From positions 4,154,001 to 4,218,000 of the forward strand of contig NZ_FNSV01000005.1 of NCBI RefSeq assembly GCF_900105905.1: a DNA stretch of 64,000 nucleotides, in the 5' to 3' direction. This DNA is from Rhodococcus koreensis. Lineage in GTDB: Bacteria; Actinomycetota; Actinomycetes; Mycobacteriales; Mycobacteriaceae. Under the pieces are notes generated by a model that saw nothing but the letters and a program-made list of their open reading frames with translations, made no database searches and was not told the origin of the DNA. Made by a program: the position numbers and the translations under genes. The first letter of the stretch is position 1, and the number at the start of each line of letters is the position of its first letter. This document shows, piece by piece, positions 1-64,000 of this stretch.

Positions 1-1
1 G

Positions 2-340
2 TTCGACGCGCTGCGGCACGTGCTGCACGACGTCGGCGGCCAGCCCGCCCTTCCCGTCGCGTACGAGGAGAAGGTCGAAGAGGACTGGGAGATGAGCACG
101 TACGTCACGTGCGAATGCCTCGGCTGGCGGGGCGTGTGGAACTCGGAGGAACGCCGTCGCGCCGAGAACGACCTGGGTGCCACGCTCTACTTCGGATTGC
201 CGTACTACGCGCGGTGGATCACGGTGGCTGCCAAGACACTCATCAACAAGGGCCTGATCACGCCGGACGAACTCTCCGCCAAGATCGACGAAGTGCGGGC
301 CCGGACCGCCGGCGGACCTACGGCGGGAGGCCGGTCATGA
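2..340 (+). CDS. Nitrile hydratase beta N-terminal-type subunit (thiocyanate hydrolase beta-like), 5' partial
   Basis: Small subunit corresponding to the N-terminal half of the nitrile hydratase (NHase) beta chain. In thiocyanate hydrolase this half is a separate polypeptide (beta, ScnB). The frame is open to the window edge, so the true start lies outside; a GTG at 20 exists, but the HDVGG motif typical of NHase beta N termini follows immediately, so it is probably internal or near the start. The stop overlaps the next ATG (ATGA, 337-340), implying translational coupling. A paralogue of this domain recurs at the end of the cluster (1319-1654). Whether the complex acts on nitriles or thiocyanate cannot be decided from sequence alone. 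Confidence 0.75.
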   Translation, partial: FDALRHVLHDVGGQPALPVAYEEKVEEDWEMSTYVTCECLGWRGVWNSEERRRAENDLGATLYFGLPYYARWITVAAKTLINKGLITPDELSAKIDEVRARTAGGPTAGGRS

Positions 341-636
341 CGAAGTTCGAGATCGGCGACCGCGTCACCGTCAAGGATGCGACGTCGATGTTCCACACCC
401 GCACGCAGGCATTCATCCGCGGGCACACCGGCGTCGTCGTCGAACACCGCCCGGCGTGGGTGATCCCCGAGGACGAGGCGTGGGGACGCGTCGACGACGG
501 CCGGACCGAGCCGTTCTACGTCGTCCGCTTCCAGCAGACCGACCTCTGGCCCCGCTACACCGGATACGAGATCGACACCTTGGAAACCGAGTGCTCCGAG
601 CGCTGGCTCGAGCCGGCAGGAGAGGCCGACACATGA
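337..636 (+). CDS. Nitrile hydratase beta C-terminal-type subunit (thiocyanate hydrolase alpha-like)
   Basis: A 99-residue protein matching the SH3-like C-terminal half of NHase beta: it opens with the FEIGDRV strand and has the FYVVRF and RWLEP strands of that barrel. In thiocyanate hydrolase this half is the separate alpha subunit (ScnA). It starts with ATG overlapping the stop of the upstream half-subunit and ends in an ATGA overlap with the metal-binding subunit gene, so the three chains should be made in matched amounts. It has no catalytic residues of its own; it contributes to the active-site wall and assembly in this family. Confidence 0.8.
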   Translation: MTKFEIGDRVTVKDATSMFHTRTQAFIRGHTGVVVEHRPAWVIPEDEAWGRVDDGRTEPFYVVRFQQTDLWPRYTGYEIDTLETECSERWLEPAGEADT

Positions 637-1322
637 CGCATTCGCACGACGATCACGCCCCGATCCAGGCCTCGGAGGAGGTCAGCGAATTCGAGATCCT
701 GGAAACCGCCATCCGGGAACTGTCCATCGAACACGGACTGTTCTCCCGCGAGGATCACCGGCGCTTCTCGGAATGGGCCGAATCGGTAGGGCCGTCGGGT
801 GGTTCGAAGTTGGTCGCGAAGGCGTGGGTGGATCCGGAATTCAAGAAGCGCCTACTGGCCGACGGCACCGAGACCTGCAAGGAAGTGGGGATCGACTGGC
901 GCGACCCCACCGGGTCGGGCACACCGAGCGACTACACGTACTTCTACGTACTGGAGAACACCCCGAAAGTGCACAACGTCATCGTCTGCACGTTGTGTTC
1001 GTGCTATCCGCGGCCCGTCCTCGGCATGTCCCCGGACTGGTACCGCACACCCAACTACCGCCGCCGGCTGGTGCGCTGGCCCCGCGAGGTGATCGCGGAG
1101 TTCGGCCTGCACTTCCCGTCGGACGTCGAAGTGCGCGTGCATGATTCGAATCAGAAATCGCGATTTATGGTGATGCCGATGCGCCCCGAAGGCACCGAGG
1201 GGTGGAGTGAGGAACAGCTGGCGTCGATCGTCACCCGCGACACCATGATCGGCGTCGCCGTCCCGCAGGTCGACTGGACGGCGACCACACCACCCTCGGA
1301 CAACGGAGGAGCCGCGCGATGA
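633..1322 (+). CDS. Cobalt-type nitrile hydratase alpha / thiocyanate hydrolase gamma subunit
   Basis: The 229-residue catalytic subunit. The claw-setting motif C119-T-L-C122-S-C124 is present; in the family the second and third cysteines become sulfinic and sulfenic acids and bind non-corrinoid Co(III). Threonine after the first cysteine (CTLCSC rather than CSLCSC) is the cobalt-type signature. The flanking PDWYR and YRRRLVRWPREV stretch matches the region after the claw in both NHase alpha and thiocyanate hydrolase gamma. Because beta is split into two genes, the three-subunit layout resembles thiocyanate hydrolase or the toyocamycin-type three-subunit NHase. ATG overlaps the upstream stop (ATGA), and the stop overlaps the next ATG. 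Confidence 0.85.
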   Translation: MTHSHDDHAPIQASEEVSEFEILETAIRELSIEHGLFSREDHRRFSEWAESVGPSGGSKLVAKAWVDPEFKKRLLADGTETCKEVGIDWRDPTGSGTPSDYTYFYVLENTPKVHNVIVCTLCSCYPRPVLGMSPDWYRTPNYRRRLVRWPREVIAEFGLHFPSDVEVRVHDSNQKSRFMVMPMRPEGTEGWSEEQLASIVTRDTMIGVAVPQVDWTATTPPSDNGGAAR

Positions 1323-1654
1323 TGGCAGACAGGGGCTACGACGTCATCCTGAACACGTTGACACCGGCGACAACTCGCGACGACGTGACGCTCCCGGACC
1401 TCGACCGCAAGCCCGACCCGTGGGAATCGAGCATGCAGGCCACCGCGGAATGCCTGTCCTGGCGTGGCGCCTGGGACAATCTCGACAGGCGCCACACCGA
1501 GGACCAGCTGGGCGAAACCATCTACCGCGACTTCCCCGTCCGCTCCCGGTCCGTCGTCGCCACCGCGCACGCGCTGATGGACAAGGGCGTCATCAGCCCG
1601 GACGAACTCCAGGCGAAGATGGAGGAAGTGCGCGCACGGGTCAACCGTCGGTAG
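1319..1654 (+). CDS. NHase beta-N-like small protein, probable metallochaperone/activator
   Basis: A 111-residue protein paralogous to the first subunit of this cluster: both carry an ECL-WRG-W core, followed by an R-hydrophobic helix and a DELxAKxxEVRAR C terminus. In cobalt NHase and thiocyanate hydrolase operons a 14-15 kDa protein of this fold (P14K/P15K) binds the apo catalytic subunit and delivers cobalt by subunit exchange. Position after the catalytic gene and coupling by ATGA overlap (1319-1322) fit that role; the assignment is inference from family and position. An alternative is a second structural beta-N subunit. It is the last gene of the operon and converges on the osmC-like gene 7 bp away. 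Confidence 0.65.
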   Translation: MMADRGYDVILNTLTPATTRDDVTLPDLDRKPDPWESSMQATAECLSWRGAWDNLDRRHTEDQLGETIYRDFPVRSRSVVATAHALMDKGVISPDELQAKMEEVRARVNRR

Positions 1655-1661
1655 CCGGCAC

Positions 1662-2099
1662 TCAGGATTCGAGTGCCGCGTCCAACGTGATCTCGACGCC
1701 GGTGAGTGCCTTGCTCACCGGGCACGACTCCTTCGCGGCCTGAGCGGCCTTGGCGAAGCCGTCTGCGTCGAGCCCGTCCACCTCACCGCGGACCGTCAAC
1801 TTGATGCCGGTGAGCTTGAAACCCGGGTTGTCCGGCCCGAGTGAGACATCGGCCTTCACCTCGAGGCTCTGCGGGGTTCCGCCTGCCTCCGCGATGAGTG
1901 CGGACAGCTGCATCGCGTAGCAGGACGAATGCGCCGCCGCGATCAGCTCCTCCGGGCTGGTGGTTCCACCCGCCTCCTCCGCCGCGCGCTTCGGGAACGA
2001 GACGTCGAAGGTCGCGACACCGGAACTGGTGAGTTCCACCTGGCCGCTTCCCTGTTCGAGTGATCCGTTCCAAGCGGTCCGTGCGGTACGTGTCGGCAT
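1662..2099 (-). CDS. OsmC/Ohr-family thiol peroxidase
   Basis: A 145-residue OsmC-fold protein that reduces organic hydroperoxides with a peroxidatic and a resolving cysteine. C60 (in the AHSSCYAM helix) and C126 (in KESCPVSK) are the expected pair, and E50 precedes C60 as in the family. Length and the TSPEEL motif are typical of the OsmC subclass rather than Ohr. A GAGGA Shine-Dalgarno site lies 6 bases before ATG. It lies 39 bp downstream of the WYL regulator gene on the same strand, so they may be cotranscribed. It converges on the NHase-like cluster. Confidence 0.88.
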   Translation of the reverse strand: MPTRTARTAWNGSLEQGSGQVELTSSGVATFDVSFPKRAAEEAGGTTSPEELIAAAHSSCYAMQLSALIAEAGGTPQSLEVKADVSLGPDNPGFKLTGIKLTVRGEVDGLDADGFAKAAQAAKESCPVSKALTGVEITLDAALES

Positions 2100-2138
2100 G
2101 CCACATCCTCTCGTGGTTCTTCGGTTTACGTGTCGAAC

Positions 2139-3089
2139 CTACTCGTACCTGGCGCACATCCGCAGCGCCCGGGAACGCAGGGCGGCCCGCAGATCGTCCG
2201 GCGCCAGCACTTCTGCGTCCTCGCCGAGCGACCACAGCACGCCGCTCGCGTGGGAGTCGTCGCCGAACACCACTTCCAGGCGCACCCGGTCGCCGTCGGC
2301 GGGCTGCTCGGATCGGACGGCGTAGGCACGCTCCGCCAGAACGTCGCGGCACTCCCGGCGGACGAGAACGTCGACGACGATCGGTGTGCCGCGTGCCCGG
2401 AACGCCGAACGGCGATGCTCCCAGATCGCGGCGAGGTCGATGTCGGCCGGTCGCTGTGCCGGTTCGTCGAGTTCGCGGACGTCCGCGATCCGCTCGAGCC
2501 GGTACGTCCGGTCGCGGCCGGCGTCCGTCGCCACCAGGTACCACCGTCCCCCCGCGTGGATGAGACCCTGCGGGTCGATGACCCGCCACACCGGTTCGTT
2601 GCCCCGCGACGGGTAGAGGATGCTCAGGCGCCTGCCCACGAACACCGCTTGCTGGATCAGCCCGAGGTGGTCGTCGACCGGTTCCGGATCGGTCAGCCAC
2701 GAACCCTGGGTGACGAACACCCGCTCCGCCACCTTCGTCGCCGCGGCCCGGTGCGCGTCCGGCATCGCCGCGACCACCTTGCGCATCGCCGACGCGAACG
2801 CCGGCGCCATGCCCAGCGACTCCGAGGTCACCGCGGAGCCCGCCGCCAGCAGGGCCTTGGCCTCGTCGACGGTCAGGCCCGTGAGGTCGGTGGTGAATCC
2901 CGGGAGCAACTCGAAACCGCCGTCCCGGCCGCGTTCGGCGTACACCGGGATCCCCGCCGTCGACAGCGCATCGATGTCTCGCAGCACGGTGCGCGGCGAC
3001 ACCTCGAGTTCGCGGGCCAGCGCCGCAGCCGACATTCGCCCACGGTTGCGGAGCAGGAGGACGAGCGAGAGCAGACGGTCGGCGCGCAT
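2139..3089 (-). CDS. YafY-type HTH/WYL-domain transcriptional regulator
   Basis: A 316-residue regulator with an N-terminal winged helix (about residues 1-58, with the SPRTVLRDI recognition helix) and a C-terminal WYL ligand-sensing domain (about 140-310, including GGRWYLVA and YRLERI). WYL regulators respond to nucleic-acid or small-molecule ligands and often act on the divergent neighbour. Here the divergent neighbour is the DinB-like gene starting at 3151, and the gap of about 60 bp contains an inverted repeat (3108-3132), a plausible operator for both genes. Confidence 0.85.
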   Translation of the reverse strand: MRADRLLSLVLLLRNRGRMSAAALARELEVSPRTVLRDIDALSTAGIPVYAERGRDGGFELLPGFTTDLTGLTVDEAKALLAAGSAVTSESLGMAPAFASAMRKVVAAMPDAHRAAATKVAERVFVTQGSWLTDPEPVDDHLGLIQQAVFVGRRLSILYPSRGNEPVWRVIDPQGLIHAGGRWYLVATDAGRDRTYRLERIADVRELDEPAQRPADIDLAAIWEHRRSAFRARGTPIVVDVLVRRECRDVLAERAYAVRSEQPADGDRVRLEVVFGDDSHASGVLWSLGEDAEVLAPDDLRAALRSRALRMCARYE

Positions 3090-3107
3090 GCGGAAAGTCT
3101 GTCAGAA

Positions 3108-3132
3108 ATACACGACAGAGGATGTCATGTAT
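3108..3132. promoter_or_regulatory. Operator-like inverted repeat in WYL/DinB divergent promoter
   Basis: Arms ATACACGACA (3108-3117) and TGTCATGTAT (3123-3132) are inverted repeats with one mismatch and a 5-bp spacer, centre-to-centre about 1.5 helical turns. A third half-site, ACACGACAGA, recurs at 3158-3167 over the start codon of the right-hand gene. The position between two divergent genes, one a DNA-binding protein, supports an operator, but binding is inferred. Confidence 0.5.
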
Positions 3133-3150
3133 TGCGGCGATAGTTGCCTC

Positions 3151-3732
3151 ATGACAAACACGACAGATCCCCGGCCCCTGTACCACGAAGCCCTCACCTG
3201 GACCACCGGTCTCATCGAGAACGTCCGCGAGGACCAGTTGACGGCATCCACCCCGTGCGCCGACTTCGACGTCCGCACCATGCTCGGCCACCTCGTCGCC
3301 ACCGTGGAGCGTGCCCGCGTGATCGGTGAGGGCGGCGACCCGGCCACCGTTCCGCTCGTCGTCACCGACATCCCCGACGAGGGCTACGCGGACGCCTACC
3401 GGTCGGCCGCCGACCGCATGTGGCCCGTCTGGACCGACGACAGCCGCCTCGACGCAACGGTGACCGCCCCGTGGGGCACCGTCCCCGGCCGCGCCGCGAT
3501 CTGGGGCTACATCAACGAGACGCTCGTGCACGGCTGGGATCTGGCGGTCGCCACCGGCCAGCCCTCCGAAACCCGCCCCGAACTCGCGGAGGCCATGCTC
3601 GCCGTCGCACAGCGCGCGATCCCGGCGGAACCACGCGGCGGGCACGTGCCGTTCGCGGACGTGGTCGAGCCGCACCCCACCGCCGGTCCCACCGAGCGCC
3701 TCGTCAACTGGTCGGGACGCAAGAGCATCTGA
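3151..3732 (+). CDS. TIGR03086-type DinB/mycothiol maleylpyruvate isomerase-like metal-binding protein
   Basis: A 193-residue member of the actinobacterial TIGR03086 branch of the DinB / MDMPI-N superfamily: four-helix bundle, with TPCADFDVRTMLGHL carrying the first metal-ligand histidine and the later HGWDLA motif. Family members bind a divalent metal, and some use mycothiol; substrates are mostly unknown. No Shine-Dalgarno site precedes ATG 3151, but a -10-like GATAGT sits at 3139-3144, so a leaderless transcript is likely. An alternative in-frame ATG at 3127 adds eight residues. Probably controlled by the divergent WYL regulator. Confidence 0.75.
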   Translation: MTNTTDPRPLYHEALTWTTGLIENVREDQLTASTPCADFDVRTMLGHLVATVERARVIGEGGDPATVPLVVTDIPDEGYADAYRSAADRMWPVWTDDSRLDATVTAPWGTVPGRAAIWGYINETLVHGWDLAVATGQPSETRPELAEAMLAVAQRAIPAEPRGGHVPFADVVEPHPTAGPTERLVNWSGRKSI

Positions 3733-3747
3733 ACCCCGCACACACGA

Positions 3748-3780
3748 ACGGGCCGCCGGTGGAAACCACCGGCGGCCCGT
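3748..3780. terminator. Bidirectional stem-loop terminator
   Basis: A perfect 15-bp inverted repeat (3748-3762 and 3766-3780) with an AAA loop lies between the convergent DinB-like gene and clpC. There is no long T-tract on either side, as is usual in high-GC actinobacteria. Confidence 0.75.
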
Positions 3781-3800
3781 CTCGTTCGACTACTGCCCGA

Positions 3801-6338
3801 CTACTCCGAGTCGGCTGCGCCCGACTTGGCCAGGTCGACCGGAACCTCGTCGGGCACCGTGACCGGCTTCGTCTCGCCGCGGAACGTGAACTTCGCGTCC
3901 TCGCCCGCGCCTTCGCCGTCCCAGTTCTCGACGTCGACGTACACGATCTGACCGGGGCCGACCTCGCCGAAGAGGATCTTCTCCGACAGCTGGTCCTCGA
4001 TCTCGCGCTGGATGGTGCGACGCAGCGGCCGCGCACCCAGGACCGGATCGAAGCCACGCTTGGCCAGCAGCGACTTCGCCTTGTCGGTGACCTCCATCGT
4101 CATGTCCTTGTTCTTCAAGGCCACCTCGACGCGCGCAACCATCAGGTCCACCATCTGAACGATCTGCTCGGTGGTGAGCTGGTGGAACACGACGATGTCG
4201 TCGATGCGGTTGAGGAACTCGGGCCGGAAGTGCTTCTTCAGCTCGTCGTGGACCTTGAGCTTCATCCGCTCGTAGTTCGACTCGTCGCCCTTACCGGACG
4301 TGAAGCCGAGACCCACTGCCTTGGAGATGTCCGACGTGCCGAGGTTCGAGGTGAAGATGAGCACCGTGTTCTTGAAGTCCACGGTCCGGCCCTGACCGTC
4401 GGTGAGACGGCCGTCTTCGAGCACCTGCAGGAGGGTGTTGTAGATCTCCTGGTGTGCCTTCTCGATCTCGTCGAACAGCACCACGCTGAACGGCTTGCGG
4501 CGCACCTTCTCGGTGAGCTGTCCGCCCTCTTCGTAGCCGACGTAGCCGGGAGGGGCACCGAACAGCCGCGACGCGGTGAAGCGGTCGTGGAACTCACCCA
4601 TGTCGATCTGGATGAGAGCGTCGTCCTCACCGAACAGGAAGTTGGCGAGCGACTTGGCCAGCTCGGTCTTACCGACACCGGACGGGCCGGCGAAGATGAA
4701 CGAACCGGACGGACGCTTCGGGTCCTTCAGGCCGGCACGGGTACGACGGATGGCCTTGGCGACGGCCTTGACCGCGTCTTCCTGACCGATGATCCGCTTG
4801 TGCAGCTCCTCCTCCATGCGGAGCAGACGGGTGGTCTCCTCCTCGGTGAGCTTGAACACGGGGATGCCGGTCCAGTTACCCAGGACCTCGGCGATCTGCT
4901 CGTCGTCGACCTCGGCGATGACGTCCAGGTCACCGGAACGCCACTGCTTCTCCCGCTCTGCACGCTGAGCGACGAGGGTCTTCTCCTTGTCGCGCAGGTT
5001 CGCGGCCTTCTCGAAGTCCTGCGCGTCGATCGCGGACTCCTTCTCGCGGCGGGCGTCGGCGATCTTGTCGTCGAACTCGCGGAGGTCCGGCGGTGCGGTC
5101 ATCCGGCGGATGCGCATCCGTGCTCCGGCCTCGTCGATGAGGTCGATGGCCTTGTCCGGCAGGAAGCGGTCGTTGATGTAGCGATCGGCCAGGGTGGCCG
5201 CGGCGACGAGTGCACCGTCCGTGATGGACACGCGGTGATGCGCCTCGTAACGGTCGCGCAGACCCTTGAGGATCTCGATGGTGTGCTCCACCGTCGGCTC
5301 GCCGACCTGCACCGGCTGGAAGCGGCGCTCGAGGGCGGCGTCCTTCTCGATGTACTTGCGGTACTCGTCGAGGGTGGTCGCACCGATGGTCTGCAGCTCA
5401 CCGCGGGCCAGCTTCGGCTTGAGGATCGAGGCCGCGTCGATGGCGCCCTCGGCCGCGCCGGCACCCACCAGGGTGTGCAGCTCGTCGATGAACAGAATGA
5501 TGTCGCCGCGGGTGTTGATCTCCTTGAGGACCTTCTTCAGGCGCTCTTCGAAGTCACCGCGGTAGCGGCTGCCTGCCACGAGCGACCCGAGGTCGAGCGT
5601 GTACAGCTGCTTGTCCTTGAGCGTCTCGGGGACCTCGCCGTTGACGATGGCCTGAGCGAGACCTTCGACGACGGCGGTCTTACCGACACCGGGCTCACCG
5701 ATCAGCACGGGGTTGTTCTTGGTACGGCGCGACAGCACCTGCATGACGCGCTCGATTTCCTTCGAGCGGCCGATGACGGGGTCGAGCTTGCCTTCGAGGG
5801 CCGCCTGGGTGAGGTTGCGACCGAACTGGTCGAGCACCAGCGACGTGGACGGGGTGCCCGCCTCGCCACGAGTGCCGCCGGATTCGGCCGGCTCCTTGCC
5901 CTGGTAACCGGAAAGCAGCTGGATGACCTGCTGACGGACCCGGTTGAGATCGGCGCCGAGCTTCACCAGAACCTGCGCTGCGACGCCTTCACCCTCGCGG
6001 ATGAGGCCGAGCAGGATGTGCTCCGTACCGATGTAGTTGTGTCCGAGCTGCAGTGCCTCGCGCAGGCTGAGCTCCAGGACTTTTTTGGCACGCGGGGTGA
6101 AGGGGATGTGGCCGGACGGGGCCTGCTGGCCCTGGCCGATGATCTCCTCGACCTGGCTGCGCACTCCTTCGAGGGAGATGCCCAACGACTCCAGCGACTT
6201 GGCAGCGACACCTTCGCCCTCGTGAATGAGGCCGAGCAGGATGTGCTCCGTACCGATGTAGTTGTGGTTGAGCATCCTGGCTTCTTCTTGAGCCAGGACA
6301 ACAACGCGCCGTGCGCGATCGGTGAACCTCTCGAACAT
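3801..6338 (-). CDS. clpC: ATP-dependent Clp protease ATPase subunit ClpC (ClpC1)
   Basis: The 845-residue Hsp100 unfoldase feeds substrates to ClpP. In order: two N-terminal Clp_N repeats (about 1-145), a first AAA+ module with GEPGVGKT, a middle UVR-type coiled region, and a second AAA+ module with GPSGVGKT and the [11 protein letters not shown] Walker B. This is the essential mycobacterial ClpC1 type and the target of cyclomarin-class antibiotics. ATG 6338 follows GGGAGAG. The gene is alone in its transcription unit, with a 485-bp leader region upstream. Confidence 0.97.
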
Positions 6339-6823
6339 CGCTCTCCCTCACACTTTCCGACGTGCAGTCACGAGACCGGGTGTCTCGTCCCTGTTCGCCG
6401 CGTTTCGCTCCGGCACTACAAGCAGATCGCCAGCGCCTGCTCCGAGGGCAGAAGCCCCCAACCGACGAAGGTTCCACGACCCCAGCTATTACTCTAGTTG
6501 GCTGCCGATCGACCTGCTGCCCCTCCACCCCTTTAGGTGGGCGAGCACGCCTGCTTATTCGTATTTAACGCCCCAGCTCCGGCAATCGTTTCCCCTTCGC
6601 TGTACGCCTGGAGCGAACAGGTCCGGTGGTGCCTGTGAAGGGCACCCGGTCGATAGAGGCCGGCGGCCCGCTCCCCGAGGGGGCGAGACCTGCGTATCCG
6701 GACAGGGTATGTCGACGAGCTGTGAGTTCGCCACCCATTCGTTTCCGCCGGGGTCGGCGGCGTTACCCAGCGGGTTGCCCAGGCCTCCCCCGGTAACTGG
6801 CGGCAGATGGATCTCGCGGGGGG
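6339..6823 (-). promoter_or_regulatory. 485-bp gene-free clpC upstream region with an ECF-type promoter candidate
   Basis: No convincing gene is present on either strand. On the minus strand GGAAAC (6588-6593) and CGTTAA (6565-6570) are separated by 17 bp, resembling the GGAA-N16/18-GTT promoters read by SigH/SigE-type stress sigma factors, which control clpC in relatives. The long leader (about 225 nt from that promoter to ATG) leaves room for other sites; a GTTCGC-rich stretch near 6390 could be a ClgR-like site, but I could not match its spacing. The prediction is by eye. Confidence 0.35.
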
Positions 6824-6834
6824 CTACCCCGCGA
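6814..6834 (-). terminator. Short stem-loop over the lipase stop codon
   Basis: TCGCGGGG and CCCCGCGA form an 8-bp perfect stem with a 5-nt loop, overlapping the TAG stop of the lipase gene (6824-6826). It may act as a terminator insulating clpC from lipase transcription. Confidence 0.4.
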
Positions 6835-7759
6835 CAGGGGCGACGAAACTGCACGGCACCACGCGCGGATTGTCGCGGTCCAGCGCGTTCAGGACGAAAC
6901 CGGCGGCGCGGGCGGAGCCGGCGACGGCGACGTGGTCGGAATAGTCCTGCTGGCACCCGTCCTGGACGACGATGTTGATGGTGTGCGGCCCCGGCTCGAG
7001 GCCGCTCGTGTACGGGACGACCAGTTCGTCGTAGCGAGTGACGATGTTCGTGTACTCGATCCCGGGGACGTAGACCCCGCCCGCGCGCATGCGGTCGATG
7101 AACTTCGACCCCTGAAGCATCTCGGGACACGCCTGGCAGACGGGGAAACCTGCCGCCACCGCGTCGTCGATGCCGAGCGAACGCAGGAACCGGCCTGCAC
7201 TGATCTGATCGTTTCCGTACGTGCCCTGCCACGGCGGGGCGAGCGACACGATCTTCGCGACCTTGTCCGCACCCCCGAAGAACTTCACGTAATTGTTCGC
7301 CTGCACCGTGCCCTGGGAATGTCCCACCAGGTCGACTTTCGCGGCGCCCGTACTCGCCAGCACCTGATCGACGAACGCGGCGATCTGAGCGGTGCCGGTG
7401 TCGATGGGCGTCATTCCGCCGATCGCGTCGAGCGGCCAGGGCAGGTCGGGGAAGTTGCCGTAGGTGAGGGAGTACACGCAGTAACCCTCGTTGGCGAGCA
7501 GGGGTGCATACACCGCCCAGTTGGTCTGGCGCGCGCCTCCCGTCCCGTGGACGAGGACCACCGGTTCGGGATGCGCGTCACTCGGCCGGCAGGACCAGTC
7601 GTTCGAGCCCGGGGCCGAACCGTCCGGATTTCCCAATTCGAGGGGCACTCCGGCGAGGAACGAATCCGGCACCGGATAGGCAGGCGCTGCGGATGCCACC
7701 CCGGCCCACATAACGAAAGCCAGGAACAGAATCCCTGAAACGGACACGCAGCGGCGCAC
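6824..7759 (-). CDS. Secreted class-2 (EstA/LipB-type) triacylglycerol lipase
   Basis: A 311-residue alpha/beta hydrolase. Residues 1-24 form a signal peptide (hydrophobic core, cleavage near ASA), so it is exported. VHGTGG (70-75) gives the oxyanion hole, GHSQG (146-150) carries nucleophile S148, and YDELV and SDHVAV carry the likely acid and histidine. Paired cysteines suggest an extracytoplasmic fold. The family hydrolyses short- to medium-chain acylglycerols; the exact substrate is unknown. A single-gene unit. Confidence 0.85.
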   Translation of the reverse strand: MRRCVSVSGILFLAFVMWAGVASAAPAYPVPDSFLAGVPLELGNPDGSAPGSNDWSCRPSDAHPEPVVLVHGTGGARQTNWAVYAPLLANEGYCVYSLTYGNFPDLPWPLDAIGGMTPIDTGTAQIAAFVDQVLASTGAAKVDLVGHSQGTVQANNYVKFFGGADKVAKIVSLAPPWQGTYGNDQISAGRFLRSLGIDDAVAAGFPVCQACPEMLQGSKFIDRMRAGGVYVPGIEYTNIVTRYDELVVPYTSGLEPGPHTINIVVQDGCQQDYSDHVAVAGSARAAGFVLNALDRDNPRVVPCSFVAPVAG

Positions 7760-7858
7760 AGCTACCCCCAGACTCCCCGAATGTCGGATCAGAGCGGGAC
7801 GGTAACAGTCCAGGTCGCCTTGCGGAGCGAATCAGCGAATTCTGTTCCCAGCTAACTT

Positions 7859-8209
7859 TCAGTTCGCCTTGTTGTAGGCCTCGATAATTTCGGCGGAGAT
7901 ACGGCCGCGCGCAGAAACCTTTTTGTTGTTCTTGCGCGCCCATTCCCGGATAGCGGCGCTCTGTTCCCGGTCGACCGAAACTCGGGACTTGGTGACGGCC
8001 GGGGCCGCCACCGCTTTGCCGCGCTTGCGCGAGCTCACCTTGCGCGCGTGGGAAACCCACACGTCGAGCTGCTCGCGCAATTTCGCCGCATTCTCCGAGG
8101 AAAGGTCGATCTCGTACTGAACACCATCGAGTCCGAACTCGACCGTCTCGTCGGCAGACGCCTCTTGATCGACATCGTCGATCAGGGTGACAGTGACCTT
8201 CTTAGCCAT
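7859..8209 (-). CDS. lsr2: Lsr2 nucleoid-associated protein
   Basis: A 116-residue H-NS-like xenogeneic silencer of Mycobacteriales. The N terminus [12 protein letters not shown] is the oligomerising beta-domain start, and the C-terminal domain has the [19 protein letters not shown] stretch containing the RGR AT-hook-like minor-groove clamp. ATG 8209 was chosen over an upstream in-frame ATG at 8251 because an AGAGGAA ribosome site lies 8 bases before it and homologues begin here. It bridges and silences AT-rich DNA. It follows lysS on the same strand, as in mycobacteria. Confidence 0.97.
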
Positions 8210-8347
8210 GGGATGAAATTCCTCTCGAATGAAGCGACGTCTCATCGTCAACGTGAGCTACGACCCGAGGTAACCATACCCCTGTTCTTCCGATTCGGAA
8301 TACGAGGAATGGATCGAATTTATCCGCGCGAATTCACCCCCAGCGAA

Positions 8348-9859
8348 TCAGCGAGAAGAAGGCCGAACAATGGGAAAGAGGATTGTTTCGCGGATTCCCA
8401 ATCCCGTCAATGCCATGAGCAGACGGTCGATTCCCATTCCGGTACCGGTGGTCGGCGGCATTCCCTGCTCCATTGCGGCGAGGAATTCTTCGTCGAGGGC
8501 CATCGCCTCGTCGTCGCCGGCCGACGCGAGACGCGCCTGATCGACGAACCGCTCACGCTGGATCACAGGATCGACCAATTCCGAATAGCCCGTGGCCAAC
8601 TCGAACCCACGGATGTAGAGGTCCCACTTCTCGGTCACCCCGGCCTTGCTGCGGTGGTCACGAGTCAGCGGTGACGTCTCGACCGGGAAATCACGGACGA
8701 AAGTCGGCTCGAACAACTGGTCGCCGCACTGGTGCTCCCACAGTTCCTCGACCAGCTTCCCGTGCCCGTAACCCTTGTCCTTCGGGACTTCGAGGCCCAC
8801 CTTCTCGGCGAGAGCCAGCAATTCCTCGACCGTGGTATCCGGAGTGACCTCGACACCGATCGCCTGCGACAGCGACGGATACATCTCGAGGGTCTTCCAT
8901 TCACCGCTCAGGTCGTATTCGGTGCCATCGGCAAGAGTGACGACCTGCGAACCGAAAGCGGCCTGCGCCACCTCCTGAACGAGTTCGCGGATCATGACGG
9001 CCGAATCGTCATATGTGCCGTAAGCCTCGTACGTCTCGAGCATCGCGAATTCCGGCGAGTGCGTCGAGTCGACGCCCTCGTTGCGGAAATTCCGGTTGAT
9101 CTCGAAAACCTTCTCGATACCGCCCACGACGCACCGCTTCAGGAACAGTTCGGGGGCGATCCGGAGATACAGGTCGATGTCGAGGGCATTGGAATGCGTG
9201 ATGAAGGGACGGGCCGCCGCGCCACCTGCCACCGTCTGCAGCATCGGCGTCTCGACCTCGAGGAACCCGCGACGCTCGAGCGCGTTCCGGAGCTCACGGA
9301 CCACTGCCACACGCTTACGCGCATTGTCCCGCGCCTCGGGGCGCACGATCAGATCGGCGTAACGCTGCCGGACCCGGGACTCCTCGTTCATCTCCTTGTG
9401 CGCAACGGGCAGAGGCCGGAGCGACTTGGACGCAATCTGCCACGAATCGGCCATCACGCTCAGCTCACCGCGACGGGAGCTGATCACCTCACCGTGCACG
9501 AACACGAAGTCACCGAGGTCGACATCGGCCTTCCACGACACGAGAGCGTCCTCGCCGACAGCGGCGAGACTGATCATCGCCTGCAGCTGAGTGCCGTCGC
9601 CTTCCTGCAGCGTCGCGAAGCACAACTTGCCCGTGTTGCGCACGAAGATCACCCGGCCGGCGACACCGACCTGGTCGCCCGTGGTCGTGTCGGGCTCGAG
9701 GTCCGGATACTTGGCGCGGATCTCCGCCAGCGAGTGGGTGCGCGCCACCGACACCGGGTACGCCTGGCGTCCCTCCGCGAGAATGCGCTCACGCTTCTCC
9801 TGGCGGATCCGAAGCTGCTCGGGGGTGTCGTCGACTGGCTGGGCTGCTACTTCACTCAC
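8348..9859 (-). CDS. lysS: Lysyl-tRNA synthetase, class II
   Basis: A 503-residue enzyme charging tRNA-Lys. The N-terminal OB-fold anticodon-binding domain (about 60-165) is followed by the class II core: motif 2 around [14 protein letters not shown] and motif 3 [13 protein letters not shown] near the C terminus. Full length for the family. The first residues are charged and variable. The promoter region upstream contains the 24-bp tandem repeat at 9918-10006. Confidence 0.97.
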
Positions 9860-9917
9860 GGGTCACCAGCCTAATCGACAGCCGGTCGTGCCCCTATTCA
9901 GAGGTCAGCGTTCATCC

Positions 9918-10006
9918 CGACGGCTCGCCGTCAGCACCGACCGACGGCTCGCCGTCAGCACCGACCGACGGCTCGCCGTCAGCACCGACCGACGGCTCGC
10001 CGTCAG
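9918..10006. repeat. 24-bp tandem repeat, 3.7 copies, each a mini-hairpin
   Basis: Unit CGACGGCTCGCCGTCAGCAC plus CGAC (24 bp) repeats at 9918, 9942 and 9966, with a 17-bp partial copy at 9990; the three full copies are identical. Each contains GACGG-CTCG-CCGTC, a 5-bp stem. The array lies between the rhodanese-like gene (whose TGA stop, 10003-10005, is inside the last copy) and lysS. Since 24 is a multiple of 3, every copy offers an in-frame TGA, so copy-number change would not extend the rhodanese protein. Likely variable in length between strains. Confidence 0.95.
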
Positions 10007-10425
10007 TGCGCCGAGACGGTGGCCAACTCCCGCACGCAGTGCTGCGTCGCGATGAGCGACCCCAGCAGCCCCGCCGCCTTGATCGCCTTGTACCCGCCGA
10101 CGAGGTCGGTCGCCTTGTGGAGACCCAGCTCCTGCAGGGCCGCCGCGGCGAGGCTCGACGTGTAGCCCTCGGAGCAGACGATGATCCACTCGACGTCGTG
10201 ATCCACGGCCAGCGCCAAGTGCGCCGAGCTGGTGGGATCGCAGCGCCACTCGAGGACGTTGCGTTCGATGGCGAGCGCGCCGGGCAGTGTCCCCTCGATC
10301 GCGCGCTGCGCCTGCGGGCGGATGTCCACCACGATCGCGCCGCGCGCCACGGCCTCGGGCAGCTCGAACGCGTACATCCGGTCGATCTTGGTGCGGGCCT
10401 CTTCGAGCATCTGGTCGATGTTCAC
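10003..10425 (-). CDS. Rhodanese-like domain protein
   Basis: A 140-residue single-domain sulfurtransferase homologue. VVDIRPQAQR is the typical first motif, and the active loop C84-SEGYTS carries the cysteine that would form a persulfide. Its ATG overlaps the end of the cysteine dioxygenase gene, and the two are commonly adjacent in actinobacteria. A role in handling persulfide or sulfite made during cysteine oxidation is inferred from this pairing. Confidence 0.85.
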   Translation of the reverse strand: MNIDQMLEEARTKIDRMYAFELPEAVARGAIVVDIRPQAQRAIEGTLPGALAIERNVLEWRCDPTSSAHLALAVDHDVEWIIVCSEGYTSSLAAAALQELGLHKATDLVGGYKAIKAAGLLGSLIATQHCVRELATVSAH

Positions 10426-10955
10426 TTCGAACCGCCCTCGGGGAGATCGGTGAGCTCGGTCCGGGTACGGCGCAGCGTGCCGTGGTCCGTGACCTCGTAA
10501 TAGGACATGGCCGACAATGGCGGCGAGTAAGCGTGCACGCTCAGCGTCGGCGTCACCGCCTGTGCCCCGGGTGCGTCCGGCGCCCGCACCACGTCGTGGA
10601 CCCAGCCGAGCGGAAACGAGGCCTGATCGCCGGCGTCGAGGATGCGGTGACGCAGTTGATCACCCGCCCAACGGAACTCGGACAGCGCGCCGCTGAGAAC
10701 GGTGAGCGCACCGAAAGATCCTGCGTGGTCGTGCAATTCGGTATTCCGGTCGGGAACCCAGCTGATCAGCCAGACATCGACGTCGTCGTCCGAGTAGAGC
10801 CGGGTCGACCAGCGCTCGTCGGTGGGCCAGCTCTGCGGGAGCAGGACGTCGTGGCGGCCGTCGAGGACCTCGGAAGCACCCTGATCGGTGATGCGCAGCA
10901 GGTCAGCCGGGCGAAGACGGGTGGGTACAGATGCAGAAGAATACGTTGCGAGCAC
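10422..10955 (-). CDS. Cysteine dioxygenase-type cupin thiol dioxygenase
   Basis: A 177-residue cupin. The Fe(II) triad is visible as H75 and H77 (in ELHDHAGS) and H141 (in SVHAYSPP), the cysteine dioxygenase type I pattern; the reaction would be O2-dependent oxidation of cysteine to cysteine sulfinate. GTG 10955 was chosen because GGGAG lies 8 bases upstream; the open frame continues further up without such a site. The 3' end overlaps the rhodanese start by 4 bp, so sulfur-containing products probably pass between the two enzymes. Confidence 0.82.
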   Translation of the reverse strand: MLATYSSASVPTRLRPADLLRITDQGASEVLDGRHDVLLPQSWPTDERWSTRLYSDDDVDVWLISWVPDRNTELHDHAGSFGALTVLSGALSEFRWAGDQLRHRILDAGDQASFPLGWVHDVVRAPDAPGAQAVTPTLSVHAYSPPLSAMSYYEVTDHGTLRRTRTELTDLPEGGSK

Positions 10956-11077
10956 GAGAGAGACTCCCAGAAGTGTGAATTGGTCAAGGCAGCGTTCAGC
11001 CTCGACAACACTCCTGAGCACTCGTGCAGAGATTCACGGGGACCATTCTGACATAACTTCCGCGAAGAGGGAACCCA

Positions 11078-11893
11078 TCAGTCGAGCGGACTGCGACGCG
11101 CTCCCTTGCGGGCCTGATTCCGCTCGTAGACCAGGCGCAGCCCTTCGAGCGTGAGATCCGGTTCGTGCTCGTCGACGGTCTCCGTCTCGGGCATGATCAG
11201 CGGCGCACGGTCGCCGGTCGCGATCACCACCACGTCGGAACCGGAGAAGGCGGGCAGTTCCCTGCGCACCCGGCGGACCAGTCCGTCGACGAGGCCGGCG
11301 AAACCGAACACCGCACCCGACTGCATGCATTCGACGGTGTTCTTGCCGACGACGGAGCGCGGCCGCACCAGTTCGACCTTGCGCAGCGCCGCCGACTGCG
11401 ACGCGAGTGCGTCCGAGGAGATCTCGAGGCCGGGCGCGATGGCGCCGCCGAGGAACTCACCCTTCGCGGACACGACGTCGACGCACGTGGACGTCCCGAA
11501 GTCGACCACGATGCACGGCGCGTCGTAGAGGTGATGCGCCGCAAGACTGTTCACGATCCGGTCGGCGCCGACCTCTTTGGGGTTGTCGACGAGCAGCGGA
11601 ACACCGGTTCGCACCCCGGGTTCCACCAGCACGTGCGGGACGTGCCCCCAGTACCGCGTCAGCATCACGCGGATCTCCCGCAGCACCGACGGCACCGTCG
11701 ACAGCGCGGACACCCCCGTGATCTGATCGGTGTGCGCGCCGAGGAGCCCGCGGAAGATGAGCGCCAGTTCGTCGGCCGTCATCCTCGCATCGGTGCGCAT
11801 CCGCCAGTCCTGCACCAACTTCGAATGTTCACCGGTACCGGTGAACAGTCCGAGAACGATGTTCGTGTTCCGGACGTCGACGGTGAGGAGCAC
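11078..11893 (-). CDS. coaX: Type III pantothenate kinase
   Basis: A 271-residue enzyme of the ASKHA fold phosphorylating pantothenate, the first step of coenzyme A synthesis. The phosphate-binding [10 protein letters not shown] near the N terminus has the actinobacterial DVRNT variant; [11 protein letters not shown] and [11 protein letters not shown] are the other signature motifs. It lies 3 bp downstream of panD and forms the last gene of the panC-panD-coaX series, so vitamin synthesis and its first use are co-expressed. Confidence 0.96.
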
Positions 11894-11896
11894 GGG

Positions 11897-12343
11897 TTAC
11901 ACCAAACTGGATTCGCGCTCGGCGTCGAGCGTCGACAGCATGCGCGGGGTGATCAGGCCGGAGCCCTCCGGCGCGTGCGCCGGGTCGGCACCGAGTTCGA
12001 CCGGCGTGTTCGCGGCGTCGACGAACACGACGCGCGGCTCGTAGTCGCGCACCTCCTGCTCGTTCATGACGCCGTAGGCGATGAGGATGACGAGATCGCC
12101 GGGCTTGACCAGATGCGCTGCCGCACCGTTGATCCCGATGACACCGCTTCCCCGCTCGCCGGCGATGACATAGGTTTCGAGCCGCGCGCCGTTGTCGATG
12201 TCGACGATGCACACCTGCTCACCCTCGAGGAGGTCGGCGGCATCCATCAGATCCTGGTCGACCGTCACCGAGCCCACGTAGTGCAGGTCGGCGTGTGTGA
12301 CGGTGGCGCGATGGATCTTAGACTTCATCATGGTGCGAAACAT
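11897..12343 (-). CDS. panD: Aspartate 1-decarboxylase (pyruvoyl)
   Basis: A 148-residue proenzyme making beta-alanine for pantothenate. Autocatalytic cleavage should occur between G24 and S25 in HYVGSVTVD, leaving a pyruvoyl group; K9 and Y22 of the active site are visible. The C-terminal tail beyond about residue 115 is longer than in E. coli, as in mycobacteria, where this tail influences degradation by ClpC1-ClpP and pyrazinamide response. It lies between panC and coaX. Confidence 0.97.
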
Positions 12344-12361
12344 GTTCCGGTCCTTACTCTT

Positions 12362-13297
12362 CTAGCGGGAAAGAAGTTCGTCTGTCGCCGACGCGTCCGA
12401 GGCCTCGGTGTCACGTTCGAGGAAACCGGTGCCGACGGCGACACCGACGTTGTCGATCAAGCGGGTGTTTCCGAGCCTGGCGGCGACGAGCAGCCGGCCA
12501 TCGCCTCGCGCGGGGGCCGGACCGAGGTCGACGCCCCGCACCTCGAGGTAGTCGACCTCCACCTCGGGGGTGGACGCCAGCACCTCGCGCGCGGTGGCGA
12601 GGATCGCCTCGGCGCCCCCGGCCGCGGCGTGGGCACCGGCGATCAGGGCCGCGGACAACGTCGTCGCCGCGTTCCGCTGATCCTCGTCGAGGTAGCGGTT
12701 CCGCGAGGACAGCGCGAGTCCGTCGTGTTCACGCACGGTGGGCACCCCGAAGATCCGGACGTCGAAGTTCAGGTCGGTCACCATCTGCCGGATCAGTGTC
12801 AGCTGCTGGTAGTCCTTCTCGCCGAAGTACGCGACGTGCGGTGCGGCGATCTGCAGCAGCTTGGCGACGACGGTGAGCATGCCCGCGAAGTGCGTGGGCC
12901 TGGACGCGCCCTCCAGCTCTGCGCCCAGCGGTCCGGGGTGGATCGTCGTCCGCGGACCGGCCGGGTACATGGTGGCCGCGGTCGGCACGAACGCCAGCTC
13001 GACTCCGGCCTCACGCAGCAGTTCGAGATCGGCGTCGAGGGTGCGCGGGTAGGCGTCGAGGTCTTCGCCGGCACCGAACTGCAACGGGTTGACGAAGATC
13101 GAGACGATCACCACCGCGCCGGTGAGCTTGGCCTGCCGCACCAGTTCCAGGTGACCCGTGTGGAGGGCTCCCATCGTGGGCACGAGCGCGACCTGGCGGC
13201 CGACGCCGCGCAGCGCCTTCGAGACCCGCGTCAGCACGCTCGGGTCGTGGTGCACGGTCAGTTCGCCGCGCTTGTATCCGCCCTGCAGATCGCTCAC
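12362..13297 (-). CDS. panC: Pantothenate synthetase
   Basis: A 311-residue ligase joining pantoate and beta-alanine with [17 protein letters not shown] contains the HxGH nucleotide motif, FGEKDYQQL and [10 protein letters not shown] the remaining ATP-site motifs. GTG 13297 was preferred to GTG 13306 because GGAGG sits 8 bases before it, whereas it abuts the other. It directly follows the DUF2520 gene, as in the mycobacterial Rv3603c-panC order. Confidence 0.95.
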
Positions 13298-13302
13298 GGG
13301 GC

Positions 13303-14229
13303 TCACCTCCGGTCTTCCAGGATGTCCAGCAGTTCAGGTGGGGCGCCGGCGCGCTGCGCCGACCTCAGCGAGAGGGCCCGGTAGCCGGCCGCAATCCGCG
13401 GATCGACCTCCTCGAGGACGCGCAGATGCGTGGCCACCGCCTCGGAGTCGCCCCGGGCGACGGGCCCGGTGAGCGCCGCGGGTCCGCGGCGCAGCGCGTT
13501 GTCGAGCGCCGCGGACAGCAGCGGCTGCAGAACTCGTTCGGCCAGGCCGTTCGGATCGTCGCCGATCAACTCCTGGCCGAGCAGTTCCTGGCCTTCGAGC
13601 GCGACTCGCAGTGCGGCGACGGCGTCGACGACGAGCGTGACCAGGTGGTTGCTGCCGTGAGCGAGAGCGGCGTGGTACAGCGGCCGCATGTCCTCGCGGA
13701 CCCGCACCGGCTCGCCGCCGATCTCGAGAACCAGCGACTGCGCGATCGCGTAGCCGATGTCGTCGGCGGCGGTGATACCGAAACAGGCGGATGCGAGACG
13801 GACCGTGTCCTCGTCGTGGCCGGTGAACGTCATCGCGGGGTGAATCGCGAGCGGAACGACACCCTGCTCGGTGAGGGGGCCGAGGATCCCGATGCCGTTC
13901 GCGCCGGACGTGTGGGCCACGATCGCGCGACCCGGCACGGCACCGGTCGAGGCCAGCCCCGCGATCAGCGACGGCAGTTCGGCGTCGGGGACAGCGAGAA
14001 TGAGCAGTTCGGAGCGGGCCGCGACCTCCGAGACCGGCAGAATCTCGGTCTCGGGAAGCCGAGTACGTGCCCGATGCCGTGACGCGTCGGAGACGGCCGA
14101 GCAGGCGACGACGACGTGACCCGCCCGCTCCAACGCGGCACCGATTGCTGTTCCGACCCGGCCGGCGGAGACGATTCCTACCGTCAATCTCGCAGGCGCA
14201 GGGCCATTAGTGATCCCGAAAGAGGTCAC
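13303..14229 (-). CDS. Rossmann-like / DUF2520 dehydrogenase-type protein (Rv3603c homologue)
   Basis: A 308-residue protein. The N-terminal NAD(P)-binding domain has the [14 protein letters not shown] nucleotide loop, and a helical C-terminal DUF2520 domain follows from about residue 150, with the fold of ketopantoate/6-phosphogluconate dehydrogenases. Position just before panC makes ketopantoate reductase (panE-like) activity tempting, but this is inference; the family is uncharacterised. GTG 14229 has GAGG 6 bases upstream and gives the mycobacterial length. Confidence 0.85.
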
Positions 14230-14376
14230 CTTCGTCCTCTCGTTCGTTCCAGTCCCGCTCGGCGGGTACCAGACGTTCCACGGTGAGGATAGCCCGGCTC
14301 GAACTCGGCCCGCCATGCGCAGGCAGAGTGATATATGCCTCACACCGTGCGGGTTGATCCTCGGGCGAGTCGGAGC

Positions 14377-15354
14377 CTATTCGGCCCGCCGACGCCTGCC
14401 TCCGGCGCTCTGGGACGCCCCCGACGCGGACTGCATGTTGGCCATGATCTCGGCGACGGACAGCCCGTTCGAGTGCGCGCCCGAAGAGTCGTCGTCCTCC
14501 GCCGCCCGCCTGCGGCCCCGCCGCCCCTCGGGCTCCGGCTCGGCCGCCTCGGGCTCCGGCTCGGGGTCCGTGGGCTCTGGTTCCGGCTCGGCGACAGGCG
14601 CGGGCGCGACCTTCGCGACGGGCGCGGGCGCGGTGACCGGCGCGATCTTGGCAACAGGCTCCGGCGTGGGCTCCGGTTCCGGTTCGACCTCGATCTCGGG
14701 TTCGGTCTGTCCGGCGCCGGCGGGCTCGACGATGGACGTCTCGGCGGTGACCGGATCGTCGTCGGGATTCGCGAAATGCGAAGACTGCGCGGAACCGCTC
14801 TGATGCCCGGCTCCCGCGGCGTGCCCCGCGCCCGGGATGTACAGGCCCGAGGCGGCCGGCTGATAGCTGCTGTACGAGCCGCCTGCGAGTTCCTGCACAC
14901 GCGTCGAATCCGCCCGCAGCGCGATCCGTTCGGTCGGCATCGCGCCGTCGAACAGTGCCTCGAGATTCTTGCGGAGCGACGAGAGTTCGGCGCGCAGCGC
15001 GGCGAGTTCCTCTGCATCGGCACGCACTTCGCTGCGCACCCGCTTCTCGACGGTGAGCTCGTATTCGCGCCGTGCCGAGATCTCCCGCTCGAGCTGCAAC
15101 TCGTAGACGGTCTGCAGGTCGCTGACCTTCGCCTTGTCGAGCGCCGACTCGCGCCGGTACTTCGTCATGGCGATGGCACCGACCGTGGCGGCCCAGAGCG
15201 CGGCCACCAGTCCCACGCGCAGGAGTTGGACGCTGTCGCTGAAGATCAGGAACAGGGACGCGATCACCGCGAGAGCGAGCAGACCCGCAACGATCATCTG
15301 GCTCGCGCTGCGCCTGTTGCGGCGCGCAGACTTGAGGCGACCAGGATTCGTCAT
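14377..15354 (-). CDS. DUF6779-type membrane-anchored protein (Rv3604c-like)
   Basis: A 325-residue protein. Two transmembrane helices (about 20-40 and 43-60) follow a short basic N terminus; then comes a long charged coiled-coil region (about 65-145), and then a low-complexity Glu-Pro/Ala-Pro-Val tail ending in basic GRRGRRR and GGRRRR patches. The conserved position between the DUF2520 and DUF3180 genes matches mycobacteria. Function unknown; the Glu-Pro tail suggests an extended, cell-wall-spanning or scaffolding segment. ATG 15354 gives the homologous start. Confidence 0.8.
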   Translation of the reverse strand: MTNPGRLKSARRNRRSASQMIVAGLLALAVIASLFLIFSDSVQLLRVGLVAALWAATVGAIAMTKYRRESALDKAKVSDLQTVYELQLEREISARREYELTVEKRVRSEVRADAEELAALRAELSSLRKNLEALFDGAMPTERIALRADSTRVQELAGGSYSSYQPAASGLYIPGAGHAAGAGHQSGSAQSSHFANPDDDPVTAETSIVEPAGAGQTEPEIEVEPEPEPTPEPVAKIAPVTAPAPVAKVAPAPVAEPEPEPTDPEPEPEAAEPEPEGRRGRRRAAEDDDSSGAHSNGLSVAEIMANMQSASGASQSAGGRRRRAE

Positions 15355-15424
15355 GGTGCCAAGGGTACTTGGCCGCGAAGGGTGCACCGCGCATTCCATC
15401 CGACCTGCGGCGATCCCCTGTGCC

Positions 15425-15916
15425 CTAATGCGCGGGCTCGTCCGAGGGGTCGTCGGGGGTGCGGCAGCAGTGTTCCAGCCACAGCGCCGCACCGACGAGC
15501 GCCAGTGCCGCGACGAGACCGACCCACGCGCCGGGACTGTCCGAGCCGGCGGCGCGCAACACCGACTGCTGCGGAAGCAGGTACAGCAGGAAGCCTCCCC
15601 ACACCCCGGCCGTCGCGGCGCCGACGAGTGCGGATGCCTTGGCCAGAGCGGCAACCCGGGCGGCGGTGATCGGGTGCAGCTGACGCGGCCCGTCACCCAC
15701 CTGATGGTTACTGACCCGGGATCGCACCATGAACGCGAGCACGACCTCGATCAGCGCGACCGGATACAACGACGCCCCCGCGTACACGGGGATGGGCGGG
15801 AACGACCCGTAGAACACGCGCACCAGGATCCAGGTGGCGGCGACGGCGAGCGCGGCGAGGAACAGCAGATCCCAGATGCGGGTGGGTTTCATCGTGCCCG
15901 TCGGCTCCGGCTTCAT
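15425..15916 (-). CDS. DUF3180 membrane protein (Rv3605c-like)
   Basis: A 163-residue protein with four predicted membrane helices (about 18-35, 42-60, 95-115 and 130-150), the conserved DUF3180 topology. Its ATG overlaps the folK stop (ATGA, 15913-15916), so it is translated with the folate genes, but no role in folate metabolism is known. An in-frame ATG at 15892 is an alternative start. Confidence 0.85.
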
Positions 15917-16425
15917 CGCGACCGCCGGTCCAGAGCGAGGTCCGTCCGGTGCACACCGGCCCGCTCTTCGGCGTCCAGCAGCGGCAGCAGCGCGTCCACG
16001 CGGGTCGTCGTGCCGTCGACCGGCAACGCGGCGTCGGGTTCGACGTCCAGCCACGGAATCAGCACGAAGGCACGTTCGTGAGCTCGCGGGTGCGGCAACG
16101 TCAGTTCCGGGTCGTCGCTGCGGATGTCGTCGCACGTGACGACGTCGACGTCGAGCGTGCGCGGACCCCACCGCTTCACCCGCACCCGGTCGGCGGCGGC
16201 CTCGAGTTCCTGCCCACGCCGCAGCCAGCCGTAGCCGTCGAGGGCGGGATCGTCGGCGACGAGGACCGCGTTGAGAAAGTCCTGCTGCTCGACGCCGCCC
16301 CACGGCGCCGTCGAATACACCGGGGACACCGCAACGACCGCGTCACCCAGACCGTCGAGGACGGACTGCAGGTGGGCAAGGCTGTCGCCGACGTTCGACC
16401 CGATCGACAGCACCGCGCGACTCAT
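15913..16425 (-). CDS. folK: HPPK, 6-hydroxymethyl-dihydropterin pyrophosphokinase
   Basis: A 170-residue enzyme transferring pyrophosphate from ATP to hydroxymethyl-dihydropterin. The signatures [10 protein letters not shown], the [12 protein letters not shown] metal site and [13 protein letters not shown] are intact. Coupled by ATGA overlap to folB upstream and the DUF3180 gene downstream. Confidence 0.96.
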
Positions 16426-16784
16426 GGTCTCGACCTGTGCGCCACCACCGCGACGTCCGCGAAGGTCAGCGGGATCGGCGCGGACGGCTTGTGCAACACC
16501 ACCTCAGTGCTCCGGACGCGGGGGTCGGTCATCACCCCGTCCGCGATCTCGGCCGCCACGGTCTCGATCAGGTCCCGGGAGGGGCCCGCGATGATCGCGG
16601 CCGCACGCTCGGCGAGGCCGCCGTAGTCCAGGGTGTCTCCGAGGTCGTCCGACGCCGCGGCGGGCGCGAGGTCCATCCAGACGGTGATGTCGACGTAGAA
16701 GTCCTGACCGTCCCGCTTCTCGTGGTCGAAGACACCGTGATTGCCGCGAACCTTCAATCCGCGCAACTCGATTCGATCACTCAC
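16422..16784 (-). CDS. folB: Dihydroneopterin aldolase
   Basis: A 120-residue enzyme releasing glycolaldehyde from dihydroneopterin. [18 protein letters not shown] carries the conserved substrate-binding start, and [11 protein letters not shown] and the catalytic-lysine region LHKPSAPI are present. GTG 16784 overlaps the end of folP by 8 bp, consistent with coupled translation in the folE-P-B-K operon. Confidence 0.94.
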
Positions 16785-17634
16785 GTCCGGCTGCACCCCT
16801 CGTCCAGGCCTCGGCGACCGCGATGGCGTCGAGCGAGGCCTGTGCGTCGTGCACACGCACTCCCCACGCTCCGTGGGTCGCGGCGAGCGCCGACACGACG
16901 GCGGTCGCGGTCTCCCGGCCCGCAGGGGGACGGGGTTCGCCGTCCGCATCCGCGAGCAGCGAACCCAGGAACCGCTTGCGGGATGCGCCGACGAGAACGG
17001 GGAATCCCAGCTCGTTGAACTCGGGCAGCGCCTTCAGCAGCGCCCAGTTGTGATCGGAGTTCTTCGCGAAACCGAGACCCGGATCCAGCACCAGCGAGCC
17101 CGGATCCACCCCGGCCTTCACGGCAAGGTCGACCTGCGTCATCAGTTCGTCCCGGACCTCACGGACCACGTCGTCGTAGTGGTCGGCGGTACCGCGGTGC
17201 ACGTAGTCGCCGGCCGAACGCCAATGCATCAGGATCCACGGAACTCCGGCATCCGCGACCACCGACGCCATCGCCGCATCGGCACGACCACCGGCGACGT
17301 CGTTGATGATCGACGCGCCCGCGCCGATCGCGGCCTCCGCGACGGACGCCCGCATCGTGTCGACGCTGACGCAGATGCCCTCGGCCACCAGGTCCGCGAT
17401 GACGGGTGCGACCCGTCCGGCCTCGACGTCCGGATCGACCCGCGCCGCGCCCGGCCGGGTGGACTCGCCGCCGACGTCGACGATGTCGACGCCGAGACGC
17501 TTCAACGCGAGACCGCGTTCGAGCGCCGCGTCACGATCGAGGAAGCGTCCGCCGTCGGAGAAGGAATCGGTGGTGACGTTGAGAATCCCCATCACCACGG
17601 TGCGGCCCGGTGAGGGCAGCTCGATCACGGTCAC
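16777..17634 (-). CDS. folP: Dihydropteroate synthase
   Basis: A 285-residue TIM-barrel enzyme, the sulfonamide target. [14 protein letters not shown] (loop 1), [11 protein letters not shown] (loop 2, flexible), DPGLGFAKN and GASRKRFLG are all present, so it is the functional FolP1 type. GTG 17634 overlaps the folE stop (GTGA), and the protein begins at the usual distance before the first strand. Confidence 0.96.
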
Positions 17635-18248
17635 TTCCGCAGAATAAGGTCCAGAGCCTCGGAACGTGAGGCCGCGCTGGACTGGAGCAGACCACGCACC
17701 GCGGAGGTGGTGGTACTCGCACCAGGCTTGCGGATCCCCCGCATCGCCATGCACAGGTGCTCGGCCTCGATGACCACGATCGCACCGCGCGGATCGAGCT
17801 TGCGCATGACGGCGTCGGCGATCTGGCTGGTCAGACGCTCCTGGACCTGCGGGCGCTTGGCATACAGGTCGACCACGCGGGCCAGCTTCGACAGCCCGGT
17901 CACCTTGCCCGTCCGGCCCGGGATGTACCCGACGTGCGCGACCCCGTGAAACGACACGAGGTGGTGCTCACACGTGGAGTACAGCGGAATGTCGCGGACG
18001 AGCACCAACTCCTGGTGCCCCTCGTCGAACGTCGTGTTCAACACGGTGTCCGGATCGGTGTACAGGCCCGCGAAGACCTCGCGGTACGACCGCGCCACGC
18101 GGGCGGGCGTATCGCGGAGTCCGGGACGATCAGGGTCTTCACCGATCGCGATCAGCAGTTCCCGCACCGCAGCCTCGGCACGCGGCTGATCGAACACCCG
18201 GCCTGTCTCGAGTGCCACGGGCTCACTACCGAGATGATTCACCGACAA
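17631..18248 (-). CDS. folE: GTP cyclohydrolase I
   Basis: A 205-residue enzyme opening folate synthesis from GTP. Zinc ligands are visible in STCEHHL (Cys, His) and EHLCMAMRG (Cys); [12 protein letters not shown] is the family signature. TTG 18248 follows GGAGGAG by 6 bases and is preferred to GTG 18242. It is the first gene of the folE-folP-folB-folK-DUF3180 operon, 60 bp after ftsH on the same strand. Confidence 0.96.
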
Positions 18249-18308
18249 CCGAAACTCCTCCAGTACCGGGACCGATCGTCCCGAAGCAACAGCCTAGTGT
18301 CGGGCGGA

Positions 18309-20597
18309 TCAGTTCGATCCGTCCGGTCCTTTCCAGGCCCTCGTCTGCGCATCGTCGTCCCCGGTGCCCCGCTGCTCGTGCGGCGGATTCCACTGGTTCC
18401 CCGGACCCTGGTTGGTCCCCGGCCCCTGGTTGCCGGGGTACTGCCCCTCCGGACTCTGGTTGCCCGGATCGCGGGGCGGCCAGCCCGGAGCCGACCATCC
18501 CGCGGGGGCGCCGTAGTCGGGACGCGGCTGCGTCATGCCGCCCTGCGGCCGGGCCGGAGCCGGCTGCGAGTAGCCGTTGGCGGGCGCCTGCTGCGGGTAG
18601 TGCTGCTGCGGCGGGGCCTGCTGCGACTGCTGCTGCGCGAACACCGGTTCGGGCTGCTGGGGCCACGGCTCGCCGCGCTCGGTCGCGAGTTCCCGCGGCG
18701 TCTTGACCGGCGGCTTGTCGGACGGGGTCCGGTGGCCGAAGTCGTTGAACGCCGTAATCCGGGGGCGCTTTTCGACGCTGTGGAAGATCTTCTCGAGATC
18801 CTTGCGGGTGAGGGTCTCCCGCTCGAGCAGTTCGGTGGCCAGGATATCCAGCACATCGCGGTACTCGTTGAGGATCGCCCACGCCTCGGTGTGCGCGGCC
18901 TCGATGAGGTTGCGGACCTCTTCGTCGATCTCGCGCGCGACCTCGTGGGAGTAGTCGGACTGCTGCCCCATCGACCGGCCCAGGAACGGGTCGCCGCCCT
19001 CCTGGCCGTACCGCACGGCACCCAGCTTGGCGCTCATGCCGTACTCGGTGACCATCGACCGGGCGATCTTCGTCGCCATGTCGATGTCGGAGGACGCACC
19101 GGTGGTGGGCTCGTGGAACACGAGTTCCTCGGCCGCGCGGCCACCCATCGCCATGACCAGGCGGGCGATCATCTCGGACCGTGTCATCAGGCCCTTGTCG
19201 TCCTCGGGCACCGTCATCGCGTGACCGCCGGTGCGGCCGCGGGCGAGGATGGTGACCTTGTAGACGGGCTCGATGTCGGGCATCGCCCACGCGGCGAGCG
19301 TGTGCCCGCCCTCGTGATACGCGGTGATCTTCTTCTCGTGCTCGCTGATGATGCGGCTCTTGCGGCGCGGACCGCCGACGACACGGTCGACGGACTCCTC
19401 GAGCGCTGCCTCCGTGATGACGGTGCCGTTCTCGCGGGCCGTGAGCAGCGCCGCCTCGTTGATGACGTTGGCCAGATCGGCACCCGACATTCCGACGGTG
19501 CGCTTGGCCAGGCCCTCGAGGTCGGCGTGCTGGTCGATCGGCTTGCCCTGCGAGTGCACCTTCAGGATGGCGCGACGGCCGGCGAGGTCGGGGGCGCCGA
19601 CCGGGATCTGCCGGTCGAAGCGGCCCGGACGCAGCAACGCCGGGTCCAGGATGTCGGGGCGGTTGGTGGCGGCGATCAGGATGATGCCGGTGCGGTCACC
19701 GAAGCCGTCCATCTCCACCAGCAACTGGTTGAGGGTCTGCTCACGCTCGTCGTGACCGCCACCGAGACCGGCGCCACGCTGGCGTCCGACGGCGTCGATC
19801 TCGTCGACGAAGATGATGCAGGGGCTGTTCTGCTTGGCCTGGTCGAACATGTCGCGCACGCGGGACGCACCGACACCGACGAACATCTCGACGAAGTCCG
19901 AACCGGAGATCGTGAAGAACGGGACACCGGCCTCGCCTGCCACCGCGCGGGCGAGCAGGGTCTTACCGGTTCCGGGAGGACCGTAGAGCAGGACACCCTT
20001 GGGAATCTTCGCGCCCAGTGCCTGGTAGCGCGCCGGATTCTGCAGGAAGTCCTTGATCTCGTACAGCTCCTCGACGGCTTCGTCCGCACCCGCGACGTCG
20101 GCGAAGGTCGTCTTCGGCATGTCCTTGGACAGCTGCTTGGCCTTCGACTTGCCGAAGCCCATGACGCCGCCGCGGCCGCCGCCCTGCATGCGGCTCATCA
20201 CGAAGAAGAAGATGCCGAGCAGGATCACCATCGGCAGGACGAACAGCAGGATGGACGTGAGCCAGCTCTCCTGCGTGACCGTGGTGTTGTAGCTCTGCAG
20301 GCCCTTGTCGGAGATCTCGTTGAAGATCTGCTCCGACGCCGACGCCGGATACTTGGCGAGGATCTCGGTCTTGCCGTCGGTGGCGTCGTTGCCGTCCTTC
20401 AGCCACAGGCGCACCTGCTGCTCCCGGTCGTCGATCTGCGCCTTCTCGACGTTGTTCGCGTCGAGCTGCGCGATCGCCACGGAGGTGTCGACACCCTTGA
20501 AGCCGCGCGTGTCGTTGCCGAAGTAGCTGAAGGCGTAGATCACCAGCAGGATGCCGGCAACTATCGCCAGGTTTCGAAACACAGTCTTACGGTTCAT
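18309..20597 (-). CDS. ftsH: ATP-dependent zinc metalloprotease FtsH
   Basis: A 762-residue membrane AAA+ protease. TM1 is at about 8-25, followed by an extracytoplasmic domain, TM2 (about 113-135), then AAA+ with Walker A GPPGTGKT (206-213), and the zinc motif HEGGH. The C-terminal 130 residues are a Gln/Pro/Gly/Asn-rich disordered tail with GNQGPG-type repeats, longer than in E. coli but usual in actinobacteria. It degrades membrane and regulatory proteins. Confidence 0.97.
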
Positions 20598-20809
20598 ACA
20601 GGTCGGCCGAGATGGCCGGTCCTTTCGAGAGTGCGGGTCTTCCGGGTGCGCCTTCCGGCTGCCAACCGGACAAACCAGGTTACCGCGAAGGCACCCCGGC
20701 GACTCCAGGTAGCAGCCAACCGCTGTCGCGAGCGGTCTCTATTTCGTTCAACGCGCGCGGCAGCCCATCGGTTCCCTCCGCCTCGATCCGGGTTCGGATG
20801 TGCGGGAGT

Positions 20810-22159
20810 TCACCGCGTAGGCGCGACCCTCGGCCAGCCGCCGCCGACCCGCTCGATGTGGGCGGCGAGGGCCAGGATTCTGGCCTCGCCGCCGGGTGGC
20901 GCCGCGATCTGCACGGCCAGCGGGGTGCCCGAATGCGAGTGCGTGCCGACGGGGACACTGGCCGCCGGCCAGCCGACGAGATTCCACAGCGCGCTGAGCG
21001 GGGCGTACCGCACGTTGGCCACGATGTTCGACAACCACGACCGCTCGCTCCACGTCGTCGCCGCGAGCGGCGGCTGCGCGAGCGCGGGGGTGATCACCAC
21101 GTCGTAGTTCTCGAAGAAGGCGCGCAGCGAGTCCTCGAGCCTGTTCACCTGCTGCGGGCGGACGAACCGGCCCAGCGCGCGACCCAGCGCGACGTGCCTG
21201 CGGGTCCGCGGCTGCAGTCGCCTGCGGTCGAGGCCCTCCGCGTCGGCGGCCGTTCCCGCCGTCCAGCGGGCGAGAACCGGAATCAGGTTGACCGGGTACG
21301 GCAACGTCGCGGGCTTCACGTCGTGGCCCGAGCCGGTCAGTTCCGTCCCCGCACGCACGGCCGCGTCCCGCCACTGCGGATCGACCGTGGCCAGGAACGT
21401 CGGCGACCCCGACGCCACCGCGATCCGCAGTGGCTCCGACGGCCCGATCCTTGCGAGTTCGGGACGGTCGGCGATCACGGACAGCATGAGGGCGGCGTCG
21501 TCGACGGTCGTGGCGATGGGCCCGTTCTCGGCCATGCCGAACCAGGAGGTGGCGCCGAGTTCGGACGGCACGACTCCCCTGCCCGGTTTGATACCGAACA
21601 CTCCGCAGTTCGCCGACGGGATGCGGATCGACCCCAGACCGTCGGTCCCGTGCGCCAGCGGCACCATTCCCGCGGCGACGGCGGCGGCCGCTCCCCCGGA
21701 CGAGCCGCCGCAGGTCCGGGACGGATTCCACGGGTTGCGGGTGATGCGGCCGGGCGCGTCGGTGGTTCCCCACACCGCCAGTTCGGGGAGGGTCGTCAGC
21801 CCCACCACCACCGCTCCCGCCGCCCGCAGTCGCGCCACGACCGGATGGTCGGCGGCCCTCGGTTCGGCGCTGGTCGCGCCTGATCCCTCGCGCATCGGCA
21901 GCCCGGCCACGGGGATGACGTCCTTGATCGCGACAGGCACTCCGGCCAGTGGAAGAGTGGCCAGATCCGGTCGGCGGGACAGGGCCAGCGCTTCGGCTCG
22001 GGCCTGGTCGCCGAGGACCGCGGCGAACGCCTGGATCTTCGGTTCACGCTCCGCGATGGCCGCGAGCGCGGCCTCGACCTGCTCCATCGGGCTCGAGACG
22101 CCCGAGCGGACCTGCTCGGCGACGACGACGGCTGAGGTGAACGGGGAGTCCCCCATCAT
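20810..22159 (-). CDS. Amidase-signature family hydrolase
   Basis: A 449-residue amidase with the Ser-cisSer-Lys triad: K79 (in VAIKD), S154 (in GGSSGG) and S177 (in GSIRIPSANCG). The core is complete and intact. Substrate is not predictable; it is not a GatA (no gatB/C neighbours). Two adjacent ATG codons (22159, 22156) could start it. Divergent from the membrane kinase gene. This gene and the kinase occupy the interval between ftsH and hpt. Confidence 0.85.
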   Translation of the reverse strand: MMGDSPFTSAVVVAEQVRSGVSSPMEQVEAALAAIAEREPKIQAFAAVLGDQARAEALALSRRPDLATLPLAGVPVAIKDVIPVAGLPMREGSGATSAEPRAADHPVVARLRAAGAVVVGLTTLPELAVWGTTDAPGRITRNPWNPSRTCGGSSGGAAAAVAAGMVPLAHGTDGLGSIRIPSANCGVFGIKPGRGVVPSELGATSWFGMAENGPIATTVDDAALMLSVIADRPELARIGPSEPLRIAVASGSPTFLATVDPQWRDAAVRAGTELTGSGHDVKPATLPYPVNLIPVLARWTAGTAADAEGLDRRRLQPRTRRHVALGRALGRFVRPQQVNRLEDSLRAFFENYDVVITPALAQPPLAATTWSERSWLSNIVANVRYAPLSALWNLVGWPAASVPVGTHSHSGTPLAVQIAAPPGGEARILALAAHIERVGGGWPRVAPTR

Positions 22160-22274
22160 CCGAGTATATGGTGCAGCGCAGCAGCGATTTCGAGTATTCG
22201 CGCTGGATACGGTAGGTCTGCGGGGTTACCATTCGCTTGTCCCTGGATGGGACTCTTCACACCGCTCCAGACAA

Positions 22275-22319
22275 CCTCGATGTGCCCAGAGAACCCGCCC
22301 AGTAGAACCCTCGATGTGC
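22275..22319 (+). repeat. Direct repeat just before the kinase start
   Basis: CCTCGATGTGC occurs at 22275-22285 and again at 22309-22319 (34-bp spacing, about three helical turns), immediately before the kinase ATG at 22321. It could be a regulator site or a small duplication. Confidence 0.4.
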
Positions 22320-22320
22320 A

Positions 22321-24459
22321 ATGACCAGAGGAAACGGGTCGGGCAGAGACGGATCGGCCGCTGGATCGGACTCTGCCGAACGGACCGTCGGAGTCACGAA
22401 CTCCGAACACGAGAGCAGCGAAGCGACGGTCGCGGCCGGCCCGTCGACGGTGACGGCTGAGCAAGCACTGTCGGCACGGACGATGACCGCCGAGCAGACC
22501 GCGTCCGCCGAACAGACCGCCGCGTCCGAACAAACCGCTGCCGCCGAACAGACCGCGGAGGCCGAGCGAACCGCTGCCGCCGAACAGACCGCGGAGGCCC
22601 GTCCGACCGTGACCGCCCGGCAGCCGGACACGCTCATCACCATGCCGCCCGGCAATGCGGCGCTCGACGACGTGGAGGTCGGGCAGCAGGTCGACGACTT
22701 CGATCTGCTGATGGGGCTGGGCAGCGGCGCGTTCGGCCGCGTGTTCCTCGCACGCCAGCGGTCGATGCAGCGTCTCGTCGCGGTGAAGATCTCCCACGAC
22801 AAGGGCAACGAGCCGCAGACCCTCGCGCAACTCGACCACGACTACATCGTCCGCGTGTTCGACCAGCGGCTGCTCGAGGACCGTCAACTGCGCCTGCTCT
22901 ACATGCAGTACCTGCCGGGTGGCACCCTGCTGCGGGTTCTGCGGCGCGTGCGCGTCACCCCCGAGCGGGAGCGGACCGGCAGCCTGCTGCTCGACGTCGT
23001 CGACGAGGAAATGCGGGAGAAGGGCGAACTCAGGCCCACCGACTCGAGTGTGCGCGACGAGATCGCGTCCCTCACCTGGCCCGAGACGATCGCGTGGCTG
23101 GGACGGCGACTGGCCGAGGCCCTCGACTACGCAGGCAAGCGCGGCGTCCTGCACCGCGACATCAAACCCGCCAACATCCTGCTGACGGCGGAGGGTGTGC
23201 CCAAGCTCGCCGATTTCAACATCAGTTTCAGCGACACCGTCACCGGGGCGTCACCGCTCGCCTACTTCGGCGGGTCCCTGGCCTACATGTCCCCCGAGCA
23301 ACTCGAGGCGTGTCACCGCGGAATGCCGGGAACGGCGGCGGACCTCGACACCCGCAGCGACATCTTCGCGCTCGGGGTGATGTTGTGGGAGCTGATGTGC
23401 GGGCGGCGTCCGTTCCAGGACGAGGACGTGTCGAGCGAGTCGCTCGCCGCACTCGAGGCGATGCTGGACAGCCGCAGCCGCGACGTCGACCCGGAGTTCC
23501 TGGACCAGTTGCCCGCCGACTGCCCGCCGTCGCTGCGCCGGGTACTGCTGACGTGTCTGGCGCCGAAGCCGGAGGACCGGTGGTCGTCCGGCGCCGAACT
23601 GGCCCAGCAGTTCGACCTGTGCCTGAACCCGCGGGCCCGTGATCTCGTCGATCCGCCGCCGAACAGTTGGCGCATGCGGTTGCGCCGCTTCGCGCTTCCG
23701 ATTCTGGTTTTCGGTATCGCGGTGCCGAACGCGCTCGCGGGCGCGTACAACTATCACCACAACAAGATGCTGATCATCAGCAATCTGACGCCGGAGGCGC
23801 AGCAGTCGTTCGAGGGGATCCAGTTGGTGATCAACTCGATCGCGTTCCCGTTGGGCGCGATCATGCTGCTCTACTGGTGCCGCTACCCGCTGCTGGTTCC
23901 GCGGGGTCTGCGCAAGGGCCGGACGTACGACCGCCAGACCCTGGCCCGAGCCCGCACCGACACGTTGCTGCTCGGCGACCGCGTGGTGCTCGTGGTGTTC
24001 GGGTTGTGGGTGATCGCGGGAATCGCCTATCCGATTTCCCTGCAATTGGCGGCGGGGAACGTGCCGCCGGGCGCGTACGTGCACTTCATCGCGTCGCTGA
24101 TCGTGTGTGGTGCGGTGTCGGTGGCGTACCCGTTCTTCGTGGTGGCGTTCTTCGCGGTGCGCTGCATCTACCCGACCCTGCTACCGCAGGACATCGCCAG
24201 CAGTGCCGACGCGCACAAACTGCGTGGACTCGACCGCCGCAGCACGCTGTATCTCGCGGTGGCCGCGTCGGTTCCGCTGGCCGGTGTGGCCGGGGTGACG
24301 TTCCTGTCGCCCGACGAGATCACGCTGGTGATCATCGCCGTCCGCATCCTGTGCGTCGGCGGCATCTTCGCGTTCGTCGGTGTGTACTGGCTGTTCCGCC
24401 AGCTGGAGCAGGATCTGCGGGCGCTGGAGCTCGCCGTGTCCCACGAACCCGTCCGCTGA
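22321..24459 (+). CDS. Membrane Ser/Thr protein kinase with hexapeptide-repeat N terminus and DFN motif
   Basis: A 712-residue protein. Residues 1-115 are an Ala/Glu/Gln/Thr-rich linker with six EQTA-type hexapeptide repeats (56-93). The kinase domain follows (about 125-435): glycine loop GLGSGAFGRV, K156, catalytic H278-R-D280 with N285, but D298-F-N replaces the usual DFG. A roughly 45-residue charged insert (about 208-252) lies between the N-lobe and the catalytic helix. Six transmembrane helices fill the C terminus (about 450-690), with no PASTA or other sensor domain. No clear ribosome site precedes ATG 22321; a downstream start within the repeats is possible. Substrates unknown. Confidence 0.85.
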   Translation: MTRGNGSGRDGSAAGSDSAERTVGVTNSEHESSEATVAAGPSTVTAEQALSARTMTAEQTASAEQTAASEQTAAAEQTAEAERTAAAEQTAEARPTVTARQPDTLITMPPGNAALDDVEVGQQVDDFDLLMGLGSGAFGRVFLARQRSMQRLVAVKISHDKGNEPQTLAQLDHDYIVRVFDQRLLEDRQLRLLYMQYLPGGTLLRVLRRVRVTPERERTGSLLLDVVDEEMREKGELRPTDSSVRDEIASLTWPETIAWLGRRLAEALDYAGKRGVLHRDIKPANILLTAEGVPKLADFNISFSDTVTGASPLAYFGGSLAYMSPEQLEACHRGMPGTAADLDTRSDIFALGVMLWELMCGRRPFQDEDVSSESLAALEAMLDSRSRDVDPEFLDQLPADCPPSLRRVLLTCLAPKPEDRWSSGAELAQQFDLCLNPRARDLVDPPPNSWRMRLRRFALPILVFGIAVPNALAGAYNYHHNKMLIISNLTPEAQQSFEGIQLVINSIAFPLGAIMLLYWCRYPLLVPRGLRKGRTYDRQTLARARTDTLLLGDRVVLVVFGLWVIAGIAYPISLQLAAGNVPPGAYVHFIASLIVCGAVSVAYPFFVVAFFAVRCIYPTLLPQDIASSADAHKLRGLDRRSTLYLAVAASVPLAGVAGVTFLSPDEITLVIIAVRILCVGGIFAFVGVYWLFRQLEQDLRALELAVSHEPVR
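22486..22599 (+). repeat. 18-bp coding repeats (EQTA hexapeptides)
   Basis: Degenerate 18-bp units encoding [A/S][A/S]EQTA run for about six copies inside the kinase gene. Silent differences between units show an older expansion with selection on the amino acid pattern. Confidence 0.85.
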
Positions 24460-24463
24460 CGGG
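24448..24463. terminator. Stem-loop at the kinase/hpt convergence
   Basis: CCCGTC-CGCT-GACGGG spans the kinase stop codon (24457-24459), between the convergent kinase and hpt genes, which are only 10 bp apart. Confidence 0.4.
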
Positions 24464-24469
24464 CGGGGT

Positions 24470-25024
24470 TCAGCCGCCGTAGACGGAGGGCTCGAGCGTT
24501 CCGATGTACGGCAGGTCGCGGTAACGCTCGGCGTAGTCGAGGCCGTAGCCGACGACGAATTCGTTGGGGATGTCGAAGCCGACGTTCGCGACGTTGATGT
24601 CGACCTTGATGGCGTCGGGCTTGCGCAGCAGCGTGACGACCTCGAGCGACGCCGGGTTCCGCGTCGAGAGATTGCGCATCAGCCAGGACAGCGTGAGACC
24701 GGAGTCGATGATGTCCTCGACGATCAGCACGTGGCGGCCGGCGATGTCCTTGTCGAGGTCCTTGAGGATGCGCACGACACCCGAGGACGACGTGGACGAC
24801 CCGTAGGAGCTGACGGCCATGAACTCCATCTGGGTGGGGATGGGGAGGGCCCGCGCGAAGTCGGTCATGAAGAAGATGGCGCCCTTGAGGACACCCACCA
24901 GGAGCAGATCCCCTTCCGGGGCGCCCTCCGGGTAGCGCTTGGCGATCTCCTCGGCCAGTTCGACGGTACGTCGACGGATCTCGTCCTCGGAGATCAGTAC
25001 CGATGCGATGTCGCCTTCGTACAC
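24470..25024 (-). CDS. hpt: Hypoxanthine phosphoribosyltransferase
   Basis: A 184-residue purine salvage enzyme making IMP/GMP from hypoxanthine/guanine and PRPP. The PRPP loop [14 protein letters not shown] and the [21 protein letters not shown] terminus are diagnostic. GTG 25024 start; 4 bp after tilS, as in most actinobacteria. Confidence 0.96.
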
Positions 25025-25028
25025 GCGA

Positions 25029-26009
25029 TCAAACCCTTCGTCGGTCGTCCAATCCGACGTTCAGCCTGCCACGTCGCCGTCGGACCACCAACCTCGCGTC
25101 CGGAGTTCCGCCCCCGATCGCTACCTGTCCCTGTCCGCGCCACCGTGCGACGAGGTCGTCCACGGCCCGCAGCTGGGTATCTCCGAGACCGCGCGCACCA
25201 GCGGCGAGGAGCCAGCTGCGCAGCACCCGCCGGCGGACGGGTGGCGCCGACAGAGCGAGCACGGCCGCGTCGATTTCGCCGTCCACCACGACGTTCGCTC
25301 CGGCGTCGGCGGCCAGCGCGTCGAGGACCGCCCCTTCCTCGCGCAGGTGCTCGCCGGTGCGGGCGAGGGCCCCGGCGACGCCGCCGCCCAGGACGTCCTC
25401 CAGCAGCGGCAGCACCTCGGCGCGCAGCCGCACCCGGACGAAGTCGGGTGAACTGTTGTGCGGATCCTCGTGCGGGCGCAGGCCTAGTTCCGCGCAGGTC
25501 TGCCGGGTCACCGCGCGTCGCACGTCCAGCAGCGGCCTGCCCCACGGGCTGTCGTAGGGGCTCATTCCCCAGATGGATCGACCGCCCGAACCGCGCGACA
25601 GCCCCAGCAACACCGTTTCGGCCTGATCGTCGAGGGTGTGCCCCAGCAGCACCGGGCGGGTTCCGCGCGCCGAGTCGAGGGCCCGGTAGCGGGCCTGCCG
25701 GGCGGCGGCCTCGAGCCCGCCGGTTCCGGTGACGTCGACGGGAAGCACCTCGGCGGACGCGCAGCCCAGGGCCCGGGCACGCGCTGCCGCCTCGTCGGCG
25801 ACGGCGTCCGACCCCGGCTGCAGCCGGTGATCGACGACCAGGGCGATAGCCGAACGCGCCTCGGCGGCGGCCGCCGCGGTCAGTGCCAGTGAATCGGCGC
25901 CGCCCGACAGAGCGACCGCGACGTCGCCGTCCGGCGCGTGTGCCGCGATCCAGCGCCGCACCCCGTGACGAACCTCGAGGATCGCCGGCTCCTCGGGAAG
26001 CACTGTCAC
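25029..26009 (-). CDS. tilS: tRNA(Ile)-lysidine synthase
   Basis: A 326-residue N-type ATP pyrophosphatase converting C34 of tRNA-Ile(CAU) to lysidine. The SGGADS PP-loop (about 35-40), [14 protein letters not shown] and the [12 protein letters not shown] stretch are present; a short C-terminal domain follows. GTG 26009 start. It sits between the DUF2342 gene and hpt in the conserved order. Confidence 0.95.
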
Positions 26010-26028
26010 CGGCTCAGTCCTTCGCGAA

Positions 26029-27075
26029 TCAGCCCAGCACCCGGGACACCCAGGTGTCCGGCGCGTCGATCTCCGGGAGCCGGGGCAACGTGTCGGGGCC
26101 CGTCCACACGACGTTGAACCGGTCCATCCCGACCTTGTCCACGACAGCGTCGACGAACGCCTTGCCGCGCACGTACTGCGCCATTTTTGCGTCCATTCCG
26201 AGCAGCGCCCGGATGACGCGCTGCACCGGGTTGCTCTTGCGGCGGCGCCGGCTGTCGAAGGCCGCGCGGATGGCGGCCACCGACGGCACGACCGCGGGAC
26301 CGACCGCGTCCATCACGTGGTCCGCGTGCCCCTCGAGGAGGGTGCCGAGCACCAGCAGACGGTCGAGTGCCTCACGCTGCGGCTCGGCCTGGGTCGCGCG
26401 CAGGAGTCCGACGATGCCGCCCGGCGCACCCGACTCGTCGGGCTCCGTGCGCCCACGGTCGCGCAGCGCGGAGGACAACCGGCCGACCATGTCGGTGATC
26501 GACTCGTCCTCGGCGGATCCGAGGGTCTCCACCGACTCCTGCATGTACCCGGTGAGCCACGGTGACGACGAGAACTGCACCCGGTGCGTCACCTCGTGGA
26601 GGCACACCCAGAGCCGGAAGTCGCTGGGCCGCACCCGCAGTGTGCGCTCGACGGACACCACGTTGGGCGCGACGAGCAGCAGGGTCCCGTTGTCGCCGGT
26701 GAACGGGTCGTACTGGCCGAGGATCGCCGAGGACAGGTAGGCGAGCATCGCGCCGGCCTGAATGCCCGCCGGCTTGCCGAGGAGCATGCCGGGGGCGGCG
26801 TCGCCGCCGGTGAGTTGCGACATCGAATGCGCGGCGGCGTGGATCCACCCCGCCCGATCGAGGATCTGGGCGGTGGGCACCGGCAGTCCGTCGGCGAGGC
26901 CGGTGACTTCCCGGACGGGCAGTTCCGCGCGCATCGACGCGTCGGCCAGTTCCGCGACCACGGTTTCGGCCGTGTACCGCGACGTGGCGGGCCCGCTGCG
27001 CGCCAGCCTCACTCCCGTCCTGGCTGCGAGTTTCCAGTCGACGGCACCGCTGAAGGCATTTCCCTCGGCGGCCAT
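26029..27075 (-). CDS. DUF2342-type zincin metalloprotease (Rv3626c-like)
   Basis: A 348-residue protein of the DUF2342 family, annotated as coenzyme F420-associated or zinc-dependent metalloprotease. H160-E-V-T-H164 is the HExxH zinc site, and LLEGHADHVMD downstream likely provides the third ligand. No signal peptide, so cytoplasmic. Substrate unknown. The ATG shares bases with the dacB stop (TGATG, 27073-27077), indicating coupling to the PBP4-type gene. Confidence 0.85.
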   Translation of the reverse strand: MAAEGNAFSGAVDWKLAARTGVRLARSGPATSRYTAETVVAELADASMRAELPVREVTGLADGLPVPTAQILDRAGWIHAAAHSMSQLTGGDAAPGMLLGKPAGIQAGAMLAYLSSAILGQYDPFTGDNGTLLLVAPNVVSVERTLRVRPSDFRLWVCLHEVTHRVQFSSSPWLTGYMQESVETLGSAEDESITDMVGRLSSALRDRGRTEPDESGAPGGIVGLLRATQAEPQREALDRLLVLGTLLEGHADHVMDAVGPAVVPSVAAIRAAFDSRRRRKSNPVQRVIRALLGMDAKMAQYVRGKAFVDAVVDKVGMDRFNVVWTGPDTLPRLPEIDAPDTWVSRVLG

Positions 27076-28484
27076 CACTCGCACCCGCACGTGCGGAGCG
27101 CGGCCGCCAGTGCGTCGAGCGCGGGACGGCTGACCTCCGGCGGGCGGTCGTTGGACATCAGCGCGAACGTGAGGACGCGCCCGTTCTGGTCCACCACGTA
27201 GCCGGCGAGGGCGCTGGCCGTGGACAGGGTGCCGGTCTTCGCGCGCACCCATCCGGCGCCTGTGCGGTTCCCCGACGCGTACCGGTCCGACAGGCTGCCC
27301 GTGGCACCGGCCACCGGCAGGTAGTCGAGCATCGGCCGCAGGGCGGGATTCCCCTCCCCGGCGGACGCCGTCAGGACCTGGTCGAGCGTGTGCGGTGCGA
27401 TGCGGTCGTCCACGGACAGCCCGCTCGCGTCGTGCAGCGTGAGCCCCGACAGATCGAATCCGGCACCGGACAGGGTCTGGCCGATGGTCGCGACGGCGCC
27501 CGCGAACGATGCTTCCGCGCCGGCATTCATGGCAACCTCCCGCCCGATCGCTTCGGCAAGCACATTGTCCGAGTGTTCCATCATCTGCCGCAACCGGTCG
27601 CGCAGCGGCGCGGACTGCACACTCGCGACGGTGGCGGCGCCGGGTGCCGCGACGCCCGACGCGACCGCAGACGGGTCGACGCCGAGCGCACCGGCCAGCG
27701 TCCGCCCGGCGTCGAGCGCGGGCGTCGAACTGCGCGGCGACTCGTCCACGAGTGGGTCGGCGCGTCCGCCGTCGATCATGATCGGCTCGGTGGGGGTGAT
27801 GAATCCGGCGCCGACATCGGTCGGGAACCACCCCTGCGCCATGGTGTCGCCCGAGTAGATGCCGGTGTCGACCACGATGCGCGTCACCTGGATGCCCGCG
27901 TTCCGGATCTGATCGACCAGTTGCGAGATGTGAGCCGCACCCGGGTAGTAGCCGTTCTCCCCGACCGGCTTCGCGGTGAGAGTGGGATCACCACCGGCGA
28001 CGAGGACGATCTCCCCGGGAGTCGCCCCCTGCACCACCTTCGTCGTGACGCGGTGGTCGGACGGCAACGACAGCAGCGCGGATCCCGCGGTGAGGACCTT
28101 GGTGGTCGACGCAGGCGTCATCGGGGTCTGCGGGTTGACGCTCCACAACACCTGACCGGTGACCGCGTCGGCGACCGTTCCGCTGAACTTGCCGAGGTCG
28201 GGGTTGGCGGCGGCCGGATCGACCGCGGCCGCGATCCCCTGCGCAGTCGGCATCGGCGCGTCGTCCGGGACCGGCGTGACCTGCGGGGCCGCGATGATCG
28301 GCGCCGGTGCGGGGGCGATCGTCAGTTCACCGCGGCCCGCCGACGCGTTGTGCGCGCTCACCGCGACCACCAGCACGGCGGCCATCGCGAGCACCACGAC
28401 GACGACCGACGCGAACAGAATTCGCATGTTCCGACGGTGGCGTCCCGCCAACGAGCCCATCTTCTTCTTTCCCTGGCCCGGCAA
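27075..28484 (-). CDS. dacB: D-alanyl-D-alanine carboxypeptidase/endopeptidase (PBP4, class C)
   Basis: A 469-residue penicillin-binding protein. Residues 20-44 form an N-terminal membrane anchor or signal, followed by a Pro/Ala linker, then the catalytic domain with S126-T-T-K129 (SxxK), S305-D-N307 and K416-T-G. It trims peptidoglycan stem peptides outside the membrane. TTG 28484 has GGAGG 4 bases upstream. It is divergent from ppa with a 107-bp shared promoter region, as in mycobacteria. Confidence 0.94.
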
Positions 28485-28591
28485 CGCGCCTCCGTCTTCA
28501 CTGTGATTCGTGGGTGGTCAGACAACCAACCTTATCCTCGACCCGATATCCTCTCCCCGAATCATCATCGACACGACAGCGAGGAATCGGC

Positions 28592-29083
28592 GTGGAGTTC
28601 GACGTCACCATCGAGATCCCCAAGGGTCAGCGAAACAAGTACGAGGTCGACCACGTGACCGGTCGCGTGAAGCTGGACCGCTACCTGTACACCGCGTTCG
28701 GCTACCCGGCCGACTACGGCTACATCGAGAACACCCTCGGCGAGGACGGCGACCCGCTGGACGCGCTGGTTCTGCTCCCCGAGTCCGTGTTCCCGGGAGT
28801 CATCGTCGAGGCACGTCCCGTCGGCATGTTCAAGATGGTCGACGAGGCCGGCGGCGACGACAAGGTGCTGTGTGTGCCCGCCGGCGACCCGCGCTGGGAC
28901 CACATCCAGGACATCGGCGACGTCCCGCAGTTCGAACTGGACGCCATCAAGCACTTCTTCGTCCACTACAAGGACCTCGAGCCGGGCAAGCACGTCGAGG
29001 CGGCCGACTGGGTCGGGCTCGCCGAGGCGAAGGCAGAGGTCGAGGCCTCGCTCGAGCGTCTGAAGGACAACGGCGGGCACTGA
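28592..29083 (+). CDS. ppa: Inorganic pyrophosphatase
   Basis: A 163-residue family I soluble pyrophosphatase. The metal signature [10 protein letters not shown] and the starting [18 protein letters not shown] motif are conserved. GTG 28592 follows GAGGA. A monocistronic unit ending in a stem-loop. Confidence 0.97.
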
Positions 29084-29101
29084 GCCCGACGTTCGTTCGA
29101 G

Positions 29102-29141
29102 CGGCGCCCAGTTCTCCCGTCATCGGGTGGACCGGGCGCCG
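29102..29141. terminator. Stem-loop between ppa and the MFS gene
   Basis: CGGCGCCC (29102-29109) pairs with GGGCGCCG (29134-29141), and an inner CCCG/CGGG pair extends the structure. It is shared by the convergent ppa and MFS transcripts. Confidence 0.6.
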
Positions 29142-29149
29142 TTGCCGTC

Positions 29150-30808
29150 TCACTCCCCCGCGTCGCCGCGGGCCGCGGCCTGCAGTCCGGACTCACTCCG
29201 CAGGGGTACTTCCTTCCACAGCACGGTGAGGACGAACGCGACGACGGCGAGTATCGAGACGCTGAGGAAGACGGATCCGATGGCGTCGGCGAATCCTTGC
29301 CGGAACGGCAGGGCGAGCACGTCGTCGAGTCTTCCGATCACCGAACTGTCCGTGAGGACGCCGCTGACGCCTGCGTGGTCGGGGCTGAGCATTCCCTGAC
29401 CCATGGCGGCCTCGGCGGGGTCGTTGCTCTGCGCGGCGGCTACCACTGCCCGCCGGAAGTCGGAGGTGCCCGCGGCGGCCGTCACGCGCTCGCCGATGGC
29501 CGGGGTGAGGCGGGAGAAGAGGATCGACAGGAAGATCGCGACGCCTGCCGTGCCGCCGATCTGCCGGAAGAAGGTGGCCGCTCCGGTCGACACCCCCATG
29601 TCCTGCGGGGGCAGGGCGTTCTGAATGGCGAGGGTGAGCGGCTGCATCAGGTTTCCGAGACCGAGTCCCAGGATCAGCATGAACGCCATCACGACGGGCA
29701 TCGGGGTGTCGGCTGCGAGCGTGTGCAGCAGGAACGCGGCGACCGCGATCAGGGCGGTCCCCAGGATCGGGAAGTACCGGTACCGCCCGGTCCGCGAGAT
29801 CATCTGGCCGCTGACCACCGACCCGGCCATGAGACCGAGGACCATCGGCAGGATCTGGAACCCGGCGAGGGTGGGGCTCGAGCCCTTCACCACCTGCAGG
29901 TACTGGGGCAGGAGGGTGATGCCGCCGAACATCACGGCGCCCACGACGAGGCTGATGACGACGCCGAGCGCGAAGGTGCTGTTGCGGAAGAAGCGCATCG
30001 GGATGAGCGCGTCGTCTTTCATCGCCAGTTCCACGAGCACGAACGCGAGCACGCCGACTGCGCCGATCACGTAGCACGCCAACGACTTCGAGTTGCCCCA
30101 TCCCCAGGTGTGCCCCTGTTCGGCGACGACGAGCAACGGCACGACACCCACCGCGAGGGCGATCGCGCCCCACCAGTCGATCCGCCTGCTTCCGCCCGGT
30201 CGCCGCGGAAGCTGCAGCACCCGGGAGACGACGGTGAGCGCGACCAGCCCCACCGGCACATTGACCAGGAAAACCCAACGCCAGCCGTCGATTCCGAGGA
30301 TCACGTCCTGCCCGGCGAACAGTCCGCCGAGCACCGGCCCGAGCACGCTGGACGTGCCGAACACGGCCAGGAAGTAGCCCTGGTACTTGGCGCGCTCACG
30401 CGGGGAGACGATGTCGCCGATGATGGTGAGCGCCAACGAGAACAGGCCGCCGGCGCCGAGTCCCTGCACCGCACGGAAGGCCGCGAGCATGTACATCGAC
30501 GTCGAGAACGTGCACAGGACCGAGCCGATCACGAACACCGTGATGGCGAACATGAAGAACGGCTTGCGGCCGTAGATGTCGGACAGCTTGCCGTAGAGCG
30601 GCGTCGCGAGGGTGGCGGTGACGAGGTAGGCGGTGGTGGCCCACGCCTGGAGCGAGTAGCCGTCGAGGTCGTCGGCGATGGTGCGGATCGCCGTCGCCAC
30701 GATCGTCTGATCGAGCGCGGCGAGGAACATGCCGAGCATCAACCCGCTGAGTACAGCCAGGATCTGCCGGTGGGTGTAGGCCACCGGCGTTTCGACCGAA
30801 TTCGACAC
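29150..30808 (-). CDS. DHA2-family (14-TMS) MFS drug exporter
   Basis: A 552-residue proton-coupled exporter of the EmrB/QacA type. AALDQTIVATAIRTI (motif D1-like), YGKLSDIYGRKP (motif A) and GIDGWRWVFLVNVPVG are diagnostic, and about 14 hydrophobic segments are visible. GTG 30808 has GAGG at good spacing; an upstream TTG (30847) lacks one. An inverted repeat at 30832-30850 precedes the start, but no regulator gene is adjacent. Substrate unknown. Confidence 0.9.
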   Translation of the reverse strand: MSNSVETPVAYTHRQILAVLSGLMLGMFLAALDQTIVATAIRTIADDLDGYSLQAWATTAYLVTATLATPLYGKLSDIYGRKPFFMFAITVFVIGSVLCTFSTSMYMLAAFRAVQGLGAGGLFSLALTIIGDIVSPRERAKYQGYFLAVFGTSSVLGPVLGGLFAGQDVILGIDGWRWVFLVNVPVGLVALTVVSRVLQLPRRPGGSRRIDWWGAIALAVGVVPLLVVAEQGHTWGWGNSKSLACYVIGAVGVLAFVLVELAMKDDALIPMRFFRNSTFALGVVISLVVGAVMFGGITLLPQYLQVVKGSSPTLAGFQILPMVLGLMAGSVVSGQMISRTGRYRYFPILGTALIAVAAFLLHTLAADTPMPVVMAFMLILGLGLGNLMQPLTLAIQNALPPQDMGVSTGAATFFRQIGGTAGVAIFLSILFSRLTPAIGERVTAAAGTSDFRRAVVAAAQSNDPAEAAMGQGMLSPDHAGVSGVLTDSSVIGRLDDVLALPFRQGFADAIGSVFLSVSILAVVAFVLTVLWKEVPLRSESGLQAAARGDAGE

Positions 30809-30831
30809 TGTTTCCTCGCTGCGCTGTCGTT

Positions 30832-30850
30832 TACTTGTAGTCGGCAAGTA
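30832..30850. promoter_or_regulatory. Inverted repeat upstream of the MFS exporter
   Basis: TACTTG (30832-30837) and CAAGTA (30845-30850) are perfect 6-bp inverted arms around 7 bp, 24 bp upstream of the chosen start. The size suits a TetR/MarR dimer. The regulator is not in the neighbourhood. Confidence 0.4.
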
Positions 30851-30922
30851 TGCGAGCGCAGCGAGGATTCGGGCAACTGTTGGACTGGGCTTTACCTGCG
30901 GATAAGCCCTGCCGCCGCCGGA

Positions 30923-31753
30923 CTACTCGCCCTTGAACTCGGGGGCGCGCTTCTCGAAGACTGCGGTGATCGCCTCGGTCAGGTCCTGAGACGGCAGGAA
31001 CGCAGCGTTCCACGCGGCGACGTAACGGAGGCTGTCGTCGACGGCGGCCGCCCGGGAGTGGTCGAGGACGTCCTTGATGCCGTGCACGACGAGCGGCGGG
31101 TTCGCCGCGATCTCGGCTGCGGTGGCGTGCGCGGCCGCGAGGACGGCGTCGGCGTCCGCGAAGACGTCGTTGACGAGACCGATCTTCTGCGCGCGGTCCG
31201 CGTCGATGTCCTTGCCGGTGAGCGCGAGTTCCCGCAGATGGCCGTCGCCGATGATGGCGGGCAGCCGGGCGAAGCTGCCCATGTCGGCGACGATCGCGAC
31301 CTTCACCTCGCGGATGCTGAACTTCGCGTCGGCGCCGGCATAACGGATGTCGCAGGCGGAGATCAGGTCGACGCCGCCGCCGATGCACCAGCCCTGGATG
31401 GCCGCGACCACCGGCTTGCGGCAGTCGGCAACCGCGTTGATGCCGGACTGCATCCGCTTGATCATGTCGTGGAACGCGGTGCGCGGGCCTGCCTGTGCCT
31501 TGTCCGCGAGCACGGAGCCGAAGCTGCCGCTCATGGCGGGCAGGTCGAGACCGAAGGAGAAGTTCTTGCCCGAGCCCGCGATCACCACGGCCCGCACATC
31601 CGGATCGGAGTCGAGTTCACCGAAGATCTCGGGGAGCTCGCTCCAGAAATCCGGCCCCATCGCGTTGCCCTTGCCGGGTCCGGTGAGCGTCACCTGCGCG
31701 ACGTGATCCTTGCGCTCGACGGTGAACGCATTCCAGGTCTTCTGTTCGGTCAT
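30923..31753 (-). CDS. Crotonase-family protein, probable delta3,5-delta2,4-dienoyl-CoA isomerase
   Basis: A 276-residue enoyl-CoA hydratase superfamily enzyme. Oxyanion-hole motifs are FSFGLDL (about 65-71) and GWCIGGG (121-127). E149 and D157 in REVKVAIVADMGSFARLP align with the acidic pair of dienoyl-CoA isomerase, and the ADxG-x3-RLP pattern is that subfamily's signature, so isomerisation of doubly unsaturated acyl-CoAs in beta-oxidation is more likely than hydration. ATG 31753. Monocistronic. Confidence 0.8.
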   Translation of the reverse strand: MTEQKTWNAFTVERKDHVAQVTLTGPGKGNAMGPDFWSELPEIFGELDSDPDVRAVVIAGSGKNFSFGLDLPAMSGSFGSVLADKAQAGPRTAFHDMIKRMQSGINAVADCRKPVVAAIQGWCIGGGVDLISACDIRYAGADAKFSIREVKVAIVADMGSFARLPAIIGDGHLRELALTGKDIDADRAQKIGLVNDVFADADAVLAAAHATAAEIAANPPLVVHGIKDVLDHSRAAAVDDSLRYVAAWNAAFLPSQDLTEAITAVFEKRAPEFKGE

Positions 31754-31835
31754 TACTCGAGAGTAACCTCCGCTCGCCGGTGTCAGGAGAAATACCCTGG
31801 AGGTCTCTGCATCGCCTTGCGAACGGACAGCCGCG

Positions 31836-33155
31836 ATGACGCATCGGACGACCCCGGGTGGCGACGCCGTGGTCGTCGGCGCCGGAATGGGTGGTCTACT
31901 GGCCGCCGCGGCGCTCGGCAGCACGTTCCGGAATGTCGTCGTCCTCGACCGCGACGTTCTTCCCGACGCGGCCACGGCGCGCCGGTGTGTGCCGCAGGCC
32001 CGCCACGTGCACGCTCTCCTCGCCGGCGGGCAGGCCGCGATGGAGGACCTCCTGCCAGGTCTCGTGTCCGAACTCCTCGCCCTCGGCGCCACCGCGGGCG
32101 ACGCGCTCGGCGACATCCGGTGGATCGTCGACGGGCATCGGATGGCCCGCGCGACCAGCGGGGTTCCCGGCATCCTCGCCAGCAGGCCGCTCGTCGAGTG
32201 GCAGGTGCGGCGGCGGATCCAGGCCCTGCCGAACGTGCGGATCCTGGACCGTTCCGACGTCACGGGTCTCGCCCTGGACGGCGAGAGGGTGACCGGCGTG
32301 ACCGTGCAGCACCGGGGCGGGGTTCCGCCGGAGGTCGTCCGGGCCGATCTCGTCGTGGATTCGTCGGGCCGCAGTTCGCAAAGCGTCGCCCGGCTCGGCG
32401 CGCTGGGGTTTTCGCCGCCGTCCGAGTCACAGGTGGCCGTGGCCGTCAGCTACGCGACGAGGCACTTCCGGCTCGACCCGCCGCACCTGGACGGCGATTC
32501 CGGCATCGGGATGGCGCCGGGACCGTCGAGTCCGCGCAGTGGATTCATGGGCGTGCAGGAGAACGGCACGTGGATCGTCACGCTCGCCGGGTACGGCGAC
32601 GACGTGCCGCCGCTGGATCCGGGCGGGTTCCTCGACTTCGTGAAGTCGTTCCCGGCTCCGGACATGTACGACGCACTGCGCACGGCCGTGCCGGTGGACG
32701 ACGGCGTGCGCTACCGGATCCCGACGACCGTCCGGCGGCACTATTCCGCGGACGATCTGCCGCCGAACTATCTGCCGTTCGCGGACGCCATCTGCTCGTT
32801 CAATCCCATCTACGGTCAGGGGATGAGTGTCGCCGCGGTGGAGGCGCAGATCCTGCGGGACTGCCTGCGGTCGGGTCGGACGCATCTCGCTCGCCGGTTC
32901 CTGCGCGGGGCGAACCGGTGCATCGATGCCGCGTGGACCCTCACCGCCGACAATGACCTCCGGATCCCGGCCGTGCCGGGACGACGGTCGGCGCGGGTGC
33001 GGTTCGCCAATGCCTATGCGTCCCGGCTCGACCGGGCCGCGTCCGTGGACCCGGCCGTGGGGTCCGCTTTCCTCCGGGTGACGCATCTCCTCGACCGTCC
33101 GGGGACGTTGCTCCGACCGGCGACGGTGCTGCGGGTTCTGCTCGCCTCCCGCTGA
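31836..33155 (+). CDS. FAD-dependent oxidoreductase (PHBH/geranylgeranyl reductase-like)
   Basis: A 439-residue flavoprotein. The GxGxxG dinucleotide motif AVVVGAGMGGLLAAAAL is at about 11-27, and FNPIYGQGMSVAAVEA near 325 is the second FAD motif; VVDSSGRSS is the middle motif. Related to halogenase/monooxygenase-type flavoproteins of unknown substrate. Weak ribosome site. Followed on the same strand by the alpha/beta hydrolase gene 75 bp away. Confidence 0.75.
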   Translation: MTHRTTPGGDAVVVGAGMGGLLAAAALGSTFRNVVVLDRDVLPDAATARRCVPQARHVHALLAGGQAAMEDLLPGLVSELLALGATAGDALGDIRWIVDGHRMARATSGVPGILASRPLVEWQVRRRIQALPNVRILDRSDVTGLALDGERVTGVTVQHRGGVPPEVVRADLVVDSSGRSSQSVARLGALGFSPPSESQVAVAVSYATRHFRLDPPHLDGDSGIGMAPGPSSPRSGFMGVQENGTWIVTLAGYGDDVPPLDPGGFLDFVKSFPAPDMYDALRTAVPVDDGVRYRIPTTVRRHYSADDLPPNYLPFADAICSFNPIYGQGMSVAAVEAQILRDCLRSGRTHLARRFLRGANRCIDAAWTLTADNDLRIPAVPGRRSARVRFANAYASRLDRAASVDPAVGSAFLRVTHLLDRPGTLLRPATVLRVLLASR

Positions 33156-33230
33156 CGGACCACCGCAGGATTACCTGTATGTTGACGTCACAGATACCTG
33201 GAGGATCTGCGCCGCCACGAGAGGAAATCC

Positions 33231-34298
33231 GTGCTCGACATCGCCTGGAACCCGACGCTGAACACGCTGACCCGCAACGCCTGGCGGCTGTCCTTCGGCG
33301 GCGGCATCGCGCCCGTCCAGCGCACCCCGTCGACCCGCATCCACGAGGCACCCCATCAGGACCTGTACCGGTTCGACGGTTCCGACACCGACGACGACCG
33401 GCCCATCCTCCTCGTGCCGCCGCTCGCCGCGCCCGCACAGTGCTTCGACCTCCGGCCCGGCCAGAGCCTGGCCGCGCACCTGGCCGGGTCGGGAAAGGCC
33501 ACGTATCTCGTCGACTACGGAACGATGGGCTACGCCGACCGCGGCCTGGGGTTCGAGGACTGGGTGGACGACTTCATCCCGGCCGCCGTCGACCGCGTGT
33601 CCCGACTCCACGACGGCGCACCCGTCGACCTGATCGGCTGGAGCCTCGGCGGCACGATGTCGCTGCTCACGGCCGCCGGCCGGGGCGATCTGCCGATCGG
33701 TTCGGTGACGGCGATCGGCACGCCGATCGACTACGAGTCAGTGACCATGATCGCGCCGTTGCGGGCGGTCGGCCGGTTCACCGGCGACCGTCCCCTCACC
33801 ACCGCCACGGGAGCGATGGGCGGACTGCCCGCGCCACTGGTCCAGGCCAGCTACCGTTTCACCGCACTCCAGCGCGAACTCACCAAGCCGTGGTTCATCG
33901 CGCGGAACCTGCACGACACCGAGACCCTGGCCCGCATGGAGTCCATCGACCGGTTCATGGCCGACATGCCCGGGTACCCCGCACGCTTCTTCCGCCAGGT
34001 CTGCACTCAGCTGATCCTCGGGAACGCGCTCACCGAGGGGAACTTCGAGACCCGGAACGGCGCGATCGCGCTCGCCGATCTGACGGTGCCGGTCCTCGCG
34101 ATCGGCGGCACCGAGGACGTCATCGCCCCGATCCCGTCGGTCCGGGCGGCGACGGACGTGCTCACCGGGTCACTGTCGGTGCGGTTCGAGTCCGCGCCGG
34201 GCAGCCACCTGGGACTCGTCGCCGGCCCGAAGGCCAAGGACTCCACGTGGGCACACATCGACGGCTTCCTCGACGGGGTCGTCGCGCAGACCGCCTGA
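33231..34298 (+). CDS. Alpha/beta hydrolase related to PHA synthase
   Basis: A 355-residue protein with YLVDYGTMGYADRGLGFEDW, the stretch typical of polyhydroxyalkanoate synthases, but the lipase box is GWSLGG with Ser138 instead of the synthase cysteine, so hydrolysis or acyl transfer rather than polymerisation is expected. GGTEDVIAP carries the likely Asp and GSHLGL the His. No signal peptide. GTG 33231 follows GAGAGGAA. Confidence 0.75.
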   Translation: MLDIAWNPTLNTLTRNAWRLSFGGGIAPVQRTPSTRIHEAPHQDLYRFDGSDTDDDRPILLVPPLAAPAQCFDLRPGQSLAAHLAGSGKATYLVDYGTMGYADRGLGFEDWVDDFIPAAVDRVSRLHDGAPVDLIGWSLGGTMSLLTAAGRGDLPIGSVTAIGTPIDYESVTMIAPLRAVGRFTGDRPLTTATGAMGGLPAPLVQASYRFTALQRELTKPWFIARNLHDTETLARMESIDRFMADMPGYPARFFRQVCTQLILGNALTEGNFETRNGAIALADLTVPVLAIGGTEDVIAPIPSVRAATDVLTGSLSVRFESAPGSHLGLVAGPKAKDSTWAHIDGFLDGVVAQTA

Positions 34299-34319
34299 CA
34301 TCAGCCCGGCCCGGGCTGT

Positions 34320-34970
34320 TCAAACGAGCCCGGCCCGGGCGACAGCACCTGCGAACAACGCGGTGACCGCGGCGCCCATCGTCTGCTGGTCCACTTCCTC
34401 CGGGTCGACGGAGTGTTCGAGCACGAGGCCGGAGATGAGGGCCATCAGCGAGATGGCCGTGGTGCGGACGTCGAACGTGTCGTCGACTCCCCACTCCCGC
34501 GCGCGCTCGCCTATCAATCCGACGAGCCGTCCCCGTAGTTGCCGCCGTTCCCGCAGGTAGGCCTGCGCGATCTGCGGGTCGCGGGCGGCGAGCACACCGA
34601 ATTCGAGCACCAGCAGCGACCAGCCCGGCTCGCGCACCATCCACGACGCGACGGCCTCGCCGCCTTTGCCCGCGGCGTCCGTGGGGTTCATGCCGGCGAT
34701 CTCGGCGAGGACCCGTCCCGCCAGTTCGAGGGAGCGCGCCGCGAAGAGTTCCGCGAACAGGTCCTGTTTCGACTCGAAGTTCGAGTAGACCGCCCCCTTG
34801 GTGAACCCGGCCCGGCGCGCCACTTCGGCGAGCCTGGCCGCGCTGAAGCCGCGTTCCGCGAATTCCTCCGCCGCCGCGTCGAGGAGGCGCCGGCGTACGA
34901 CGTCGCGACCGGGACGCGTCGTCGGCGTCCATTCGGTGTGACGACTGTCCGGTTGACGTTCTTCAGTCAC
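34320..34970 (-). CDS. TetR-family repressor
   Basis: A 216-residue regulator with an N-terminal HTH (GFSAARLAEVARRAGFTKGAVYSNF region) and a helical ligand domain. GTG 34970 places the start directly beside the double operator 34972-35000, so the repressor would block its own promoter and the divergent membrane protein gene. A TTG at 34988 extends the frame but lies within the operator. Confidence 0.88.
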   Translation of the reverse strand: MTEERQPDSRHTEWTPTTRPGRDVVRRRLLDAAAEEFAERGFSAARLAEVARRAGFTKGAVYSNFESKQDLFAELFAARSLELAGRVLAEIAGMNPTDAAGKGGEAVASWMVREPGWSLLVLEFGVLAARDPQIAQAYLRERRQLRGRLVGLIGERAREWGVDDTFDVRTTAISLMALISGLVLEHSVDPEEVDQQTMGAAVTALFAGAVARAGLV

Positions 34971-34971
34971 G

Positions 34972-35000
34972 ATACCTATGGTATTCAATACCTACGGTAT
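34972..35000. promoter_or_regulatory. Tandem palindromic TetR operators
   Basis: Two near-identical 13-bp palindromes, ATACCTATGGTAT (34972-34984) and ATACCTACGGTAT (34988-35000), repeat with a 16-bp period between the divergent tetR and membrane protein genes. Each has 5-bp perfect arms around 3 bp. Confidence 0.75.
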
Positions 35001-35022
35001 CGACAAGGATCGAGGACGTCCG

Positions 35023-36114
35023 ATGACCATCACCGCCAGCGAAACCACCACCCCGGCTCCCGCGCACCACGACAGCCCGGTGTCGAAATACGGCGCGCCC
35101 AAGGTGATGGCCGCGCTGGTCTTCGGTGTTCTCCTCCTCCAGCTCGGCTTCATCCTCAGTTACGTGGCCGCGTTCCATCAGCCGACGCCCCGCGACATCG
35201 AGATCGGTGTCGTCGCCGCGGCGGGACTGCCCGCCGGGACGGACCAGCAGGTGGCCAACCGGCTCGACGCGATCGACGGCAGGCCGCTCCGCGCACGGGT
35301 CGTCTCGGACACCGCGGACGCCCGTCGCCTCCTCCACGACCGCGAGATCCAGGGCGCGTTCGTCATCAATCCCGCCGGCCCCGACACCCTGATCACGGCG
35401 AGCGCGGGCGGCAGTTCCATCTCCAGCGCACTCGAATCTGTCTTCACCCAGGTGGAGAACAGTCAGGGTCGCGAGTTCACCGTTCGCGACGAGATTCCCG
35501 TCGGTGCACACGACAACCGCGGGCTGTCCGGTTTCTATCTGGCGATCGGGTGGGTGGTCGGCGGCTACCTGCTCGCGGCGGCGATCGGCCTGTTCATCGG
35601 CGCCCCTCGGACGCTGCGCCAGGCGTCGGCGCACACGGCCGTCCTGTTCGGCTACGCCCTGCTCTCCGGCGCACTCGGCGCCCTGATCACGACGCACGTG
35701 CTCGGCACGTTCGCGGGCCACTGGTTCCCGCTGTGGCTTCTCGGGACCGGTGTCGTCTTCGGCACGGCCGTGTTCACGCTCGGCCTGCGCGCCTCGGTCG
35801 GCATCCTCGCGGTGCCGCTCGCGATCGCCGTCTTCGTCATCCTGGGCAATCCCAGCGCCGGCGGGGCGTTCGGTTCGAACGTCATCCCCACGTTCTACGC
35901 GGCCATCGGACGGTGGATCACCCCCGGCGCGGGTACCGAGGGAATCCGCAGCATCGTGTATTTCGACGACGTGGGGCTGGGACAGCCCGCGCTCGCCCTC
36001 GCGCTGTACTCCGCGGTCGGGCTGGGACTGCTGTTCGGGTTCACCGTCCGGCGGCTCCGGAAGCTGGAATCGACTACGCCCCGTTCCGATGTCGTGTCGG
36101 AAGACGCTTCTTGA
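35023..36114 (+). CDS. ABC-2/YhgE-like integral membrane protein
   Basis: A 363-residue membrane protein. One N-terminal TM helix (about 30-50) is followed by an extracytoplasmic domain of about 120 residues, then about five TM helices (180-345), the topology of YhgE/Pip and DUF3533-type permease subunits. No ATPase gene is adjacent. GAGG precedes ATG 35023. Control by the divergent TetR suggests export of a toxic compound or lipid; substrate unknown. Confidence 0.7.
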   Translation: MTITASETTTPAPAHHDSPVSKYGAPKVMAALVFGVLLLQLGFILSYVAAFHQPTPRDIEIGVVAAAGLPAGTDQQVANRLDAIDGRPLRARVVSDTADARRLLHDREIQGAFVINPAGPDTLITASAGGSSISSALESVFTQVENSQGREFTVRDEIPVGAHDNRGLSGFYLAIGWVVGGYLLAAAIGLFIGAPRTLRQASAHTAVLFGYALLSGALGALITTHVLGTFAGHWFPLWLLGTGVVFGTAVFTLGLRASVGILAVPLAIAVFVILGNPSAGGAFGSNVIPTFYAAIGRWITPGAGTEGIRSIVYFDDVGLGQPALALALYSAVGLGLLFGFTVRRLRKLESTTPRSDVVSEDAS

Positions 36115-36148
36115 TGTCGTTCCAGGGGAATGGACCTACTCTTGGTTC

Positions 36149-36622
36149 ATGCCGACGCCCTTGCACCCCCACGCCGCGCATGTCGCCGAGACTCTGATCG
36201 CGCGAGGGCACCATGGGGTGATCGTGACCCAGCCCGACTCCACCCACACCGCGGCCGAGGCGGCGGAGTCTCTGGGGGTCGATGTCGGCGCCATCACCAA
36301 GTCGCTGGTGTTCCTCCTCGACGACGACCCGATCCTGCTCCTCGTGTCGGGGGCGCACGAGGTGGATCTGGCGAACACGGGCAAACGACTGCAGGGGAAT
36401 CTGACCCAGGCACCCCTCGACATGGTGCGGATCGCGACCGGGCAGCCGATCGGCGGTATCGCCCCGCTCGGCCATCCCACGAACCTTCCGACCTACGTCG
36501 ACAACGCCCTGTCGGAGTACGCGGAACTGTGGGCGGCCGCCGGTCACCCGGACACCGTCTTCCGCACGTCGTTCTCGGAGTTGGTCCGGATCACCGCGGG
36601 CCTGGCGATCGACGTCGACTGA
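36149..36622 (+). CDS. YbaK/EbsC-family aminoacyl-tRNA deacylase
   Basis: A 157-residue single-domain editing protein. ITKSLVF contains the conserved Lys of the YbaK site, and PIGGIAPLGH the GxxPxGH-type loop. Family members hydrolyse mischarged tRNAs (Cys-tRNA-Pro and others); the exact specificity is not evident. Ends in a stem-loop. Confidence 0.85.
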   Translation: MPTPLHPHAAHVAETLIARGHHGVIVTQPDSTHTAAEAAESLGVDVGAITKSLVFLLDDDPILLLVSGAHEVDLANTGKRLQGNLTQAPLDMVRIATGQPIGGIAPLGHPTNLPTYVDNALSEYAELWAAAGHPDTVFRTSFSELVRITAGLAIDVD

Positions 36623-36627
36623 ATCCC

Positions 36628-36642
36628 GGGCGGTTCCCGCCC
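36628..36642 (+). terminator. Stem-loop after ybaK-like gene
   Basis: GGGCGG-TTC-CCGCCC followed by TTATAGTT just after the stop; the small hairpin plus T-rich run suits an intrinsic terminator. Confidence 0.6.
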
Positions 36643-36659
36643 TTATAGTTGACGTCAGA

Positions 36660-36673
36660 TCTCGTGAACGAGA
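36660..36673. promoter_or_regulatory. Perfect 14-bp palindrome before the flavin reductase
   Basis: TCTCGTGAACGAGA is a perfect inverted repeat 15 bp before the ATG at 36689, downstream of a TTGACG (36649-36654) that could be a -35 element. Candidate repressor site. Confidence 0.4.
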
Positions 36674-36688
36674 AAGACGCGCGCGAGA

Positions 36689-37327
36689 ATGACCGCGCTC
36701 GAGAATGACACAGTGCCCACACGGGCCGACCCGGAGAATGATTTGTCCGACAGAGCCGAGAACGCCGATACCGTCGATGGTTCGGACCTCCCCCGCGACC
36801 CCGAACTCGCCCCCGGAATCTGTGCGGAGGATTACCGCGCAGCCCTGCGCCGTCACCCGGCGGGCGTCACCATCGTGACCCTCGACTCGGGATCGGGCCC
36901 GGTCGGCTTCACCGCATCCTCGTTTTCGTCCGTCTCGCTGGCCCCGCCGCTGGTGTCGTTCAACATCGCGAACACGTCGTCGAGCATCGATGCGCTCCAC
37001 TCGGCGGGCTCGCTGGTGATCCACCTGCTCGGGGAGCACCAGCAGCACCTGGCTCAGCGCTTCTCGCGGAGCGCGGACCAGCGGTTCTCCGACGAGTCGC
37101 TGTGGGCGCGGCTCGACACCGGCGAACCGGTTCTCCACGGAACTCCCAGCTGGATGCGGGTCGTCGTGGACCAGTTGATCCCGGTCGGCGACCACACGCT
37201 CGTCATCGGCCTCGTCACCCGCGTCCACGCCGAGGCCGACGACGATTCCGCGTCGGCTCCCCTGCTGTATCACGAGGGCCGGTACTACCGGCCCACTCCG
37301 CTGGGTTCAGCGAACAACGGCAACTGA
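36689..37327 (+). CDS. Flavin reductase-like (HpaC-type) protein
   Basis: A 212-residue protein. After a disordered acidic N-terminal 45 residues, a flavin reductase split-barrel begins ([29 protein letters not shown]). Such proteins supply reduced FMN/FAD to monooxygenases. It converges on a luciferase-like gene 5 bp away, a plausible partner although that gene looks truncated. Confidence 0.85.
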
Positions 37328-37332
37328 CCTGG

Positions 37333-37959
37333 TCAGGACGCCAGCACCCGTTCGACGCGGGGCAGGTCGAAGCGGCGCAGCGCCTCGTCCACCGCTTCGG
37401 CGGACGTGACGAGACCCCGCTGCTCCAGCCACGGGAGGGTGCCGTCGACGAGCTGCTCGAGAACCCTGGGCAGCGACAGCGGGAGCAGGGTCACGCCGTC
37501 GGCGACGCCGGCCGCCTGGATGTCGGCGATGAGGCCGGCGAGGCCGACCGGAGTTCCGATGTACTGCAACGACACCGGTGTGCGCGGTGTGTCCAGCGCA
37601 CTGTCGAGGAGAGCCAGTTCCTTGCGCGCGGCGCGGGCTTCTCCGGCGATGAGCACCTCGAGGTCCACCAGGACGGTGACGCTGTCGGGGTCGCGGCCGT
37701 CGGCGACGATCTCGGCACGGATCCGCGCGCGCTCCTGCTGCGCCTCACGCAGATCGGCGGCCCGGATCCGGACGACGTTCGGCGGGAACGACGTGAGGTC
37801 GAGCTGATCCGTCGAGTCGGCGGTCAGGTCCACCCAGTAGTCGGCACCGTTGATCGGCCGCGTGCCTGCGGCGCCCTCGGCGGCCGGGTGGTGTCCCGAT
37901 CCGGTCAGCTCGACGGCGACGCGAAGGGGACGGGAAACGAAGGCATTGTCTCGAGACAT
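37333..37959 (-). CDS. Short luciferase-like (LLM/NtaA-type) protein, internally deleted
   Basis: A 208-residue protein. Residues 7-40 match the N terminus of NtaA/DmoA-type flavin monooxygenases (VELTGSGHHPAA, then ADYWVDLTA). The next segment (about 55-200, SFPPNVVRIRAADLREAQ and later VSLQYIGTPVGLAGLI) matches the C-terminal part. About 150-200 residues of barrel core that full-length members have are missing, without frameshift. GAGGAA lies before ATG 37959. Downstream of the riboswitch-controlled PLP gene on the same strand. Confidence 0.65.
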   Translation of the reverse strand: MSRDNAFVSRPLRVAVELTGSGHHPAAEGAAGTRPINGADYWVDLTADSTDQLDLTSFPPNVVRIRAADLREAQQERARIRAEIVADGRDPDSVTVLVDLEVLIAGEARAARKELALLDSALDTPRTPVSLQYIGTPVGLAGLIADIQAAGVADGVTLLPLSLPRVLEQLVDGTLPWLEQRGLVTSAEAVDEALRRFDLPRVERVLAS

Positions 37960-38111
37960 AAGGGTTCCTCGGGAATGACGTGTGCGTGTGAGTGAAACGG
38001 AGCGGGAAGACCGGTCAGCTCGAACACATACCCGAGGCGGTTCGGCACAGATCGACATGCCGACGGCACCAGTGAGCAATCATTGTGCTCCCAGCCTGCG
38101 ATGCCATGCCG

Positions 38112-39407
38112 TCATACTAGCGCGTCTCGCGAAAAGCGGGTCTCGGGCACCGGATTCCACTGGCCGCTCTCCTTGGCGTAGGCCCAGTTCCGGCGTCCCG
38201 CCACCAGGGAGCACACGGCGTCGACCAGCCGATCCACGTCCTCCGAGCAGCTTCCGAGACCCAGGCTCACCCGCACGGCACCGTCGGGCTTGCCGAGGCG
38301 GCCGAGCAGCGGGTGTGCGCAGAAGCGTCCGTCGCGAACTCCGATTCCGTGTTCGGCGGACAGGTAGGCGGCGATCTCCCCCGGCTCGAAACCGTCGATC
38401 GTGAACGTCACGATTCCCACGGTGTCGGGGGCGTCCGACCACAGCCGCAGGAACTCCAGGCCGTCGACGGAACCGAGGCCGTCGAGCAGCCGGCCGGTGA
38501 GTGCCGCCTCGTGTTCGGCCACCGTGCCGAAGTCGAGTTCGGACAGCGCATCGCACGCGGCGGCGAGGGCAGCGGCGCCGAGCACGTTGGGGGTTCCCGC
38601 CTCGTGCCGGGCGGGGGCAGGCGCCCACTGGGTGGATTCGACGGTCACGTTCCGGACCGCGCCGCCGCCCGCGAGGTAGGGCTCGGCGGCGTCGAGCCAG
38701 TCCCGGCGGCCCACGAGCACGCCGGCGCCGAACGGGGCGTACAGCTTGTGCCCGGAGAAGGCGAGGTAGTCGACACCCCACTCCTCGACGTCGATGCGGC
38801 GGTGCGGTGCGAGCTGAGCGGCGTCGACGAGAATCCGTGCGCCGCAACGATGCGCCACCTCGGCGAGGGCGGCGATCGGCAGCACCTCACCGGTGACGTT
38901 GGACGCCCCCGTCACCGCGAGCAGGGCGGTGGGCTTCGAGCACAGTTCGGCGACGAGCAGCCGGACGGTCTCGGCCAGCGTGTCCGCCGCCCGAACGACG
39001 CGAGAGTCCTTCCACGGCAGCAGGTTCGCGTGGTGTTCGATGTCGAGGACGACGGTGCTGCCGGGAACGCAGCCGGCGAGCAGGTTCAGCGAGTCGGTGG
39101 TGTTGCGGGTGAACACCACCACCTGGTCATCGCACGCTCCGACGAACCGGGCCACCGAGTCGCGGGCCTTCTCGTAGCACTCGGTCGACACCCGCGAGGC
39201 GTAACCGGCGCCGCGGTGCACGCTGGAGTACGTCGGAAGCAGGGCACCGATACGGTCCGTCACCTGCGCCAACGCCGGCGCACTGGCCGCGTAGTCGAAG
39301 TTCACGTAGGTGCAGTCGCCGCCCTGAACGAGCGGAACCCGCAGGTCGGAACCCGAAACCTGAGCCAGGGGGGCAACACACACGTCAGCAGTCAATACAG
39401 CAGTCAT
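38112..39407 (-). CDS. Cysteine desulfurase-like (class V aminotransferase) PLP enzyme
   Basis: A 431-residue fold-type I PLP enzyme. FDYAASAPA starts the domain, NTTDSLNLL and IEHHANLLPW are SufS/CsdA-like, and FSGHKLYAPFG carries the PLP lysine. The family includes SufS-type desulfurases and EgtE-type C-S lyases. The SAM-IV riboswitch in its leader ties expression to sulfur-amino-acid status and argues for a sulfur substrate. ATG 39407 was chosen; GTG 39410 is adjacent and equally served by GAGGG. Probably cotranscribed with the short luciferase-like gene. Confidence 0.8.
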   Translation of the reverse strand: MTAVLTADVCVAPLAQVSGSDLRVPLVQGGDCTYVNFDYAASAPALAQVTDRIGALLPTYSSVHRGAGYASRVSTECYEKARDSVARFVGACDDQVVVFTRNTTDSLNLLAGCVPGSTVVLDIEHHANLLPWKDSRVVRAADTLAETVRLLVAELCSKPTALLAVTGASNVTGEVLPIAALAEVAHRCGARILVDAAQLAPHRRIDVEEWGVDYLAFSGHKLYAPFGAGVLVGRRDWLDAAEPYLAGGGAVRNVTVESTQWAPAPARHEAGTPNVLGAAALAAACDALSELDFGTVAEHEAALTGRLLDGLGSVDGLEFLRLWSDAPDTVGIVTFTIDGFEPGEIAAYLSAEHGIGVRDGRFCAHPLLGRLGKPDGAVRVSLGLGSCSEDVDRLVDAVCSLVAGRRNWAYAKESGQWNPVPETRFSRDALV

Positions 39408-39428
39408 CACGACATCCCTCGTAGTCAG

Positions 39429-39463
39429 GGACTCGTCGCAGGGTCGGTGCCCTCTCGGAGTCC
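39429..39463 (-). promoter_or_regulatory. Riboswitch expression-platform hairpin candidate
   Basis: GGACTC and GAGTCC arms with an inner AGGG/CCCT pair form a stem-loop in the leader between the SAM-IV aptamer and the ribosome site. It may mediate translational or transcriptional switching. Confidence 0.4.
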
Positions 39464-39495
39464 GCGCTTGCCGGGTTCGGTATGAACCTCAGCCT

Positions 39496-39573
39496 GGTCG
39501 TCACCCGGAGCACCCCGCCGCGGTGGAGGGTTGCCGACCAGCTAGCCGGGGCTTGACGCTGGTACTCGTGACC
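39496..39573 (-). promoter_or_regulatory. SAM-IV riboswitch
   Basis: The minus-strand leader of the PLP gene matches the actinobacterial SAM-IV aptamer from end to end: P1 GGTC/GACC closing arms, the GAGT-CCAGC segment, the AAGCCCCGGCT loop pairing, GCTGG, the CGGCAACCCTCC core and the CCGCGG-GGGGTG pseudoknot region. The assignment is by memory of the consensus, not by covariance scoring. It lies just downstream of a good sigma-A-like promoter. Confidence 0.85.
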
Positions 39574-39581
39574 TGTTTCGA

Positions 39582-39610
39582 AGATTGCAGGATCGGCGCG
39601 CAGTTGTCAA
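39582..39610 (-). promoter_or_regulatory. Sigma-A-type promoter of the riboswitch operon
   Basis: TTGACA (-35, 39605-39610) and CAATCT (-10, 39582-39587) with a 17-bp spacer on the minus strand put the start of transcription at the 5' end of the aptamer. Confidence 0.7.
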
Positions 39611-39652
39611 CCCGACACCGGGAGGGTCCGGGATCCGGGCTCGGCGCTCGCG

Positions 39653-40322
39653 TCAGTTGGGGGTGACTCCGAGCAGCGGGGCGAGCCGATTCGCAATCGG
39701 GTTGAGGTCCAGCTTGTTCGGGTCCTTCTTGGGTGTGGAGTCCCACGGCTGAACGGTGGCGGGGTCGCCGAACACGATCCGGTTCGCGCTGCGGACGCCG
39801 GTGAGACTGCCCTGCGGGGCCGCACAGGTGGCGGCGGTGTTCTGCGGGAAGTCCTGCTGCGTGTCGTCGAAGTTCGGATCCTGGCGCTTCATCTCCCGGA
39901 GGATCGCCCGGGTGCCCTCCTACCCGACGGTGCACGACGGCGGGTTGTTCGTCTCGGCCACCCGGCCCAGGTGCACGGAGATCACCTTCGCCGTGGCGGA
40001 CAGGTTGGCGAGGTTCGTCGTGATGCCGGGGCCCGCATCCGAGACCAGTTGCCCCAGTTGCTTTCTCGCGGGATTTCCGTTATCGATCAGCCGCCGGACA
40101 TCGGGGTCGCTGCTGCGCAGCCGGTCCGCCAGCGACTGAAGGTCTTCACCCTTTCCGTCGAATGCCGCGCCGAGTTCCGTCACGACGGTGTGGAGCGCGT
40201 CGATCGGCGCGGATTCGGTCAATCCCTTTGCGCTGGCGAGTAACTCCTCGACGGGCATCGGCTTGGCCGTGCCCCCCGGGGGGGGCGACGAGAACGAAGC
40301 CGATCAGCTGCCACCGGACCAT
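39653..40322 (-). pseudogene. Decayed MCE-family (MlaD-type) gene
   Basis: A remnant of a mammalian-cell-entry lipid-transport protein. It begins with MVRWQLIGFVLVA (40322 downward), the MCE membrane anchor, then jumps through a C8G6 tract (40266-40279) and a frame change into the helical C-terminal part (EELLASAKGLTES onward). The central MCE domain is missing. In the C-terminal part an in-frame TAG (39920-39922) stands where the reading CTVG-stop-EGTR suggests a former Tyr codon; the same frame then continues to LGVTPN. So it has a deletion, a frame change and a nonsense codon. No yrbE or other mce genes are nearby. Confidence 0.75.
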
Positions 40323-40330
40323 CGGCGACC

Positions 40331-40435
40331 TCACCGTGCGCCCTCGATGTCGCACCGGTCGAGCACCGCCCCCGCGGCGGTGAGCCGGCGCCGGCTCACG
40401 AGACGACTGGCGATGGCGGCCGCAGACACAGGCAC
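40331..40435 (-). pseudogene. 34-codon remnant upstream of the MCE relic
   Basis: A GTG-started frame ends in TGA 8 bp before the MCE relic start, with GGTGAGG between them, the spacing expected inside an mce operon. The peptide (basic, with RLVSRRRLTAAGAVL then RCDIEGAR) could be the fused ends of a deleted neighbour. I could not assign it to a family. Confidence 0.3.
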
Positions 40436-40447
40436 TCCGATGACAGG

Positions 40448-40482
40448 TAGCTACATGAGACGAACGGTCACACATATAGCTA
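40448..40482. repeat. Inverted repeat upstream of the MCE relic
   Basis: TAGCTACATG (40448-40457) and CATATAGCTA (40473-40482) are 10-bp arms with one mismatch and a 15-bp spacer. Perhaps the old operator of the lost mce operon. Nothing else recognisable lies in 40436-40545. Confidence 0.4.
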
Positions 40483-40545
40483 GTCCGGTCGCCGGAGCAG
40501 CGCAAACTCCGCACAGTCCGCGGTGGCGCACGTCACCGTCTGGTC

Positions 40546-40574
40546 TTGACTGAATTTTCAGTTTGGAATATGTT
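40546..40574 (+). promoter_or_regulatory. Promoter with embedded operator for the agmatine operon
   Basis: TTGACT (40546-40551) and TATGTT (40569-40574) with a 17-bp spacer form a sigma-A-type promoter. The perfect 14-bp palindrome ACTGAATTTTCAGT (40549-40562) overlaps the -35 and spacer, a typical repressor position; the TetR gene encoded in the same operon is the obvious candidate. Confidence 0.7.
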
Positions 40575-40629
40575 CGGTAGCCAACAGGACGTGATACCGG
40601 TCACCTCCGCCCCGAATGTGAGGTCCGCA

Positions 40630-42111
40630 GTGTCCACGAATCTCGACCCGACGACGCCCCTCGACGACACCGCTCCCTCCCCGCCGGAGGATCGGTTCGG
40701 CCACGTCGAGACGATCGGCGTGGAGTACATCCCCGAATCGGAACGCGATTCGCGACCGCTCAACATGCTCGCGGTGTTCTTCGGCGGCAATCTGGCGTTC
40801 TCCGTGATCGTGTTCGGCTGGCTCCCCATCACATTCGGGCTCAGCTTCGGCAGCGCGCTGGCGGCCAGCGCGATCGGCATCGGGCTCGGAACGCTCCTCA
40901 TCGCTCCCCTGTCACTCCTGGGACCGCGCACCGGCACGAACAACACCGTGTCGAGTGGTGCGCACTTCGGCGTGAGCGGACGGATGATCGGCTCGGGGCT
41001 CACCCTCCTCTTCGCCCTCGCGTACGCGGCGATCGCGGTCTGGACGTCGGGGGACGCACTGATCGCCGCCGCCCACCGCCTGTTCGGCACACCGGTCGAC
41101 AACGGCATGCTCGCCCTCGGCTACGGCATCATCGCCGCCGAGATCGTGGCCGTCGCACTGTTCGGCCACGGCACGGTGGTCGCGCTCCAGAAGTTCGTGC
41201 TGCCCGTCGTCGCCGCACTACTCTTGCTGGGGGTCTTCGCGTTCGGTGGCCACTTCGACGGCGGCGCGGGCAGCGGCGACTACCTGCTCGGCGGTTTCTG
41301 GCCGACCTGGATTCTGGCCGTGGTCCTCGCCGTCGGCGGTCCGCTGTCCTACGCCCCGACGCTCGGCGACTACAGCAGGCGGATCTCCCGGGTGCGGTTC
41401 AGCGACCGTTCGATCGTCGCGGCCACGATGGCCGGGATCTTCTTCGGACTGTTCCTGACCGCGGCGTTCGGTTCGTTCACCGCGTCGACGTTCACAACGC
41501 TGAGCGACTCCTACGTCGCCGACCTGGTGGCGGAGGCTCCCGGCTGGTACGTGCTGCCGATCGTCCTCGTCGCCCTCGCGGGCGGACTCGGCCAGGGCGT
41601 CCTCAACGTCTACGCCAGCGGGCTCGACCTGGAGGCGCTGATCCCCCGTTTGCGCCGCGTCCACACGACGCTGATCACGTCGGCGCTCGCGGTGGCCCTG
41701 CTCTACATCGGTGTCTTCGTCGTCGACGCCGTCGATTCGATCACGGCGATGACGTTGGTGCTCAACGGTTTCGCCGCGCCGTGGGTCGCGATCAACGTCG
41801 CCGGCTTCCTGGTTGCGCGGCGAGGGCAGTACGACGCCGTCGATCTCCAGGTGTTCAACCTGGCCCGGAAGGGCGGGCGGTACTGGTTCACCGGCGGCTG
41901 GAACCTTCGCGCCGTCATCCCCTGGGCCGCAGGATCGCTGTTCGGCCTGCTCGCGGTCGACACGTCGCTGTACTCCGGGCCTCTTGCCGACATCGCGCAC
42001 GGTGTCGATGTCAGTCTGATCGGATCGTCGGTCATCGCCGTGGCCGGCTACCTCGTCGCGCTGCGACTGTGGCCCGAACACGTGGCCCCGGTCGAGGCGC
42101 CGTCGTCCTAG
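40630..42111 (+). CDS. NCS1-family (cytosine/purine permease-type) transporter
   Basis: A 493-residue integral membrane protein with about 12 hydrophobic helices; GPRTGTNN and LGDYSRRISR are characteristic of the NCS1 nucleobase:cation symporters. GTG 40630 follows GAGG by 6 bases; the open frame extends upstream through the promoter, so earlier starts are excluded. Because it heads an operon for agmatine breakdown, it may import agmatine or a related guanidine/amine, which would be unusual for NCS1; purine-like substrates remain possible. Confidence 0.85.
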   Translation: MSTNLDPTTPLDDTAPSPPEDRFGHVETIGVEYIPESERDSRPLNMLAVFFGGNLAFSVIVFGWLPITFGLSFGSALAASAIGIGLGTLLIAPLSLLGPRTGTNNTVSSGAHFGVSGRMIGSGLTLLFALAYAAIAVWTSGDALIAAAHRLFGTPVDNGMLALGYGIIAAEIVAVALFGHGTVVALQKFVLPVVAALLLLGVFAFGGHFDGGAGSGDYLLGGFWPTWILAVVLAVGGPLSYAPTLGDYSRRISRVRFSDRSIVAATMAGIFFGLFLTAAFGSFTASTFTTLSDSYVADLVAEAPGWYVLPIVLVALAGGLGQGVLNVYASGLDLEALIPRLRRVHTTLITSALAVALLYIGVFVVDAVDSITAMTLVLNGFAAPWVAINVAGFLVARRGQYDAVDLQVFNLARKGGRYWFTGGWNLRAVIPWAAGSLFGLLAVDTSLYSGPLADIAHGVDVSLIGSSVIAVAGYLVALRLWPEHVAPVEAPSS

Positions 42112-42137
42112 CACGACACGAACCGAAGGAGATTCCG

Positions 42138-42764
42138 ATGAGCGAGCGACGCGACGCGATTCTGAAGGCCAGCGCGACGGCGATTGCCCAGCGAGGTATC
42201 CGCGGGCTGCGCGTCAACGATGTCGCGGAGGTCGCGGGCGTCTCGCCGGGACTGCTGTACTACCACTTCAAGGATCGCATCGGCCTGCTCGAGGCCGCCC
42301 TGAACTACATCAACGACCGTGCCCGCGACTACCGCAGCGAGGGCGAGGGGTCCGCGGACTCCGCACGCGACCGGCTCACCCGCTCGCTCCTCGGCGAGAT
42401 CCAGGACCGCCCCGAGGTCGTGGAGAACTCGCTGGCCTGGAACGAGTTACGCGCCTCCGCCGTGTACGAGGAGGCGCTGCGGGAGCCCCTCGCGCGGACC
42501 ACCGCCGCGTGGGTTGCCGAGATCGCCGACGCGATCACGCAGGCGCAGGCCACCGGCGAGATCTCCCCCTCCCTCGACCCCCGGCGCACCGCGGTCACGA
42601 TGACCGCCCTCGTCGAAGGACTGTCCGGGCGGTGGCTCTGCAAGGAGATCTCCACCGAGGACGCCCGCTCCCACCTGCTCGGCGCGATCGACGTCGTGAT
42701 GTCCGAGCCCCCCAACCGCACCACCGACAACCCCGTCACCACCAGAACGAAGGAAAAACGATGA
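42138..42764 (+). CDS. TetR-family regulator of the agmatine operon
   Basis: A 208-residue regulator. Its HTH (RGIRGLRVNDVAEVAGVSPG, then LLYYHF) is close to the BetI/RutR branch. AAGGAG precedes ATG. Encoded inside the operon, its stop overlaps the amidase start (ATGA). Likely an autoregulator acting at 40549-40562 and released by agmatine or N-carbamoylputrescine, as AguR is in Pseudomonas; the ligand is inferred. Confidence 0.88.
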   Translation: MSERRDAILKASATAIAQRGIRGLRVNDVAEVAGVSPGLLYYHFKDRIGLLEAALNYINDRARDYRSEGEGSADSARDRLTRSLLGEIQDRPEVVENSLAWNELRASAVYEEALREPLARTTAAWVAEIADAITQAQATGEISPSLDPRRTAVTMTALVEGLSGRWLCKEISTEDARSHLLGAIDVVMSEPPNRTTDNPVTTRTKEKR

Positions 42765-43759
42765 CCATCCGCACGATCACCGCGCTGCCCGCACCCTCCT
42801 CCCCCGCACGTTCCACGGCGTCCGCCCGCACTCCGCTGCGGGTCGGGTTGGTGCAGCACCGCTGGCTCGCCGACGCGGACGCATTGCGCACCGGGTTGAC
42901 CGACGCGATCGGCGAGGCGGCCGCCCTCGGCGCGGCAGTGGTGTTCCTGCCGGAACTCACGCTGTCGAAGTACCCCGCCGACACCCGCGCGACCGGGACA
43001 CCCGGGCGCGACGCCGAGGACCTCACGACCGGACCGACATACAGTTTCGCGGCCGCCGCCGCTGCCCGCCACCAGGTCTGCGTCCACGCCTCGCTGTACG
43101 AGAGGGCCGACGCCCCGGACGGTCTCGGTTTCAACACCGCCATCCTCGTGTCCCCGTCCGGTGAACTGCTCTCCCGGACACGCAAGCTGCACATCCCCGT
43201 CAGCGCCGGCTACTACGAGGACACCTACTTCCGCGGCGGCCCCGCCGACGACGCCTACCCCGTCTACCGGCCTGCCGAACTGGGCGGCGCCGCCCTCGGA
43301 CTGCCGACGTGCTGGGACGAATGGTTCCCCGAGGTGGCGCGGATGTACTCGCTCGCCGGCGCGGAGATCCTGGTCTACCCCACCGCGATCGGGTCCGAGC
43401 CGAGCTTCCCGGCGTTCGACACGCAGCCGATCTGGCAGCACGTGATCGTCGGAAACGGCATCACCAGTGGCACATTCATGGTTGTCCCGAACCGTTGCGG
43501 CAACGAGGGCGGCATCGACTTCTACGGTTCCTCGTTCATCTCCGACCCGTACGGCCGAGTGCTGGTGTCCGCTCCCCGCGACGAGGAAGCGGTCCTCGTG
43601 GCCGACCTCGACCTCGACCAGCGCAAGGACTGGCTCGACCTCTTCCCGTTCCTGACCACCCGTAGGCCGGACACGTACACCCGGCTGACGGACGCCGTCG
43701 ACCACGAGCACCCCTACGGTCTTCCATCGACGGTCGCCGCCGCGGAGACCCTGTCATGA
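42761..43759 (+). CDS. aguB: N-carbamoylputrescine amidase
   Basis: A 332-residue nitrilase-superfamily C-N hydrolase. The catalytic triad is visible: E65 (FLPELTLSKYP), K142 (RKLHIP) and C184 (LPTCWDEWFPE). The CWDEWFPE surroundings are typical of the N-carbamoylputrescine amidase branch. It would yield putrescine, CO2 and ammonia. The N-terminal 25 residues are an extra low-complexity segment. Coupled by ATGA at both ends to tetR and aguA. Confidence 0.92.
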   Translation: MTIRTITALPAPSSPARSTASARTPLRVGLVQHRWLADADALRTGLTDAIGEAAALGAAVVFLPELTLSKYPADTRATGTPGRDAEDLTTGPTYSFAAAAAARHQVCVHASLYERADAPDGLGFNTAILVSPSGELLSRTRKLHIPVSAGYYEDTYFRGGPADDAYPVYRPAELGGAALGLPTCWDEWFPEVARMYSLAGAEILVYPTAIGSEPSFPAFDTQPIWQHVIVGNGITSGTFMVVPNRCGNEGGIDFYGSSFISDPYGRVLVSAPRDEEAVLVADLDLDQRKDWLDLFPFLTTRRPDTYTRLTDAVDHEHPYGLPSTVAAAETLS

Positions 43760-44781
43760 CCTGGCGGATGCCCAGCGAGACGGAACCTCAGGAGCGGGTC
43801 TGGATGGCGTTCCCGCCTCTCGGGGCGTCGATGACCGCGACGGCGGACGACGCCCACGAGGCGCGGACCGCGTGGGCGGCCGCCGCCCACGCGGTCGCCG
43901 AATTCGAACCGGTCACCATGGTCGTCGATCCGGCAGACAGGAACGTCGCCCGGCAGTACCTGTCCCCGGACATCGACGTGGTCGAGGCGCCCCTCGACGA
44001 CGCCTGGATGCGCGACATCGGTCCCACGTTCGTCCTCGACGAGGAGGACCGCCTCGGTGCCGTCGACTGGGTGTTCAACGGCTGGGGACAGCAGGAGTGG
44101 GCCACCTGGGACCACGACCGCTCGATCGGCGCGGCCGTCACGGCGTGGTCGGGCGCCCGGCCGGTCCCATCGTCGATGGTCAACGAAGGCGGCGGAATTC
44201 AGGTGGACGGCCACGGAACCGTGTTCGTCACCGAAACGGTGCAACTGGACCCACTGCGCAACCCCGGCCTGGACGCGGCCGGGGTCGAGGCGGAACTCGC
44301 GCGCACGATCGGCGCCGAGCACGTCGTCTGGCTGCCGCGCGGCCTGACGCGGGATTCCGAGAAGTTCGGCACCAAGGGGCACGTCGACATCGTCGCGGCG
44401 CTTCCCGCACCCGGGGTGGTCCTGGTGCACTGCCAGCGCGACCCGTCCCACCCCGACCACGAGGTGACCGCCGAGATCCTGAAGGTGCTGTCCGACAGCC
44501 GTGACCGGTCCGGTGCGCCGTGGCGGATCGTCGAGGTGCCCGCGCCGACGGTCCTGCGTGACGAGGAGGGGTGGGTCGACTACAGCTACATCAATCACCT
44601 CGTCGTCAACGGCGGCGTCATCGCGTGCGGCTTCGACGACCCCCACGACGCCCTCGCCCGCGACATCCTGTCGAGCGTCTACCCGGGTCGTCGCGTCGTC
44701 ACCGTCGATGCCCGGCAGATCTTCGCGCGGGGCGGCGGCATCCACTGCATCACCCAGCATCAGCCGCGCGGGCGGATCTGA
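43756..44781 (+). CDS. aguA: Agmatine deiminase
   Basis: A 341-residue guanidine-modifying enzyme converting agmatine to N-carbamoylputrescine. Substrate motifs DDAWMRDIGP and NEGGGIQVDG and the catalytic C331 (GGGIHCITQHQP) are intact. With aguB it forms a complete agmatine-to-putrescine route. The 3' end overlaps the convergent sigma-factor gene by 22 bp. Confidence 0.95.
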   Translation: MTWRMPSETEPQERVWMAFPPLGASMTATADDAHEARTAWAAAAHAVAEFEPVTMVVDPADRNVARQYLSPDIDVVEAPLDDAWMRDIGPTFVLDEEDRLGAVDWVFNGWGQQEWATWDHDRSIGAAVTAWSGARPVPSSMVNEGGGIQVDGHGTVFVTETVQLDPLRNPGLDAAGVEAELARTIGAEHVVWLPRGLTRDSEKFGTKGHVDIVAALPAPGVVLVHCQRDPSHPDHEVTAEILKVLSDSRDRSGAPWRIVEVPAPTVLRDEEGWVDYSYINHLVVNGGVIACGFDDPHDALARDILSSVYPGRRVVTVDARQIFARGGGIHCITQHQPRGRI

Positions 44782-46013
44782 CGGGCACCGGTTTCGCCGT
44801 CCACTTCCGTGAGCCGTCGGGTCAGGAAACGCCGGGTCGGTTCGTTCGCCGCCAGTGCGATCGCGGCGCGGTATTCCACGCTCGCCTCCGCCGGCCTGCC
44901 TGCTCGGCGCAGCAGGTCGGCGCGGGTGGCGTGCAGGGTGTGCGTCCGGGCCAGCCTCGGTTCCCCGACGAGCGCGTCCACCTCGGCGAGGCCGGCGTCG
45001 GGACCGTCACGGAAACTCACGGCGACAGCGTGATTGAGACGGACCGCGGGTGAGTCACCGTACGCGGCGAGATCGTCGTATCCGGAGACGACGGCATCCC
45101 AGTCGGTGGCTTCCCAGTTCGGCGCCGTCGCGTGGGCGGCGGCAATCGCGGCCTGCGCGCTGTACGGACCGCCTCCCCGGCGCCGGGCGGCCCGCAGGCA
45201 CACGACGCCTTCCTCGATCTTCGCCCGGTCCCACCGCCTGCGATCCTGGCACTCGAGCGGGACAAGGTCACCGGCGTCGTCGGTGCGCTGGGTCCGCCTG
45301 CTGTCGTGGAACAGCATGAGCGCCATCAACGCCCACGCCTCACCCTCGTCCGGCATCAGCTCGCACAGCAACCGGCCGAGCCGCAGCGCCTCGTCGCAGA
45401 GTTCGTCCCGGATCGCGGCGTCACCGGACGTGGCCGAATACCCCTCGGTGAACACCAGGTAGATGCAGGCGAGCACCTGCGGGGTGCGCTCGGGAAGCAG
45501 ATGGTCGGGCGGAACCCGGAACGGGATCCCGGCCGTCCGGATCTTGGCCTTGGCGCGGCTGAGCCGTTGGGACACGGTCGGTTCCGGGGCGAGGAACAAC
45601 CGGGCGATCTCCGCAGGCCTCAGCCCGGCCACCAGCCGGAGCGTCAACGCCACCTGCGACTCCGAGGACAGCGCGGGATGGCAGCACGTGAACATGAGCC
45701 GCAACTGGTCGTCACGCACCGGCCACACCTCTTCCTCGTCCGGAGGCGGAACGAGCCTCGCCGCATCGTGCTCCTTGTCGCCGCGCAGCGACTCCCTGCG
45801 TAACCGGTCCAGTGCCCGGTTGCGGGCGACGGTCGTGATCCACGCCCCCGGGTTGTTCGGCACACCCGAATCCGGCCAGCTGCGGATCGCCTCGGCGAAC
45901 GCCTCCTGCACCGCGTCTTCCGCGAGGGACAGATCGCCGACCATCCGAGCCACGGTGGCCAGCGCCCGACCGGACTCCTCCCGAAAGACGCGGCTCAGCG
46001 TGTCGCCGTCCAT
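44760..46013 (-). CDS. ECF42-type RNA polymerase sigma factor
   Basis: A 417-residue ECF sigma factor. Sigma region 2 (about 10-75, DAVQEAFAEAIRSWP) and region 4 (about 110-165, LRPAEIARLFLAPEPTVSQRL) are followed by a long C-terminal extension of about 240 residues with TPR-like helices near the end, the layout of ECF42. That group lacks a classical anti-sigma factor and is linked to DGPF-domain genes, as here. The start shares bases with the upstream stop (TAATG). Confidence 0.92.
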   Translation of the reverse strand: MDGDTLSRVFREESGRALATVARMVGDLSLAEDAVQEAFAEAIRSWPDSGVPNNPGAWITTVARNRALDRLRRESLRGDKEHDAARLVPPPDEEEVWPVRDDQLRLMFTCCHPALSSESQVALTLRLVAGLRPAEIARLFLAPEPTVSQRLSRAKAKIRTAGIPFRVPPDHLLPERTPQVLACIYLVFTEGYSATSGDAAIRDELCDEALRLGRLLCELMPDEGEAWALMALMLFHDSRRTQRTDDAGDLVPLECQDRRRWDRAKIEEGVVCLRAARRRGGGPYSAQAAIAAAHATAPNWEATDWDAVVSGYDDLAAYGDSPAVRLNHAVAVSFRDGPDAGLAEVDALVGEPRLARTHTLHATRADLLRRAGRPAEASVEYRAAIALAANEPTRRFLTRRLTEVDGETGARQIRPRG

Positions 46014-46714
46014 TACTCGGCGAAGTCGACGATCTGCCGGAGTTCGATGCAGCCTTTCGGCGACACCGGGATCTTCGCCGACAACGCGATCGCGCTCTCC
46101 CGGTCGTCGGCTGCGAGCACGTACAGACCGTTCGCGACCTCGGTGGTCTCGGCGAAGGGGCCGTCGGTGAGCAGAAGTTCGCCGTCGCGGACGCGGATCG
46201 TCGTCGCGGAGTCCGGCGGATACAGGGCTCCGCCACCATGCACCGCGGACCCGGCGAGGCGACCGAACTTCTCGTGCTCGGCCATCCCCTCGTCCCACTG
46301 GGGTGTGCCCGGCGCCACCGCCGCCGCCACCGGTTCGCGGAGCAGCGCCATCCAGCAGCCTTTCTGATCGGTCACGGGCATCCACTCGAACATCGGCCAC
46401 AACTCGATGATCGCCTCGGGGATGTGCCGCGCGACATTCAGCACCTCGTCCAGGTCCGGTCCCTCGAGAACGTAGAAACCACCGATCACCTCCGCGGTCT
46501 CCGCGAACGGACCGTCCGTGATCAGCGCGCGGCCGCCCTCGTTCCGGATGGTCGCCGCCTCCGTGCTCGGATACAAGGCACCACCTCCGACGATCGCGGA
46601 GCCCGCTCTCTCCGTGAACGCCTGATGGCGCGCAACGGCCACCGCGAACTCCGGACTGTCCGGTGCCCATTCTGTGGCGTTCTTCTCGTCCGCCAGCAAT
46701 GCCAGGTAGTACAT
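46013..46714 (-). CDS. Tandem DGPF (YCII-related) domain protein
   Basis: A 233-residue protein made of two YCII/DGPF domains, each with a DGPFAET motif (about 67-73 and 185-191) followed by a GGFYVLE- or NGLYVLA-type strand. Function unknown; ECF42 regulons consist largely of such proteins. ATG 46714 follows GGAAGG. The fused double domain differs from the usual single-domain DGPF proteins. Confidence 0.88.
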   Translation of the reverse strand: MYYLALLADEKNATEWAPDSPEFAVAVARHQAFTERAGSAIVGGGALYPSTEAATIRNEGGRALITDGPFAETAEVIGGFYVLEGPDLDEVLNVARHIPEAIIELWPMFEWMPVTDQKGCWMALLREPVAAAVAPGTPQWDEGMAEHEKFGRLAGSAVHGGGALYPPDSATTIRVRDGELLLTDGPFAETTEVANGLYVLAADDRESAIALSAKIPVSPKGCIELRQIVDFAE

Positions 46715-46933
46715 GGGGTCATCCTTCCTCGGTTCGAAGGAACTCGGGTGCTCCCTCTGACCAGACGACGAAGAAAAGTAGCGAACTTCTACATCCGCGG
46801 CGAGAAACCTCCAACAGCAGGTGAAGAATGGTCGAAGAAGGCCTGCCAACCACCAACTGTTCACCATCTGGCCACTTGATCGTGAGATAACGAGCCGTAC
46901 GCACCACTACCCGCTCAGAGAAGGAATCCTGGA

Positions 46934-49900
46934 TTGTCTCTCCAGTCGCCGACGGATTCGGACCTGTCGCTCCGTATACCCCGGGAATTCCTCCGCCGTG
47001 AATTCGCACCGGCGCCGCGCACCCTCGTCGACATCCTGTTCGCGACGGCCGAGGCGAACCCCGAAGCCCCCGCGATCGACGACGGCACCACGTCGCTGAC
47101 GTACCAGGAACTGCTCGAGGAGATCCGGCAGACCGCCGACGTCCTCGCCGGATCGGGAGTCGGGGCCGGCGATCGTGTCGGAATCCGCATGCCGTCCGGA
47201 TCCTGCTCGCTCTACGTCGCCATTCTGGCGACGCTCGCCGTCGGCGCCGCGTACGTGCCGGTCGACGCGGACGACCCCGAAGAACGCGCCGAACTCGTGT
47301 TCGGCGAGGCGCAGGTGCGGTGTGTGGTGACCGGTACCGGGATCATGGCCGGCACCGCACCGGCCAGGGCCGACGCGCCGAGCGCCCGCCCGCCGACCGT
47401 CGACGACGACGCGTGGATCATCTTCACCTCCGGGTCCACCGGCACCCCCAAGGGTGTCGCGGTGAACCATCGCAACGCGGCCGCGTTCGTGGACGCCGAG
47501 GCCCGGATGTTTCTGCAGGAAGACCCGATCCGGCCCGGCGACCGGGTGCTCGCCGGACTGTCGGTGGCGTTCGACGCGTCCTGCGAGGAGATGTGGCTGG
47601 CGTGGCGTCACGGCGCCTGCCTGGTTCCCGCACCCCGGTCGCTGGTGCGCAGCGGCATGGACCTCGGCCCGTGGCTCGTCGCCCGCGACGTCAGCATCGT
47701 CTCGACGGTGCCGACCCTGGCGTCGCTGTGGCCCGCCGAGGCCCTCGAGGCCGTGCGCCTGCTGATCTTCGGCGGCGAGGCCTGCCCGCCCGAACTGGCC
47801 GAACGCCTCGCCGTCGACGGTCGCGAGGTGTGGAACACGTACGGGCCCACCGAGGCGACGGTCGTGGCCTGCGGCGCGCTGATGGACGGCCGGAGCCCGG
47901 TCAGCATCGGCCTCCCGCTGGACGGCTGGGACCTCGCCGTCGTCGACGGATCCGGCGAACCCGTACCCGAGGGCGAGGTGGGCGAACTGGTCATCGGCGG
48001 CGTCGGCCTGGCCCGGTACCTCGACCCGGCGAAGGACGCCGAGAAGTACGCCCCGATGCCGACGCTCGGCTGGGATCGGGCCTACCGGAGCGGCGACCTG
48101 GTCCGCCTCGACCGCCGCGGACTGCTGTTCCAGGGCCGCGCCGACGACCAGGTGAAACTCGGCGGCAGGCGGATCGAGCTGGGCGAGGTCGACAACGCGC
48201 TGCAGAACCTCCCCGGCGTCGGCGGCGCCGCCGCGGCCGTGCGCCGGACCGGCGCCGGTCACCAGATCCTCGTCGGCTACCTGGCCAGCACCAACCCCGA
48301 CTTCGACCTCAAGGCCGCGCACACCGCGCTCACCGGCCAGCTTCCGGCTGCGCTGGTCCCGCGGCTGGTGCTGGTCGACGAACTCCCCACCCGCACGTCG
48401 GGGAAGGTCGATCGCAACGCCCTTCCCTGGCCGCCGCCGGGCGTCGACGACGCCGCGGAGAAGCTGGGCCTCGAGGGCACACCGGCGTGGGTCGCCGAGT
48501 TGTGGACGTCGATTCTGGGCGCCGAGATCACCGGAACCGACGATGACTTCTTCGAACTCGGCGGGGGTTCCCTCTCCGCCGCCCAGCTGGTCACGGCGCT
48601 GCGCGAACGGTTCCCCGAAGTGACTGTCGCGCAACTCTACGATCATCCGCGGCTCGGTTCCCTCGCCGAATACCTCGACGAGCTGGCGCCGATCGACGCA
48701 GCCGAACCCCGCATCGTCACCCCGACTCCGCGGCGAAGCCAGCTCGCGCAGATCGCGGCCACGGTCCCGCTCACCACGCTCACCGGTCTGCAGTGGGTGA
48801 CGTGGCTGGCGATCGCGAACAACGTCTTCTCCTGGTTCACGACCGTGTCCTGGGCGCCGACGGTGTCGTGGTGGTGGATTCTGCTCGCGTTCTTCGCGTT
48901 CATCAGCCCGGTCGGCCGGATGGCGATCTCGGTGCTCGGTTCACGGATCCTGCTGCGCGGGCTCGAGCCGGGAACGTACCCCCGCGGCGGCAGCGAACAC
49001 CTGCGACTGTGGGTGGCACTGCGCCTCACCGAGGCCAGCGGCGCCGCGAACCTGTCCGGGGCCCCGTGGATGCTCTACTACGCGCGGGCGCTCGGCGCCG
49101 ACGTCGGCAAGGGCGTCGACCTGCACACACTGCCGCCCGTCACCGGCATGCTCGAACTCGGCGACGGCTGCTCCGTCGAACCGGAGGTCGACCTGTCCGG
49201 GCACTGGGTGGACGGCGACGTCGTGCACATCGGCGGGATCAAGATCGGCCCCGGCGCCTCGGTCGGCGCGCGATCGACGCTGCTGCCCGGCGCCACCATC
49301 GGACGTAACGCCGAAGTCGAGGCCGGTTCCGCCGTGTTCGGACGCGTCAAGGCAAATCAGCACTGGGCCGGTTCACCGGCGGTCAAGGTCGGCAAGGCGG
49401 TCCACCCGTGGCCGGAAGGGACCCCGCGCCGCGCGGCCTACTGGGTTCCCGCGTTCGGCGTGACGTCCATGCTCATCGCCGGACTGCCGATCTTCGCCCT
49501 CGTCGCAGGCATCGTGGTCGTCGGGTGGTGGATCCGCGACGCGGCAACGGTCGGGGCGGCCGCACTCCAGTCGCTGGTGATCCTCCCCGTCGCGACGCTC
49601 GTCAGCCTCGCCGTGTTCGCCGTCCTCACGGTCGTGTCCGTCCGGCTGCTGTCGATCAGGTTGCGCGAGGGCTACCACCCGGTCCGTAGTCGCATCGGCT
49701 GGCAGGTGTGGGCCACCGAACGGCTCATGGATTCGGCCCGCACGTTCCTGTTCCCGCTGTACGCGAGCCTGCTGACACCGGGTTGGTTGCGGTTGCTCGG
49801 CGCCCGGATCGGCAAGAACGTGGAGGCGTCGACCGTCCTCATGCTGCCGAAGTTCACGACCGTGGCGGACGGCGCGTTCCTCGCCGACGACACGATGATC

Positions 49901-50824
49901 GCGAGTTACGAACTCGGCGGCGGCTGGATGCACATCGAGCACGCGAAGGTCGGTAAGCGCGCGTTCCTCGGCAACTCCGGGATGACCGGCCCGGGTAGGC
50001 GGGTTCCCAAGAACGGTCTCGTCGCCGTGCTGTCGGCCACGCCGTCGAAGGCGAAATCCGGTTCCTCCTGGCTGGGCAGTCCGCCTGTCCGCCTCCGCCG
50101 GGCGCCCGGCGACACCGACGCCTCCCGCACGTTCCGTCCGCCGTTCCGGCTCAAGGTCGCTCGTGCCGTCGTCGAAACGTGCCGTCTCCTTCCCGTGATG
50201 GTGACGTTCGGGATCGGGCTCGGCGTGCTGTTCGCGGTGGAGGTGATGGCCGGCCGCGTCGGTTTCTGGCTCGCGGCGCTGGCCAGCGGGCTCGTGCTCC
50301 TCATCGCGGGTGCGGCCGCCGGACTGATCTCCGTCATCGCGAAGTGGCTGGTGGTGGGTCGGATCGGCAAGATCGAACACCCGCTGTGGAGTTCGTTCGT
50401 GTGGCGGAACGAGGTGTCGGACGCGTTCGTGGAGACCGTCGCCGCACCCTGGTTCGCGCGCGCCGCCACCGGCACCGCAGTGCTGAACGTCTGGTTGCGC
50501 GGCCTCGGCGCCACCATCGGCAAGGGGGTGTGGTGTGAAACCTACTGGCTCCCCGAGGCCGATCTCGTGACGCTGGGCGACGGGGCGACCGTGGAACGGG
50601 GGTGCGTGGTGCAGACTCACCTGTTCCATGATCGGATCATGTCCATGGACACCGTCATCCTCGGAGCCGGAGCCACCCTCGGGCCGCACTGTGTCGCGCT
50701 GCCCGCCGCCCGGATCGGCGAAGGCGGCACGGTCGGACCGGCCTCCCTCGTCATGCGCGGCGACTCCGTGCCGCCGTCCACGCGGTGGCAGGGGAACCCG
50801 ATCGCCCCCTGGGCGGCCACGTGA
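46934..50824 (+). CDS. Pls/PosA-family membrane non-ribosomal peptide synthetase
   Basis: A 1296-residue single-module NRPS. The adenylation domain (about 30-510) has A3 FTSGSTGTPKGV, A5 NTYGPTEATV and A10 RTSGKVDRN. The carrier domain has S546 in LGGGSL. Six membrane helices then alternate with three soluble hexapeptide-like domains, the architecture of epsilon-poly-L-lysine synthetase, which has no condensation or thioesterase domain. My manual reading of the specificity code is D-A-E-S-I-G-T-V-V-K, close to lysine-type codes. TTG 46934 follows AAGGA. Its stop overlaps the M1 peptidase start (GTGA). Confidence 0.88.
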   Translation: MSLQSPTDSDLSLRIPREFLRREFAPAPRTLVDILFATAEANPEAPAIDDGTTSLTYQELLEEIRQTADVLAGSGVGAGDRVGIRMPSGSCSLYVAILATLAVGAAYVPVDADDPEERAELVFGEAQVRCVVTGTGIMAGTAPARADAPSARPPTVDDDAWIIFTSGSTGTPKGVAVNHRNAAAFVDAEARMFLQEDPIRPGDRVLAGLSVAFDASCEEMWLAWRHGACLVPAPRSLVRSGMDLGPWLVARDVSIVSTVPTLASLWPAEALEAVRLLIFGGEACPPELAERLAVDGREVWNTYGPTEATVVACGALMDGRSPVSIGLPLDGWDLAVVDGSGEPVPEGEVGELVIGGVGLARYLDPAKDAEKYAPMPTLGWDRAYRSGDLVRLDRRGLLFQGRADDQVKLGGRRIELGEVDNALQNLPGVGGAAAAVRRTGAGHQILVGYLASTNPDFDLKAAHTALTGQLPAALVPRLVLVDELPTRTSGKVDRNALPWPPPGVDDAAEKLGLEGTPAWVAELWTSILGAEITGTDDDFFELGGGSLSAAQLVTALRERFPEVTVAQLYDHPRLGSLAEYLDELAPIDAAEPRIVTPTPRRSQLAQIAATVPLTTLTGLQWVTWLAIANNVFSWFTTVSWAPTVSWWWILLAFFAFISPVGRMAISVLGSRILLRGLEPGTYPRGGSEHLRLWVALRLTEASGAANLSGAPWMLYYARALGADVGKGVDLHTLPPVTGMLELGDGCSVEPEVDLSGHWVDGDVVHIGGIKIGPGASVGARSTLLPGATIGRNAEVEAGSAVFGRVKANQHWAGSPAVKVGKAVHPWPEGTPRRAAYWVPAFGVTSMLIAGLPIFALVAGIVVVGWWIRDAATVGAAALQSLVILPVATLVSLAVFAVLTVVSVRLLSIRLREGYHPVRSRIGWQVWATERLMDSARTFLFPLYASLLTPGWLRLLGARIGKNVEASTVLMLPKFTTVADGAFLADDTMIASYELGGGWMHIEHAKVGKRAFLGNSGMTGPGRRVPKNGLVAVLSATPSKAKSGSSWLGSPPVRLRRAPGDTDASRTFRPPFRLKVARAVVETCRLLPVMVTFGIGLGVLFAVEVMAGRVGFWLAALASGLVLLIAGAAAGLISVIAKWLVVGRIGKIEHPLWSSFVWRNEVSDAFVETVAAPWFARAATGTAVLNVWLRGLGATIGKGVWCETYWLPEADLVTLGDGATVERGCVVQTHLFHDRIMSMDTVILGAGATLGPHCVALPAARIGEGGTVGPASLVMRGDSVPPSTRWQGNPIAPWAAT

Positions 50825-52137
50825 AGTCCGACAAGGGGATGGACGAGCCGGTCGACCCGTACCTCCCCCAAAACGGCAACCGTGGATACCGGGTGTCCCG
50901 GTACGAACTCGACCTCACCTACAAGGTCCACAGCAACCGGCTGACGGGCAAGGCCACGATCACCGCGGTCACGACCGCGGTACGTTCCCGGTTCGCCCTG
51001 GACCTGGCGGCCGGCATGCACGTCACGAAGGTCGCGGCCAACGGTTCCCGCAACACGAAGTGGCTGCACCGCAACGGCAAGCTGATCATCACGCCCGCGC
51101 AGAAGATCCCCCCGGGCGGCGCTCTCGTGCTCACCATCCAGTACGGGGGTTCGCCGAAACCGATCCGCAGCATGTGGGGTGAGGTCGGGTGGGAGGAATT
51201 GTCCGAGGGCGCCCTCGTCGCCAGTCAGCCCAACGGGGCGGCGTCCTGGTTCCCGTGCGACGACCATCCCAGCTCGAAAGCCAGCTACCGCATCGCGATC
51301 ACGACCGATTCGCCGTACTACACGGTGGCCAACGGCGCGCTGGTGAGCAAACAGACCCGGGCCAGTCAGACGACGTGGGTGTACGAGCAGACCGAGCCGA
51401 TGCCGAGTTACCTCGCCACCATCCAAATCGGGCCGTACGAGCGCCGCAGGTTCGGTTCCGGTGGTGTTCCCATGTTCGCCGTCCACCCGCCGCGGCTACG
51501 AGCGTCGTTCGACGTGGACTTCGGCCGACAGCCCCAGATGATGGACGTGTTCTCCCGGTTGTTCGGCCCCTACCCGTTCGCCGACTACACGGTGGTCGTG
51601 ACGGACGACGAGTTGGAGATCCCGCTCGAGGCGCAGGGACTGTCCATCTTCGGCGCCAACCATTGCACCGGCAGGCGCTGGGCCGAGCGTCTGGTGGCGC
51701 ACGAACTGGCCCACCAATGGTTCGGCAACAGCCTGACGCTCGGCCAGTGGCGGGACATCTGGTTGCACGAAGGCTTCGCCTGTTACGCCGAGTGGATCTG
51801 GTCGGAGAATTCCGGTGGACATTCGGCGCACCAACTCGCCCTGCAGGCGCATCAGGGCCTGGCCCGTAAACCACAGGACCTGATGATCGCCGATCCGGGA
51901 CCGCAGCTGATGTTCGACGACCGCGTCTACAAGCGCGGCGCGCTCACGCTCCACGCGCTGCGGCGCCGGCTCGGCGACGACAAGTTCTTCGCGTTGCTGC
52001 GCGAGTGGACCCTGGCCCATCGCCACTCCACCGTCACGAGCGAGCAGTTCACCGACCTGGCCGCCCACTACACCGACGAATCGCTGCGCCTGCTGTGGGA
52101 TTCGTGGCTCGGGGAGAAGACGCTGCCGTCGATGTGA
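50821..52137 (+). CDS. M1-family (aminopeptidase N-like) metallopeptidase
   Basis: A 438-residue zinc peptidase. VAHELAHQWFGN gives the HExxH, and LHEGFACYAEW the distal Glu ligand; a beta-rich N-terminal domain precedes it. It lacks the C-terminal helical domain of full aminopeptidase N and has no signal peptide. Translational coupling to the NRPS suggests it processes, recycles or protects against that product. GTG 50821 is the coupled start. Confidence 0.9.
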   Translation: MKSDKGMDEPVDPYLPQNGNRGYRVSRYELDLTYKVHSNRLTGKATITAVTTAVRSRFALDLAAGMHVTKVAANGSRNTKWLHRNGKLIITPAQKIPPGGALVLTIQYGGSPKPIRSMWGEVGWEELSEGALVASQPNGAASWFPCDDHPSSKASYRIAITTDSPYYTVANGALVSKQTRASQTTWVYEQTEPMPSYLATIQIGPYERRRFGSGGVPMFAVHPPRLRASFDVDFGRQPQMMDVFSRLFGPYPFADYTVVVTDDELEIPLEAQGLSIFGANHCTGRRWAERLVAHELAHQWFGNSLTLGQWRDIWLHEGFACYAEWIWSENSGGHSAHQLALQAHQGLARKPQDLMIADPGPQLMFDDRVYKRGALTLHALRRRLGDDKFFALLREWTLAHRHSTVTSEQFTDLAAHYTDESLRLLWDSWLGEKTLPSM

Positions 52138-53402
52138 TCTGACGCCGCTTCCGAATTCGGCAGGTGCGCGCGCCACTTCGTGAGGGCGAGCGCGAGGCAG
52201 CCGACGGCCGCGACCGCCCCGAACACGAACATTCTCGGGTACGTCACCGCCGGGAACGTCTCGGACAGGTACGCCATCCCGACGGGTGTCCCGAACCCCA
52301 GATACGTCAGCGAGTAGAAGACGGCGGTCAGTCCGGCGAGGTCGTCCGGACCCGCGATCCGCTGGATCTCCTGCAGTCCCGACACCATCGCCATGCCGTA
52401 TCCGCAGCCGAGCACGACGGCCGCGGCGAGCGCGAGCGGGACGGTCAGCGCGGACGCCGCAATCACCGCGACACCCATTCCGGCGACGACGACAACGAGC
52501 GAGACCACGACGGCCCGCGCGTTCCGGGGAGTGTCGATCTTGCGGCCGAGAGCCTGGATGGCGAAACCCGCCCCGAGGCCGACCATGCACATGAGCGCGG
52601 AGAACGCGAGCGGCAGCCCACCGGTGTTCCGGGACATCAGCGACGGGAGCACCGCGTAGGCGGCGGCCGCCGTGCCGAACACCCACGGCGCGAGCGGCAC
52701 GATCACGAACAGGAACCGCTTGTGCGCGGCGGACGGGATCGCGAGGTCGCGGGCGAGGGGGACTCGTTCGGAGACGGGCTGGGCCGCGCGGGTCTCGGGG
52801 GCCCGCCACAGCGCGACGGCTGCGGCGACGGCGATCGCACTGTGCACGGCGTAGGACAGGACGCTCGGCAGCGGCGCCCACTGCGCGAGAACACCGGCGA
52901 CACCGGCACCCAGGCCGAACCCACCCGTCAGGCTCATCGCGGCCCGCCGCGCACCCGCACCGTCCGCGGCCGCGGGATCCCACGGCGGGGTCGACAACTC
53001 CTTCACCCAGCTGCCGCCGACGGCCATGCCGAGGCCGAGCGCGACGCCGCACAGGACGCGGCCGACGATGAGCATCGCCGCGGAGTCGGCGCCGAGGGCC
53101 AGGAGTGCGGAGCCGGCGACCGTCAGGAACGGCGCGGGGAGCAGGATCGGCCGTCGTCCCAGCCGGTCGGACAGTGGTCCGCCGAGGAGCAGGGCGGGCA
53201 CGATCCCGACGACGTAGGCGAACAGGAACAGGTCGACCGTGACCGGTGAGAATCCGTGATCGGCGCGGTACATCCCGAGCAGCGGCGTGAACTCGTTGCC
53301 ACCCCAGGCGACGGCGAACATGGTCGCGGCCACCAGCATCCAGGCGCGCGGCGACGCGAGGGCCTGCGGCATCTCCGTCGGGTATTCGCGGACGGCGGTC
53401 AT
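52068..53402 (-). CDS. MFS transporter (DHA1-type)
   Basis: A 444-residue 12-TMS permease with GGPLSDRLGRRPIL (motif A) and a second-half IQALGRKIDTPRN loop. The polar C-terminal tail of about 25 residues overlaps the convergent M1 peptidase gene by 70 bp. ATG overlaps the GntR stop (ATGA), so it belongs to the catabolic operon and may import the substrate or export an intermediate. Confidence 0.88.
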   Translation of the reverse strand: MTAVREYPTEMPQALASPRAWMLVAATMFAVAWGGNEFTPLLGMYRADHGFSPVTVDLFLFAYVVGIVPALLLGGPLSDRLGRRPILLPAPFLTVAGSALLALGADSAAMLIVGRVLCGVALGLGMAVGGSWVKELSTPPWDPAAADGAGARRAAMSLTGGFGLGAGVAGVLAQWAPLPSVLSYAVHSAIAVAAAVALWRAPETRAAQPVSERVPLARDLAIPSAAHKRFLFVIVPLAPWVFGTAAAAYAVLPSLMSRNTGGLPLAFSALMCMVGLGAGFAIQALGRKIDTPRNARAVVVSLVVVVAGMGVAVIAASALTVPLALAAAVVLGCGYGMAMVSGLQEIQRIAGPDDLAGLTAVFYSLTYLGFGTPVGMAYLSETFPAVTYPRMFVFGAVAAVGCLALALTKWRAHLPNSEAASDHIDGSVFSPSHESHSRRSDSSV

Positions 53403-54052
53403 CGCGCAACTCCTCTCGGGTTGAGGGCGTGGACCTGGCGCATGTGGACGAGCACCGCGGCGTCGAAGCCGGCGGCGTCACCGGCCTCGACGAGTTCCGT
53501 CAGCTGTTCGTGGTCGGCGATGATCCTGGGCAGCTGTCCCGGGTCGCGGGTGATGGAGTGTGTCGTCATCCGGCGCTGGCGCTCGCGGATGCTGGAGTAG
53601 AACGTCGCGAGCAGCGGGTTCTCGCCCGCCTCGACGATCATCCGGTGGAAGTCGGCGTCGGCGGCGCTGAAGGCCGCGACGTCGCCTCGTGCGGCGATCT
53701 CGCGCTGCTCCGCGAGGTTCTCGCGCAGGCGGGCGACGAGGAGTTGGCGGGCGTGCGGCTGATCGGCGAGCACCCGGACGCTGTGTGTCTCGACGAGTTG
53801 GCGGGCGTCGACCACGTGTTCCGCCTCGCCGTCCGCGACGGGCACGACGAGCGCGCCCCGCTTCGGGTACAGCCGCATCCAGCCCTCGGCCTCGAGCCGG
53901 AGGAAGGCCTCGCGCACCGGGGTGCGGCTGAGCCCCATCCGTCCGGCGATCTCGCCCTCGCTGATCAGCTCACCGCCGGGCAGGCCGCCCGACAGGATGA
54001 GTTCCTTGACCTCGCGATAGGCCTGCTCCGCGGCGGAATACAACATAGACAC
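53399..54052 (-). CDS. GntR/FadR-family regulator (FCD domain)
   Basis: A 217-residue regulator: winged HTH (about 10-70, ISEGEIAGRMGLSRTPVREA) and helical FCD ligand domain (about 85-205, with metal-ligand-type His in DADFHRMI). A TATAAA box lies about 10 bases before GTG 54052, with no close ribosome site, so this gene probably has its own leaderless promoter inside the gene cluster; ATG 54046 is an alternative start. It is followed by the MFS gene. Confidence 0.88.
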   Translation of the reverse strand: MSMLYSAAEQAYREVKELILSGGLPGGELISEGEIAGRMGLSRTPVREAFLRLEAEGWMRLYPKRGALVVPVADGEAEHVVDARQLVETHSVRVLADQPHARQLLVARLRENLAEQREIAARGDVAAFSAADADFHRMIVEAGENPLLATFYSSIRERQRRMTTHSITRDPGQLPRIIADHEQLTELVEAGDAAGFDAAVLVHMRQVHALNPRGVAR

Positions 54053-54086
54053 AAGATGTATTTATACTCCTGAGCCGAGGACGGGT

Positions 54087-54518
54087 CTATGCCGAGACGG
54101 CCACTGTGAGCTCTATCTCCACGGGCGCGCCGGACGGCAGGGCGTACACGCCGATCGCGCTGCGCACCGGCAGCGCGCCGGGTCCCAGGCATTCGACCAG
54201 CACGTCGGATGCACCGTCGGCCACCGCGGACAGCTCGCGGAAGTCCGGGGCACACGCGACGAAGACGCTCATCCGCAGGCACCGGGAGATGGCGGCCGTG
54301 CCACCGACGGCCGCGGCGACGGCGGCGATCGCGTTTCTCGCCGCCAACCCGGCGGCCTCCCGGGCCCGCGGAATGTCCAGGTCTCGTCCGACGACACCGG
54401 TCACGGTCAGCACCCCGTCGCGGCGCGGTGTCATCCCCGCGCTGTACGCGATCCCGTCGTGCACGACGGCGGGGATGTAGCGGCCCTGCGGTCGTGGCAC
54501 GGATTCCGGCTCAGACAC
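54087..54518 (-). CDS. RidA (YjgF/YER057c)-family protein
   Basis: A 143-residue enamine/imine deaminase homologue. The catalytic arginine is in VRSAIGV and the partner Glu in VEIELTV; both are kept, so deamination activity is plausible. It would quench reactive imines released by amine oxidation in this operon. GTG 54518 overlaps the GGT-like gene by 8 bp. Confidence 0.88.
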   Translation of the reverse strand: MSEPESVPRPQGRYIPAVVHDGIAYSAGMTPRRDGVLTVTGVVGRDLDIPRAREAAGLAARNAIAAVAAAVGGTAAISRCLRMSVFVACAPDFRELSAVADGASDVLVECLGPGALPVRSAIGVYALPSGAPVEIELTVAVSA

Positions 54519-56103
54519 CGAGTGCTATCCCTTCCTGACGAGGGTCGGCGGCACCGGACAGCAGTCCGCGTGCGGTGTCGACGGAGATGATCTGAGCGCT
54601 GCCGCCTGCCGCCCACGGCCCCTGCACCGCGACGTCGTGACCCAGCCGCTCCAACTCGGCACGCACCTTCTCCGGGATGCGGGACTCGCAGCGCAGTTCC
54701 GCCGGGCGGCCGACCACGTCGGCGTCGCTGCCGGGGAAGACCGTGAAGCGGGGGGCCGCGACGGCCTCCGCCGGGTCGAGTCCGTGGTCGAGCAGGTGCG
54801 AGATCAGTTGCATGTTCCACTGCACCTGCCCGTCTCCGCCCGGGGTGTTGCCGACGTGCAGCAGATTCCCGGACGTGTCGGTGACGACCCACGCGTTGAG
54901 GGTGTGCAGCGGCTTGCGCCGCGGCGCCGCGGCGTTCGGATGTCCCGGGATCAGGTAGGCCCCGCGACCGTATCGGTTGTTCAGCACCACCCCGGTGCCG
55001 GGGACGGTCATCTTGGCGCCGAACGTGAAGGCGAGGGAGTGGATGAAACTGACGGCACGGCCGTCGGCGTCCACCGCGACGGTGGAGGTGGTGTCTCCCG
55101 CGCTCACACTGAAGGCGCCCGACGACGCCCGGTGACCGTCCAGCCGGTCCCGCGCCGACCCGACCGCGGCCGGCTCGAGGACCGCCTGCCACCCGTCGTT
55201 GCCGGCGCCGCAGGTCGCGAGCCGATCCTCGAACGCCAGGCGCGCCGCTCTCGCCATGCGGTCGACGGCCGGAGCGGTCAGCCACGGGGAGAAGCCGACG
55301 ACGCCATCATTCAGCGCTGCCTGCTGCAGCACCATCCATCCGGGTGTGGGCAACGGCGTCTGGTGCACGACCGCGCCGGCGTAGTGGCCGCTGATCGCGG
55401 ACTCCGGTCGCACGTCGGCGCCTGCCGCCCACTCGTCCCCGCCGAACGGCGCCCCTCCGGCGCGGAGCGCGTCGACGGCCCGCCGAGCGAACGAGCCGGT
55501 GTAGAAACCGTGCACGTCGCGCGCCAGTTGACGGAGGAATCCGGCCAGGTCGCGCTGCGGCAGCAACTCCCCGACCTGCGGTAACCGCCCGCCCGGCAGA
55601 TACACGGCACGCAGTCCGGGGTCGGCGGCGACCGCGGCCTGCGCCTCCCGCACGTCGTCGCGAGTCTTGGCCGAGCAGGGCAGCCCCTTCTCGGCCGCGC
55701 GGACCGCCGGCGCCCAGAGATCCGTCAGCGAGCGGGTGGCCCCGCCCGCGTGGAGTGCGGCGAGGGCGGCCGGCGCTCCGGGAACCGCCACCGCCAGCGC
55801 CCCGTCGAGGGGAACCGACCGCAGCCCGCGTTCGGTGTAGAAGTCCACGTCGGCGCCGTCGGGCCCGAAGCCGCTGCCCCCGACCGTCCACACCGTTCCG
55901 TCGGGTTCGCGGACGACGGCGAACGCGTCGCCGCCGATCCCGCACTGGCCGGGCAACGTCAGCCAGGTCATCGCGGCCATGGCCAGTGTCGCGTCGATCG
56001 CGTTGCCGCCGTCGGCGAGTACGCGCGCACCGACCGTGCTCGCCGCGGGATGACTGGACGAGACCATGCCGTCGGTGGAGAGGGTGGACGGTCGAGGGTT
56101 CAC
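54511..56103 (-). CDS. Gamma-glutamyltransferase-like Ntn-hydrolase
   Basis: A 530-residue proenzyme. The autocleavage threonine is T338 in GDTTSTVAVD, splitting it into two chains. The substrate-loop motif is GNTPGGDGQVQ rather than the GSPGG of true GGTs, resembling YwrD/HpxW-type relatives that act as amidohydrolases or acylases. No signal peptide, unlike periplasmic GGTs. It may hydrolyse an amide or gamma-glutamyl intermediate in the pathway. GTG 56103 overlaps the Rieske stop (GTGA). Confidence 0.85.
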   Translation of the reverse strand: MNPRPSTLSTDGMVSSSHPAASTVGARVLADGGNAIDATLAMAAMTWLTLPGQCGIGGDAFAVVREPDGTVWTVGGSGFGPDGADVDFYTERGLRSVPLDGALAVAVPGAPAALAALHAGGATRSLTDLWAPAVRAAEKGLPCSAKTRDDVREAQAAVAADPGLRAVYLPGGRLPQVGELLPQRDLAGFLRQLARDVHGFYTGSFARRAVDALRAGGAPFGGDEWAAGADVRPESAISGHYAGAVVHQTPLPTPGWMVLQQAALNDGVVGFSPWLTAPAVDRMARAARLAFEDRLATCGAGNDGWQAVLEPAAVGSARDRLDGHRASSGAFSVSAGDTTSTVAVDADGRAVSFIHSLAFTFGAKMTVPGTGVVLNNRYGRGAYLIPGHPNAAAPRRKPLHTLNAWVVTDTSGNLLHVGNTPGGDGQVQWNMQLISHLLDHGLDPAEAVAAPRFTVFPGSDADVVGRPAELRCESRIPEKVRAELERLGHDVAVQGPWAAGGSAQIISVDTARGLLSGAADPRQEGIALGV

Positions 56104-56462
56104 TTCATGCACCCCCGCGCGGCCCGCCGGCGCGGAATGGAGCTCATGTCGTCCGGGTCGATGCCGACGAAGATCTCGCCGTCACGTTCCTCTACGGGAT
56201 AGGTCTTGATGGCCACCGTCGCCGGCGGGCACACGGGCTCACCGGTCTCGAGGTCGAACACGCTTCCGTGGCAGGAACATCCGATGCCGTCGTCCACGAG
56301 TTTCCCGGACGAGAGCAGGCAGTCCAGGTGCGTGCAGTAGTTGGACGTGGCGTAGGCCTTCCCGTTCAGGCGGGCCACGGCGAACTCGTGGTCACCGGCG
56401 AAGAAGCGGCGCACGATGCCTTCGGAAACCTGTCCGGAGCGCGCAACGCGAGTGAATTCCAT
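56100..56462 (-). CDS. Rieske [2Fe-2S] ferredoxin (second)
   Basis: A 120-residue soluble Rieske protein; NYCTHLDC and CSCHGSVFD hold the two Cys and two His ligands. It ends with a basic RRRAARG tail. Likely electron carrier to the oxidase of the operon, paired with the reductase two genes upstream. Confidence 0.92.
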   Translation of the reverse strand: MEFTRVARSGQVSEGIVRRFFAGDHEFAVARLNGKAYATSNYCTHLDCLLSSGKLVDDGIGCSCHGSVFDLETGEPVCPPATVAIKTYPVEERDGEIFVGIDPDDMSSIPRRRAARGCMK

Positions 56463-56491
56463 GGTCTTCTCCCTCTGTCGACAGGTCGGTC

Positions 56492-57934
56492 TCAGGCCGA
56501 AGGGCTGAGGTAGACGGTCTTTTCGGCTTGGTAGAACTGCATCATCGAGTCCCCCGCCTGTTCCTTGTGGGTCTGCGTGCTCGACGCCTTGTACCCGCCG
56601 AACGGCGCGTTCATGCTCATGCCGGTGGTGGGCTGGTTGATCTTCACCAGGCCCGATTCGGAACGGCCCGCGAACGCGAGCGCCCTGGTCACGTCGTTGG
56701 TGACGATTCCGGCGCTGAGCCCGAATTCGGTGTCGTTCGCGAGTGCGACCGCCTCGTCGAAGCCGGCGGCCCGCAAGAATACCAGCAGAGGTCCGAACAC
56801 CTCTTCCGTCACCACCCGCATGTCCGGGCGGCCTCCGGCGAACACGGTCGGGACGGCGAAATAGCCGTTCTCGCTGTCGAGACTGGTTCCGCCACAGACC
56901 AGTTCGGCGCCTTCGTCACGGCCAATCTGCACGTACTCGAGGAACTTGGCGAGCTGCCCCGCGCTCGCGAGAGCACCCATCCCCACTCCCGGGTCCGCGC
57001 CCGGCCCGACGGTGATCTCGCCGGCGAGTTCCACCACGCGGTCCAGCAACCGGTCGTGGATCGAGCCCACCGCGATCACCCGACTGGTGCCCGTGCAGGC
57101 CTGCCCGGACAACCCGAAGGCGCCCTTGACGATCAGCGCTGCCGCCTTGTCCACGTCTGCGTCGTCGAGGACGACGACGGGATTCTTGCCGCCCATCTCG
57201 AGTTGACTCCGGCGCGACGGACCCACCGCCGCGTGGATCGCGCGGCCCACGCCGGTGGAGCCGGTGAACGTCACGGCGTCGACGCGCTCGTCCGCCGCGA
57301 TTGCGGCGCCGGCGCGGCCGGAGCCCTGGACCAGAGCGACGGCCCCGGCCGGAAGCCCCCCGGCCAGCAGTGCCTCGACCAGCCGCTGTCCCATCAGCGG
57401 CGTCAACTCGGACGGTTTGAACACCACGACATTTCCCGCGGCGAGGGAAGGTCCCAGTTTGCGTGACGGGATGTTGAGCGGGAAGTTCCACGGGGTGATC
57501 GCGCCGACGATGCCGACGGGTTCGCGCAGGGTGATGACCAGTCCCTCGCCCGGGGTGGGATACGTGCTGCCGGTGGTCCGGAGCGCCTCACCCGCGTAGA
57601 AGCGCAGGTTCATCGGAGTGCGGCCGACTTCCATCGTCGCCTCCGCCCGGGTCTTGCCCTCCTCTCGAACGAGTTCGTCGACGAGTTCGGCTGCCCGCGT
57701 CTCGAGGTGCGCGGCGGCACCTTCCAGAATCGCCGCGCGGCGTTCCGGGGGCGTCGCGGCCCACTGCGGCGCCGCCTTGGCCAGCGCGCCCACGGCGGCA
57801 TCCACGTCCGCCTCGGTGGAATCGGGGAACACGCCGATCACGTCGTGGTGGTCGGCGGGGTTGCGCCGCTCGAACACCTCGCCCGAGAACGACGGAACCC
57901 ACTGCCCGTCGATCAAATTGAGTCCCTCGATCAT
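56492..57934 (-). CDS. Aldehyde dehydrogenase (succinate/ketoglutarate-semialdehyde type)
   Basis: A 480-residue NAD(P)-dependent enzyme with catalytic Cys in GQACTGTSR and general base Glu in LEMGGKNP; ITPWNFPLN and GSTGVG are conserved. It would oxidise the aldehyde released by the oxygenase step. ATG 57934 overlaps the reductase stop (ATGA). Confidence 0.92.
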   Translation of the reverse strand: MIEGLNLIDGQWVPSFSGEVFERRNPADHHDVIGVFPDSTEADVDAAVGALAKAAPQWAATPPERRAAILEGAAAHLETRAAELVDELVREEGKTRAEATMEVGRTPMNLRFYAGEALRTTGSTYPTPGEGLVITLREPVGIVGAITPWNFPLNIPSRKLGPSLAAGNVVVFKPSELTPLMGQRLVEALLAGGLPAGAVALVQGSGRAGAAIAADERVDAVTFTGSTGVGRAIHAAVGPSRRSQLEMGGKNPVVVLDDADVDKAAALIVKGAFGLSGQACTGTSRVIAVGSIHDRLLDRVVELAGEITVGPGADPGVGMGALASAGQLAKFLEYVQIGRDEGAELVCGGTSLDSENGYFAVPTVFAGGRPDMRVVTEEVFGPLLVFLRAAGFDEAVALANDTEFGLSAGIVTNDVTRALAFAGRSESGLVKINQPTTGMSMNAPFGGYKASSTQTHKEQAGDSMMQFYQAEKTVYLSPSA

Positions 57935-59172
57935 GACACCGTCACCAATTCCTCGTCGTCCTCGTCCATCAGGTCGAACAGGTCGACGCTCTCGTCCGCC
58001 AACCGGGCCGGTGCGATCGCCCGGCCGATCAGTTCCCTGGCCGCGCCGATCTCCTCGCCGCGGTCGAGCGTGAAGGCGCCGCGCACGACGCCGCGGTCCA
58101 GATAGAAGGCGGTGAATTCGCCGCTGTCGGCGCTGCCGCGGAATACCAGGTCCGTGTAGGTGGCGGCGCCGGTGAACTGGATGTTCTTGCCGAACTGATC
58201 GGACCAGAACCAGTGCGCGGGGTCCACGGCCCCGACGCGCCCGAGCATCAGGTTCGCCGTCGCGGCCCCCTGTTTACTCGCGTTGTCGAAGTGTTCGACG
58301 CGCACGTGCCTGCCTGCCGCGTCGGAGAATCGGGCCGCCACGTCGCCGGCGGCGTACACGTGCGGAACCGACGTCCGCCCCTGCGCATCCACGAGGATTC
58401 CGCCGTCGACGGCCAGTCCGGAGGCCTGCGCGACCTCGACGTTGGGGACGATCCCGATCCCGACCACCACGACGTCGGCCTCAATCACGTCTCCGCCCTC
58501 GAGCGCGATGAGCACGCCGTCCGGCCGGGTCGTCACGGCGTCGACCCGGACGCCGCCGCGTACGGTGACGCCGTTCTCGCGCTGCAACCGCGTGCAGACA
58601 TCGCCCATCTCGGGCCCGAGAATCCGGGCGAGAGGCACCGCGTCCGCCTCGAGGACCGTCACCTCCGCGCCGAGAGTTCGCGCGGTGGCAGCAATTTCGA
58701 GTCCGACGAAACCGCCGCCGATCAGCACCAGTCGAACGCCGGGGCGAAGCTGGGCGGCGAGCCGTTCGGCGTCGTCGATCGTCCTCAGGTAGTGCACCCG
58801 TTCCGGTGCGGGGCCGGTCACCGGCATCGTGCGCGGCCTGCCGCCGGTCGCGACGAGGACGGCATCGGCCGCGATGCTCCGCCCGTCGGACAGTTCGACC
58901 GATCCGCCGCTCGCGTCGATCCGCGTCACCGTCGTGCCGGTGAGGAGTTCGACGTTCTGCTGGTCTCGCCATGCGTCGGGCAGGAGCATCAACGATTCGC
59001 GGTCCTCCTGCCCGGCGAGGAATTCCTTGGACAGCGGTGGGCGCTGATACGGCGCGTGCGGCTCGTCGCCGACGAGGAGGATCCTGCCGTCGAACCCTCG
59101 GCGCCGCAGGGTGCGCGCCGCGACAGCGGCGGTCTGGCCGGCACCGATGGTGACGATGGTGTTCAGCGTCAT
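57931..59172 (-). CDS. NAD(P)H:ferredoxin reductase, FAD-dependent
   Basis: A 413-residue oxygenase-coupled reductase: GAGQTAAVAARTLRR (FAD), LIGGGFVGLEIAATA (NADH) and VYAAGDVAARF motifs plus a C-terminal reductase domain. It transfers electrons to the adjacent Rieske proteins. The first motif is GxGQxx, as in BphA4-type enzymes. Confidence 0.93.
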   Translation of the reverse strand: MTLNTIVTIGAGQTAAVAARTLRRRGFDGRILLVGDEPHAPYQRPPLSKEFLAGQEDRESLMLLPDAWRDQQNVELLTGTTVTRIDASGGSVELSDGRSIAADAVLVATGGRPRTMPVTGPAPERVHYLRTIDDAERLAAQLRPGVRLVLIGGGFVGLEIAATARTLGAEVTVLEADAVPLARILGPEMGDVCTRLQRENGVTVRGGVRVDAVTTRPDGVLIALEGGDVIEADVVVVGIGIVPNVEVAQASGLAVDGGILVDAQGRTSVPHVYAAGDVAARFSDAAGRHVRVEHFDNASKQGAATANLMLGRVGAVDPAHWFWSDQFGKNIQFTGAATYTDLVFRGSADSGEFTAFYLDRGVVRGAFTLDRGEEIGAARELIGRAIAPARLADESVDLFDLMDEDDEELVTVS

Positions 59173-59188
59173 GGTGTCACTCGCTCTC

Positions 59189-59545
59189 TCAGTCGACTTC
59201 GGCCGGCGAAGTCGCGGTCTCGGCGTAATCGGGGCTGCGGGTGAGATCGACGTAGACGACGTCGTCCTCGACCTTCACCGCGTAGGTCGGCTGGCACAGG
59301 TCCTGGTCTTCCTCGTAGCCGGTGTCGAGGTCGAACGCCCACTGGTGGCCCGGGCAGATGACGCGCCCGTGCAGCAGTGTGCCTTTCGCCAGCGACCGAT
59401 CCTGATGGACGCACAGATCACGGAAGGCGTAGATCTGGTCGTCGGTCTGGAACAGGGCGATCGCGGTGTCCCCGGCCTCGACTCGAAGCTTCCGGCGTCG
59501 GCCGAGTTCGCGCACGGTGACCAGCCGGGTCCAGTTCGTCTCCAT
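59189..59545 (-). CDS. Rieske [2Fe-2S] ferredoxin (first)
   Basis: A 118-residue Rieske protein with CVHQDRSL and CPGHQWAFD as cluster ligands. It is the closest gene to the di-iron oxidase, so probably its direct electron donor. Its sequence differs clearly from the second Rieske gene, so they are not a recent duplicate. Confidence 0.92.
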   Translation of the reverse strand: METNWTRLVTVRELGRRRKLRVEAGDTAIALFQTDDQIYAFRDLCVHQDRSLAKGTLLHGRVICPGHQWAFDLDTGYEEDQDLCQPTYAVKVEDDVVYVDLTRSPDYAETATSPAEVD

Positions 59546-59574
59546 CGTTCTCTCCTGTCGGGCGGCCTGCGTCC

Positions 59575-59599
59575 GGAGGGGCCCGGTCCGGGCCCCTCC
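59575..59599 (-). promoter_or_regulatory. Strong intra-operon stem-loop
   Basis: GGAGGGGCCC (59575-59584) and GGGCCCCTCC (59590-59599) form a perfect 10-bp stem between the oxidase gene and the first Rieske gene, without a T-tract. It probably stabilises the upstream mRNA or partially terminates, giving more oxidase than redox partners. Confidence 0.55.
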
Positions 59600-59609
59600 C
59601 TTCGCACGG

Positions 59610-60329
59610 TCAGGCGGTCGCGAGCGTGAGGTCCGGTGCCACGTACGTGTCGTAGAGACCCTTCGTGTACGAGAAGCGCATCTCGGCTCCCCACTGCACG
59701 AGTTGCAGGCAACGCTGCTGCAGCTGCGGGGTGTCCGCGTGGTCGAGCACGATCTGGTATCCGCGCTCACCGTGCACGACGTCCGACGTGATGTGCAGGT
59801 CGAAGAACTCGATCTCGTCCTCGGTGAACCCGTACACCTCACGCAGCGGGACGATCTGCTTCTTGTAGATGCTCGGAACCTGCGACTCGAGTCCGACGAC
59901 GAGTGCGGCGGTGGCCACGACGAAGTGTTCACGCTGCGACACCGCGTAGCACCAGGACTGCAATCCGCGGGTGATCGCATTCATGTTCGACGGATCCTCG
60001 ACGCGTTCCTTCGTGGTGCCGCACGCCTCGGCGAACTTGATGAGGAGGTCGGTGTGCCGGATGTCGGCCAGTTCCTCCTCGTACATGTTCTGGAGGGTGA
60101 AATCCTTTGCATTGGTGAAGGTGTCGGGGGTGTTCGAGTAGATATTCGCGAGGTAGTCGGCGAAGGGACCGACGTAGTGGTAGTGGTTCTCCGCCCACCG
60201 CGCGAAGTGGTGCTTCTCGAGCTTGCCCTCGGCCCACGCCTTGCTGAACGACGCGTTCTTCGCCTCGCGGCCCTTGATGGCGTTCTCCAGAGCTGTGCGG
60301 AATTCGTCCCTGCCCAGTAGTTCGGTCAT
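59610..60329 (-). CDS. Heme-oxygenase-like di-iron oxidase (HDO; CADD/PqqC/TenA-like)
   Basis: A 239-residue helical protein. The six ligands of the HDO di-iron site can be placed with correct spacing: E85 and H92 (EEELADIRH), E148 (GLESQ), H179, D183 and H186 (DLHITSDVVH). TenA thiaminases lack this set, so it should be a true O2-activating di-iron enzyme, of the superfamily with CADD, UndA, BesC and SznF. Reactions in that group include N-oxygenation, decarboxylation and C-C or C-N cleavage. The substrate is unknown. Followed by Rieske ferredoxin and reductase genes. Confidence 0.85.
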   Translation of the reverse strand: MTELLGRDEFRTALENAIKGREAKNASFSKAWAEGKLEKHHFARWAENHYHYVGPFADYLANIYSNTPDTFTNAKDFTLQNMYEEELADIRHTDLLIKFAEACGTTKERVEDPSNMNAITRGLQSWCYAVSQREHFVVATAALVVGLESQVPSIYKKQIVPLREVYGFTEDEIEFFDLHITSDVVHGERGYQIVLDHADTPQLQQRCLQLVQWGAEMRFSYTKGLYDTYVAPDLTLATA

Positions 60330-60483
60330 GATGTGCCTCGTCTTCCTCGGATATGAGATGGTTGGGGAATGCTCCGACTGGAGTGAATTCGACGGTATCG
60401 ACTCGAGATCGGGGCGACCACGGTCGAAGTGACTGCGACGGAACGGTTTCGATGTGCACGTTGTCGGCACACGGGGAAGTTTG

Positions 60484-60930
60484 TCAGTTGCGCACTACCG
60501 CGAGAGCTTCGAACTCGGCCAGCATCGCCGCTCCGACCGCCTTGTCCTGCTTGCCGTTTCCGCCGCTGATCCCGATGCCGCCGACGATCTGGCCGTCGAA
60601 GACGAGGGGGAATCCGCCGACGAACACCGCGAACTTGCCCGGCAGCATGTGGCTGATGCCGAATGCCTCGTTCCCGGGCAGAGCGGGGCCGTCCGGGGCC
60701 TCGTTGAACAGGTGCGTGGCCCGCTCGTGGCCGGCCGCGGTGAACGCCTTGGCGATCGCGATGTCGACTCCGGTGAGGCGCGCTCCGGGCAGTCGGTGCA
60801 GGGCCAGGACGTTGCCGCCGTCGTCGCAGACGCACAGGGTCTGCTTGACGCCGATTTCCTCGGCCTTCGCGCGTCCCGCGGCGAGCAGCGGGAGTGCGTC
60901 GTCGAGGGTGATGCGGTGAACCTGATGCAT
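60484..60930 (-). CDS. GlcG/HbpS-family (heme-binding-like) protein
   Basis: A 148-residue protein with the GlcG/HbpS pattern: VCDDGGNVLALHR, KAFTAAG and the GIGISGGNGKQD C-terminal loop. Members are small and often accompany oxidoreductases or catabolic enzymes; a cofactor or substrate-binding role is assumed, and biochemical proof is scarce. First gene of the minus-strand operon, divergent from pucR; GGAG precedes ATG 60930. Confidence 0.85.
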   Translation of the reverse strand: MHQVHRITLDDALPLLAAGRAKAEEIGVKQTLCVCDDGGNVLALHRLPGARLTGVDIAIAKAFTAAGHERATHLFNEAPDGPALPGNEAFGISHMLPGKFAVFVGGFPLVFDGQIVGGIGISGGNGKQDKAVGAAMLAEFEALAVVRN

Positions 60931-61040
60931 GGTCTTCTCCGTTGCGTATTCGGGAGGAAGTGATGCACCGATTTCTATCACCGGCATCGCCGGCGGAACC
61001 ATGGTCAAACTATCCGGCAATTTCCGTGAAATCAGGGCAT

Positions 61041-61081
61041 AGTGCATAGGCAGTGCAGGTGCGCGCTCCGCCATACTGCAC
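61041..61081. promoter_or_regulatory. Repeated AGTGCA half-sites between operon and pucR
   Basis: AGTGCA occurs at 61041 and 61052 (11-bp period, one helical turn), and GTGCAG (61053-61058) pairs with CTGCAC (61076-61081) as an inverted repeat with a 17-bp spacer. It sits 29 bp before the pucR start, within the divergent promoter; candidate PucR binding region. Confidence 0.4.
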
Positions 61082-61109
61082 CTTTCGACTCCAGCCGAGG
61101 AGGTCCGTA

Positions 61110-62801
61110 GTGGACGACACCACGACGCCGAACGCGGACGACGAGCGACTGTCGCTGCGCGGCCTGCTCGAAGAGCCACTGCTCGCGTCGGCCCGGGTGC
61201 TGTCCGGCACGGACGCCCTGAGCGGCCCGGTGACGTGGTGCCTGCCGTGGGGTGAGGTGATGAGCAGGCCCGACTCGCTCGCCGAGGTCGCCGTCTACAC
61301 CCGGCCCGAAACCCTGTCCGCACCCGGACGCGAACTCGAGTCGCTGGTGGCGCGGGGTGCCGGCGTCCTCCTGGTCGACGGGTCGGCGCCCGTAGGCATC
61401 ACCTGGCCGACCGGACTGACGGTCGTGGAACTGGGATTTCCCGTAGGGTTCACGGCGCTCAACCGACTCCTCGCCGAGCGCGCACTCACCCAGGAAGCGC
61501 ACGTGATGCGTTATGCGCTCACCGTGCATCAGTCGCTCGCGGGGTTGCTGCACCGCGGGGCGGGCCTGCCGATGCTGATCCGCGAGGTCGCGGCGCTGAC
61601 CTCGGACGTCGCGGTCGCTCTGGATGTCCGGGGACGCCTCCTCGCGCACGCCGGACTTCCGGACGCCGAGGACGCGGGCACCGTCGCGCTGCTCGACGCG
61701 CTCGCCGACGCCCTGCCGCGGTTGGAGGAATCGCCACCGGCACGGATGCACAACGTGCACGTGATCCGCCTGGAGCATCCGGATGGACTGTTCGCCCCCA
61801 CGACGGCGGTCGCCGGGGCGATGCAACTGGCAGGCCGCTACGAGGGCTGGGTCGTCGTCATCGTGCCCGGGGCCAACCCGCGCAGGCACGACATCGCGCA
61901 GCACCGGGTGGTCGTCGAGCAGGCCGGGACGATCATCGGCACCGAGATGCTCCGGCAGCGGAGCGTGGACGAGGCCGAGGAGCGGGCCCGGGGCGACTTC
62001 GTTCAGGCCCTGGTGCACGGCAACTTCGCCAACGACCACGACCTGCGCACCCGGGCCGCACTGCACGAGATCGATCTGGACCTGCACTACATCGTGTTCG
62101 TCGCTCCCGGTCTCGTCGACCGGGCGGCGGGACGACCCGGCGCGAGCATGGTCCGGCTGGCTCGCTACGCCGCCGGCGTGCTCCCCCGTCCGGGCGTACG
62201 TTCTCATGTCACCGTCATCGGCGACGTGCTCGTGGTGATCCGATCCCTGAGTTCCGCCGGCGCCCCCGGCGTCGACTCGGAGATCGGCGAGTACGCGCAC
62301 GCCATGGCGCTCGATCTCGAAACCCGTTTGGGCCAGCGGATTCCCGTTGCCCACGGTCGCCCGGCGGCGGGCGCCCGCGACATCGGGGAAAGCTACCGCG
62401 AGGCCCGCATCACCCTGGGTATCGCCCAGCGGCTCGGGCTGTCCGGCTCGGTGGCCTACAACGACCTGCGCGGGTTCAGCGTGCTCGCCCGCGCCACCGA
62501 CACCGACGAGAGCCGTAGGCTCATCCGTGACGTTCTCGGCCCCCTTCGGGCGTCGAATTCGCACGCCGACACCGAGGAGTTGCTGTTCGCCTATCTCGAA
62601 GAAGGCGGCAACATCAACGCCGCCGCGCGGCGGCTCCGGATCCACCGGAACACGATGATCGCCAAGCTCGACCGCACGTCGCGGCTCATCGGCATGGACA
62701 TCCGGGAACCGGAGAACCAGTTCACGCTGTGGCTGGCGCTCCGGCTCGATCTGCTCTCCCAGGTGCAGGACACGGTCAACAACGAGATCGTGACTCGCTA
62801 G
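61110..62801 (+). CDS. PucR-family transcriptional regulator
   Basis: A 563-residue regulator: N-terminal PucR-type domain (about 10-140), GGDEF-like middle region and C-terminal PucR HTH (about 490-560, GGNINAAARRLRIHRNTMIAKLDR). GGAGG precedes GTG 61110. PucR proteins activate catabolic genes (purine, amine, amino acid) in response to a metabolite; the divergent HDO operon is the natural target. Confidence 0.9.
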   Translation: MDDTTTPNADDERLSLRGLLEEPLLASARVLSGTDALSGPVTWCLPWGEVMSRPDSLAEVAVYTRPETLSAPGRELESLVARGAGVLLVDGSAPVGITWPTGLTVVELGFPVGFTALNRLLAERALTQEAHVMRYALTVHQSLAGLLHRGAGLPMLIREVAALTSDVAVALDVRGRLLAHAGLPDAEDAGTVALLDALADALPRLEESPPARMHNVHVIRLEHPDGLFAPTTAVAGAMQLAGRYEGWVVVIVPGANPRRHDIAQHRVVVEQAGTIIGTEMLRQRSVDEAEERARGDFVQALVHGNFANDHDLRTRAALHEIDLDLHYIVFVAPGLVDRAAGRPGASMVRLARYAAGVLPRPGVRSHVTVIGDVLVVIRSLSSAGAPGVDSEIGEYAHAMALDLETRLGQRIPVAHGRPAAGARDIGESYREARITLGIAQRLGLSGSVAYNDLRGFSVLARATDTDESRRLIRDVLGPLRASNSHADTEELLFAYLEEGGNINAAARRLRIHRNTMIAKLDRTSRLIGMDIREPENQFTLWLALRLDLLSQVQDTVNNEIVTR

Positions 62802-62804
62802 ACC

Positions 62805-64000
62805 TCACGCGGCCACCGGGTCTTCGCCGATGAAGGTCCCGGCCAATCCTGCGACGACGACGAGGGCGGCGACGACGAACAGCAGCCCGTACGGATCGGA
62901 CGCCAGGTGTGCGGACACGCCGACCCAGGCGGCGCCCACGGCGGAGCCGCCGAAGCGGATGAGGTTGAACAGTCCCAGACCCGTCCCCACGGCCCCCGCG
63001 GGCGATCGGGTCGAACCGGCCGCGGCGGGCGTCTGAACCATGCCGATTCCCAGTCCGGCGACGACGAGTACGGCTCCGAGCGCGACCGGGTTCCGGACGT
63101 CGGCGGACAATGTGATCGCCAGTGCCACTTGGCTACCGATCAACACGGCCAGACCGGATCGCATCACCACCCGGGCCCCGATCCTGTCGACGAGACGCCC
63201 GACGACGGGTGCCACGCACGTCATGACGACCGGCAGCACGAAGAGCATCAGCCCGGCCTGCGTGGTCGAACTGCCCGAGCCCGTCAGGTAGAGCGGAAGC
63301 GCGAGCAATACTGCCCCCAGCGCGAACATTTGAGTGAAGGCGGCGAGAGCGCTACGCAGAAAACGTGATTCGATCACCAGGTCGATGGGCACGAACGGGT
63401 TCGCCGCCCGCCTGCAGTGGATCACGAACGCGGCAATGACGGCGACTCCGAGGCCGATGGTCGCGATGCTGGCCCAGGCGGGCACCTGCTCCTGCGAGAC
63501 GGTCGTGAGACCGAGGATCAGCAGGGCCGCCCCGAGTGTGACGGTGAGCGCCCCGATCGCGTCGAGCCGCATCTTCTTGCCGGGGTATCTCGGGATGTAG
63601 CGGAGGGTCGCGGCGAATCCGATCAGGGCGACCGGCACCAGTGGCACGAACGCCCACCGCCAGCCCCACCAGTCGCTGACGATTCCGCCCATGGACGGAC
63701 CCACGGCCTGACCGATGCCGTTCACCGCCGCCCACGCGCCGACGGCGCTCGCCCGCCTTGCGGGCCCGAACAGCCACGCGATCAGCCCCATGACCGCGGG
63801 CGCGAACGCGGCCGCCGCGATCCCGCCGAGCGACCGCCACAGCACGAGCACGAGCAGCGACGGCGCGAGCGCCGCGCCGAGGGAACAGACCGCGGTCCCC
63901 AGCAGGGCGGCGCAGTACATGCGCCTGCGACCGAACCGGTCCCCGATCCACCCGGCCAGCGGCATCGTCGTCGCGAACGTGAGGAGGAATCCGACGACGA
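62805..64000 (-). CDS. MFS transporter (EmrB/QacA-like), 5' partial
   Basis: At least 398 residues, running off the right edge; the first residues seen are VVGFLLTFATTMPLAGWIGDRFGRRR, so one or two N-terminal helices are missing. Motif A (GWIGDRFGRRRMY) and DWWGWRWAF place it in the DHA2 exporters. It converges on pucR with a 3-bp gap. Confidence 0.88.
   Translation of the reverse strand, partial: VVGFLLTFATTMPLAGWIGDRFGRRRMYCAALLGTAVCSLGAALAPSLLVLVLWRSLGGIAAAAFAPAVMGLIAWLFGPARRASAVGAWAAVNGIGQAVGPSMGGIVSDWWGWRWAFVPLVPVALIGFAATLRYIPRYPGKKMRLDAIGALTVTLGAALLILGLTTVSQEQVPAWASIATIGLGVAVIAAFVIHCRRAANPFVPIDLVIESRFLRSALAAFTQMFALGAVLLALPLYLTGSGSSTTQAGLMLFVLPVVMTCVAPVVGRLVDRIGARVVMRSGLAVLIGSQVALAITLSADVRNPVALGAVLVVAGLGIGMVQTPAAAGSTRSPAGAVGTGLGLFNLIRFGGSAVGAAWVGVSAHLASDPYGLLFVVAALVVVAGLAGTFIGEDPVAA

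Follow-up and report, generated by a model that had tools for sequence, protein, structure and literature searches.

The window analysed here is a stretch of 64,000 nucleotides of Rhodococcus koreensis DNA. Its forward strand carries a pls-like synthetase gene (46934..50824, 1296 aa) and, directly after it, a gene for a PldII-like M1 zinc peptidase (50821..52137, 438 aa). The synthetase gene has a TTG start codon. A ribosome-binding-like GAAGGA (46920..46925, same strand) is found 8 nt 5' of this codon; it is also present 5' of pls in R. opacus (locus L202). The product consists of an adenylation domain (residues 16-503; 46979..48442), a thiolation (carrier) domain (residues 519-581; 48488..48676; PF00550, 53.8 bits) and a Pls-type C-terminal region (48746..50803), all encoded on the forward strand. 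Two genes on the reverse strand are candidate partners: an MFS transporter gene (52068..53402), which is convergent with the pair, and an adjoining gene for a GntR regulator (53399..54052).

The synthetase: architecture and specificity code

The synthetase is a full-length member of the Pls family, with an adenylation domain, a carrier domain and a membrane region. The TIGR02353 model ('Pls/PosA family NRPS') matches residues 605-1290 with 742 bits, far above its cut-off (423.1), and this is the single match over the cut-off in the genome. Pfam places an AMP-binding match at residues 37-361. A classical condensation or thioesterase domain was not found by Pfam at E 0.001; only AMP-binding, PP-binding and hexapeptide models match. 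Among solved proteins, the closest in sequence is PDB 7WEW (630 bits), the adenylation domain of an epsilon-poly-L-lysine synthase, which we take to be an S. albulus protein. Two Streptomyces loci, L151 and L152, serve as sequence proxies for S. albulus Pls-PldII; they are termed S. albulus-type since their adenylation domains share 92% and 78% identity with 7WEW. The synthetase of the window is 96% identical to that of R. opacus (L202).

An AlphaFold2 model of residues 592-1296 (48 sequences; pLDDT 89.5, pTM 0.90) has three pairs of long helices, with a left-handed beta-helix after each pair. The beta-helix domains cover approximately residues 721-826, 956-1051 and 1191-1296, the limits being read from the model by the author. 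In a hydropathy scan, all model helices but the first (five of six) are flagged, as are two stretches outside them (86-113 and 1241-1259). The best PDB matches of the region in Foldseek are hexapeptide acyltransferases, with E from 6e-6; within the best 50 rows no query-normalised TM-score exceeds 0.17, i.e. the matches span about one domain. Profile searches of the region find hexapeptide acyltransferases too. Both results fit the kinship with acetyltransferases described for C1-C3 of Pls (PMC8117764). On this model, six membrane helices would separate three acyltransferase-like domains. The third domain has a conserved QTHLFHDR stretch which may contain a catalytic His; the second His of the stretch is not strictly invariant. 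A preliminary description of the gene had proposed the A-T-six-TM architecture of epsilon-poly-lysine synthetase, and the TIGR02353 match, the adenylation and carrier domains and the three modelled helix pairs bear this out.

Substrate specificity in such enzymes is read from ten code residues. By alignment these are residues 214, 215, 218, 257, 278, 280, 302, 310, 311 and 491, and they spell D A E S I G T V V K when the positions are set in the register of the PheA motifs. Alignment to Pls had been put forward as a check on an earlier manual reading of the code, and it reproduces that reading exactly: all ten residues equal those of 7WEW, and the two adenylation domains are 64% identical. The lysine-type substrate to which the manual code pointed is thus supported as a prediction from sequence. 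The same code is present in 52 of 60 stretches hand-picked from listed matches, which were drawn from 18 of the family's 31 genera as well as from other families. The remaining eight are three divergent paralogues with DFEYLGTVTK, one altered copy (DCRSIGTVVK, matched only from residue 218), one unrelated adenylation domain (L125) and three stretches without a usable adenylation domain (L126, L133 and L150). It is also found in all 78 loci tested from a biased set of 80 named loci (the best 80 of 595 matches to 7WEW); two truncated loci, L208 and L227, were left out.

The M1 peptidase and its association with pls

The peptidase ORF matches Peptidase_M1 (PF01433, 94 bits) and M1_N (PF17900, 62 bits). 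It contains HELAH-(18)-E, and the zinc-binding HELAH is encoded at 51700..51714 (forward strand). The active-site residues are intact: E270, H294, E295, H298, E317 and Y370 (numbered from GTG 50821) are invariant in 121 of 121 aligned proteins. The protein has the HExxH-E, the catalytic Tyr and the M1 fold expected of a PldII-type enzyme, and its gene stands directly after pls. M1 aminopeptidases typically have a GAMEN-type motif. The M1 of the window has IPLEAQ in its place, and only E270 is invariant among the counted positions of this motif.

The listed start of the peptidase gene, at 50785, gives an overlap of 40 nt with pls. This start was dropped in favour of GTG 50821, which forms a GTGA, i.e. 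a 4-nt overlap with the pls stop. R. opacus L202 has the same GTGA overlap and Streptomyces L151 and L152 have an equivalent one; GTG 50821 is the likely start because it restores the 4-nt overlap seen in these loci. An overlapping M1 peptidase had been noted in the preliminary description. Its family and the overlap stand; the extent of the overlap is revised to a probable 4 nt.

The N-terminus of the window M1, VKSDKGMDEPVDPYLP, has no hydrophobic segment (best 12-residue hydropathy -0.88). In L151 and L152 it reads TRC[ST]RRAL[LI]RGAAL[LV]PLAATAAD, a twin-arginine-like leader; no such start is present in the window M1. The N-terminal hydropathies of these two proteins (1.64 and 1.73) are the two highest among the 121, and a preset cut-off of 1.8 for an export-type N-terminus is passed by none of the 121, L151 and L152 included. 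The contrast in export is therefore drawn from their rank, their paired arginines and the published location of PldII. S. albulus PldII is described as lying outside the membrane and as protective (PMC9223678); since the window M1 has no leader, it is named PldII-like. As no export signal is seen, the Rhodococcus enzyme is predicted from its sequence to work inside the cell, probably in the cytoplasm. It is 42% identical to the L151 M1, and this distance together with the missing leader means that it could act on another substrate and in another place than the L151 enzyme.

Of the 52 loci whose code is canonical, 46 have an M1 gene on the same strand within the fetched stretch, in some cases with other sequence between; the six loci without it are one paralogue (L092) and five of the Corynebacterium-type genus, so called after its grouping with L211 (Corynebacterium curieae) in the gene tree. 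M1 is present in 74 of the 80 named loci (best 80 of 595), with the match starting at most 250 nt from the pls stop in 71; among the six without M1, L153 and L208 leave the contig inside pls. At the level of whole genomes, 274 members of the family carry the two genes, 23 have neither, three have M1 only (G052; G240, which is 75% complete; and G280, a weak match) and one has pls only (G236, 87% complete). The clearest exception is G052, which has a strong M1 and no pls. In the Corynebacterium-type genus (121 genomes), 87 have both, 29 have neither, four have pls only (G684 and G706, with divergent pls only; G761, 77% complete; G768, with a broken gene) and one has M1 only (G747, 77% complete).

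This genus differs from the window: among the 85 genomes that carry M1 along with a pls match scoring 650 bits or more, 81 have no M1 within 15 kb on the contig that bears pls. The two genes are at most 15 kb apart in four genomes, on one contig and at least 87.9 kb apart in 48, and on different contigs in 33; distance to contig ends is not considered for the 33 split pairs. In the phylum sample, all 22 genomes in which the pls frame is full-length also have an M1 of at least 47% identity. The other 374 genomes include three with a Pls-type match that is short or partial; none of the 374 has an M1 match at E 1e-40 above 40% identity. Weaker M1 relatives are present in genomes without pls. By these counts, which ignore relatedness and have exceptions, pls and M1 are in tight co-occurrence, gained and lost together even where unlinked. 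Fisher values computed for the co-occurrence likewise take no account of relatedness and are not relied on. Unlinked co-occurrence supports the M1 peptidase as a true partner of Pls.

Distribution, neighbouring genes and known systems

All 28 genomes sampled from the genus score over the TIGR02353 cut-off, as do 275 of 301 genomes of the family and 24 of 396 genomes sampled evenly across the phylum (25 have any match at E 1e-80). Corynebacterium glutamicum is the one genome over the cut-off among 14 named controls. In the gene tree, the window sequence forms one group with R. opacus and three further genomes of the genus (support 1.0 for the five), and the S. albulus-type clade is separate from the window clade (support 0.98). 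The tree, judged by eye, is broadly in line with taxonomy, with exceptions: Rhodococcus sequences are not one group, as R. rhodnii L199 stands apart, and Streptomyces sequences are found at several places. With eight sequences (L241-L248) added, the smallest clade with all mycolic-acid genera also includes Arthrobacter, Microbacterium and others. L241-L243 have an adjacent, more divergent M1 gene. Corynebacterium-type sequences are not one clade, and the smallest clade enclosing them includes most other mycolic-acid genera and several Micrococcales; for this reason phylogenetic bracketing by C. variabile, as a proven producer in the window clade, was not used. The C. variabile pls sequence was not identified among the loci compared.

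A relative of the MFS gene follows pls in 19 of 140 loci, of which the seven named ones are Rhodococcus or Prescottella. It lies 1.2-1.4 kb from the pls stop in 13 loci, i.e. directly after the M1 gene, at 2.9 kb in two and at 4.4-5.0 kb in four. A GntR relative is found in 16 of the 140; 15 have the window-like arrangement and L209 does not. The neighbouring agmatine deiminase, sigma factor, YCII, Rid and gamma-glutamyltransferase genes have relatives in just 2 to 5 of the 140 loci and are thus not counted in the unit. Ceniceros et al. (2017) describe an NRPS-1 with one adenylation-carrier module and an MFS gene, found in all strains except pathogenic mycobacteria; no substrate is assigned in the part of the account compared (PMC5550956). 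Given the MFS and GntR arrangements above, this orphan family of rhodococci and mycobacteria is probably the pls locus of the window. The single module with an adenylation and a carrier domain and the MFS transporter are common to both. The two were set side by side by description.

Pls and PldII of S. albulus are functional, and their genes overlap by 4 bp (PMC4361855, PMC9223678). The pair in the window has the same architecture, ten code residues (7WEW), gene order, 4-nt overlap and M1 family; it differs in sequence (Pls about 55% identical to the L151 proxy, M1 as given above), in its separate clade and in the absence of a twin-arginine-like start. Jiang et al. (2021) place Rhodococcus among the genera with Pls homologues and describe a pls-peptidase operon (PMC8117764). 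They also report that C. variabile Pls yields epsilon-polylysine in S. coelicolor; in culture, C. variabile did not produce it, nor did its Pls in C. glutamicum (PMC8117764). Coryneform Pls belongs to the same family and has a lysine-type pocket according to the same account. Komaki et al. (2014) predict Pls in seven Nocardia strains (PMC4035055). This poly-lysine synthetase (line 2 clusters), common to the seven, is the same predicted type of enzyme; the named Nocardia Pls have diverged in sequence (72-75% identical to the window Pls), and no product is given in the sections compared. Within Rhodococcus, an epsilon-polylysine NAPAA cluster is reported at 100% in all five R. erythropolis strains compared (PMC10819586), NAPAA appears in a figure legend on Rhodococcus gene clusters (PMC12671745), and R. 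erythropolis is said to have NRPS/PKS genes like those of epsilon-polylysine producers (PMC12915292). The novelty in rhodococci that the preliminary description implied does not hold, as the homologues and the R. erythropolis cluster were already published. The Pls/peptidase pair is already known in the genus, where it is conserved and ordinary. An epsilon-polylysine product from any Rhodococcus is not reported in the portions of the published accounts compared. Unlinked co-occurrence, the leaderless M1 and the identification of NRPS-1 go beyond those portions; the first two are not claimed as unpublished.

Proposed function and alternatives

The pair very probably forms an operon with translational coupling, encoding an epsilon-poly-L-lysine synthetase (Pls) and a PldII-like M1 peptidase. 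By analogy with relatives, which suggest the substrate, the linkage, the product and the target and location of the M1, the adenylation domain would activate L-lysine, which the carrier would bear as a thioester. Joining the epsilon-amine of one lysine to the carboxyl of the next would fall to the three acyltransferase-like C domains embedded in the membrane and give a short cationic isopeptide; epsilon-polylysine is an antimicrobial. The M1 peptidase would degrade this product to lysine, which would serve self-protection, control of chain length or recycling; in Rhodococcus the cleavage would most likely be cytoplasmic. Such a trimming or self-protection role had been suggested earlier, and it agrees with the tests made here and with the published S. 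albulus pls-pldII and C. variabile pls, to the extent that sequence and analogy can indicate.

It is very unlikely that this Pls-family enzyme polymerises another diamino acid, such as ornithine, diaminobutyrate or diaminopropionate. Known relatives of the same architecture do make such polymers (PMC8117764), and code rules do not prove a substrate. However, Jiang et al. describe the pockets of those other three synthetases as substantially different from that of Pls, the enzymes being just 31-33% identical to C. variabile Pls (PMC8117764), whereas the ten residues of the window are those of 7WEW. Transaminase and aspartate kinase genes figure in their legend on synthetase gene contexts (PMC8117764); neither is evident among the window ORFs, scanned by eye. 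There is also little likelihood that the M1 is a general aminopeptidase which merely lies beside pls. M1 relatives of at most 40% identity do exist in genomes without full-length pls, and the genome studied here has two distant ones (28-29%), but the closer M1 family tracks pls even where unlinked, and the S. albulus counterpart is reported to degrade epsilon-polylysine (PMC9223678).

The fate of the product is a separate matter. It is possible, if on balance doubtful, that the lysine oligomer is kept in or on the cell and recycled by a cytosolic M1, rather than secreted as an antibiotic; it could then be an envelope cation, a partner of polyphosphate or nucleic acid, or a nitrogen store. The presence of the synthetase family across the genus and most of the family, a gene tree which broadly tracks taxonomy by eye (with its exceptions) and a peptidase with no visible export signal are in keeping with this. 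On the other hand, both synthesis and excretion of the product are ascribed to Pls (PMC8117764), the MFS gene of Rhodococcus-like loci could mean export or resistance, self-resistance has been suggested for NRPS-1 (PMC5550956), and conservation alone does not name a role. The Pls and M1 of mycolic-acid bacteria might, as a tentative suggestion, be not a niche antibiotic system but a core physiological module. In it, lysine isopeptides would form at the membrane and a signal-less M1 would turn them over in the cytoplasm, and the two genes would be retained or lost as a pair even at a great distance on the chromosome.

Returning to the Pls and PldII-like pair, epsilon-polylysine is a chemically precise prediction for a locus that is matched in all 28 sampled genomes of the genus. 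This prediction probably extends to the orphan NRPS family of rhodococci and mycobacteria. With no export signal seen on the M1, the site of polymer turnover is a point on which a difference from Streptomyces can be tested.

Other loci in the window's genome

Downstream of the Pls synthetase gene and its adjoining M1 peptidase gene, an MFS transporter gene and a GntR regulator gene (52068-54052, minus strand) are convergent to the pair; this arrangement is kept in Rhodococcus-like loci. Three short, fragmented matches to TIGR02353, the Pls/PosA family profile, lie at 1373918-1374295 of contig C3 (G000:C3:1373918-1374295). They suggest the remnant of another Pls-like gene, away from the window locus. 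Contigs C3 and C8 also carry several very large NRPS genes, open frames with adenylation domains that range from 8,361 to 11,285 codons in length.

Additional Pls-family genes in the genus

Large genomes of the window's genus carry additional Pls copies, at loci L092 and L135. The L092 copy has the lysine code and no adjoining M1; the L135 copy has the code DCRSIGTVVK, and its alignment to the window protein begins only at residue 218. An additional, divergent Pls-family gene (~33% identical, 577-585 bits) is found elsewhere in the genus, at L093, L136, L137 and on contig C185 of genome G023. Its code, read in L093, L136 and L137, is DFEYLGTVTK, and there is no M1 beside it in these three fetched stretches.

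Pls and M1 across lineages

The clearest exception to the co-occurrence of pls and M1 is genome G052, which has a strong M1 match (E 1.5e-154) but no Pls match. Genomes G684 and G706 have a divergent Pls (46% identical; loci L247 and L248, codes DAESIGTIIK and DAESIGTVIK) and no M1 match at a threshold of E 1e-50. At three loci of the Corynebacterium-type genus (L241-L243), M1 directly adjoins Pls, yet is divergent (40-41% identical). Once these loci join the tree, the Corynebacterium-type Pls proteins cease to be one clade; transfer between lineages is therefore possible.
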